DNA of 28,595 nt from positions 1-28,595 of the IMG/VR virus record IMGVR_UViG_3300025410_000070; one strand, written 5' to 3'. The notes under the pieces were generated by a model. That model saw nothing but the letters and a program-made list of their open reading frames with translations. It did no database searches and was not told the origin of the DNA. The position numbers were made by a program, and so were the translations under genes. This stretch comes from a virus. This document shows positions 1 to 28,595 of this stretch, one piece after another (the first letter of the stretch is position 1; every line of letters begins with the position of its first letter).

Positions 1-246
1 CAATCGTAACTTTGATTGCAAGTTTCCCTTATACTTTTCCTTGTGGATGTCTTCTGGTGTAAACAGAACGCGCCATCCTCCAATTAACGGTTTATAAGAC
101 ACCCAAAAACCAAAATGCAAATTGCCGTCTTCTTTTAATTGAACGTCAGTTTCTGAATTTTCCCCCAACGCTGGCTTTAAGTGAAAATATTCAAAACCTC
201 TTACACCCGGTAAAATTAAATCTTTTATTTCTTCCATTGTTTTCAT
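1..246 (-). CDS. Hypothetical phage protein, C-terminus outside window
   Basis: An open frame starts at ATG 246 and runs to the left edge without a stop, so only the first 82 residues are visible. It begins MKTMEEIKDLILPGV and has a mixed beta-rich composition (for example FGFWVSYKPLIGGWRV). I do not recognise the family. The start overlaps the stop of the upstream gene as ATGA (246-243), the same coupling used throughout this minus-strand cluster, which supports it as a real last-visible member of the operon. No signal peptide or membrane segment is seen. Function unknown. Confidence 0.7.
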   Translation of the reverse strand, partial: MKTMEEIKDLILPGVRGFEYFHLKPALGENSETDVQLKEDGNLHFGFWVSYKPLIGGWRVLFTPEDIHKEKYKGNLQSKLRL

Positions 247-464
247 TTTGGCGGCTCCGGTAATGGCATCCAACGACTGAATTGTTTTTTAAACACATCT
301 TTTTCAAGACATTTTTTCTTTAACCCATCAGGACAATTATAACCCACAATTTCCCATTGGAGAGTTAAAATATTGAAACATGCCATCATCACACAGGAAT
401 CTTTTAATTGAACCAAAATTGGTTTGTCGTGTGGCGCTGTTTCTATTGGTTGCCATTCAGTCAT
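243..464 (-). CDS. DUF551-like small phage protein
   Basis: A 73-residue protein with the two hallmarks of the DUF551-type phage family. The N-terminal WQPIETAP is at residues 4-11 and the C-terminal SRWMPLPEPP lies just before the end. Family members are common in early or accessory phage gene clusters and have no established biochemical role. The start at 464 overlaps the preceding gene's stop as ATGA, and its own stop overlaps the next start the same way, so translation is probably coupled. The middle section is shorter than in many relatives, but both ends are intact. The family call is from motif memory, not a search. Confidence 0.8.
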   Translation of the reverse strand: MTEWQPIETAPHDKPILVQLKDSCVMMACFNILTLQWEIVGYNCPDGLKKKCLEKDVFKKQFSRWMPLPEPPK

Positions 465-820
465 AGCCCTTCACCTTCTTCGCAGTCTATTTCTACCTTC
501 ACGCAAGCAAGACGGTTAGGCGCTTGCAACCTATCGGCATGTTCTTTTGATAAACATCCAATGGTTGCTCCTTGCGTCTCAGGGACAATATTAAACCAAA
601 ACGTCCGCTTGATGCGTGGTTTGACTTCAACAAGGTTATCTTTATAATGGCTGTTATAGATATCAACGCCGTATTTGTTCCAACGAGTGGATTCCCATTC
701 GCCATTCTTTAAGATGGCCCCGTGAACTGAACACGTGCCGCCACCATCGGTTGCATAAATCCGCACTTCACGCCCATTACGGGTGCGGTATTGTTTGTTG
801 ATGTCGATTTCATTAATCAT
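461..820 (-). CDS. Conserved phage hypothetical protein (NGREVRIYATDGGG)
   Basis: A 119-residue protein. Its N-terminal half resembles a recurring phage family in which a (D/N)GREVRIYATDGGG segment (residues 15-28) is followed by VHGAI and a tryptophan-containing strand. Such proteins are small beta-rich unknowns in accessory clusters. The C-terminal half (FWFNIVPETQG, then a cysteine-containing segment and an acidic tail) looks like a second small domain. The start at 820 overlaps the upstream stop (ATGA) and the stop overlaps the downstream start. No catalytic motif is visible and I infer no function. Confidence 0.75.
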   Translation of the reverse strand: MINEIDINKQYRTRNGREVRIYATDGGGTCSVHGAILKNGEWESTRWNKYGVDIYNSHYKDNLVEVKPRIKRTFWFNIVPETQGATIGCLSKEHADRLQAPNRLACVKVEIDCEEGEGL

Positions 821-1053
821 ACATTTATCCCTTTTGAAAACAGATGATATTCCCCTTCAAAATCATCAGGCTCTGCATCACGGATTATGTATGAAGATTT
901 AATATCGTCATTGCATTTTGCCCAGTGATCCTTGGCATCCCTATTGCTTAACAGGCATTTCCTAAAATTCCCTTGTGTCGTCGTGTATTCAATCACAACC
1001 CAATCTGGTTGGGGAATTTGATTTATCATTACGGGTTCAATGCCGCCACTCAT
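817..1053 (-). CDS. Hypothetical phage protein
   Basis: A 78-residue protein beginning MSGGIEPVMINQ. I chose ATG 1053 rather than a TTG six codons upstream because it gives the ATGA overlap with the upstream stop seen at the neighbouring junctions. The sequence has a short beta-rich N-terminal part (WVVIEYTTTQGNFRKCLL) and an acidic C-terminal part. No motif, signal or membrane helix is recognisable. It is supported mainly by its position in a tightly coupled operon and by lack of a better frame. Function unknown. Confidence 0.7.
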   Translation of the reverse strand: MSGGIEPVMINQIPQPDWVVIEYTTTQGNFRKCLLSNRDAKDHWAKCNDDIKSSYIIRDAEPDDFEGEYHLFSKGINV

Positions 1054-1295
1054 AACCGCACCATCCCGCAAAACCCGTGGGTTGTGCTAAATAGTCCTTC
1101 GCGTATCACGCAATCGTCTATATCTTTTACTTCTTTAATTAAATTAACCCACCGCCAAGCCATGCATTTGGGGCCGTCACAATAGTATTCCCATTTAGCA
1201 TTTTGCTTCCGTTTTGCCATTGGGCAAAGTTTGTAGTCAGCTTCTTCAGGCGTCACATAGTGTAAGTTGTCAGTCGGACTTTGGTTTATCGTCAT
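1050..1295 (-). CDS. Small Cys/Trp-rich conserved phage protein
   Basis: An 81-residue protein with the pattern YVTPEEADYKLCPMAKR followed by CDGPKCMAWRW (about residues 39-49). This resembles a small phage family in which a CP(M/F) segment and a C-x(3-5)-C-MAWRW segment are separated by a short linker. The three cysteines could help bind a metal, but no fourth ligand is obvious. It overlaps the upstream gene by 26 bases. Its stop overlaps the next start as ATGA. Role unknown; the family resemblance is from memory and should be confirmed by a profile search. Confidence 0.75.
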   Translation of the reverse strand: MTINQSPTDNLHYVTPEEADYKLCPMAKRKQNAKWEYYCDGPKCMAWRWVNLIKEVKDIDDCVIREGLFSTTHGFCGMVRL

Positions 1296-1461
1296 CGTCG
1301 TTCTCGTTGATTGATATGGTTAAGTTTGTTATCTGTGAGTAGGCAAATATTATGGCTTCCATTTTATCTATTTGCGCAATTGATTGGGCGCACTCACGCT
1401 CAAGCATTTCTATTCTGTCTTTTAATACGTCAACGTATCGCATTACTGGATCATCAGTCAT
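1270..1461 (-). CDS. Short coiled-coil-like hypothetical protein
   Basis: A 63-residue protein whose residues 8-42 (VDVLKDRIEMLERECAQSIA and the stretch after it) have heptad-like spacing of hydrophobics. It probably forms one long helix or coiled coil, followed by an acidic tail with a DDDD run. A GAGGAAATTAAC Shine-Dalgarno context precedes ATG 1461, and the start overlaps the preceding stop (ATGA). The 3' end overlaps the next gene. Such short helical proteins are common phage fillers or adaptors; nothing points to a specific function. Confidence 0.65.
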   Translation of the reverse strand: MTDDPVMRYVDVLKDRIEMLERECAQSIAQIDKMEAIIFAYSQITNLTISINENDDDDKPKSD

Positions 1462-1712
1462 GGCTTGTTAATTTCCTCAAAGTCTACGGGATATTGCTTA
1501 TAGTTGGCAATGAAGTTTCCGGCGTCAACCAAAGTGTCAAAATCGGCAATCACGTCATAGCGCAACCCAAATTTGTGCCAACGCTTAACTTGGAAAATAA
1601 CCTTTCCGTTTATCTTATTGCTATTTTCGTCATAAGTAGCCGCTTGGTCTACATCAATGATCCACTTAGGGTGGGGGCTAAAGAATTTAATTAAAGTGTA
1701 TACGAAGTTCAT
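1458..1712 (-). CDS. Hypothetical phage protein
   Basis: An 84-residue protein with an aromatic-rich N-terminus (MNFVYTLIKFFSPHPKWIID) followed by a predicted beta-rich body. The N-terminal stretch is hydrophobic but interrupted by KFFSPHP, so it is not a convincing membrane helix. The start overlaps the upstream stop as ATGA, and the gene ends in an ATGA overlap with the next one. No family recognised. It is credible as a gene because it fits the coupled operon exactly and no competing minus-strand frame covers the interval. Confidence 0.65.
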   Translation of the reverse strand: MNFVYTLIKFFSPHPKWIIDVDQAATYDENSNKINGKVIFQVKRWHKFGLRYDVIADFDTLVDAGNFIANYKQYPVDFEEINKP

Positions 1713-1948
1713 TGTACTGATCCTTCTGGTTTAACATTGGTTTCTATAATAACAGATGCAAATACCATAGCGGCTTTACTGCGTTCTGGTTCATCTAACT
1801 GGTCCAAAACCGTTGCAGAGAATACCGACAGGATGTGCAGGATAGTTCCAATGCTCATGTTATCAACAGCCGCGCCAATGGCATCGTATGCCGCAATGTG
1901 GCGTTCCTGCTTTTTCTTTTCCATGTGTTCGTTAAGGTCTATGGTCAT
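1709..1948 (-). CDS. Helical hypothetical protein
   Basis: A 79-residue mostly helical protein. It has a charged N-terminal helix (MTIDLNEHMEKKKQERHIAA) and a more hydrophobic central part (MSIGTILHILSVFSATVLDQ). The centre is amphipathic rather than a clear transmembrane segment. A GAGGAAG Shine-Dalgarno lies a few bases before ATG 1948. The gene overlaps its upstream neighbour by 17 bases and its downstream neighbour by ATGA. I do not recognise a family. A small helical dimer or regulator-like fold is possible but unproven. Confidence 0.65.
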   Translation of the reverse strand: MTIDLNEHMEKKKQERHIAAYDAIGAAVDNMSIGTILHILSVFSATVLDQLDEPERSKAAMVFASVIIETNVKPEGSVQ

Positions 1949-2213
1949 TTAACTTCCTCATTCTTTCATCTTGTCGTTTCACGTAATCAATTTGTTCCTG
2001 AAACCATTCTTGGTCTATTGGGCTAACCGCCAATGTCTTAGATCGTTCCAGCCAGTCCAGATGCCACTTATCGTAGATTAGCTGCTGTTCAAATTCCGTC
2101 TTGTTTTGGTCTAACCACGCCACATGATCTTTTTTTAAAGCTTCCATGTCTTCTTTTACGGATGGGTGGTTAGGGATGTATGGTTCTATGGGGAATGTAT
2201 TTTCTGTGTTCAT
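1932..2213 (-). CDS. Hypothetical charged helical protein
   Basis: A 93-residue protein beginning MNTENTFPIEPYIPNHPSVK. I prefer ATG 2213 over a start four codons upstream because 2213 makes the ATGA overlap with the stop of the Tat-signal gene before it. The body is rich in W, K, D, E and Q (for example WLDQNKTEFEQQLIYDKWHL), suggesting a soluble helical bundle. No catalytic or DNA-binding motif is visible. Function unknown. Confidence 0.65.
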   Translation of the reverse strand: MNTENTFPIEPYIPNHPSVKEDMEALKKDHVAWLDQNKTEFEQQLIYDKWHLDWLERSKTLAVSPIDQEWFQEQIDYVKRQDERMRKLNDHRP

Positions 2214-2689
2214 AGCATTTTCCAAGGTTTGCGAATTGGCCCGGCGCTATCAAATTGAGTTGTGCAGGAAGTATCTGGACCAACAGTGCCATAGATTGTC
2301 CACGCAGGATCATCCAGCCAAGCTTTGCGTTGCTGTTCTTGTTTAAGGATACGGTCTGCTATGATTTGGTCTACGGTACGGTCATCCAAACCAACCGTTC
2401 TTTGCCAATGATTGGATTTAGGCAACATATCTCTACTTGGCACACCGTAATCCCACGATGTAACCCGCACCATGTTGGCAAACTCTTGCGTACCCGCAAA
2501 CAGATTGGCGTTAGTTGGTTCCCAAAACTTATGAATAACTGTCTGGCCGGACAAATCTAAACCTGTGACGGTAGCAAATGGTGTAGCTTGTGCTGCATTA
2601 ACAGCCATAACACCAGAGTAACGAATCACAGCAGGTGTAGCTACAAGTGCAGTTAAGCCAGTAAGGAACTTACGACGGGATATGGTCAT
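2210..2689 (-). CDS. Putative exported protein with twin-arginine-like signal
   Basis: A 159-residue protein beginning MTISRRKFLTGLTALVATPA. The SRRKFL motif followed by a hydrophobic stretch and a small-residue region fits a Tat signal. This would route a folded protein across the cytoplasmic membrane if host TatC recognises it. The mature part has no recognised domain. ATG 2689 was chosen over starts further upstream because it gives the best signal and repeats the initiation context of the neighbouring gene (AAG, AAAATAAAC, ATGAC). Similar Tat-like leaders occur in phages of Alphaproteobacteria, with no known function. It overlaps the upstream gene by 20 bases. Confidence 0.75.
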   Translation of the reverse strand: MTISRRKFLTGLTALVATPAVIRYSGVMAVNAAQATPFATVTGLDLSGQTVIHKFWEPTNANLFAGTQEFANMVRVTSWDYGVPSRDMLPKSNHWQRTVGLDDRTVDQIIADRILKQEQQRKAWLDDPAWTIYGTVGPDTSCTTQFDSAGPIRKPWKML

Positions 2690-2987
2690 GTTTATTTTCT
2701 TCATATAAAACAGTTGTATTAACTTCACCTTCAATCAAGTTAAGTTGTTTTAATTCATGAAGATTTTTGGCATATTCATGAACGTCCATTCCAATTTCTG
2801 AGCAAAAATCTGCTTGTTCCTGTGTTAAACCAATTTTTACAGGAACGCGGACATTAGCCATCACTACACCTTCTGCGGCGGCTTCCACAATTTCTGGGTT
2901 GGCTGGAGTAATTGGTTCTGCTTTAGTCGCAATAGATACAGGAGCAAAACCCAACATAGCCAAAAAAGAACGTCGTTTTATAGTCAT
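2670..2987 (-). CDS. Second putative Tat-signal protein
   Basis: A 105-residue protein starting MTIKRRSFLAMLGFAPVSIA. The KRRSFL plus hydrophobic stretch is a twin-arginine-like leader closely resembling that of the following gene, but the mature regions do not look alike. The likely mature part contains a helical stretch (LTQEQADFCSEIGMDVHEYA). A strong AAGGAAAATAAAC context precedes ATG 2987. It lies two bases downstream of the preceding gene. Function unknown. Two successive leaders of this type suggest a cell-envelope role, perhaps superinfection or host-surface modification, but that is conjecture. Confidence 0.7.
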   Translation of the reverse strand: MTIKRRSFLAMLGFAPVSIATKAEPITPANPEIVEAAAEGVVMANVRVPVKIGLTQEQADFCSEIGMDVHEYAKNLHELKQLNLIEGEVNTTVLYEENKHDHIPS

Positions 2988-2989
2988 GT

Positions 2990-3196
2990 TTATTTTCCTT
3001 GATAAGTAGGGGGAGGAGCGACGTAATTTATAATATCGTCAAGCGTCCACTCAATCGGGGGCTTTCTCCAAAGGACAGAATCTTCTTTATGCGAACCCGC
3101 CGCAATAGCAGCAAAAATTCTCATTAAAAACTTTTCTGTGTCAGTAGGTGTTTTTAGGTTGTCAATTTTATTGAGGGCGTCTGTTAGCTTAAACAT
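2990..3196 (-). CDS. First gene of the left operon, hypothetical
   Basis: A 68-residue protein starting MFKLTDALNKIDNLKTPTDT. A good GGAG Shine-Dalgarno lies about 6 bases before ATG 3196, and a promoter with near-consensus boxes lies directly upstream (3218-3246). This is therefore probably the first gene of the minus-strand operon. It appears to have a small helical N-terminal domain and a Pro-rich C-terminus (YVAPPPTYQGK). No family is recognised. Confidence 0.7.
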   Translation of the reverse strand: MFKLTDALNKIDNLKTPTDTEKFLMRIFAAIAAGSHKEDSVLWRKPPIEWTLDDIINYVAPPPTYQGK

Positions 3197-3217
3197 GTTG
3201 TTCTCCGTTATGGTGTT

Positions 3218-3246
3218 TGCATAGCGTGTAAAATATCACAAGTCAA
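3218..3246 (-). promoter_or_regulatory. Sigma-70-like promoter for the left operon
   Basis: On the minus strand TTGACT (3246-3241) is followed after 17 bases by TATGCA (3223-3218). Transcription would start near 3211, leaving a very short leader that contains the GGAG ribosome site of the gene starting at 3196. It is the only well-formed promoter I see for the twelve-gene left cluster. Confidence 0.65.
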
Positions 3247-3511
3247 GCACTGGAGTCCCAAGACTGTGTATGAGTTATACGGGGGTAGGGGTCGCTAATG
3301 GAACCCCACCCCACCCCATTTGAACATTAAAATGATGGTGTCCGTTGCCAACACGATTGGCTGGCACCCAACAAAGCCTCACACGGAATCAACATGAGGG
3401 GGCAACAGGATACGCCGACCGCGACAGACCACAGTCCATTGTCCTGCATTAGCGTAGACTACTCAAGCTACAAGAACACCCAAGCGAGGCAGCCATGTAG
3501 CAAAGATGGCA

Positions 3512-3541
3512 TTGCCCTACAAGGAATATTTTGTAGGGCAA
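3512..3541. repeat. Perfect 10-bp inverted repeat
   Basis: TTGCCCTACA (3512-3521) and TGTAGGGCAA (3532-3541) are exact reverse complements around a 10-base loop. The plus-strand copy is followed by A rather than T, and on the minus strand no T-run follows the stem. A simple intrinsic terminator in either direction is therefore unlikely. Confidence 0.75.
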
Positions 3542-3813
3542 AAACTAATACAGGGGTGTCAGTTAGGGGCGGTGTATAGCGCTAAGTAATACAGGGGTGG
3601 GAGTTATACGGGACTGCGTATAAGGGGCGGATATACGGGAGGGCGTATATACCAAAGTACACCGGAAGTGGGGGTGATTATACCAAACAGGGGGTTAGGT
3701 ATAGTGAAATGCACCTAACGGGGGTTAGTGTTCAGTTAAATGGGTTTTAGGGAAATTTTGGGATGTTATGTGAGTGATGCGGAGCGTCAGGGATAGCATC
3801 AGTGTATTAGCGG

Positions 3814-3831
3814 GGGGTATGGGTATACCCC
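3814..3831. repeat. GC-rich stem-loop GGGGTAT/ATACCCC
   Basis: GGGGTAT (3814-3820) and ATACCCC (3825-3831) enclose a four-base GGGT loop. It also contains the perfect palindrome GGGTATACCC. No T-tract follows on either strand. Confidence 0.65.
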
Positions 3832-3900
3832 ACCGGGGGTTGCGCGGCTCGGATAAAAACATAAGCATATCTTTATATGGTTATGTGCTTGACCATATTG

Positions 3901-3952
3901 GTTATGCTCAAGTCAAGCATAACATAGTTATGTTATAACATTACATAACTAT
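3901..3952. repeat. Two back-to-back perfect stem-loops at the terS 3' end
   Basis: Stem 1 is GTTATGCT (3901-3908) with AGCATAAC (3916-3923), loop 7. Stem 2 is ATAGTTATGT (3924-3933) with ACATAACTAT (3943-3952), loop 9. They touch without a spacer, and stem 2 includes the terS stop codon. No T-run follows on the minus strand, so they look more like 3'-end protectors or protein sites than classic terminators. Confidence 0.7.
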
Positions 3953-4518
3953 AGATCATCATCCTTTGCATCTGATGGTGCTATTGCCTTTAGCATCGAC
4001 GCAAGTGCTGATCGATCATCATAATCTAACTTGGCTATATTGATGGTTTGAGTGATCACGGTATTACCATCAGCATCATTATGCTTAAGTGCATCACCAT
4101 ACTTTTTGGGTCTTATCTTTCCTGCCATCCATTTGCGCGTGTCAATTTGCACTTGTGCGCGGCGAATAATCTCGTTCGTCGCATCCAATGGTATGTTGTC
4201 AGCGATGTGAAGCGTCTCATCAAATAACGTGTCGGCTTGTTCGTCTCGCGCATATGCGTATTGTCGAGCAAAATCGGCGTTTCGCGCAAGCCACTTCCTA
4301 ATTGTGCTTCCATCCGGAAAGTTAACATCACGACATATCGCCCTCAAACTCTCGCCATTAGCCAATCGATCAAGCACTTTATCTGCAATCGCTTCATCAA
4401 AAACAAGATGACGCCCACGCGATGACAATTCCCGTGGGCGATCTAAAATCACTTGCCCATTTTTGACTGTCTTAACGGTTTTACTCGCTTTCGCTTTCTT
4501 CACTTGTTTCATCTTCAT
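3949..4518 (-). CDS. Terminase small subunit-like protein
   Basis: A protein of 189 residues, very basic at the start (MKMKQVKKAKASKTVKTV). A helix-turn-helix region follows at about residues 56-80 (GESLRAICRDVNF then STIRKWLARN). Next comes a helical segment with YARDEQADTLFDE, and then RKWMAGKIRPKKYGD (residues 128-142), a typical pattern of small-terminase-like phage proteins. Such proteins bind the packaging site and recruit the large terminase. No large-subunit ATPase gene is nearby and the virion genes are over 15 kb away, so a DNA-binding role other than packaging is possible. ATG 4518 is chosen for its AGG five bases upstream; GTG 4524 and ATG 4512 are alternatives. It overlaps the acidic gene upstream. 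Confidence 0.8.
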   Translation of the reverse strand: MKMKQVKKAKASKTVKTVKNGQVILDRPRELSSRGRHLVFDEAIADKVLDRLANGESLRAICRDVNFPDGSTIRKWLARNADFARQYAYARDEQADTLFDETLHIADNIPLDATNEIIRRAQVQIDTRKWMAGKIRPKKYGDALKHNDADGNTVITQTINIAKLDYDDRSALASMLKAIAPSDAKDDDL

Positions 4519-4714
4519 CTTCACCTAACAATAATTGTTCATCGACGTATTCTAACACATCATCGATAGCATCTATTGCTTGTAATAAGAATGATTGCTG
4601 AACAGTAAAATCTAACAGATCAAATTCATCTGCCCAATCAAGCGAAATCTCGACATCACCATCTTCACTATTAACTAGGCTAAACGTAAGCATTGGCACG
4701 GCATCTTCAGACAT
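4481..4714 (-). CDS. Acidic hypothetical protein co-transcribed with terS
   Basis: A 77-residue, strongly acidic protein ending in GEDEDETSEESESE. The body (VEISLDWADEFDLLDFTVQQ and beyond) predicts a beta strand followed by amphipathic helices. AGAGGA lies before ATG 4714. Its last 38 bases overlap the start of the small-terminase gene. The same GAA-rich DNA encodes an acidic tail in this frame and the basic terminase N-terminus in the other. The two proteins might interact through these charges, but that is inference. No family recognised. Confidence 0.65.
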   Translation of the reverse strand: MSEDAVPMLTFSLVNSEDGDVEISLDWADEFDLLDFTVQQSFLLQAIDAIDDVLEYVDEQLLLGEDEDETSEESESE

Positions 4715-4831
4715 GGCTATAATCCTCTGTTAATTACCAAATCACTTAGGCAATATTCTATATCACCATCACAATTATGTGAATTAACGCATATTTCACG
4801 CCTGGGGCCGGGAAATAACTTAATCTACATT

Positions 4832-4861
4832 ATTTTATGTAAATATGCGCATGGGTGACAA
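4832..4861 (-). promoter_or_regulatory. Candidate promoter for the terS operon
   Basis: On the minus strand TTGTCA (4861-4856) and TAAAAT (4837-4832) are spaced by 18 bases. The -35 box is one arm of a palindrome, and a perfect ATGCGCAT palindrome fills the spacer, so a repressor could sit across it. Confidence 0.5.
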
Positions 4862-5016
4862 AAATTGTCATGCTTTTTAAATCGATTTAGAAGCCCAATA
4901 ACGGCATTTAACTATGGTCAAGTACCATGTATCAAAAAAATCAATCTTTCAAAAACGCGAAACAAAACAAGAACATAGCATTTCTTGGCATAGTTATTGT
5001 ATACTTATGTTGCTAC

Positions 5017-5046
5017 TTGACCATATTGAATAAATCATAGTAAAAT
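5017..5046 (+). promoter_or_regulatory. Candidate promoter for the Cys-rich gene and exopeptidase
   Basis: TTGACC (5017-5022) and TAAAAT (5041-5046) lie 18 bases apart, upstream of the gene starting at 5106. The -35 box belongs to a 13-base word, CTTGACCATATTG, that occurs identically at 3888-3900. A perfect ATGGGC/GCCCAT inverted repeat (5051-5071) follows in the untranslated leader. Confidence 0.55.
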
Positions 5047-5105
5047 CATCATGGGCAAATCATATGCCCATAACAACAGTCAAAACGATGCAAAGGATAA
5101 AAACA

Positions 5106-6575
5106 ATGTTTCAGGTGATCTGTTTAGAAACGGGTGAAGCACTTAAAGATGGTCAAGGTAATGTCATTAGCTATGAACAAGGCAGCAATGCCGCATTTTG
5201 GGCAAATCAATTCACTGTCGATACTGGCAAGAAGCACCAAGTTAGACGGGTAGCAAGTAATGAAGATTGGCGTAAGCGTGAGATGGATAAATTCACCAAT
5301 GGCGAATACGATATACCGTTTTGGCTAGTGTCATATGCCGAAACACTATCTCAATATGGTTATGATGGGCATGATCGCTTTGTTCACGTAAGCAAGTTAG
5401 ACCCTAGCAAGATCGCATATACGCAAGATGCTGATAAAGGTGAGCGTAATATCCAAACGCAAATAAAAGTCGGGTCATATATTCAACAATCGACTAAAGA
5501 AATGCCTATGATGATTGTGCGCGAGATATCACTTGCCCATGCCAAGCATTACGCACCTAATGAAGTGCAATTTGCTATAAGTGCTGATGATATTGTCGAA
5601 GTATACGCTAACGGGCCGAATTCCTGCATGGGCGGACAAGACACTAGCGGCAGAGTTTCTAGTGGTAAAAAAGACGCATCATTCTTTAACTATATTAACG
5701 ATGTGTCATGCCATCCGGTTTCCGTTTATGGTGATAGCGATTTATCACTTGCTTATATTAAGGATGATGATCGCATCACGGCTCGATGCCTAGTTTGGGC
5801 AGATCGAAAGATATTTGGCAGATCATATGGTGATAGTGAGCGTATCGAAAGCGCATTACGCAATCTTGGCTATCAATTTGGATACTTTAATGGTGCAAAG
5901 ATTAAGCACATTATTTGCGAGAATAATCGCGAAATAGTGTTGCCATATCTTGACCATACCCAACACGTTAAAGTGCTAAATAGCGAATGGTTAGAAATAG
6001 ATCGTAATGGTGACATTTTAGGTGATAGCACGAATGGCATAGCTAATCTAAATCAAGAGAGTTGCGAAAATTGCGAGGATACCTGCCGTGAAACCTATGA
6101 AGTTTACACCGGTAGAAGATATAGCCAATCATGGTGTGAAGGATGCCGCGATAATAACGCATTTTATTGCACTGGCACTGATCTATACGTCGATAACGAT
6201 GAAGAAACAACAATCGATGGTGATAGTTATGCGTCATGGTACGCAAACGATAACGCACACTATTGCGAATATAGTGAACAGTGGACATTCGGCGAGACTG
6301 TTACCGTTCATCGCATGACCCCTACCGGAAGAATACTTGGCCAAGAATGCATCATCGATATAATAGATGATCATGCTTTCATGTGCCGTATTAGCAATGA
6401 GCATTATGAAACGGAATTTATGGTTAAAGATGTTTGGACAGATGAGCCAAGAGCGATTTGCCATTATCCTAATGATATACCATCGTGGTATATTGGTGAG
6501 ATAGTTTATAAAGACCCTGCCCAATGTCAGATGACGGTAATAGCAACTTATCAAGGGTACGCATTGGTAGCATAA
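5106..6575 (+). CDS. Conserved phage protein of unknown function with C-terminal Cys-cluster
   Basis: A 489-residue protein. ATG 5106 is preferred because AAAGGA lies 7 bases upstream; an ATG at 5064 lacks a ribosome site and falls inside a leader stem-loop. Notable segments are ANGPNSCMGG (about residue 167), then DLSLAYI, ITARCLVWADRK and GRSYGD. These resemble a conserved unknown phage family with an ARCxVW...YGD core. From about residue 320 there is a CENCEDTC cluster, then CEGC and a YC pair, suggesting a zinc-binding ribbon. No polymerase, nuclease or ligase motif is recognised. It is followed by three stem-loops and the exopeptidase gene on the same strand, and shares their codon habits. 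Function unknown. Confidence 0.75.
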   Translation: MFQVICLETGEALKDGQGNVISYEQGSNAAFWANQFTVDTGKKHQVRRVASNEDWRKREMDKFTNGEYDIPFWLVSYAETLSQYGYDGHDRFVHVSKLDPSKIAYTQDADKGERNIQTQIKVGSYIQQSTKEMPMMIVREISLAHAKHYAPNEVQFAISADDIVEVYANGPNSCMGGQDTSGRVSSGKKDASFFNYINDVSCHPVSVYGDSDLSLAYIKDDDRITARCLVWADRKIFGRSYGDSERIESALRNLGYQFGYFNGAKIKHIICENNREIVLPYLDHTQHVKVLNSEWLEIDRNGDILGDSTNGIANLNQESCENCEDTCRETYEVYTGRRYSQSWCEGCRDNNAFYCTGTDLYVDNDEETTIDGDSYASWYANDNAHYCEYSEQWTFGETVTVHRMTPTGRILGQECIIDIIDDHAFMCRISNEHYETEFMVKDVWTDEPRAICHYPNDIPSWYIGEIVYKDPAQCQMTVIATYQGYALVA

Positions 6576-6636
6576 CAATAGTTATGACGCATCGTGGCAG
6601 CATGATGCGTTATAGCGATTGTTAATGTGACAATCG
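6571..6636 (+). repeat. Three consecutive perfect stem-loops between two genes
   Basis: CATAAC-AATA-GTTATG (6571-6586), ACGCATC-N10-GATGCGT (6587-6610) and CGATTGT-N7-ACAATCG (6616-6636) lie almost end to end between the Cys-rich gene and the exopeptidase gene. The first includes the upstream stop codon. No U-tract follows. They could mark RNA processing or stabilise the two transcript halves, and they match the style of the stem-loops at 3901-3952. Confidence 0.7.
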
Positions 6637-6654
6637 ATAGCGAAAGAAACCAAC

Positions 6655-7683
6655 ATGACAAAAACAATGTTAGAACGTAAGAAACCTAAGTTGATATGCG
6701 ATAACCCAATCAATACATTGGGCAAGATGATGCAAACGATGCGCCCATCTAACACTAAAACGCTATACAATTTTATAGATGATTACATTTTACCACTAGG
6801 TGCAACATTAGATCATGCGGGTAATGCCGTTATTCGCATTGGTGACAGTAAAGTATTATGGTCATCTCATACCGATACCGTGCACCGCGTATCGGGTCAT
6901 CAGCGCATCGTGGTCAATGGTGATATGCTTAAGTTGGGGCATGGGTCACTATCTAATTGTTTAGGTGCAGATTGCACCACTGGTGTTTGGTTAATGCGCG
7001 AGATGATCTTAAATAATGTTGCAGGGTTATATGTCTTTCACGATAGTGAAGAAATAGGCGGCATTGGGTCATCTTGGTTAGCTAAACACCATAACGGGTT
7101 ATTAGATGGTATTGATTACGCGATAGCGTTTGATCGCAAGGGTTATGATAGCATCATCACTCACCAATCAGGCGGCAGATGCGCTAGTGATGCTTTTGCT
7201 AAATCATTAGCTAAACAATTACCAAACGCATATGAAACCGACGACACTGGCACTTTTACTGATACCGCCAATTACACTAGCGTTATCGGCGAATGCACCA
7301 ATATTAGCGTAGGTTACTTTGCACAACATACCGCCAATGAAACGCAATCGATTAGCCATGCCCTAGAATTGCGCGATGCAATGTTGCGCTTTGACGAAAG
7401 CAAATTGGTCAAGTCACGTAATGCAGGTGATATTGACCCTGATAGTTTCGATTATCGCTTTGGTAGTTATGATCGCAATTATAAGGGTTATTATAGCGAC
7501 AATGGCTATTACGATTATGGTTTCAAATCCGATACCAAAGGCAAGAAACGGTCTTATAACAGTTTCTACGATATGGTTGATTATATCCAAGATAATGCTG
7601 ATGCCGTTGCCGATATGCTTGATCAGTATGGTATCACGTTAGATGACATTATCGATCACGTCGAAGGGTCAAATAAAGGTTAA
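6655..7683 (+). CDS. Phage-encoded zinc exopeptidase (MH-clan, M20/M28/M42-like)
   Basis: A 342-residue protein with the full metal-site pattern of co-catalytic zinc exopeptidases. H72 and D74 lie in SHTDTVH, the bridging D106 in GADCTTG, and E132-E133 in HDSEEIGGIGSS. D160 lies in AIAFDRKG and H225 in GYFAQHTANE. D74 and E132 would be catalytic and the others would hold two zincs. In known families these enzymes remove N-terminal residues or split small peptides or amides; the substrate here is unknown. Residues 255-305 form a Tyr/Asp/Gly-rich linker (YKGYYSDNGYYDYGF) before a helical C-terminus, an unusual appendage. There is no signal peptide, so it is probably cytoplasmic. It follows the Cys-rich gene and precedes a small membrane peptide. 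Confidence 0.8.
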   Translation: MTKTMLERKKPKLICDNPINTLGKMMQTMRPSNTKTLYNFIDDYILPLGATLDHAGNAVIRIGDSKVLWSSHTDTVHRVSGHQRIVVNGDMLKLGHGSLSNCLGADCTTGVWLMREMILNNVAGLYVFHDSEEIGGIGSSWLAKHHNGLLDGIDYAIAFDRKGYDSIITHQSGGRCASDAFAKSLAKQLPNAYETDDTGTFTDTANYTSVIGECTNISVGYFAQHTANETQSISHALELRDAMLRFDESKLVKSRNAGDIDPDSFDYRFGSYDRNYKGYYSDNGYYDYGFKSDTKGKKRSYNSFYDMVDYIQDNADAVADMLDQYGITLDDIIDHVEGSNKG

Positions 7684-7688
7684 CCAAC

Positions 7689-7793
7689 ATGACAATAGCA
7701 GATACATTAGATGCGTTAATTGAGCCTAGCTTGTGGCTAGGTTTGATCGCGATGATATGGATGATTAGCGATGTGATCTTCACTAGTCGTTAG
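7689..7793 (+). CDS. 34-residue predicted single-helix membrane peptide
   Basis: An ATG five bases after the exopeptidase stop opens a 34-codon frame ending at TAG 7793. The product has a charged start (MTIADTLDALIEP) and a hydrophobic run (SLWLGLIAMIWMI) long enough for one short membrane helix, then SDVIFTSR. The spacing gives coupled translation: the preceding CAAC-ATGAC context matches that before the exopeptidase start (CCAACATGAC in both). It is the last gene before the terminator at 7815. Holin-like or toxin-like roles are possible but unsupported. Confidence 0.55.
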   Translation: MTIADTLDALIEPSLWLGLIAMIWMISDVIFTSR

Positions 7794-7814
7794 ATCATCC
7801 GGCAGCGAGACTAG

Positions 7815-7848
7815 GCACTAGGGCATTAACTTGTCCTAGTGCTTTTTT
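7815..7848 (+). terminator. Strong intrinsic terminator
   Basis: GCACTAGG (7815-7822) pairs perfectly with CCTAGTGC (7835-7842) around a 12-base loop and is followed immediately by six T. It ends the plus-strand unit containing the Cys-rich protein, exopeptidase and membrane peptide. Confidence 0.9.
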
Positions 7849-8080
7849 GTCGTCTTTTTTTTAATCGATTGATCGCGATCTTTCGAAACGATGACCCGTG
7901 CCTGGAGCCTGGCCCTGGAGCAGAACCCAAAATCAAAACCAATTCGGTTTTAGAAATGCCATTTGGATTTGGATTTGGATTTGGATTTGGATATTGAAAA
8001 TGAAATTAGATTTGGATTTGGAATTGGATTTGGAGTTGGATTTTAGTTTGGATTTGGATTTAAAATGTTACAAATATAAC
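7849..8080. repeat. Non-coding spacer with CCTGG cluster and ATTTGG hexamer array
   Basis: After the terminator come a T-run, three CCTGG words within 18 bases (7901-7918), and then an ATTTGG array. Five perfect tandem copies fill 7961-7990, and degenerate copies continue to about 8061. The frame through it would read as alternating Ile-Trp then Leu-Asp, typical of translated repeat DNA, and it runs over the next promoter, so I do not call a gene. The array could be an iteron-like origin element, a slippage-prone spacer or a protein-binding array. Confidence 0.75.
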
Positions 8081-8110
8081 TTGACGAACAAACCCACACA
8101 TGACTATAAA
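8081..8110 (+). promoter_or_regulatory. Promoter for the methyltransferase operon
   Basis: TTGACG (8081-8086) and TATAAA (8105-8110) are spaced by 18 bases. They lie just after the hexamer array and about 70 bases before the first gene, which has a strong AAGGAG ribosome site. Confidence 0.65.
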
Positions 8111-8181
8111 ACCCTTATGGATGAAAATACCTATAAATTGGGCCTATTTTTATCCATTAGACAAAAAAAGGAGTAATAACA

Positions 8182-8409
8182 ATGAGACAAGCAGACGAAG
8201 TTTTATTTACCGCATTTGCATTAGGCGCATTATCAGTCATCCTAGATCGGGGTGAACTTGAATTCGATATTTGGTTGGCTATGGGGTCAGGTTGGAATGT
8301 CAACCTATTCAGCAATAGCGAATCAGTTATGGCGACCGCCTACCCAGTGAAAAACGGCTTGATGGACACAAATCATGCCCATCATATTTACACCGAATAT
8401 TTACAGTGA
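8182..8409 (+). CDS. Small hypothetical phage protein
   Basis: A 75-residue protein opening the 8.2-11.7 kb plus-strand operon. AAGGAG sits about 9 bases before ATG 8182. The N-terminal half is fairly hydrophobic (VLFTAFALGALSVILDRGEL) but the later part is polar and contains a His-rich end (NHAHHIYTEY). The hydrophobic part may be a buried helix or a weak membrane segment. No family recognised. Confidence 0.7.
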   Translation: MRQADEVLFTAFALGALSVILDRGELEFDIWLAMGSGWNVNLFSNSESVMATAYPVKNGLMDTNHAHHIYTEYLQ

Positions 8410-8416
8410 GGAAAAG

Positions 8417-8620
8417 ATGTCAAAATTTAAGGTAACGATTAAGAAAGAACAATCAATAATTGTTGAAGCTAAAGATAATAAAGAGGCTTTGGTAATTGCT
8501 GATATGGAAAGTAATGACGATGATTGGGAAGATGAATACGTAATCTTTCCGTTACACGTTGAGTTATATAACGGCCCATTAGACGCATTTAACCCAGATT
8601 ATCCAAATGAAAGACAGTAA
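8417..8620 (+). CDS. Small hypothetical protein
   Basis: A 67-residue protein beginning MSKFKVTIKKEQSIIVEAKD. ATG 8417 is chosen over an in-frame ATG at 8375 because GAGGAAAAG directly precedes it, and the upstream choice would overlap the previous gene extensively. The sequence suggests a beta-alpha-beta unit: KFKVTIKKEQSIIVEA strands, then NKEALVIADMES helix. It ends with an acidic and aromatic tail. No recognised family. Confidence 0.7.
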   Translation: MSKFKVTIKKEQSIIVEAKDNKEALVIADMESNDDDWEDEYVIFPLHVELYNGPLDAFNPDYPNERQ

Positions 8621-8621
8621 A

Positions 8622-8903
8622 ATGACCAAGAAAATGGATTGGATTAAAGAATACCGTGCCGACATTCAGTCATGCTATGGCGATGACCCTGTAGAGGGCT
8701 ATATTTACCATTTTGGCGAACCCGATACAGAATGGTTTGAGAATAACCTTCATATCTATAAGAATACCCACTTCCCGCATGGGGAGTGGTACCTTTGCAT
8801 TGGCAACCAAGAATGGGAGTCAGATGATTTGGAAGAGTTGGAAAGTATTCTTTGGAAAGAAGCCATTAGCTTGGGCCGCACCCAATATGCGGGTGAGCCA
8901 TGA
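8622..8903 (+). CDS. Hypothetical phage protein
   Basis: A 93-residue acidic protein rich in W and E (for example DTEWFENNLHIYKNTHF and GNQEWESDDLEELESILWKE). Two starts are possible: ATG 8607, overlapping the previous gene, or ATG 8622, one base after its stop. Neither has a strong ribosome site; I use 8622. It ends in an ATGA overlap with the methyltransferase gene, so both are probably translated together. The fold could be a small alpha/beta domain. Function unknown. Confidence 0.65.
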   Translation: MTKKMDWIKEYRADIQSCYGDDPVEGYIYHFGEPDTEWFENNLHIYKNTHFPHGEWYLCIGNQEWESDDLEELESILWKEAISLGRTQYAGEP

Positions 8904-9796
8904 AATGGGCTTATTACAATGAAATTGACCCGTTTGCCGCGCAATGGTTGAAAAACCTGATTAAGGGGGGGCTTATTCCGAATGGCGAAGTTGATGAAAG
9001 ATCAATTATCGATGTTAAACCTGATGACGTCAAAGGATTTACCCAAGTCCACTTCTTCGCAGGTATCGGTGGATGGGCATATGCAACCAAACTTGCGCGA
9101 TGGCCCATCGACAAACCAATTTGGACGGGAAGTTGCCCCTGCCAACCATTCAGCGTTGCCGGAAACCAAAAAGGGCAGAAAGACGAAAGACATCTCTGGC
9201 CCACCTTCTTTAGCCTCATTAAAGCCTGTAGGCCCGATGTGGTTATGGGAGAGCAGGTTGCGGCAGCGGTTGGCAAGTCTTGGCTCGACGGAGTGTTCAC
9301 TGACTTGGAAGGCATCAATTACTCCGCAGGGGCGACCGTTGTTCCGGCTTGTGCCGTCAACGCACCGCACCGCAGGGACAGACTTTGGTTTGTGGCGAAG
9401 TCCTCAAGCGTCAGAGGCGACGAGGGGTCCGAAAACGGAGAAGTTTTACAAGCATTGCATCCAAACGGGTCAGTCAATGGTAACACTGACGGATCAGACA
9501 CGACACGCGATGTGGCCTACCCCATCGTCGAGGGACGGCAAGGGTGGCTATCAGGGTGGTCGGATACGGAATGGCAAACTGTCGAACGATACGTTGGACG
9601 TGACGGCCCAACACACTGGTCAAATGCAGGTTGGATTGGAGGGGCAGACGGCAAACAAAGGCGGTTTGAACCCTCAATTCGTCTGTTGGCTTATGGGGTT
9701 TCCGCCAGAGTGGGAAAGCTACGCGCCTACGGCAACGCCATCGTCCCGCAAGTCGCGGCAGAAATAATGAAAGCATATTTGGATTCACACGGCTAA
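8900..9796 (+). CDS. C5-cytosine DNA methyltransferase
   Basis: A 298-residue enzyme that would transfer methyl from S-adenosylmethionine to C5 of cytosine in DNA. Visible motifs are FAGIGG (residues 53-58, cofactor binding), PCQPFS (80-85, catalytic C81), GEQV (117-120, in the place of the usual ENV), HRRDRLWFV (157-165) and GNAIVPQVA near the C-terminus. The N-terminal 50 residues precede motif I, as in many phage relatives. The region between about 166 and 265 would recognise the target; its site cannot be read from sequence. The GEQV variant recurs in phage members. The start overlaps the previous stop (ATGA). A second long frame overlaps it, described separately. No cognate restriction gene is visible. 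Confidence 0.93.
   Translation: MKWAYYNEIDPFAAQWLKNLIKGGLIPNGEVDERSIIDVKPDDVKGFTQVHFFAGIGGWAYATKLARWPIDKPIWTGSCPCQPFSVAGNQKGQKDERHLWPTFFSLIKACRPDVVMGEQVAAAVGKSWLDGVFTDLEGINYSAGATVVPACAVNAPHRRDRLWFVAKSSSVRGDEGSENGEVLQALHPNGSVNGNTDGSDTTRDVAYPIVEGRQGWLSGWSDTEWQTVERYVGRDGPTHWSNAGWIGGADGKQRRFEPSIRLLAYGVSARVGKLRAYGNAIVPQVAAEIMKAYLDSHG
8982..9767 (+). CDS. Long frame nested in the methyltransferase gene, protein-like (WPTP/LTWK type)
   Basis: A 261-codon frame lies almost wholly inside the methyltransferase gene, shifted by one base. Its distal half reads like a real family product. It has SLTWKASITPQGRPL (near residue 107), STHRTAG, GLWRSPQASEATRG, MWPTPSSRDGKGGYQGG (near 177), LNPQFVCWLMGFPPEW (229-244) and ATPSSRKSRQK at the end. 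I recall LTWK, WPTP and LNPxFxxWLMG as recurring segments in phage methyltransferase-associated proteins. The start is uncertain: ATG 8982 has no clear ribosome site, so expression might need frameshifting or internal initiation. It could alternatively be a relic of a fused or tandem second gene. Confidence 0.5.
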   Translation: MAKLMKDQLSMLNLMTSKDLPKSTSSQVSVDGHMQPNLRDGPSTNQFGREVAPANHSALPETKKGRKTKDISGPPSLASLKPVGPMWLWESRLRQRLASLGSTECSLTWKASITPQGRPLFRLVPSTHRTAGTDFGLWRSPQASEATRGPKTEKFYKHCIQTGQSMVTLTDQTRHAMWPTPSSRDGKGGYQGGRIRNGKLSNDTLDVTAQHTGQMQVGLEGQTANKGGLNPQFVCWLMGFPPEWESYAPTATPSSRKSRQK

Positions 9797-9830
9797 ACCA
9801 TGTTGACACCGTGTGTAATATTGGTAACAT
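9786..9830 (+). promoter_or_regulatory. Promoter with inverted repeat over the -35 region
   Basis: TTGACA (9803-9808) is followed after 16 bases by TAACAT (9825-9830), about 34 bases before the next start. CACACGG (9786-9792) and CCGTGTG (9809-9815) form a 7-base inverted repeat bracketing the -35 box. This could be an operator or the 3' hairpin of the methyltransferase transcript. Confidence 0.55.
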
Positions 9831-9863
9831 AACAATGTCACAACGCAAAGAAAGGTTACAAAC

Positions 9864-10193
9864 ATGACATACATACCTGCAATGGATTTGGTTGGCCTAT
9901 CGGATACCGCCTTGGTTGATGAAGCCGCGAAGATTGATATGACCATCAAAGCCCTGACAAAAAAGTTGGATGAGGCTAAGGCTATCATCCGCTCCCGTGG
10001 AGTTGATGAGTTACTTGGCACTAACTTTAGGGCCACCGTATCCACCCCATCAGTCCGTTGGACATTGGATACCGAACGGGTCAAGACCGAAATGGGTGAA
10101 ATCTGGTATACATCGCGGTGCAAGGTATCCCAACCATCGCCATCAGTCAGCTTCAAGCCATATATTTCACTTGGGAATATCCAAGTCGCATGA
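9864..10193 (+). CDS. Conserved phage hypothetical protein with coiled-coil N-terminus
   Basis: A 109-residue protein. Residues 10-45 are predicted to form a long helix (DEAAKIDMTIKALTKKLDEA), followed by GVDELLGTNFRATVSTPSVR and WTLDTERVKTEMG. This arrangement resembles a recurring phage family in which a helical hairpin precedes an (G)T-x-FRATVS strand and a basic TLD segment. The family has no assigned activity to my knowledge. AAAGG lies about 9 bases before ATG 9864. Its own promoter (9803-9830) allows expression independent of the methyltransferase. Confidence 0.75.
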   Translation: MTYIPAMDLVGLSDTALVDEAAKIDMTIKALTKKLDEAKAIIRSRGVDELLGTNFRATVSTPSVRWTLDTERVKTEMGEIWYTSRCKVSQPSPSVSFKPYISLGNIQVA

Positions 10194-10221
10194 TTTTGCC
10201 TTGGGTTATGAAAAAGAAGAA

Positions 10222-10249
10222 AACACGCGACCTTACGGGGCCGCGTGTT
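10222..10249 (+). repeat. Stem-loop AACACGCG/CGCGTGTT after the preceding gene
   Basis: An 8-base GC-rich perfect stem (10222-10229 with 10242-10249) with a 12-base loop lies about 30 bases after the stop at 10193. There is no T-tract, so it may be a rho-type, processing or attenuating hairpin rather than a full terminator. Confidence 0.55.
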
Positions 10250-10299
10250 CGATCCTGGCTTATTGCCAAATACAAAATAGTTCAATCAACCCCCGACAC

Positions 10300-10315
10300 G
10301 TTAACATGTGTTAAC
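10300..10315 (+). promoter_or_regulatory. Operator-like palindrome GTTAACA-TG-TGTTAAC
   Basis: Seven-base perfect arms flank a two-base centre, 22 bases upstream of the start at 10338. The size and symmetry suit a dimeric regulator, or a short hairpin in the leader. No clear -35/-10 pair is visible around it. Confidence 0.45.
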
Positions 10316-10337
10316 ATCACCGAAGAAAGGCAGAAGA

Positions 10338-10619
10338 ATGGATCAAGAAAATGAAAAGATGATTACGGTTACCCTTAAAGTTCCAGAACGTGTCGGTAAG
10401 ATACTTTGGGTTTTGGGGGACGAAAGCTTTGCCGCAATCAGTGGTTTTGACGAAATGGAAGCAATTAGACAGTTTGCTTACATTGCTGATGTTTCTAACT
10501 TTATGCAAAAGCTGAAGGATGGTTTGATGGTTGGAACATTTGCGGCAATTATGGAAACAGTCTCCGACGTAGTAGATGATATGTATGGAGACGACGAAGA
10601 TGAAGGAGCATTACACTAA
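10338..10619 (+). CDS. Hypothetical protein
   Basis: A 93-residue protein starting MDQENEKMITVTLKVPERVG. ATG 10338 follows an AGAAAGG ribosome site; an in-frame ATG at 10308 falls inside the palindrome and is less likely. The MITVTLKVPERVGKIL segment looks like the N-terminal strand and helix of ribbon-helix-helix-type proteins, but the rest (helical, ending DDMYGDDEDEG) does not let me confirm that. Its stop overlaps the next start as TAATG. Function unknown; a small DNA-binding or regulatory role is a possibility only. Confidence 0.65.
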   Translation: MDQENEKMITVTLKVPERVGKILWVLGDESFAAISGFDEMEAIRQFAYIADVSNFMQKLKDGLMVGTFAAIMETVSDVVDDMYGDDEDEGALH

Positions 10620-10909
10620 TGGCTATTCGCATTGCATCAGTTGAAGAACCTATTTTGGATAAACCTAAAAAGCATCTAAAACAAAAAGCCGTTGTTAAGC
10701 CAAAGGCCAAGAAAGCTGAAGATGGTAGGAAGCGTTCTGGATTTGCATCCATGACCCCTGAGCGGCGCAAAGAAGTGGCGTCAAAGGGTGGGAAAAGTGT
10801 TGCCAAAGAAAAACGGTTTTGGACGGCCAACCCAGAAAAGGCTAAACAAGCACGACAGACCGTAATGGATAACCGCAAAGCGAGAAGTTTGGCTAATGGG
10901 CAAACTTAA
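10619..10909 (+). CDS. Basic KGG-motif protein
   Basis: A 96-residue, Lys-rich protein. A disordered basic N-terminus leads to GFASMTPERRKEVASKGGKS (about residues 41-60). This is the KGG-type repeat known from bacterial stress-associated Gsi/con-10-like proteins and from many small phage proteins. A second half-motif continues (FWTANPEKAKQARQ). The basic character suggests nucleic-acid contact, but no activity is established. It begins on the TAATG of the upstream stop and overlaps the next gene by 14 bases. Confidence 0.7.
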   Translation: MAIRIASVEEPILDKPKKHLKQKAVVKPKAKKAEDGRKRSGFASMTPERRKEVASKGGKSVAKEKRFWTANPEKAKQARQTVMDNRKARSLANGQT

Positions 10910-11207
10910 AGATAGTTTGTATTCACCGGACTTGGCCGTTCGTTGGTTAGGTCCATACCCTTTATCCGACCCCACAGAGGAAGAAATGACAGGTTTCCAA
11001 TCTAAACGACAAAGTACAACATCGCGATATGCTGATGATGAGACGGTAAAAGAACTTATCCGTTTGCGGGTTGAAAATGACAATTTAAGGAAACAATTAG
11101 CTGAAACCAAATTATGCTCATGTAAAAAGCGTGACATGGAATTGGATCAGATGTTTGCTTACTTTGAAGATCCGTTTGGAACAAACAAATTCAATGGTGG
11201 CGAGTAA
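10896..11207 (+). CDS. Hypothetical protein with coiled-coil segment
   Basis: A 103-residue frame. Residues 45-75 (DDETVKELIRLRVENDNLRK onward) form a clear short coiled coil, followed by a CSCKK segment and an acidic C-terminus. ATG 10896 overlaps the preceding gene but lacks a strong ribosome site. ATG 10986, giving 73 residues (MTGFQSKRQ), has an excellent AGAGGA just upstream and may be the true or a second start. The stop overlaps the GcrA-like gene's start (TAATG). No known family. Confidence 0.6.
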   Translation: MGKLKDSLYSPDLAVRWLGPYPLSDPTEEEMTGFQSKRQSTTSRYADDETVKELIRLRVENDNLRKQLAETKLCSCKKRDMELDQMFAYFEDPFGTNKFNGGE

Positions 11208-11740
11208 TGATGCTCATTCCTTGGACTACTAGAGAACGCGATATGATGGTTAAGCTGTGGCAGAGCGGTGAGAGTGCCGCCATGATTGCAGCTAAACTTG
11301 GCAATAACCGAACAAGAAACTCTGTCCTTGGATTTCTTTACCGATTAAGGCGTAGTAACCCAGAAATGGAAATACGCTTTGAAAGCCAACAAAGTCGCCC
11401 ACGACAAAAGAATTCAATACCGGTGGTTAGGCCAAAGAAACCCAAACCAGAGCCGATTGTCCAGGTTAACTTGTTTACCCCTATTGAAGAAGTACCCGCA
11501 CCGGATGGTGGCGTCCCATATTTTGAGACGCGCCTCTTCCAATGCAAATACATTCTCAACACTAGCAAAGACCCACATAATGTTAAATGCTGTGGGGCTT
11601 CTGTTTATCGTTTAACATCATGGTGCAAAGACCATTACTACGAAGTGTTTACAGAACGTACTTCCCACGGAATACAGGCCGCCCATTTATCATCTGGCAA
11701 AACTCAGGTGGCATCAAAATTCCAGTTTCGTCGAATGTAA
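11207..11740 (+). CDS. gcrA: GcrA-family transcription regulator
   Basis: A 177-residue protein. The N-terminal domain PWTTRERDMMVKLWQSGESA then MIAAKLGN.RTRNSVLGFLYRLR matches the GcrA DNA-binding helix-turn-helix. The C-terminal part carries C113, C128, C129, C140 and H143 (CCGAS, then SWCKDHYYEVF), like the Cys/His cluster of GcrA. In Alphaproteobacteria GcrA binds sigma-70 and promoters, with a preference tied to GANTC methylation, and controls cell-cycle genes. The middle linker is Pro/Lys-rich. A phage copy might redirect host RNA polymerase. It begins on ATG 11207 overlapping the previous stop; ATG 11210 is equally possible. Its 3' end overlaps the convergent phosphoesterase gene by 92 bases. 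It is the main host clue. Confidence 0.85.
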   Translation: MMLIPWTTRERDMMVKLWQSGESAAMIAAKLGNNRTRNSVLGFLYRLRRSNPEMEIRFESQQSRPRQKNSIPVVRPKKPKPEPIVQVNLFTPIEEVPAPDGGVPYFETRLFQCKYILNTSKDPHNVKCCGASVYRLTSWCKDHYYEVFTERTSHGIQAAHLSSGKTQVASKFQFRRM

Positions 11741-12596
11741 GAACGGCGAAGCCCTGATGCGCACGGCTTGGCGCACCCTCTCCATATTGAAACGCTTTAT
11801 GATTAGGGTCGCCAAGCATCCCCGTTTCCACACCCCAATGTGACCCACGACGATTGCGAACAGCAGTTAGCTGTTGAGCATGAGTGTGATTTGTAACGGT
11901 CGTCCATCCCGACACTTGCGCATTGTTATAAGCGGCATGAATACCTGCACGGAAACGATGCCTGAATTCAACATCATCATTTAGTTGGAATGAATAACAA
12001 AATTCCCACATTGGGAAACGGTCAGCCAATCGACCTGCGTAATCTTCCAACTCACTGGCTTGGTTGGCTAGATAATTGTCCACCCGCATGTCATGGTTGC
12101 CAATCGTGAAAATGCGGCGTCTGCATTTAGGAAGCTGATCCATCCACTTCTTGGCGGCATCTATTTCGGCCGATACCTTTGGTGCTGCAGAACCTAAAGT
12201 CGCTCCATGCCGACTCACTCTTGCTCCATCAATAATATCGCCATTAAGGATAATAATTTCAGGTTTTATTTGTTTAGCTATTTTAATAAATGCTTTCATC
12301 ATAATAGTATCAACGCCAGGCCAAATATGGGCATCTCCGCCTACAATAACACAACCACCCTCAATTTCATCGGTTAAAATTTGAGGATATAGCCATTGGG
12401 CGGCCAAGCCATCGTTTGCTGTTTCATAATGTTCCCACATTTCAGGGAATCTTAATTGGATCATGTCTAATCGGGCGCTAACTGTGGAGGACGGCATATT
12501 CAATACGCGCCCCGTTGCCCTCAAAACTTTATTTTGTCGATAATATTCTTTTAGTGTTTCTTCCAACACTTCTTTTGCTAGTGGCGGCATTCCCAT
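11649..12596 (-). CDS. Metallophosphoesterase with N-terminal HTH
   Basis: A 315-residue calcineurin-like phosphoesterase. The metal-site motifs are GGDAH (D88, H90), LNGDIIDG (D120), IGNHD (166-170), AGIH (H220) and TNHTH (H237, H239). The GNHD and NHTH elements fit a two-metal hydrolase cleaving phosphomono- or diesters, possibly nucleic acid. Residues 1-50 (LRATGRVLNMPSSTVSARLD) look like a helix-turn-helix, an uncommon fusion pointing to DNA targeting. A GAGGA site precedes ATG 12596. It is convergent with the GcrA-like gene and divergent from the HTH gene at 12679. Substrate unknown. Confidence 0.85.
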   Translation of the reverse strand: MGMPPLAKEVLEETLKEYYRQNKVLRATGRVLNMPSSTVSARLDMIQLRFPEMWEHYETANDGLAAQWLYPQILTDEIEGGCVIVGGDAHIWPGVDTIMMKAFIKIAKQIKPEIIILNGDIIDGARVSRHGATLGSAAPKVSAEIDAAKKWMDQLPKCRRRIFTIGNHDMRVDNYLANQASELEDYAGRLADRFPMWEFCYSFQLNDDVEFRHRFRAGIHAAYNNAQVSGWTTVTNHTHAQQLTAVRNRRGSHWGVETGMLGDPNHKAFQYGEGAPSRAHQGFAVLTFDETGILMPPEFCQMINGRPVFRGKYVL

Positions 12597-12626
12597 TTTT
12601 GAACATCCTCATTTGACGTTGGGTGC

Positions 12627-12654
12627 AAAATACATGAAAACGGCCATAAGACAA
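12627..12654 (-). promoter_or_regulatory. Candidate promoter for the phosphoesterase gene
   Basis: On the minus strand TTGTCT (12654-12649) and TATTTT (12632-12627) are 16 bases apart, about 30 bases before the start. The 82-base gap is shared with the divergent HTH gene, which could control it. Confidence 0.5.
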
Positions 12655-12678
12655 CCATAACATTTAGTAGGGTTAATT

Positions 12679-12945
12679 ATGACCGCTGACGAGTTTACTG
12701 CTTTCGTTAATTTTGTTCGTGAAGAATACGGTGTGTTTGAAAACGCCTTGGCTAAATCAATGGGATTTAGCAGACAGGTTTTGGCAAGATGGCGCAAGAA
12801 GGGAAGCCCTGCATACGTCGATCTTGTAGCGGCTGCAGTCATTGCGGGTCTTGACCCTTGGAGGCCAGGGCCAGAACATCTGCCCAATCCTGCCCTACGA
12901 CAGGCGGGACAAGAACCTGAACCTGCATCGCATATTGAAGCGTAA
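12679..12945 (+). CDS. Small HTH (Cro/XRE-like) regulator
   Basis: An 88-residue protein. Residues 17-58 (YGVFENALAKSMGFSRQVLA, then RWRKKGSPAYVDL) read as a helix-turn-helix of the kind found in small Cro-like phage regulators. DPWRPG and a flexible Pro/Glu-rich tail follow. AGGG precedes ATG 12679. It is the only plus-strand gene inside the minus-strand replication block and is divergent from the phosphoesterase, the usual place for a switch regulator. Its last 107 bases overlap the convergent 3' end of the primase gene. Confidence 0.7.
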   Translation: MTADEFTAFVNFVREEYGVFENALAKSMGFSRQVLARWRKKGSPAYVDLVAAAVIAGLDPWRPGPEHLPNPALRQAGQEPEPASHIEA

Positions 12946-13765
12946 GGCGTTTAGCCAAAGCATACGCGGCCGCGTGGCCTGTAAAGCTTTTGTCGTTGTC
13001 GGCAAATACTGTAACACTCTGTGCTATAGTTGGCGGAACCCACTTAGCCATGTTCTGTGCGTTGACACACGCCCACACCGGTATGCCAAACAACACCGAA
13101 GCGGCAATGGCAGTCTCAACACCTTCAGCTATCCCCATATGCTCATCGGCAGGTGCTAACCGAATCGCTGAACCATCCGGCAGTGGGCCAGACATGACCC
13201 TGCGATTGGGCGTTACATCTGCCTTGCGACCATCTTCAGTAAGATATGTCAGATGAACATTCTGAGCCGTATCGTCCACGCCGCAAATCTTGCTAACCAT
13301 AAGCCAGTGGTATTTACCCCTTAACTCACGAATTGAATTAGAAGCCCATACAAGCCCCAAACGGTTCTTTAGGTAACGATGCACTACGCCTCCAGGTTTA
13401 GGCTTATCAGCAGTATCCCAAACTCGCTTAATCTTCTGTCTGCGTTGTATTTCCTCAGAGTTATCCTTTGGAGTGAAAGAAACCTTCTGCCCAAGAATGT
13501 CTGTGACGGCTTTAGCAATTTGACTAAAAGGTTTTCCCGTAGTTATTTGAACCAAGGTAAAGCCATCACCGGCGCCGCATACGTTGCAGTAAAACGACCC
13601 TGAACCATTGCGATCATCAAATCGAAATCGATCCCGACCGCCACAAGCCGGACAAGGCCCGTGACGGTTTACAAGATATTTCGAATCAACCCCAAGTTGT
13701 GGAAGTAACGACTTCCAATGGCCGTTGGTTATCTGTGTTAGCGTTTTTTCTGTTAAATTTGTCAC
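12839..13765 (-). CDS. DNA primase (zinc ribbon plus Toprim)
   Basis: A 308-residue primase that would make RNA primers for phage replication. The N-terminal zinc ribbon has C38 and C41 (CPACGG) and C60 and C63 (YCNVCGAGDG). The Toprim-type catalytic core shows GIAEGVETAIAA (E214) and FADNDKS (D256, D258). It lacks a fused helicase domain; the neighbouring SF2 helicase may partner it. The only in-frame starts are GTG 13765 (AAGG nine bases upstream) and TTG 13783; I use GTG. It overlaps the helicase 3' end by 80 bases, so it is probably translationally coupled. Confidence 0.88.
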   Translation of the reverse strand: MTNLTEKTLTQITNGHWKSLLPQLGVDSKYLVNRHGPCPACGGRDRFRFDDRNGSGSFYCNVCGAGDGFTLVQITTGKPFSQIAKAVTDILGQKVSFTPKDNSEEIQRRQKIKRVWDTADKPKPGGVVHRYLKNRLGLVWASNSIRELRGKYHWLMVSKICGVDDTAQNVHLTYLTEDGRKADVTPNRRVMSGPLPDGSAIRLAPADEHMGIAEGVETAIAASVLFGIPVWACVNAQNMAKWVPPTIAQSVTVFADNDKSFTGHAAAYALAKRLTLQYAMQVQVLVPPVVGQDWADVLALASKGQDPQ

Positions 13766-15224
13766 TTCTTTTTGCCTTAACAATATTGTGATGTCTGATG
13801 TAACTCATGGTCGGGGCAGTCGGTGAGAGGGCGATGCCCTTAAACGAATTCGAGGGGCCAACCCCAAATCTATCCTTATAGACCCAATATGCCCACCCGT
13901 CTTTGTATCCACGAGCGATCGCGTAACCACGCAATTCGCGATAGAAGATTTCTTTCTCTTTTTGGGTATACCCAGAGACGGCTTTTTTTCCATCTCTAGT
14001 AAGTTCACTGAGTACGCCTGTAGTATGTTCAACCTTACTAACAGCCTCAGCCTTGAAACCACACGCTGGGCATACCTGCGTACGGATGGGCTTGAGGAAC
14101 GTGCATTTCGGGCAAGCTTTGGGTAGGGCGATCTTTTTTTCACGTTCAATGGTTCCTCTGCCTTTTCCATCATCCAACTTATCGTGAAGGATGTCAGTTA
14201 CAAAACCTAACCGAAGTGTCGTATCACTATGGTCAAGTATCAAGCAATGATCTTTGCCTTCTGCCGTACGAAGTCCACGCCCAATCATTTGCGTGTACAA
14301 AATTTCAGACTTTGTGGGCCGCGCCAAGATGATACACCGAACATCCCAATCCACGCCCGTGGTCAAGACGCCAACATTGCAAATTACTTTTAAATCGCCG
14401 TCCGCGAATTTTTTGGCGATTTTTGCACGGTCTTCCAAATTGGTATACGCATCCATGTAACCCGTTGAAATTCCAGCTTTTTCAAACAATGTCTGAATGT
14501 GCTTGGCATGAGTGCGATTAACCGCGAAACAAATTGTCCCGCGATTTTGCGATTTTTCCAACCAAGTAGAAACGATGTCGGCAACCAATGGAGCCTTATC
14601 TACCGCCGCACCCAACTGCTTCTTATTGTAATCACCCGCAACCGTAGCTACCCCATTTAAGTCGGGCGAAGATGGGGCAAAAACTTTAAAGTCAGACAAG
14701 TGTTTACGATCAATCAATTCTTGGGTAGTCGTCCCAATGATCAGGTCATCGTACAAAAGCCCCATGCCCTTGGCCCAAGGGGTAGCTGTCAAACCAACAA
14801 CAGGGATGTCTTGCCAATCGGGATGATTGAACCATGCATCGTAAAACTTAAACATGACATGGCACTCGTCCACGATGATCAAATCAGCCTTGGGGATTGG
14901 CCGTCTAGCCAACGTCTGCACGGAGCAGACTTGTACAGGTTGCGATGGATCGGTGCGTTCATGCATCGATTGAATGACGCCAATTTCCCAAATGTCGTGA
15001 CGCTCAAACTTTTCTACGGTCTGATCAATCAGGCTCAAAGACGGGACGCAAAACAAAACACGGTTTCCCTTCTCCCGTGCCATGCGAACAATCTCGGCTG
15101 CCGCAATCGTCTTACCCGCACCAGTAGGCATTTGCACCACGGGTCTGCGCTTACCACTGCTCAAGGATTTTCGTAACTTAGCTATAGCATCAAGCTGATA
15201 GTCTCTTAATACAGCTTTACTCAT
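13686..15224 (-). CDS. SF2 DEAD/DEAH-box helicase
   Basis: A 512-residue ATP-dependent helicase. The motifs in order are MPTGAGKT (32-39, Walker A), VDECH (118-122, Walker B), GLTATPW (144-150), the GVLTTGVDWD segment (285-294, motif V) and QMIGRGLR (312-319, arginine finger). A C-terminal zinc ribbon has C371, C374, C385 and C388. The architecture resembles phage SF2 helicases that work in replication initiation, fork restart or recombination. AAGGATAATAAC precedes ATG 15224. It sits directly upstream of the primase, and both follow a structured AT-rich gap. The N-terminal RDYQ (Q motif) is present, so the enzyme appears complete. Confidence 0.92.
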   Translation of the reverse strand: MSKAVLRDYQLDAIAKLRKSLSSGKRRPVVQMPTGAGKTIAAAEIVRMAREKGNRVLFCVPSLSLIDQTVEKFERHDIWEIGVIQSMHERTDPSQPVQVCSVQTLARRPIPKADLIIVDECHVMFKFYDAWFNHPDWQDIPVVGLTATPWAKGMGLLYDDLIIGTTTQELIDRKHLSDFKVFAPSSPDLNGVATVAGDYNKKQLGAAVDKAPLVADIVSTWLEKSQNRGTICFAVNRTHAKHIQTLFEKAGISTGYMDAYTNLEDRAKIAKKFADGDLKVICNVGVLTTGVDWDVRCIILARPTKSEILYTQMIGRGLRTAEGKDHCLILDHSDTTLRLGFVTDILHDKLDDGKGRGTIEREKKIALPKACPKCTFLKPIRTQVCPACGFKAEAVSKVEHTTGVLSELTRDGKKAVSGYTQKEKEIFYRELRGYAIARGYKDGWAYWVYKDRFGVGPSNSFKGIALSPTAPTMSYIRHHNIVKAKRSDKFNRKNANTDNQRPLEVVTSTTWG

Positions 15225-15352
15225 GTTATTATCCTTATGTTATTTATATTATTATATATAGATTATATAAAACATATATAACCTAACATACCTATCTGGT
15301 ATGAATATTATATATATTATAACTATTTACGCGTGTGCGCGAGGGGGAAAGA

Positions 15353-15384
15353 ACCCGCCCTCGTATGGAGAACCAAGGGCGGGT
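15353..15384 (-). terminator. GC-rich stem-loop after the DnaA-like gene
   Basis: ACCCGCCCT (15353-15361) pairs perfectly with AGGGCGGGT (15376-15384) around 14 bases. On the minus strand TCTTTCC follows, a weak U-rich tail. It lies about 55 bases past the DnaA-like stop. This may be a terminator or, with the 15388-15430 stems, an attenuator. Confidence 0.45.
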
Positions 15385-15387
15385 CAA

Positions 15388-15430
15388 GTCACCGTTATCA
15401 GTGACGGTCAAAAGGGAGGAGTACCGTCAC
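15388..15430 (-). repeat. Mutually exclusive stem-loops
   Basis: GTGACGGT (15401-15408) can pair with ACCGTCAC (15423-15430). Its first five bases GTGAC (15401-15405) can instead pair with GTCAC (15388-15392), and ACGGT (15404-15408) with ACCGT (15391-15395). Only one of these folds can form at a time. Confidence 0.5.
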
Positions 15431-15439
15431 ACTATACGG

Positions 15440-15859
15440 CTAACAACTTTTTGCGCGTGATGCAATACCCTTTTGGTATTTTTTTATGCCGTAGATCACA
15501 GTCGAGTGCCGGACATCCATGAGTCGGCCAATCTCTGAATAAGCCAAATTAAGTTCGTTTTTGGCGCGGTAAAACACTTCACGCCGAACTTTAACAACAT
15601 CCGCCCTGATGGTTGGACTTCTTACGATATTTGGATCGATGCCGTGCATGGCGGCAACTTCCCGAAGCATGGTGGCAAACTTGCGGTTGTAGAGCCTTAC
15701 TTGGAGAACAGGAGTATCCTCCAGGATTTTAGATTCCTGCGGCAAAGTGACTCGTTCGATCGGAACAACGCCAGTAGGGCCACTGACGCCGCCCAATCTC
15801 TTTTTGACAGCCAAATACTTGGCTTTCAGTTCATCGTAAGTCTGCGGTTCTCTGTCCAT
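15440..15859 (-). CDS. DnaA domain IV-like DNA-binding protein
   Basis: A 139-residue protein whose C-terminal part resembles the DnaA double-stranded DNA-binding domain. SPTIRADVVKVRREVFYRAK is followed by LAYSEIGRLM and then DVRHSTVIYGIKK (residues 115-127), equivalent to the RDHSTV signature helix. The AAA+ ATPase part of DnaA is absent; the N-terminal 60 residues look unstructured. It could mark a phage origin or act as a competitor or repressor of host DnaA. GGAAG precedes ATG 15859. It overlaps the RusA gene by 34 bases and precedes helicase and primase, consistent with initiation. Confidence 0.75.
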   Translation of the reverse strand: MDREPQTYDELKAKYLAVKKRLGGVSGPTGVVPIERVTLPQESKILEDTPVLQVRLYNRKFATMLREVAAMHGIDPNIVRSPTIRADVVKVRREVFYRAKNELNLAYSEIGRLMDVRHSTVIYGIKKYQKGIASRAKSC

Positions 15860-16209
15860 GCATCTTCCTCAAGACCATATACGGTCACTACCATAGGTAC
15901 ACCATGATCGCCCCACTCTGCAGCGATAGCTTTACATTCCGAATCATCTTCTACTACTTTAGTTTTAACCAAAAGGTCGCTTGTTGATTTTAATAAGTTA
16001 TCCAAATCCCGACGCCTTTTGTCCGGCTTCGTCGCGGAGATGTGAACGATATACTGCCCAAGTATTTGATCCTTGGTCTGTGACTTGACCATCCAAGAAG
16101 CTTCTTCAAGCCAAGCCACGTATTCAGGGGAACGATACATACGACCACCTTTGCCTACTTTCCATAAACGGTTTGTGCTAGGGGCCAATGGCAACTCAAG
16201 CTTGATCAT
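15826..16209 (-). CDS. rusA: RusA-family Holliday junction resolvase
   Basis: A 127-residue endonuclease that would cut Holliday junctions or branched phage DNA before packaging. The N-terminus LELPLAPSTNRLWKVGKGGR matches the family's P-P-S-x-N-x-x-W opening. Acidic ligands are visible in RRRDLDNLLK (D68, D70) and VVEDDSECKAI (D88, D89). The length is usual for RusA. ATG 16209 is chosen because GGAAG lies 5 bases upstream; ATG 16224 would add five residues. It overlaps the XRE gene by 14 bases. Confidence 0.9.
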   Translation of the reverse strand: MIKLELPLAPSTNRLWKVGKGGRMYRSPEYVAWLEEASWMVKSQTKDQILGQYIVHISATKPDKRRRDLDNLLKSTSDLLVKTKVVEDDSECKAIAAEWGDHGVPMVVTVYGLEEDAWTENRRLTMN

Positions 16210-16414
16210 GCTGCTTCCAATCAAGGAAAAAATGGTGTAGTGTAATTTCCTTGTTTGTTGCTCTTACAATCCTGACCATCAAATTCAATGATGGGTCTTG
16301 AACGCCACGCTCAACACGGGAAATGGACGATGCAGTTGTTCCCGCCAACTTAGCAAAGTCGGTTAGAATCACGTTATTTTTTCTACGCCATTGGCGCAGT
16401 GGATGCTCATTCAT
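16196..16414 (-). CDS. XRE-family HTH regulator
   Basis: A 72-residue protein that is essentially one Cro/C1-type helix-turn-helix: LRQWRRKNNVILTDFAKLAG then TTASSISRVERGVQDPSLNL. DNA binding as a dimer is expected. It starts within the ATGA region of the preceding gene's stop and has no strong ribosome site of its own, so it is probably coupled to the gene before it. It lies near the divergent promoter gap at 16656-16758 and is a good candidate to regulate it. Confidence 0.85.
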   Translation of the reverse strand: MNEHPLRQWRRKNNVILTDFAKLAGTTASSISRVERGVQDPSLNLMVRIVRATNKEITLHHFFLDWKQHDQA

Positions 16415-16655
16415 TTGGTACTACTCTTGGCCTTTCACGCTTAATTGGCAGGGGTGTTATTACTTCTGGTCTACCCATAGTTATGTTGGGTTGGCCCCGA
16501 ACTTCTCTGTTGTTCCAAGTCCAACATTCACCAGTTTCATCTTGAAATACCACCCAGAGTAGGTCATGTTCAGCGCCGTAGTCGATTAAAGCGTGTGCCA
16601 ACCCCTTGCCTTTTGGGGACATGACAGGAATTGGCGGGTTAAGTTGTAAAAGCAT
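16407..16655 (-). CDS. Small conserved phage hypothetical protein
   Basis: An 82-residue protein starting MLLQLNPPIPVMSPKGKGLA. The signature PKGKGLAHALIDYG, then EHDLLWVVFQDETGECWTW and NITMGR, belongs to a family often seen in phage replication modules with no assigned function. ATG 16655 with GAGG upstream is preferred; the frame continues upstream into the divergent gene but those residues do not look homologous. It ends by overlapping the XRE start. Confidence 0.8.
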   Translation of the reverse strand: MLLQLNPPIPVMSPKGKGLAHALIDYGAEHDLLWVVFQDETGECWTWNNREVRGQPNITMGRPEVITPLPIKRERPRVVPNE

Positions 16656-16758
16656 AATGGCCTCTTGACTTTGTTTACACCATACGTAAATGATCAACTC
16701 GTTGACAGCAAGAACGGAACAAAATCCTAAACAGGGATTTTGCGAGAAAGGTAAAAAA
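16656..16758. promoter_or_regulatory. Divergent promoter gap of the recombination operon
   Basis: A 103-base gap between a minus gene and Gp157. It has TTGACT (16665-16670) and TTGACA (16702-16707) as possible -35 boxes on the plus strand, each with only a weak -10 (TAAATG at 16687; TCCTAA at 16725). A perfect AAAATCC-N7-GGATTTT inverted repeat (16721-16741) lies just upstream of the Gp157 ribosome site and could be an operator for the nearby XRE protein. Confidence 0.5.
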
Positions 16759-17256
16759 ATGAAAAGCAAATACGACGTAGATATGCTTAAGAGAACCATT
16801 GAGTTGCTTCTTGAGCGTTACCCAGAACTTAAAGAAGATGAGGAACTGAAAGCAGATATGCTTGAGGGTGCGACGGATTTCCGCGAAACAATGGAAAAAC
16901 TATTGCGCCGCACACAGGACAATATTTACTTGTCCAATGCGTGTCAGGCAGCCGAGCGTGATATTCACGATCGTCGTAAGCGGTTTGACAAGCGCGTAGA
17001 CTTTGGTCGGGAACTGATGAAGCGACTTATGGAAGCTGCCGATGTGCGCAAACTTGAGTTTCCAACGGCAACTTTGTCACTGATGAATACGCCGCCGCAA
17101 GTCGTTGTGCTGAATGAATACGAAATTCCAGATGACTTTATGCGAATCAAAAAAGAACCAAACAAAGTACTGTTGAAAGAAATGTTGGAGAAAATGGATG
17201 TGCCAGGTGTTACGCTCTCAAACGGTGGAACCACCATCGTCATTAGGGGAGCATAA
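16759..17256 (+). CDS. Gp157-family phage protein
   Basis: A 165-residue protein of the siphovirus Gp157 type, linked in literature to phage resistance and found beside phage recombination genes. The N-terminal two thirds are helical (ETMEKLLRRTQDNIYLSNAC and RRKRFDKRVDFGRELMKRLM). The C-terminal third is beta-rich: KLEFPTATLSLMNTPPQVVV, then DDFMRIKKEPNK and GVTLSNGGTTIVIRG. ATG 16759 is chosen because AAAGG lies just upstream; an earlier in-frame ATG (16690) is in the promoter gap. It is the first gene of the plus-strand recombination operon. Confidence 0.88.
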   Translation: MKSKYDVDMLKRTIELLLERYPELKEDEELKADMLEGATDFRETMEKLLRRTQDNIYLSNACQAAERDIHDRRKRFDKRVDFGRELMKRLMEAADVRKLEFPTATLSLMNTPPQVVVLNEYEIPDDFMRIKKEPNKVLLKEMLEKMDVPGVTLSNGGTTIVIRGA

Positions 17257-17260
17257 GCCA

Positions 17261-17941
17261 GTGAGTGCAAAGATTGCATTAGCCCTGCATAACGTAATGA
17301 CCAAAGTTACGTATGTTCAAAAGGGTAGTGAGAATAAGTTTCACGGTTACAAGTATGTTTCTGAAGCTGATTTGCTTGAGAAGTTGCGTCCCGCCTTGAT
17401 TGAGGAGGGTCTTATCTTAATCCCATCGATTGAAATGGTTCGCCCTATGGACGAGCATGGCAATACGGTTGTGGATATGCGGTATGAGATTGTCCACAAG
17501 GATGGCGATATCTGGCCTCATCTGATTCGTGTTGCCGGATGTGGTAACGATCGTGCCAAAAATGGCACGGTTGGTGATAAGGGGCTTTATAAGGCAATCA
17601 CTGGCGCAAATAAGTATTTTTTGTTCAAGCTATTCCAGATTGAAACAGGCGATGATCCTGAGCGGGATACTACGCCAGTGGCACATGAGTCAGTGGCAAA
17701 TAGCGATGCGTTAAGCCATTGGCCGGATTATACTAAAGACTTATATACCTATATGAAAGTATTCCAGATGGCGATTGAAATGTGCCGGACGGTTAAAGAG
17801 GTTCAAGACTTTTGGAAGCAGGAGTTAAAAGAAAACTTCACCAAGATGAACTTGAATAAAGACGATGCAGATTACGAGGCTTTGCGTCAACTATGTGCAG
17901 ACCGCGTAAAAGAAATAAACGCTGAAAAGAAAGGAAAGTAA
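17261..17941 (+). CDS. erf: ERF-family single-strand annealing protein
   Basis: A 226-residue recombinase. Key family segments are ALHNVMTKVTYVQKG, KFHGYKYVSEADLLEKLRPAL, DMRYEIVHKDGD, then GLYKAITGANKYFLFKLFQIETGDD, a typical ERF core. ERF proteins anneal complementary single strands and support phage genome circularisation and recombination. The start is GTG 17261, four bases after the Gp157 stop, with AGGGGAG upstream; ATG 17297 would remove the first helix. The helical C-terminal third (residues 150-226) is variable in the family. The next gene encodes an SSB-like protein, the usual partner. Confidence 0.9.
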   Translation: MSAKIALALHNVMTKVTYVQKGSENKFHGYKYVSEADLLEKLRPALIEEGLILIPSIEMVRPMDEHGNTVVDMRYEIVHKDGDIWPHLIRVAGCGNDRAKNGTVGDKGLYKAITGANKYFLFKLFQIETGDDPERDTTPVAHESVANSDALSHWPDYTKDLYTYMKVFQMAIEMCRTVKEVQDFWKQELKENFTKMNLNKDDADYEALRQLCADRVKEINAEKKGK

Positions 17942-17942
17942 G

Positions 17943-18242
17943 ATGGCTTACGAACAGCGCAATAACTCTGGAATTATTTCTAATAACAAGTATAAAACAT
18001 TAGATAAGCACCCTGATATTTCCGGTAACGCCTTAGTGAATGGTGTTGATTACCGCATGGCAGGATGGAAGAAACATGGGTCACAAGGTGAGTTTTATAG
18101 CCTTTTATTCACACCAAAAGACCCATCGGGCGAACGTGCAGAAGCCCCGACAAAGACCCCGCCTCAGAGAGGGACGATGACGAAAGCATCCAGTAAGCAT
18201 GAGGTAATTGAGGATGAAATCGACGACGAAATACCTTTCTGA
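17943..18242 (+). CDS. SSB-like protein with acidic DDEIPF tail
   Basis: A 99-residue protein. The core has NNSGIISNNKYK, HPDISGNALVNGVDYRMAGW and GEFYSLLFTPK, which resembles a compact phage beta-barrel family starting with a NSG motif. A disordered Pro/Thr linker follows and the protein ends EDEIDDEIPF, matching the acidic D-D-x-(I/L)-P-F tip through which SSB proteins recruit partners. I infer single-strand DNA binding with the ERF protein next to it, but the core is not a standard OB-fold SSB by eye. It starts two bases after the ERF stop. Confidence 0.7.
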   Translation: MAYEQRNNSGIISNNKYKTLDKHPDISGNALVNGVDYRMAGWKKHGSQGEFYSLLFTPKDPSGERAEAPTKTPPQRGTMTKASSKHEVIEDEIDDEIPF

Positions 18243-18450
18243 GCAGAGCGGTACTGAATACATCGTTCTTTCTTATCGGACTGATAAACACGGCCATGTG
18301 CGTAAAACCAAACTTGGTCGTGGATTTACTGGACGCAAAGAAGGCACGATTAACGTAAACTTTGAAGCTGCCCCACTTCCCAATCAAGACGGTGAATGTT
18401 GGGTATCTTTGGTTCCGTACGATCCTAACTTTGGTGAGCAATACGAATGA
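18214..18450 (+). CDS. Hypothetical small beta-rich protein
   Basis: A 78-residue basic protein starting MKSTTKYLSEQSGTEYIVLS. It overlaps the tail of the SSB-like gene by 29 bases. ATG 18214 has GAGG nine bases upstream; a TTG two codons earlier is possible. The sequence is beta-rich (YIVLSYRTDKHGHVRKTKLG, INVNFEAAPLP) with a W-containing C-terminus. No family recognised. The reading frame stays in-operon and ends in an ATGA overlap, supporting translation. Confidence 0.65.
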   Translation: MKSTTKYLSEQSGTEYIVLSYRTDKHGHVRKTKLGRGFTGRKEGTINVNFEAAPLPNQDGECWVSLVPYDPNFGEQYE

Positions 18451-18785
18451 CCCAATTTATATCCGATGACATGATGGAAGAAGCCTTAACATTTCTTGCC
18501 ACTCATAGTTCTCTTGGTGCAGAAGCCAGATCGGATAGGTTCAAAGCGGAACACGCCAGAAAGAGGGTCAGGGCAAACCTGATCCTCTCCTCTGAAGAAA
18601 AAACATCTGCCATGAAAGAAGCTTGGGCAGAACAACACGAACTATATGCTGAAGCAGTTAATAACGAGGCAGACGCCATTCGCAATGATGAGTATCTACG
18701 CGCAGAACGCAACCGCGCCGATGCTGTCATTGAGGCGTGGCGATCAGAACAAGCCAACCAAAGAGCGGGGAATAGTTTTAAATGA
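18447..18785 (+). CDS. Helical hypothetical protein
   Basis: A 112-residue protein starting MTQFISDDMMEEALTFLATH. It is Ala/Glu/Arg-rich (RFKAEHARKRVRANLILSS; AVNNEADAIRNDEYLRAERN) and predicted all-helical, with a heptad-like centre. ATGA overlaps link it to the genes on both sides. I recall similar short helical proteins in phage recombination operons without known function. No catalytic motif is visible. Confidence 0.7.
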   Translation: MTQFISDDMMEEALTFLATHSSLGAEARSDRFKAEHARKRVRANLILSSEEKTSAMKEAWAEQHELYAEAVNNEADAIRNDEYLRAERNRADAVIEAWRSEQANQRAGNSFK

Positions 18786-19258
18786 CATTTTCTGTCACCC
18801 TAACACGAGAAGATATGAATATCATTCGCATCCTTGGCGAATTACGGTCATCCATGAGTCGGTCGCACGGCGTTAAGAATAATAAAGTTAGTGAACTTGC
18901 TGATCATGAAATTGATATTGATGGTGTGATGGCTGAATTCGCTTTTTGCAAACACCACAACATCTTTTTTGATCCTACAATTAATCCACGATCAAGCACT
19001 TATGATTGTTTTTACAAAGGCAAACGCATTGATATTAAGTCAACCCGCCGTCAAAACGGTCGATTGATCAAGCATATCAAACACAATTCCGATGTAGATG
19101 TTTTTGTTTTAGCTATCATAAAGGAAAATACGGTTACATTCCCCGGCTATTGCACAGCAAAATTTTTGTATCAACCTGAAAACATTAAAAAAATTGGATA
19201 CGGCGATACCTATGTTGTTGAGATTGACCAATTAGTATCATGGAAAATTCATGACTGA
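18782..19258 (+). CDS. PD-(D/E)XK nuclease-like protein
   Basis: A 158-residue protein with a plausible PD-(D/E)XK nuclease core. E52 lies in GVMAEFAF (helix with acidic residue), D75 in TYDCFYKG, and D84 and K86 in KRIDIKST. This is the same layout as phage or restriction-type nucleases and Holliday-like resolvases (strand, D, turn, D-x-K, polar T). The C-terminus predicts beta strands (DVFVLAII; TFPGYCTAKFLY). It lies between a helical unknown and an HNH nuclease, fitting a DNA-processing role. Motif assignment is by eye; substrate unknown. Confidence 0.7.
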   Translation: MTFSVTLTREDMNIIRILGELRSSMSRSHGVKNNKVSELADHEIDIDGVMAEFAFCKHHNIFFDPTINPRSSTYDCFYKGKRIDIKSTRRQNGRLIKHIKHNSDVDVFVLAIIKENTVTFPGYCTAKFLYQPENIKKIGYGDTYVVEIDQLVSWKIHD

Positions 19259-19607
19259 AGATGTAGGCACTACAGCGCGTGGCAGTTTATCTGGCAAAAG
19301 AAAGTTAGCCATTTGGGAGCGTGAACGCGGATGCTGCATGGAATGCGGCGTAAAACTAATGACTGGACAATTTATTTACGAACACGTTCGTGCTTTAGAA
19401 TTAGGCGGGACTGACACAGACGACAATATAAGGCTTACATGCAAGCCTTGCGCAAAAGAAAAAACAAAAAAGGATCATAAAATGGCAGCAAAAGCAAAAA
19501 GAGTTAAGCAAAACCATCTTGGCTTAAAACAGTCGCGTTCGCCGATGCCATATGGTAAGATGTCCAAATGGAAAAAGAAGATGGATGGCACCATCGTACC
19601 GCGTTGA
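19251..19607 (+). CDS. HNH endonuclease
   Basis: A 118-residue HNH-fold protein. C29 and C32 (CMECG) with C64 and C67 (LTCKPCAKEK) form a zinc site. EH at 44-45 (IYEHVRALELGG) holds the putative catalytic His, and N59 lies in the downstream loop (TDDNIRL). A Lys-rich C-terminus (AAKAKRVKQNHLG) likely contacts DNA. Phage HNH proteins of this type act in packaging or as free homing-like enzymes. Which applies here is uncertain because the large terminase is not in view. It overlaps the PD-(D/E)XK gene by 8 bases. Confidence 0.85.
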   Translation: MTEDVGTTARGSLSGKRKLAIWERERGCCMECGVKLMTGQFIYEHVRALELGGTDTDDNIRLTCKPCAKEKTKKDHKMAAKAKRVKQNHLGLKQSRSPMPYGKMSKWKKKMDGTIVPR

Positions 19608-19612
19608 GCGTT

Positions 19613-20032
19613 ATGAAGCTGTCCGCCCCACTTCTTGCTGTATTGCTTACTACAGGGTGTGAAACTGTAAGCAGATCAGCAGAGCCGCCCCTGCACGAGA
19701 TGATTCGAGCGGCAGCGATTTCCCATGACGTAAACCCACAAATAGCTTTAGGTTTAATTGATGTGGAAAGTACATTTAAACCAACCGCCCAAAAAGATGG
19801 TAACTATGGACTTATGCAAATACGCATGGCTACCGCTAAAGCTATGGGATTTAAGGGCAACTTAAATGATTTGCTAATACCGGAAAACAACCTTGAATAC
19901 GGTATGCGGTATCTACACTATTGTTACGAGAAGCACGGCGAGGATCGATTAGCATTAGGTTGCTACAATGGTTCTACGTCAACAAAAAATCGTTACCCAC
20001 GCCGTGTATTACGTGCATCAGAGAAGTATTAA
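19613..20032 (+). CDS. Lytic transglycosylase (SLT) with lipoprotein-like leader
   Basis: A 139-residue protein that would cut the glycan strands of peptidoglycan. The N-terminus MKLSAPLLAVLLTTGC resembles a lipoprotein signal with C16 as the acceptor, though the residue at -3 (Thr) is not ideal. The catalytic Glu is E52 in LIDVESTF, followed by GLMQI (66-70) and CYNG (117-120), the standard SLT-domain landmarks. Such an enzyme may serve in lysis or in local wall opening during DNA entry. ATG 19613 is chosen because it gives the leader; an earlier ATG (19568) lies inside the HNH gene. It shares the TTAA of both stop codons with the convergent virion gene. Confidence 0.85.
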   Translation: MKLSAPLLAVLLTTGCETVSRSAEPPLHEMIRAAAISHDVNPQIALGLIDVESTFKPTAQKDGNYGLMQIRMATAKAMGFKGNLNDLLIPENNLEYGMRYLHYCYEKHGEDRLALGCYNGSTSTKNRYPRRVLRASEKY

Positions 20033-22380
20033 GCGGCTACACTACGCGCTACGTTCAATGCTTGTACGATCGCATCATCAGGCATGGATAGCATCTGCTC
20101 TGTATGGTTAGCCAATAGCTTTTGGTTACGCATAGTTTCGCTTACTAGTGCGTCTGCCGCCTTATCAATGACGGAGCCGCCTGATTTGCGTTCTATGCGG
20201 CCACCATCAGCTTGTCTGAATGGGCCATAGGCTGCAGTCCCACCAACAGTAACCCCGGCCATAGCCTTGTTTAAATTTCTTGCGGCTTCTTGACGGGCCT
20301 CAACCCCTTGGCGCAATGCTTCTAACTGGTCAGCAGGTGTTGTTAAAATTCTACCCTGAGCCTCAGTAAATTCTGGACCTGCTTGCCCAGTAATTTTTTT
20401 AGCACCCCAGTTCAATGGTTGAGCAATAAACTTTTTGAATGGAATATTGGCTACATCCAATTGGTTTTCAGAAATGATCGGCTGCCTTGTTTGAGCAGAT
20501 ACATCTCGTCCAGTAGCAACACGGGCCTGATCAAACGCAGACTTTAGTTCTTTTGCGTTGCGAACATATCCGTTTTCGCGGTCTGCAATATTTACAAGCC
20601 GCGACCCCGTGTTATCGCCAAAAATCTTTGCCAAACTTTGGTTAATAAAGTTGTTTTCGCTATCATTTAAATTGGATAGTGGGCCTGTATCTTTTGCATT
20701 TAATCCAATCTTAGTATTGACTGCATCTCTTGCGCCGACTTTAACGGCGTTAGCCGTTTCTGGATTAGCCAAAAATTGATCTAACAGCGAATGAACGCCA
20801 TCATTCACGTACTCGCCCTTATTCAAAACATTTTGTCCAAGTTCAAGGGCATCCCCCAACTCATAAATGTTTTTGTATTTGCCCATCAAATTATCGTAAA
20901 CCAAATTTCCTTCTTTATCGGTCACATTACGCCGAAGAATACCGGAAATGTTATCTCTTAATTTGCCGACATTTGCGCTTAATCCAGGTAACTCGCCAGG
21001 GCGAATAGCGTCAACACCTGCATTGCCGCCGTTGCGAATGAGGTTGCTGATTGCATTAATTGTGTTTTGCAACCTTTGTGGAGAAGTATGGTAAAATTCT
21101 TGACCTTCTCTTATTCCGGTAGCTGTTTCTAATTCAGTCGGGTTTCGGACAAGCATATTGCGAATGTACTTTAATGTAGATTCAACTTTACCGACCGAAT
21201 CGGGCAACATTCCGTCGATTGTAGCAACAACATTTTTAACTTCGTCTTGAGGAATTCGTGAAACTATATTCCCACCAGTCGAAGGCAATCCCGGAGTTGC
21301 GTCACTCAGCAATTTAGTTAATTCATCGCTGTTGGCAAGACGTGCAGCTTTAAGTGATTCAGCCATTTCTGGCGTATTAACAATTTGGTCGCCAATAACA
21401 GAATCTACATCTGTTCTAATACGCTGTGGGGCTTCCGAAAGCCTTTGATCAACAGCACTTAAAATGTCATTTGCGCCCTTTGTTGGTCTGCCCTTTTGCG
21501 AGACAATATCAAGGGCAACACCACGACCTTCTGGCGTATCAAGTAATAGATTGGTAGTTCCCTCTGCGCCAACTGGAATTTTACCGTTTTGAAAGTTATC
21601 TGCTAAATTCTTCAACCAAGTTTTTGCACCACGAGGCAAGTCAGCGAATGTTTCAGGCTCACCCAATTTAGCTAATGACCCTAATGCTTTGGCCGCGAAA
21701 GGAGCGGCTGCACCAAAAACAGTTTCAACTGCTGCGGCACCAGGATCAAATGCTTCTTTATTCCCCGCAAAACGTGACCCAACATATTCACCGACATTAG
21801 AACCCAATGCCGATAAGCCCTGCGCACCCGCGTAAATACCCGCACCAACAGCTTCCTCTGGAAGCATTGCGCCTGTAAGTAACGCAGCACCAGTTCCTAT
21901 GGCACCCTGCGTAAGACCGCGTTCAGCACTTAGTGCATTTAACCCATGACCTTCTGGGTAGTATTTTTTACCATTAACTACTGCAACAGGATTGCCCCAT
22001 TCATCGGTGGAATACTTAACCCCACCAGGAATGTTAGACTCAAGAATATCCTTAACTGCGGCGGTGCTATTGGTCAGTGGCATACCCATTTTTGCCGCTA
22101 ATGCATTACTAATAGATGGGTAATCCTTTATAGGGATTTCCGTAACCGATGGAATTTTTGCTTCATATGGTTTTTCAGGAATGCCAACATTGAATGGGTC
22201 AACACCCGCACCTGCCAATACAGCAGCCTCATCTTCAGATTGTGGCGTGTAAGCAGGTGTAGTGCGTCGTTGCAACTCATTGTAGTGAGTTGTTAATGCT
22301 TGATGCATTACATTTTGAGGCGTTCCTTCAGGGAAGGAAAAAACCTGATTATCTGGGCCAACAACTGAAATATTTGCCAT
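20029..22380 (-). CDS. Large putative internal virion/ejection protein
   Basis: A 783-residue protein starting MANISVVGPDNQVFSFPEGT. The middle contains Ala/Gly-rich, weakly hydrophobic stretches (AIGTGAALLTGAMLPEEAVG; GIYAGAQGLSALGSN) and long helical regions. The C-terminus carries ADGGRIERKSGG, a GG-x-I motif that recurs in the next virion protein. Such large helical, Ala-rich proteins next to structural genes are typical of podovirus internal or DNA-ejection proteins. No transglycosylase motif was seen in it, but an SLT gene is adjacent. GGAGG precedes ATG 22380. The role is inferred from size, composition and position. Confidence 0.55.
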   Translation of the reverse strand: MANISVVGPDNQVFSFPEGTPQNVMHQALTTHYNELQRRTTPAYTPQSEDEAAVLAGAGVDPFNVGIPEKPYEAKIPSVTEIPIKDYPSISNALAAKMGMPLTNSTAAVKDILESNIPGGVKYSTDEWGNPVAVVNGKKYYPEGHGLNALSAERGLTQGAIGTGAALLTGAMLPEEAVGAGIYAGAQGLSALGSNVGEYVGSRFAGNKEAFDPGAAAVETVFGAAAPFAAKALGSLAKLGEPETFADLPRGAKTWLKNLADNFQNGKIPVGAEGTTNLLLDTPEGRGVALDIVSQKGRPTKGANDILSAVDQRLSEAPQRIRTDVDSVIGDQIVNTPEMAESLKAARLANSDELTKLLSDATPGLPSTGGNIVSRIPQDEVKNVVATIDGMLPDSVGKVESTLKYIRNMLVRNPTELETATGIREGQEFYHTSPQRLQNTINAISNLIRNGGNAGVDAIRPGELPGLSANVGKLRDNISGILRRNVTDKEGNLVYDNLMGKYKNIYELGDALELGQNVLNKGEYVNDGVHSLLDQFLANPETANAVKVGARDAVNTKIGLNAKDTGPLSNLNDSENNFINQSLAKIFGDNTGSRLVNIADRENGYVRNAKELKSAFDQARVATGRDVSAQTRQPIISENQLDVANIPFKKFIAQPLNWGAKKITGQAGPEFTEAQGRILTTPADQLEALRQGVEARQEAARNLNKAMAGVTVGGTAAYGPFRQADGGRIERKSGGSVIDKAADALVSETMRNQKLLANHTEQMLSMPDDAIVQALNVARSVAA

Positions 22381-22382
22381 TA

Positions 22383-25300
22383 TTAGCCTCCAAACCCAGT
22401 TTTAGGATTCCAAATCAATGCTCCCGCAGGAACATTTGGATTTGCGGCCTTTTCATCCCAAAGTTCAGTTGGCTTATTAAGCAGATTTTTCATGCTTTCT
22501 TCATTCATGCCAGGGAATAAACCTTTTTTACCACCCAATTTGTTGTCGGTAACATATTGGCGGTAAGCATTTAAATCATGCAATGGCACACCATCATCAT
22601 CTGTCTGGTTGCGCCATTTTTTTGCAAAAGTATTTGGATCGGGTTTCCCCGCATCAAGCCACGCTTCTCGTAAATCTTTTTCTTGCATTAATTCTGCATA
22701 AGCATTTTGAATTAATTGATATCGAGATGTTGCGGGAAGATCAGGAGAGGCAACTGTTTTTAAAGTAGTTTTTAATCCTACAGCAGGTGATCTTCCTAAC
22801 TCAGCTGCCACAGTTTCAATTGCTTGACTTGTCGCTGCCTTAACAGCGGTAGCATCACCAGATTGAATCTGTTCAAGGCTGATATTGCCAAAATGGTCAA
22901 TACCTGCCGACTGCATATAACCAATTAACTGCGCCCGAAGCCCAGAAAGATTGTTACTGGAAACATTTTGGTAAATTTTAGTCAACGTGTCCAAAAGTTG
23001 TTCATTTTTACCAAATTCTTGTAAAAATTTACCAGTTTCGTCGTTGTATGCCTTTAAATCAGCCGCTTCATTTTTGGATATTTCTGTCCTTTTTGTTGCT
23101 TCAGCCGCACGTTGTTGCGCGGCCGCCACTGCTGACGGAGACTTGCCCATACCTGCGGGTTCACCCGTATCGGGGTCAACTAACTGAGTAGGGGCATCAC
23201 CATTAGCAATATCTTTTGCTAATGTCCTATATTTACTTGCATTTTCAAGTGCCTCAGCCGCTTCTTTTTCACGCGATGACCCGAACGTGGAAAGCCATTT
23301 ATTTTTATCTTCCCAATACTTCGCAACTGAATTCCAATAGTCTGGAGTACCAGTCGGAGCCATATCTGGGAATGCTTTTGAAGGTTTAGCATTTTTAGCA
23401 ATATCGCCCAAAGCATCGGCAACTTGAACCATTGGTTGAGTCTTATCAACATCGCCTTCTCCCGCCCCTAAAGTAGACGAGATTAACTTGGACATATCTT
23501 GCTTATCTTTAATAGCCCCCGACACCTGATCATCTTCGGGTACCACCGAAGGGTCAACGCCGCCAAGAGCCAACCCAATTCTTCCCCCTTTTGCTTCTCT
23601 AGGGGGAATAGTATTGGATCTTAAAACAGAACTTAATCCCCTTGGAAGACGAAGCAATGAGGCATTATCTTCAAAAATTTTAAAGTATTGGTCTTCAGAA
23701 ATTGTTTGCCCAGTACTTAAATTTTTATACCAATTCTTTGCATTTGGATTTTGCGCACGAATTTCGTCTGGCATATCAGCTGGGTTTTGTGGAATCCACT
23801 TTTCTTGAAGTTTATTATCCAAGTCAAAGGCAGTTTTAAACTGTTCTTGCCTTAATTGTTCGCCACGCAATCCAAGATCGCCTTGTTGATACGTTGCTTG
23901 AGATGCCGTACCTAAAGCATTTGCCTCGCGTTCTAGCAATTTTTCTCCAAAATCGCGTTTGTTCTTTAGCGCATTGTAATAGGTGCCAAGACCAGCTTGT
24001 GCGCCTTGACCAACGCCGATGCCAAATATAGGCGACTTATTGCCCATCATGGCAAGACCGGCAGACAACAAACCCATATTGGCTTCATCTGACAAAGGAT
24101 GGCCGACAATCGTTTCTGCGATTGTTTTAGGACGATTTGGATCAGGTTGGGCATTTAAATCCTGATACTGCTGAGCGATAGTATCAGCTAATGTACCAAG
24201 CTTTGCTGCATATGGATTCGCAGGTGGCACGAAACCATCCCCCTCATAACCATGACGACCTACAACACCACCGTCAGCATAATTCAATCCAAGGCTATAA
24301 GTTCCTTGGCTGTTACCAATAACATCACTTGCCGATACAGTTCCAAGTGTGTTGCCAATCAGCTTATTAGCCCAACCGCGCAAATTAGCTTTTTCTGAAG
24401 GATCAGCCATTGCTTGGCTTAAAACCTTGCTTGGATCAATTTCCCCCTCATCAGATAAAGATGGGGCAGATGGTTTTGTTGACCAACCAGGGGATGACCT
24501 GCCTAAATGTCGGACACGCATAACATCAGCAAGGCTTAATGGTTTAGTTGATCCACCAGTTGGCTGGTCAGAATAAGGAACGTCAACGCCGTATTGTGAA
24601 TCTACGCCGCCTTGCAAAGCATAACCTTGGCGATCATCGCCCTCATGAACAGCGCCTCCCATTGAATCATCATGGGGAACAACACCGCCTTTGTTAAATG
24701 GCTTAAATAGAGAACCTGCAGTCAACAAGCCGCCAACCAACGAGGAGCCAATGTTGCCCTGTGGCTGTGCTGTAAGAGCCGTGCCACCAGATTGACCGCC
24801 AATACCAAGAAGAAGATTGGCAAGATACTGAGTCGTCTGAAATGGGTAAGCCTGTTGCGCTTGGAACTGCTGCTGATTCGCAACGTCTTGCGCTTGTTGT
24901 ACAGCCTGTTGCGTAGCACCTGCCGCCATCTGCGCTTGTCCACCTGCAAGACCTGCTGTCTGTGCGCCGGTACCAAGCTGACCCAACTGTGATCCGGCCT
25001 GAAGTTGACGGGCTTGATCCGCATTGAATTGGGCAAGTGCTTGACCGTACCCGCCCTGATAGACGTTAGCCATCGTTTGCCCAGCAGCTAATCCCTGCTG
25101 ACGAGCCAATTCAGCTTGTGCCACACCCGCACGATCACCACCAAAAGCGCCTTGGCTAATGGCATTGCCCAACAGTTGTTGCTGTTGTTGGGCATTGGTT
25201 TCATTAAGATTGGCTTGAGTAGCCGCCGCCACACTATTAATATACGGCGACATATATTGGTTAAGCTGCTGTTGGCCGAATGGCGTAGCGGCATTGCCCA

Positions 25301-25535
25301 CCAAACCTGCACCCGCCTGATAATATGGTTGCGCTTCAGCGGCGGCCGCATTTATGTTTTGGACACCTGCTTGCTGAGTCGGCGTTAAACCCGCAACCAT
25401 TTCCCCTGTATACGGTGTAAAAGGTGTAGCCGCGACTTGCTGTGCTTGGGCTGAAAGCATGTCATAATTCGCCTGTACCTGAGGTGGTGGCGAATACGTC
25501 GATGTGGTTGTAGCTGTACCTTTAGAACCGCACAC
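22383..25535 (-). CDS. Very large putative virion protein
   Basis: A 1050-residue protein starting at GTG 25535 (MCGSKG) with AGGAG upstream. The first 250 residues are Ala/Gln-rich and helical (AQAQQVAATPFTPYTGEMVA; ANYDMLSAQ). The middle is Gly-rich with repeated GG-x-(V/I) turns (NKGGVVPHDD, ADGGVVGRHG, AKGGRIGLALGG). The last third is helical again. I recall alphaproteobacterial phages with MCGS-starting proteins of this design, annotated as internal or tail-associated. An ejection or internal core role is plausible. It precedes the 783-residue protein with a two-base gap, so both are co-translated. Confidence 0.6.
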   Translation of the reverse strand: MCGSKGTATTTSTYSPPPQVQANYDMLSAQAQQVAATPFTPYTGEMVAGLTPTQQAGVQNINAAAAEAQPYYQAGAGLVGNAATPFGQQQLNQYMSPYINSVAAATQANLNETNAQQQQQLLGNAISQGAFGGDRAGVAQAELARQQGLAAGQTMANVYQGGYGQALAQFNADQARQLQAGSQLGQLGTGAQTAGLAGGQAQMAAGATQQAVQQAQDVANQQQFQAQQAYPFQTTQYLANLLLGIGGQSGGTALTAQPQGNIGSSLVGGLLTAGSLFKPFNKGGVVPHDDSMGGAVHEGDDRQGYALQGGVDSQYGVDVPYSDQPTGGSTKPLSLADVMRVRHLGRSSPGWSTKPSAPSLSDEGEIDPSKVLSQAMADPSEKANLRGWANKLIGNTLGTVSASDVIGNSQGTYSLGLNYADGGVVGRHGYEGDGFVPPANPYAAKLGTLADTIAQQYQDLNAQPDPNRPKTIAETIVGHPLSDEANMGLLSAGLAMMGNKSPIFGIGVGQGAQAGLGTYYNALKNKRDFGEKLLEREANALGTASQATYQQGDLGLRGEQLRQEQFKTAFDLDNKLQEKWIPQNPADMPDEIRAQNPNAKNWYKNLSTGQTISEDQYFKIFEDNASLLRLPRGLSSVLRSNTIPPREAKGGRIGLALGGVDPSVVPEDDQVSGAIKDKQDMSKLISSTLGAGEGDVDKTQPMVQVADALGDIAKNAKPSKAFPDMAPTGTPDYWNSVAKYWEDKNKWLSTFGSSREKEAAEALENASKYRTLAKDIANGDAPTQLVDPDTGEPAGMGKSPSAVAAAQQRAAEATKRTEISKNEAADLKAYNDETGKFLQEFGKNEQLLDTLTKIYQNVSSNNLSGLRAQLIGYMQSAGIDHFGNISLEQIQSGDATAVKAATSQAIETVAAELGRSPAVGLKTTLKTVASPDLPATSRYQLIQNAYAELMQEKDLREAWLDAGKPDPNTFAKKWRNQTDDDGVPLHDLNAYRQYVTDNKLGGKKGLFPGMNEESMKNLLNKPTELWDEKAANPNVPAGALIWNPKTGFGG

Positions 25536-25547
25536 GGCTATCTCCTA

Positions 25548-26117
25548 CTAAGCAGCGTTGGCAGCCATTTCAGGCTGACCAGTTGACGCCCCATAAATAA
25601 AGAAAGCACCAGCGGGGTGGCCGAAGTGTTTCTCATATAACTCTACTTTAGCATTTGTTCGTTGATTTGACAAAACCCCAATCATTAGAGGTAGATCAAG
25701 GCCATCAGCCGCCTTTTTAGCAAACTCAATCAACTTATGAACGCGGGAAACCGTAGCGTTTCTGTATTCAGGGCGGACAAATACAGACATTTCTTCAAGG
25801 AATGGGGTATCAGAATACCAGTTGTTAGCAATCCGAAGAAGAATCATAGCCTCAAGATTATCTTTAGTTCCCACCACGCCAATAATACCAAAATGCTTAT
25901 GTAGCAAAGGGCGAACCGTATCGCGAACCTTTTGCTCATTTAACTCAAACATTCCGATTTCTTGGTGGATCATTCTGGCGAGGGTCATAATGCCGTCCTC
26001 GTCATCCGGTTGGGCAGTCCTTACCAATGGTTCAGTTGTTACCCGTTCAAACTTTGGCATCCGCTTACGGGCGCTTTTGGACAGGCGAATACGTTGCTTT
26101 TTAAACATTGATTCCAT
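25548..26117 (-). CDS. GNAT-family acetyltransferase
   Basis: A 189-residue protein resembling Gcn5-related N-acetyltransferases. After a basic N-terminus comes an alpha/beta core: VRTAQPDDEDGIMTLARMI, then GIIGVVGTKDNLEAMILLRI. The acetyl-CoA motif region is EEMSVFVRPEYRNATVSRVH, with helix HKLIEFAKKAADGL. The final strands include FFIYGAS. The pyrophosphate loop (YRNATVSR) is a variant of the usual R/Q-x-x-G-x-G/A. AAGGA is upstream of ATG 26117. It is embedded in the virion operon; related enzymes occur there in other phages and their acceptors are unknown. Confidence 0.75.
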   Translation of the reverse strand: MESMFKKQRIRLSKSARKRMPKFERVTTEPLVRTAQPDDEDGIMTLARMIHQEIGMFELNEQKVRDTVRPLLHKHFGIIGVVGTKDNLEAMILLRIANNWYSDTPFLEEMSVFVRPEYRNATVSRVHKLIEFAKKAADGLDLPLMIGVLSNQRTNAKVELYEKHFGHPAGAFFIYGASTGQPEMAANAA

Positions 26118-26119
26118 TT

Positions 26120-26650
26120 TTAGTCCTTCTTTGGAGGTGCAAGTTTTTGTAGGGTCTTAATATGTTTCTTTCGTAACTTCATTACAAATTGGTCAAGTAT
26201 GCGATGACCACGATTAAGATCGCCGCCGCCAATACCCACAACCGCGTACGGGGGAATAACGTACTCTCCACCAGCAGCAACAATAGGAACAGGGTTACCA
26301 GCATTGTGTGATCCATCGTCATGGTATTTTGATATCATTTCTGTGATGTTTTTGAAACCACTAAGCGTGTTCCCTTCACCAAGGTAAGCAACTTCTTCAG
26401 CCGGAATAACATAGGCTCCGGCGGGTACATGCATAGGAAGATGATCTGTGCGACCAGCCACGGGGCTGTGGATAGGACCAGTATGGATAATATTACGCCC
26501 ATTTCCATGCGAATTTCCTCCATGTGCTTTTCCCGACCGCGCAATATTTAATGCAGCCGCCACAGCTTGGTCATGCGGATGACCTGAACGGGAAAGTTCA
26601 CTTATGTTCTTGCTGATAGTAGCTTGAGATGAACCGTGCTTAAGTGGCAT
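26120..26650 (-). CDS. Virion-cluster protein with DUF6496-like N-terminus
   Basis: A 176-residue protein starting MPLKHGSSQATISKNISELS. The first 45 residues (through HDQAVAAALNIARS) match a small helical phage motif of the DUF6496 type. A His/Gly-rich segment follows, then two related segments AGAYVIPAEEV and AGGEYVIPPYAV, and a basic C-terminus. The repeated YVIP segments suggest structural beta hairpins. ATG 26650 shares its T with the upstream TGA stop (TGATG); a GTG one codon earlier is possible. A structural or assembly role is inferred from position. Confidence 0.65.
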   Translation of the reverse strand: MPLKHGSSQATISKNISELSRSGHPHDQAVAAALNIARSGKAHGGNSHGNGRNIIHTGPIHSPVAGRTDHLPMHVPAGAYVIPAEEVAYLGEGNTLSGFKNITEMISKYHDDGSHNAGNPVPIVAAGGEYVIPPYAVVGIGGGDLNRGHRILDQFVMKLRKKHIKTLQKLAPPKKD

Positions 26651-26988
26651 CACGAATATCCTACTGCAATAATGGAACCTGTGCCGGGCGAAAAATACAA
26701 TCCCGTCGCAAATGGAACTTGGATTTGGTAAATGCCAAGCGTGTTAGGAACGGCATAAATGCGGCTACTTGATGCGGCAGATGTCGCGTCATAAAGGTAG
26801 CCCTGCGTGGAACCTGCCACGATAACGCTTACCGTAGCCAACCAGCCTGACGATGACTTGATCACTGACGCAGTGGATACTTCCTTGCTGTTATAAAAAC
26901 CAGCATGGGTATTTATGGCAGTAACGTAAGAGTTAATGCCAATAACGCCGTTTTTCTGCGTGGAAAGGATGTCGTCTAAAGATGCGAT
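26650..26988 (-). CDS. Small virion-cluster protein, probable ATC start codon
   Basis: A 112-residue protein reading (M)ASLDDILSTQKNGVIGI at its start. The only codon at the proper place after a perfect GGAGG with 5-base spacing is ATC (26988-26986), and an in-frame TAG lies four codons upstream. Known relatives begin MA(S/T)LDDIL by my recollection, so the start is real in design but uses a rare codon. A GTG 41 codons in would delete the conserved start. The C-terminal part is beta-rich (YLYDATSAASSSRIYAVPN; GTGSIIAVGYS). It probably acts in the tail or head-tail region. Confidence 0.65.
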   Translation of the reverse strand: MASLDDILSTQKNGVIGINSYVTAINTHAGFYNSKEVSTASVIKSSSGWLATVSVIVAGSTQGYLYDATSAASSSRIYAVPNTLGIYQIQVPFATGLYFSPGTGSIIAVGYS

Positions 26989-27000
26989 GGTAGCCTCCTA

Positions 27001-28595
27001 TTAAAATTTGCCGTCTACCTGAAAACGATACTTAACCCCGCCCAAACGCCAGAATGTGCCAACGTCTTGCGACGACAGCGAGAACGCCATGAAACGCGCC
27101 CTAATCCGGCATGAAATATATTCCGTGGATTGCGTCATGGGGAATGTTACTGAACTGACCGTGTTAGACGGGGAACCAGAATAGTAACTGGTTGACGGTG
27201 AGGTGGCTGTGTCAGTGGCGTAGTTGGTGTAGTAAATGGTCAAGTAAACAGTAGCATTTTGGTTGCCGCTGTACGTACCCCATTTCATGTCTGGCCAGAT
27301 TTGATCCACAAAAACCAAATTCTCTCCTTCAGCCAATTGGAAATAACCTGTCTGAAATGACGACAACATGGCAGTGGTTGATGTTCCACTGGCGGCGTCA
27401 TTGCCCACTTCATGCTGATAAATATAAGTGTCGCTACCCGCGCCAATTGGTGGGCCAAGAACAGATTGGTCAATCCAAGCAGTTCTGCCTAGTGTGCCAA
27501 AATCCCACTGTTGGGTCTGCACGTTGTACTTAACGTAGCTATCGTTTTCAGTAGCAGAGGCGGATGGATAATACCACGTAATCTCGTTGTATTGGCTGTT
27601 AACGCCGCAAGCTACTTTGCTAATGTAATCTTTGTTAATGTTTTGGAAAATCACGTCAAAGATAGGGCATGGTATTGGCTGTGGGCCGCCACCCATCATC
27701 ATAAAAAACTGTCTTTGGGACATCCAATATACAGCGCCATTAAGCTGACCAGTGCAATGTCTTGATACCGCTCCGCAATTAGAGCCAATCTTGTTAAAGC
27801 TATAGACAAATGGCGTTCCCACATATTGCATCGCCCATAAGTCTAAATCAGTCCAAAGCAATCCCTGTTGCGGACCTTGTATACCCGCCACAATCTTAGA
27901 ACCTGTAGGGATGCGATATGAACCAGCTTGGTTGGTTGACGAAGCTATCCAATTGGTAAAATCGCCAACGTCACACCACCTGACAAGCATAGGGTCTGCC
28001 TGTAGGTTAAACGAAGAACCGTAAGCTACAATCTGTCGTTGAGGCATGGCGACAAAAATGCCAGAATTAACGAGCGGGCCACTGCCACCCACAATCTGAG
28101 CATTTTGCAATTGGCCGTTAGGATCGTAATAATAGATTGCGCCACCTGCAGGACATGCAACTAGATACGAACCAAAGTTATCTAAGGTCCAATCTGTCGC
28201 AGTGATTGCTGTGCCGGGAACAGACGGTTGAGTTGAACCAACGCCAAAGCCTCCTGTACCAAATCCGCCAACGCCAAACCCAGTACCCGTGGGTTGGGGG
28301 CCGATGGCAATGTAAAAATTGGATTGCACATTGCCGCTATTTTCTGCCGTGGGGCCAGCAGAAGATGTTGCTGTGTTAGCTGCGGCAAAAGTAAATGAAC
28401 TTCCGCTTGGAACTGTTAAAATGGTGTACAAACCAAAAAGTGTAACACCGCCAACAGTCGTAGATACACCAACATAAAACGTGGAACCTATGGAATACCC
28501 GTGGTTATCAAGGTAACATGTAACCGTAGATTGACCGTTTGTGGTTTGAAAGGCAGGGACACCAACTAATTTAGCCGTACCCGTGCCAGTTCCAA
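27001..28595 (-). CDS. Putative virion stabilisation protein, N-terminus outside window
   Basis: An open frame runs through the right edge and ends at 27001, giving at least 531 residues without the true start. The N-terminal visible part (FQTTNGQSTVTCYLDNHG; FYVGVSTTVGGVTLFGLYTI) is beta-rich. A Gly-rich segment has TGFGVGGFGTGGFGVG. The C-terminal body (MLVRWCDVGDFTNWIASS; RQFFMMMGGGPQPIPCP; EITWYYPSASATENDSYVKY) resembles the packaged-DNA stabilisation (P22 gp10-like) family in phages. It would seal the portal or form the lower tail. The stop precedes the ATC-start gene's ribosome site. Family match is by eye. Confidence 0.65.
   Translation of the reverse strand, partial: GTGTGTAKLVGVPAFQTTNGQSTVTCYLDNHGYSIGSTFYVGVSTTVGGVTLFGLYTILTVPSGSSFTFAAANTATSSAGPTAENSGNVQSNFYIAIGPQPTGTGFGVGGFGTGGFGVGSTQPSVPGTAITATDWTLDNFGSYLVACPAGGAIYYYDPNGQLQNAQIVGGSGPLVNSGIFVAMPQRQIVAYGSSFNLQADPMLVRWCDVGDFTNWIASSTNQAGSYRIPTGSKIVAGIQGPQQGLLWTDLDLWAMQYVGTPFVYSFNKIGSNCGAVSRHCTGQLNGAVYWMSQRQFFMMMGGGPQPIPCPIFDVIFQNINKDYISKVACGVNSQYNEITWYYPSASATENDSYVKYNVQTQQWDFGTLGRTAWIDQSVLGPPIGAGSDTYIYQHEVGNDAASGTSTTAMLSSFQTGYFQLAEGENLVFVDQIWPDMKWGTYSGNQNATVYLTIYYTNYATDTATSPSTSYYSGSPSNTVSSVTFPMTQSTEYISCRIRARFMAFSLSSQDVGTFWRLGGVKYRFQVDGKF

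Follow-up and report, generated by a model that had tools for sequence, protein, structure and literature searches.

In a viral record of 28,595 bases (IMGVR_UViG_3300025410_000070, analysed over its full length and hereafter called the window), a predicted zinc hydrolase gene at 6655–7683 is coupled to an unannotated gene directly upstream of it. This co-conserved neighbour, at 5064–6575 on the + strand and 503 amino acids long, lies outside the stretch described in the first-pass annotation, which overlooked it, and is the chief result of our analysis; its family is here named the SCM protein. As SCM adjacency is nearly constant, the peptidase appears to belong to a two-gene system, widespread in phages, of which it makes up one half. 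Our preferred reading, to which we give a probability of about 0.45, is that 6655–7683 encodes a single-domain exopeptidase or amidohydrolase with a co-catalytic di-zinc site, apparently active, and that this enzyme and the SCM protein form a module acting on an amide-type modification. The features of the peptidase gene are as follows.

6655–7683, + strand: zinc exopeptidase-type protein, PHROG 4191 'peptidase', 342 amino acids, no internal stops
Residues about 16–255, + strand: catalytic domain, from the AlphaFold2 model and structure matches over 16–253
6868–6876, + strand: H72-T-D74, predicted metal-site motif, invariant in 57/57 relatives
6970–6972, + strand: D106, predicted bridging metal ligand, invariant in 57/57
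7048–7053, + strand: E132-E133, predicted general base and ligand, invariant in 57/57
7132–7134, + strand: D160, predicted ligand, invariant in 57/57
7327–7329, + strand: H225, predicted ligand, invariant in 57/57
7420–7563, + strand: linker of residues 256–303 (about 256–304), rich in Tyr, Asp, Gly and Ser and mostly predicted to be disordered, from model and composition

An invariant di-zinc site in a zinc-peptidase fold

The protein carries the MH-clan ligand order H, (D), D, E-E, D, H. The seven co-catalytic residues listed in the first-pass annotation (H72, D74, D106, E132, E133, D160 and H225) were correctly positioned and proved invariant in all 57 aligned relatives, which, judged from the alignment, is not a chance outcome. 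AlphaFold2 modelled residues 20–255 with a pLDDT of about 97, and the model adopts an alpha/beta zinc-peptidase fold that matched dozens of MH-clan structures at Z 20–25. The best solved structures all aligned over residues 16–253, namely 3rza (Z 25.4, 226 residues, 2.2 Å), 3gb0 (Z 24.7) and 2wyr (Z 23.5), which are di-zinc peptidases of the M20 and M42 families. The invariant ligands and the fold together back the earlier reading of the gene as an MH-clan di-zinc hydrolase, and its product is very probably an active enzyme of that kind.

Profile searches gave a graded picture. The PHROG 4191 'peptidase' profile matched the window protein at E 2.7e-73 over residues 19–273. A Pfam search with the window protein itself gave no match, Peptidase_M28 (PF04389) being absent at E 0.1; the same family matched 45 of the 57 relatives weakly, at E 0.1 or better, and the relative in SU503 scored above its cut-off (24.7 versus 21.3 bits). 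A PDB search with the single window sequence gave no match.

The linker that follows the catalytic domain had been described as an unusual Tyr/Gly/Asp segment. It does exist, with pLDDT below 50 over residues 269–300, and it differs from the solved M20, M28 and M42 enzymes; it is not peculiar to the window protein, being typical of the family. Across the 57 relatives, Tyr and Trp are enriched 2.7-fold and Asp 2.1-fold in the linker over the catalytic domain, and aliphatic residues are depleted. The Tyr/Trp/Asp pattern recurs in the peptidases of huge phages, and the linker is basic instead in a Bradyrhizobium-type subgroup. Conserved helices at residues 304–340 close the protein; 90% or more of relatives retain L322 and G326. 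Two peptidases of about 590–650 amino acids (L027, 4815–6761; L031, 4875–6641) have extra segments between the linker and these C-terminal helices.

Distribution of the peptidase

The enzyme had been thought rare in phages, a view contradicted by PHROG 4191 and by our searches. Relatives were found by tblastn in 389 of 50,697 phage records, mainly Autographiviridae of Klebsiella, Pectobacterium and Vibrio but also phages of 735 kb and 642 kb, and a pattern scan of IMG/VR recovered 487 stretches encoding the peptidase. It occurs across whole genera, among them Drulisvirus, Phimunavirus and Maculvirus. The genomes of 84,980 bacterial and archaeal species yielded 15 matching loci, 12 of them close. 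Several bacterial loci share gene coordinates and lengths with IMG/VR contigs (for example L100 and L051), so that most of the peptidase loci in bacterial genomes are probably prophages.

Pairing with the upstream SCM gene

The partner gene and the region separating it from the peptidase gene show these features.

5064–6575, + strand: SCM partner protein, 503 amino acids, with an N-terminal region, a core at about residues 160–305 and the C-terminus ...ALVA
Residues about 160–305, + strand: SCM core motifs S187-C188-M189 and P294-Y-x-D297, from the family alignment
C-terminal, from about residue 330, + strand: LIM-like Cys/zinc region, a weak LIM resemblance
6571–6627, + strand: very stable RNA hairpin between the SCM and peptidase genes, with a core stem of 16 pairs at 6581–6616

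SCM homologues lie directly upstream of the peptidase in Pasto, BDU-MI-1, SU503, MA2, VP93, Peat1 and Peggy. With an iterated profile, an SCM gene adjoined the peptidase in 89 of 96 loci, the usual gap ranging from a slight overlap to about 60 nt. Among the exceptions, two contigs start inside the SCM gene (L048, L093), one is cut by the contig end (L095), one had no SCM gene within 1.5 kb upstream of the peptidase (L033), one is a huge phage (L012), and two carry very distant peptidases (L013, L014). In the last of these, Cellulophaga phage phi40:1, a better profile detected the SCM gene directly downstream, an order repeated beside a distant peptidase in Thermus phage TSP4; one Spirochaetaceae contig likewise shows this reversal of the usual order. 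All 12 close relatives in bacterial genomes have an adjoining SCM gene. Counts of phage-collection records for peptidase and SCM agree closely (Klebsiella 230/231, Pectobacterium 51/51, Vibrio 42/42, Escherichia 10/10, Shigella 4/4), and the distances within the two families are correlated (r = 0.81, reached in 0 of 2000 permutations), as expected for any co-inherited gene pair.

Huge phages loosen the pattern. LR756501 and LR756502 encode 5 and 4 peptidases and about 19 and 11 SCM matches, respectively, with a few genes split over two matches. Only about 3 of the 9 peptidase copies have an adjoining SCM gene and the SCM copies are the more numerous, so that a strict one-to-one pairing does not hold. 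In the 735 kb phage LR756501.1 (L009), tandem SCM paralogues lie beside two peptidase genes (1–5908). One LR756501 peptidase carries, as a C-terminal fusion, the zinc region found in SCM proteins (E 2.4e-5; E 1.8e-6). A small ORF of L009 (12207–12629, - strand) bears this region alone. The domain shared with the peptidase is thus mobile, and its specificity lower than at first sight. The metal site, the fold, the genetic linkage and the zinc domain shared in a huge phage are all well supported, and a functional link between the SCM protein and the peptidase is almost certain.

In those phages whose gene order allows a judgement, the module belongs to the early genes, ahead of the replication genes, in agreement with the early position reported for the peptidase (PMC6115819). 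Earlier genome papers listed the peptidase and an adjoining hypothetical protein among conserved ORFs and drew no connection between them (PMC6115819, PMC4411677). The enzyme belongs to a known phage family, and the pair as a system is undescribed in the openly licensed literature that we searched, subscription papers lying outside the search.

This pairing bears on the reading of the enzyme as an independent metabolic peptidase, which would provide amino acids or dispose of host peptides. The PepT-type fold suits such a role, as does a distant homologue in Bacillus phage FADO that has no SCM neighbour and is annotated as peptidase T. We nevertheless consider this the least probable of the readings, given near-universal SCM pairing and co-inheritance in many unrelated phage groups. 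The FADO gene (L013, 3920–6210), a distant PepT-like peptidase, adjoins a GmrSD_N (DUF262) protein.

A conserved third neighbour was rejected, as the flanking genes vary (terminase small subunit, GHKL/rIIA-like, integrase, Toprim). A scan of 31 records for a PF12224 amidoligase as third member gave no match, but the controls likewise gave none, and the blank is therefore no sign of absence; one structural match in BFVD carries the name amidoligase. In ten loci of rhizobial-type phages (L002, L030, L044, L046, L051, L052, L070, L072, L075, L076), the next gene after the peptidase measures about 2.1 kb; it is annotated rIIA in BDU-MI-1, and GHKL ATPase matches occur among such neighbours.

The neighbourhood also bears on the reading of the pair as a system with which a phage excludes other phages or defends against them. 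Its presence in bacterial genome contigs, several of which resemble IMG/VR viral contigs, would fit, as would its position beside the rIIA-annotated gene in BDU-MI-1 and beside similar-sized ORFs, some with GHKL-type ATPase matches, in several rhizobial loci. However, the pair is present throughout lytic genera such as Drulisvirus, and PADLOC defence models gave no match to the seven proteins searched, which leaves a defence system quite improbable.

Anatomy of the SCM protein

The invariant residues of the SCM family are C188 (within S-C-M), Y222, G277, P294, D297, G325 and C334, and a weak resemblance to LIM-type zinc domains is seen in its C-terminal part. Local confidence of the model is good (pLDDT 87.9, pTM 0.56). 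For residues 164–274, the list of structural matches consists mostly of GNAT-fold enzymes, including FemX, ATE1, LF-transferase and MprF; the scores are low, with Foldseek E above 0.1 and a top Z of 5.4, less than the Z 7–8 usual for models that lack a clear match. Profile-profile comparison with hhalign against eight GNATs, a small set with no positive control, found no match and so lent no support to GNAT membership, and no GNAT family was among the 25 Pfam families listed for 57 members. Given the weak scores and the empty profile comparison, the GNAT-like nature suggested by the model is only a lead.

The C-terminus of the SCM protein is biased. AA or VA ends were found in 45% of 82 SCM proteins versus 8% of 436 other ORFs from the same loci, counts that related sequences inflate. 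Overlap with a Shine-Dalgarno sequence is insufficient as a cause of the Ala-rich end, because the share remains at 39% where the peptidase start is at least 25 nt away. The SCM proteins examined in LR756501 lack an AA end.

Two further readings draw on these data. In one, the SCM protein would be a non-enzymatic adaptor that delivers host proteins either to the peptidase or, by way of its Ala-Ala-like C-terminus, to ClpXP, with the peptidase trimming exposed ends. The enrichment of AA/VA ends, also at the larger gene distances, favours this, the surplus of SCM genes over peptidases in huge phages would fit many adaptors per enzyme, and the LIM-like zinc region points the same way, protein binding being common among such regions. 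The invariant Cys188, Y222, G277, P294 and D297, however, resemble an active or ligand site and not a variable adaptor surface, and the inflated C-terminus counts and the LR756501 proteins without the AA end also speak against it; we hold the adaptor reading to be rather unlikely. In the other, the SCM protein would be the substrate, trimmed or matured by the exopeptidase, for example at its conserved small C-terminal residues. Strict adjacency and the biased C-terminus are consistent with that idea, but a number of SCM copies have no peptidase nearby, and roughly half of the partners, as well as the huge-phage copies examined, lack the bias, so that this reading is improbable.

Proposed mechanism

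In the preferred reading, the two proteins would form an early module, the hydrolase acting on what the SCM protein produces or targets. The SCM protein, a putative transferase or adaptor, may be the target-facing half, as its invariant Cys and LIM-like zinc region suggest; it would place an amide-type modification on a target of host or phage origin, or recognise one there, and the zinc enzyme would trim or remove that amide bond. The module could thereby serve host takeover or counter-defence. The GNAT-like chemistry of the SCM protein, the substrate and either of these roles are inferences. On the processing of host peptides or cell-wall precursors and on counter-defence, roles raised in the first-pass annotation, the data weigh neither way. 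A specific form of the idea, with the peptidase as eraser to a GNAT-like SCM writer, is possible but on balance doubtful. A broader version is unlikely: the SCM family, with its invariant Cys and with LIM-like zinc domains for targeting, would add a new branch to the GNAT-like or aminoacyl-transfer enzymes, the PHROG 4191 enzymes its dedicated erasers, and the two would carry a widespread, undescribed, reversible protein modification used in early host reprogramming.

A 'peptidase' annotated in hundreds of phage genomes thus travels with one uncharacterised partner, in phages of Proteobacteria, Bacteroidetes and Thermus as well as in phages of 640–735 kb, and two orphan early genes become one testable system. 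Klebsiella Drulisvirus phages are frequent subjects as therapy candidates, and, to judge from the record counts, virtually every member found carries both genes. Neither gene product is among the three toxic proteins from a Drulisvirus toxicity screen, which at 69, 182 and 146 amino acids are too small (PMC7291057).

Other features of the window

The hairpin between the two genes of the module has a predicted energy of -33.1 kcal/mol for 6570–6660 (z -5.4 versus shuffles); it may fix the proportions in which the two proteins are made, or terminate transcription. At 7961–8061, directly past the module, the hexamer ATTTGG is repeated in tandem about 17 times with 79% matches, and a small ORF translates it as a repeat of Asp/Leu/Glu or Trp/Ile. 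Two adjoining small proteins on the - strand (2210–2734 and 2670–2987) carry twin-arginine-like signal peptides (SRRKFLTG and KRRSFLAM), unexpected in a phage; the protein at 2210–2734 had no match in the phage collection. A 261-codon open frame at 8982–9767 (+ strand) overlaps the C5-cytosine methyltransferase gene (8900–9796) in a different frame.

Comparison with known systems

For the SCM protein, the nearest comparison is with the GNAT-fold acyl- and aminoacyl-transferases, whose order of helices and strands resembles that of residues 164–281; the scores are not significant and sequence support is absent, and the invariant SCM motif has no counterpart known to us among GNATs.

The closest kin of the peptidase are the PHROG 4191 members KP34p11, PhiM1_10 and VP93 gp7, which belong to the same family and are likewise early genes adjoining a large hypothetical protein, although they are only about 30–43% identical to the window protein. 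Among solved structures, the PepT-like M20B enzymes 3rza and 3gb0 have the nearest fold and an identical ligand order, and 3gb0 was also matched weakly by a profile of the phage family (E 1.5e-6). However, the M20 lid (dimerisation) domain is absent from both the sequence and the model, and the phage relatives score far below the cut-off of TIGR01883. The M42 TET aminopeptidases (2wyr, Z 23.5) have the fold and the metal site in common with the window protein, but their PDZ-like insert is missing from its sequence and model. Enzymes of the M28 type, such as the Aeromonas aminopeptidase, have a single catalytic domain without an insert, as does the window protein, in which D160 and H225 are only 65 residues apart and residues 16–253 were modelled as one domain with no lid; the linker and the C-terminal helices are additional to M28. 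Having neither the M20 lid nor the M42 insert, the enzyme is laid out like M28, whereas by fold score it is closest to M20B and M42. We class it within the MH clan as a single-domain branch of phage type, assigned to no single MEROPS family.

Follow-up and report, generated by a model that had tools for sequence, protein, structure and literature searches.

A second protein frame apparently overprinted on a phage C5-cytosine DNA methyltransferase gene

Overprinted genes are a familiar kind of gene in phages, the pair Rz/Rz1 of lambda and the pairs A/B and D/E of phiX174 among them. To our knowledge, few long same-strand overlaps are backed by evolutionary proof except in small viruses. The locus that we describe here shares with the lambda and phiX174 pairs a gene embedded on the same strand and in another frame, with what appears to be its own internal start. 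It differs from them in that the outer gene encodes a DNA methyltransferase, the overlap runs over more than 200 codons, the pair is carried by very divergent tailed phages, and over its distal half the embedded frame, which we call F2, is conserved better than the outer one. The dcm-vsr pair of Escherichia coli is similar in that a C5 methyltransferase gene overlaps another gene; that overlap, however, measures just 20 bp at the gene ends, and Vsr, unlike F2, is a free-standing endonuclease. Finally, the ShiLan domain is an out-of-frame HNH endonuclease inserted in a mycobacteriophage methylase (PMC11855218). The likeness lies in a hidden out-of-frame protein within a phage methylase, and the difference is that ShiLan is an HNH-containing homing insertion, whereas F2 overlaps the core of the enzyme. 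The ShiLan paper was the only relevant result of a literature search for overlapping, nested, or internal genes in phage methyltransferases, and no paper on F2 was found in the open-licence literature that was searched.

The locus lies within a 28.6-kb virus record, the whole of which is referred to below as the window. The outer gene (Table 1) was originally predicted as a complete C5 methyltransferase frame, and the listing of open reading frames (ORFs) agrees exactly, as do the matches to PF00145 (66.7 bits against a cut-off of 22) and phrog_363. Its product carries FAGIGGW as motif I, PCQPFS with Cys81 as motif IV, GEQVA as motif VI, HRRDR as motif VIII, and GNAIVP as motif X; G55, P80, C81, Q82, R159, R161, G278, and N279 are invariant columns of the methyltransferase. 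The 261-codon frame shifted by one base is likewise listed just as predicted, with an ATG and an offset of +1, and the four peptides quoted from it were all located, two of them at the positions in Table 1 and the other two, LTWK and ATPSSRKSRQK, at 9300-9311 and 9732-9764. Upstream of the gene, at about 7930-8050 of the window, a low-complexity repeat is translated as GFGFGFGFG, WIWIWIWIWI, and LDLDLELDLELD in the overlapping ORFs 7839-7997 and 7898-8176. Downstream of it, at 11207-11740 on the + strand, the phage encodes a GcrA-like cell-cycle regulator (PF07750, E 4.5e-10), which suggests an alphaproteobacterial host.

In total, we regard it as very probable that the locus holds two same-strand proteins, the methyltransferase and an overprinted F2 of about 250 residues with its own initiation, and that both are under selection. 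F2 would be translated from the methyltransferase mRNA.

Table 1. Methyltransferase gene and F2 frame, with the parts of F2, in window coordinates
Feature	Position	Strand	Basis or remark
C5-cytosine DNA methyltransferase, 298 aa, ATG start	8900..9796	+	PF00145 E 3e-18; phrog_363 E 2e-79
Purine-rich SD-like stretch aaggggggg	8963..8971	+	Upstream of ATG 8982
F2 frame, 261 codons counted from first ATG	8982..9767	+	+1 to methyltransferase; TAA 9765-9767
F2 from family-conserved internal ATG, 251 aa	9012..9764	+	ATG opposite methyltransferase D38-V39
F2 helix and beta-hairpin module, around ESRLRQRLASLGSTECSLTWKASITPQGRPLFRLV	9237..9359	+	AlphaFold2 pLDDT; invariant W
F2 repeat unit WPTPSSRDGKGG	9513..9548	+	(W/L)PTP-like motif
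F2 C-terminal motif LNPQFVCWLMGFPPEW	9666..9713	+	P, W, L, M, G, P conserved

Distribution, annotation, and possible role of F2

Homologues of F2 occur in independent phages: tblastn returned 274 phage records, 186 of them at a coverage of at least 80%. The HMM search that had been proposed for this frame matches phrog_1008 (E 7.9e-32, residues 16-252 of F2 against positions 11-286 of a 329-position model), and phrog_31772 matches as well (E 3e-19). The homologues come from phages of Escherichia, Klebsiella, Paenibacillus, Rhodobacter, Salmonella, Xanthomonas, Pseudomonas, and Vibrio and from cyanobacterial phages, and the hosts of F2-bearing phages include Gram-negative, Gram-positive, actinobacterial, and cyanobacterial groups. 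The BASEL phages Bas70, Bas72, Bas73, and Bas74, which infect laboratory E. coli, are among the carriers of the pair, and its frames were read in Bas70. Searches of the F2 frame against Pfam and NCBIfam, PF00145 and the dcm models included, gave no match, and a PDB profile search gave nothing at E <1. Within the family, F2 of the first and third subfamilies align with an hhalign probability of 99% (E 3e-19), and second-subfamily F2 frames have a median profile score of 103 bits, where the null reaches 21 at the median and 64 at most; this similarity between subfamilies is partly a passive by-product of methyltransferase conservation.

How has this frame been annotated so far? The two PHROG families collect annotated F2-frame proteins, the overlap itself going unrecorded there, and PHROGs v4 labels both "DNA methyltransferase." Because F2 has no methyltransferase match in Pfam or NCBIfam and lies in another frame, that label of phrog_1008 does not fit it. 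Among individual records, ORF30 of Escherichia phage K1G is the F2 frame, named "putative Mte8-like protein" and placed beside a methylase (in the literature searched, "Mte8" leads only to a single phage genome comparison [PMC5582158]); gp56 of Paenibacillus phage Shelly is the F2 frame under the record name "g55 internal gene"; and in Cylindrospermopsis phage Cr-LKS3, F2 is the sole coding sequence annotated at the locus, labelled "methyltransferase." F2 is also annotated in Mycobacterium phage XFactor (gp67) and Pseudomonas phage phPA-G. The K1G, Shelly, XFactor, and Cr-LKS3 records thus hold the same +1 frame, as isolated annotations without tests of selection, start site, or distribution. 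The segments that the original prediction likened to phage methyltransferase-associated proteins do exist in phages, but they belong to this same overlapping frame, often annotated "DNA methyltransferase." Proteins of the type "SETWPRSGMT...WLMGFPIGW" were considered as stand-alone forms; every one checked, in Paenibacillus, Lacticaseibacillus, Mycobacterium, Salmonella, Microcystis, and Synechococcus phages, is the +1 frame of a methyltransferase.

The association of the two frames is strict. All 182 loci that match the methyltransferase profile also hold an F2 match, and no F2 was found without an overlapping methyltransferase, the 79 loci retrieved through F2 itself included. The F2 profile has no match in the E. 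coli Dcm family (79 loci), and hhalign gives F2 against Dcm a probability of 0.2%. Since the methyltransferase core is common to the wider C5 family, Dcm included, and Dcm lacks F2, we infer that F2 most likely arose by overprinting of an existing methyltransferase. Several loci show unusual arrangements. On the Pseudochrobactrum plasmid p.QF3 (L427, 101553-102200), the pair is absent from the gene table and both frames read through; one contig (L006, 3000-4750) holds two adjacent methyltransferase copies, at about 3.0 to 3.9 kb and 4.0 to 4.7 kb, each with its own F2; and in another (L009, 3104-4594) F2 stays open far past the methyltransferase stop, in a stop-to-stop segment of 503 codons.

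The predicted product is in large part modelled with low confidence (AlphaFold2 mean pLDDT of 58.4 and 52.9 for two F2 models). The only confidently modelled core is the helix and beta-hairpin, with pLDDT block averages of up to 92; the models also show C-terminal helices. With a low-confidence model as the query, Foldseek against viral models returned a few phage proteins, either methyltransferase-labelled or unnamed. The (W/L)PTP-like units number 0 to 6 per F2 in the window's subfamily and 0 to 7 across the three subfamilies, and their number rises with methyltransferase length (r 0.52-0.74). The C-terminal motif has the consensus WLMG(F/W)P; its homology to motif IX of classical C5 methyltransferases (RLTPRECARLMGF) was considered and rejected, the hhalign probability of 0.2-0.3% not being significant.

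What might such a protein do? Because co-occurrence with the methyltransferase is strict, a role with the enzyme is favoured, and our best guess is that F2 would partner the methyltransferase, or modulate it, in the protection of phage DNA. Given that co-occurrence follows in part automatically from the overlap, we hold this guess at somewhat below an even chance and give about the same weight to a real F2 with a task unrelated to methylation, such as that of a DNA-binding protein in anti-restriction or anti-defence. Consistent with independence, F2 is basic in two of the three subfamilies (median pI of 9.9 and 9.6), the number of WPTP repeats is variable, and three contigs (L125, L173, and L175) retain an intact F2 despite a single stop in the methyltransferase. 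Against it, F2 of the third subfamily is near neutral (pI 6.1), and none of the F2 loci, including those fetched by F2 itself, is free of the methyltransferase.

Natural breaks bear on both frames. F2 is broken no more often than the methyltransferase: both frames are intact in 154 family-1 loci, and a stop in F2 beside an intact methyltransferase is rare, with one such locus (L055, one stop). The contigs with single stops are metagenomic or draft sequence, in which stops could be sequencing errors. Six family-1 loci score as broken in both frames (in L070, L073, L080, L083, L085, and L089, both frames shift near the start of the variable region, and neither survives alone). Komagataeibacter phiKX1, considered as a case of a broken methyltransferase, has an intact one.

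Translation start of F2

The original prediction counted the frame from its first ATG, at 8982. That codon stands as a possible lineage-specific start. L005, the closest relative, likewise shows an ATG at this offset (+82), preceded by aaagga. The family-wide start is the ATG at 9012, opposite methyltransferase codons 38 and 39. Among 65 non-redundant relatives, an ATG at those codons (g-ATG-tn) is present in 46 (null, 20 ± 3.5), an SD core at about codons 34 and 35 is present in 38 (null, 12 ± 3.1), and the two are present together in 35, where the null gives 4 ± 1.9 and at most 10. The SD before 9012 is weak in the window itself (gaaagatc), and F2 of the window may therefore start at either 8982 or 9012.

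The third subfamily is arranged differently. In 65 of its 80 loci, the F2 ATG follows the methyltransferase start at a distance of 4 nt, in the form (A/G/T)TGAATGAGYTGGCT and behind one SD, and the methyltransferase start codon varies (ATG in 44, GTG in 22, and TTG in 13). In many contigs of this subfamily, for example L267, the 21 bases immediately following the methyltransferase start (AATGAGYTGGCTCTTTTCGCA) are near-invariant, and the near-invariance extends to the wobble bases of both frames.

The internal SD-ATG and the twin starts look like two answers to one requirement, and on their basis we posit that F2 is initiated independently rather than reached by frameshifting; it is the sequence of the start regions that points to separate initiation. 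In this model, ribosomes would begin F2 of the window's subfamily at the SD-ATG that lies some 110 nt inside the methyltransferase gene, and in the third subfamily a single SD would serve both frames through twin start codons spaced 4 nt apart. The original prediction had offered true dual coding or programmed frameshifting in place of chance. Dual coding is strongly supported by the openness of the frame, the codon positions, the residue conservation, the start signals, the natural breaks (three loci with a stop in the methyltransferase alone against one with a stop in F2 alone), and the profile scores between subfamilies. Neither of the outcomes that the original prediction named as refuting it holds: homologues in independent phages are plentiful, and F2 stops beside an intact enzyme are rare. 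Programmed frameshifting, in which a +1 (or -2) shift within the methyltransferase would yield a fusion with F2 as an alternative C terminus, is in our estimate, which draws on the start signals, very unlikely. The +1 frame is indeed open throughout downstream of about codon 31, and one contig (L168, 2000-3050) carries a natural indel that joins the N-terminal half of the methyltransferase in frame to the F2 C-terminal motif (LNPAHSRWLMGLP). A fusion, however, would need neither the SD-ATG of F2, which is enriched and conserved in position, nor the twin starts of another subfamily.

Open frame, substitution pattern, and residue conservation

Each F2 motif faces a conserved motif of the methyltransferase, and passive conservation therefore had to be excluded. 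The null that we used permutes synonymous codons within each gene, so that the protein and its codon usage are held; it controls for passive similarity and is simpler than a full evolutionary model. From the window and 80 viral contigs fetched by the methyltransferase signature alone, 77 full-length ORFs were analysed. Their +1 frame is on average 90% open, against 46% in the null, and is individually significant (p<0.05) in 67 of 77 ORFs, some loci falling short of significance, while the +2 frame of the same ORFs is 21% open against a null of 23%. The window gene alone gave a +1 open run of at least 268 codons in 7 of 5,000 shuffles, and none of the 5,000 was free of +1 stops over codons 28-290 (mean, 4.7 stops). 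The divergent subfamilies agree: +1 openness is 0.78 against 0.34 in the second (75 loci, 71 individually at p<0.05) and 0.97 against 0.43 in the third (80 loci, 75 individually at p<0.05), with the +2 frame at its null in both. In the E. coli Dcm family, which served as a control (79 loci), +1 openness is 0.21, and so is the null.

The substitution pattern across homologues, which the original prediction had singled out as a check, shows constraint in both frames. In pairs at 90-98% identity, changes fall on methyltransferase codon positions 1, 2, and 3 in shares of 0.45:0.15:0.40, against 0.09:0.05:0.86 in Dcm control pairs. Codons 2-31, upstream of F2, show ordinary coding (0.17:0.14:0.69). 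Codons 40-105 are like methyltransferase-only coding (0.17:0.15:0.69), and support for the N-terminal third of F2 thus comes mainly from openness. The pattern is mixed over codons 106-168 and then turns to 0.62:0.20:0.18 over codons 169-253 and 0.65:0.08:0.26 over codons 254-286. Because position 1 of the methyltransferase is the wobble position of F2, F2 is the better-conserved frame in this distal half, which is the part that had been described as protein-like. We posit that the methyltransferase frame would prevail along the catalytic motifs and that F2 would do so in the variable region and at the C-terminal motif.

Conservation of F2 residues was assessed in 65 methyltransferases at <70% identity. 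Column similarity in the +1 frame is 1.25, against 0.283 ± 0.010 in the null; it is also raised in the +2 frame (0.90), as expected because nucleotide constraint spills over. A tryptophan of the helix and hairpin module, opposite methyltransferase codon 136, is present in 65 of 65 relatives. Prolines are kept against many different methyltransferase dipeptides: opposite codon 268 in 61 of 65 relatives (24 dipeptides), opposite codon 168 in 47 (35 dipeptides), and opposite codon 198, in the WPTPSSRDGKGG unit, 44 times (37 dipeptides). In the LNPQFVCWLMGFPPEW motif, the residues P, W, L, M, G, and P are each found in 92-97% of the 65 relatives, far above the null. The wobble bases of F2 are free (CCN, GGN, and CTN/TTR), which argues for selection at the level of the protein rather than the DNA.

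Could the +1 frame be open and similar solely through the conserved methyltransferase protein and its codon usage? The placement of the F2 motifs opposite conserved methyltransferase motifs is what such a by-product would give, in GC-rich genes chance alone yields longer +1 frames, and, as noted, not every individual locus reaches significance. Nonetheless, permutations that keep both protein and codon usage reproduce neither the openness nor the similarity, and passive conservation as the cause of the +1 similarity was removed on this ground; the +2 frame and the Dcm family both behave like the null; and the distal codon-position shares rank F2 above the methyltransferase. We take these controls to refute chance or passive conservation as the source of the open frame, a reading that we consider extremely improbable, unless a constraint at the DNA level mimics the codon periodicity of F2. 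Least probable of all, to the point of being negligible, is that F2 is a mobile out-of-frame insertion like the HNH endonuclease of the ShiLan domain, which likewise hides an out-of-frame protein in a phage DNA methylase (PMC11855218), given that F2 overlaps the core motifs of the methyltransferase themselves, turns up in every one of the 182 family loci examined, and matches no HNH model in Pfam.

Implications for phage methyltransferases

The overlap lies in a well-studied enzyme, is statistically clear, and extends across diverse host groups. One direct consequence is that some phage database entries now called "DNA methyltransferase" or "hypothetical protein" represent another protein, one that is still uncharacterised. 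To go one step further, we speculate, with rather less than even confidence, that F2 is a widespread family born by overprinting and an obligate companion of the methyltransferase, perhaps as a subunit adjusting the enzyme's activity or choice of target. If this is true, pipelines that keep one frame per locus, or that label both frames "methyltransferase," would explain why F2 has been overlooked, and the sequence of the methyltransferase variable region would be largely dictated by F2. That region cannot be read as a target-recognition domain unless F2 is allowed for. The pair also offers a natural system for two proteins that share one sequence, and it is carried by laboratory phages of E. 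coli.
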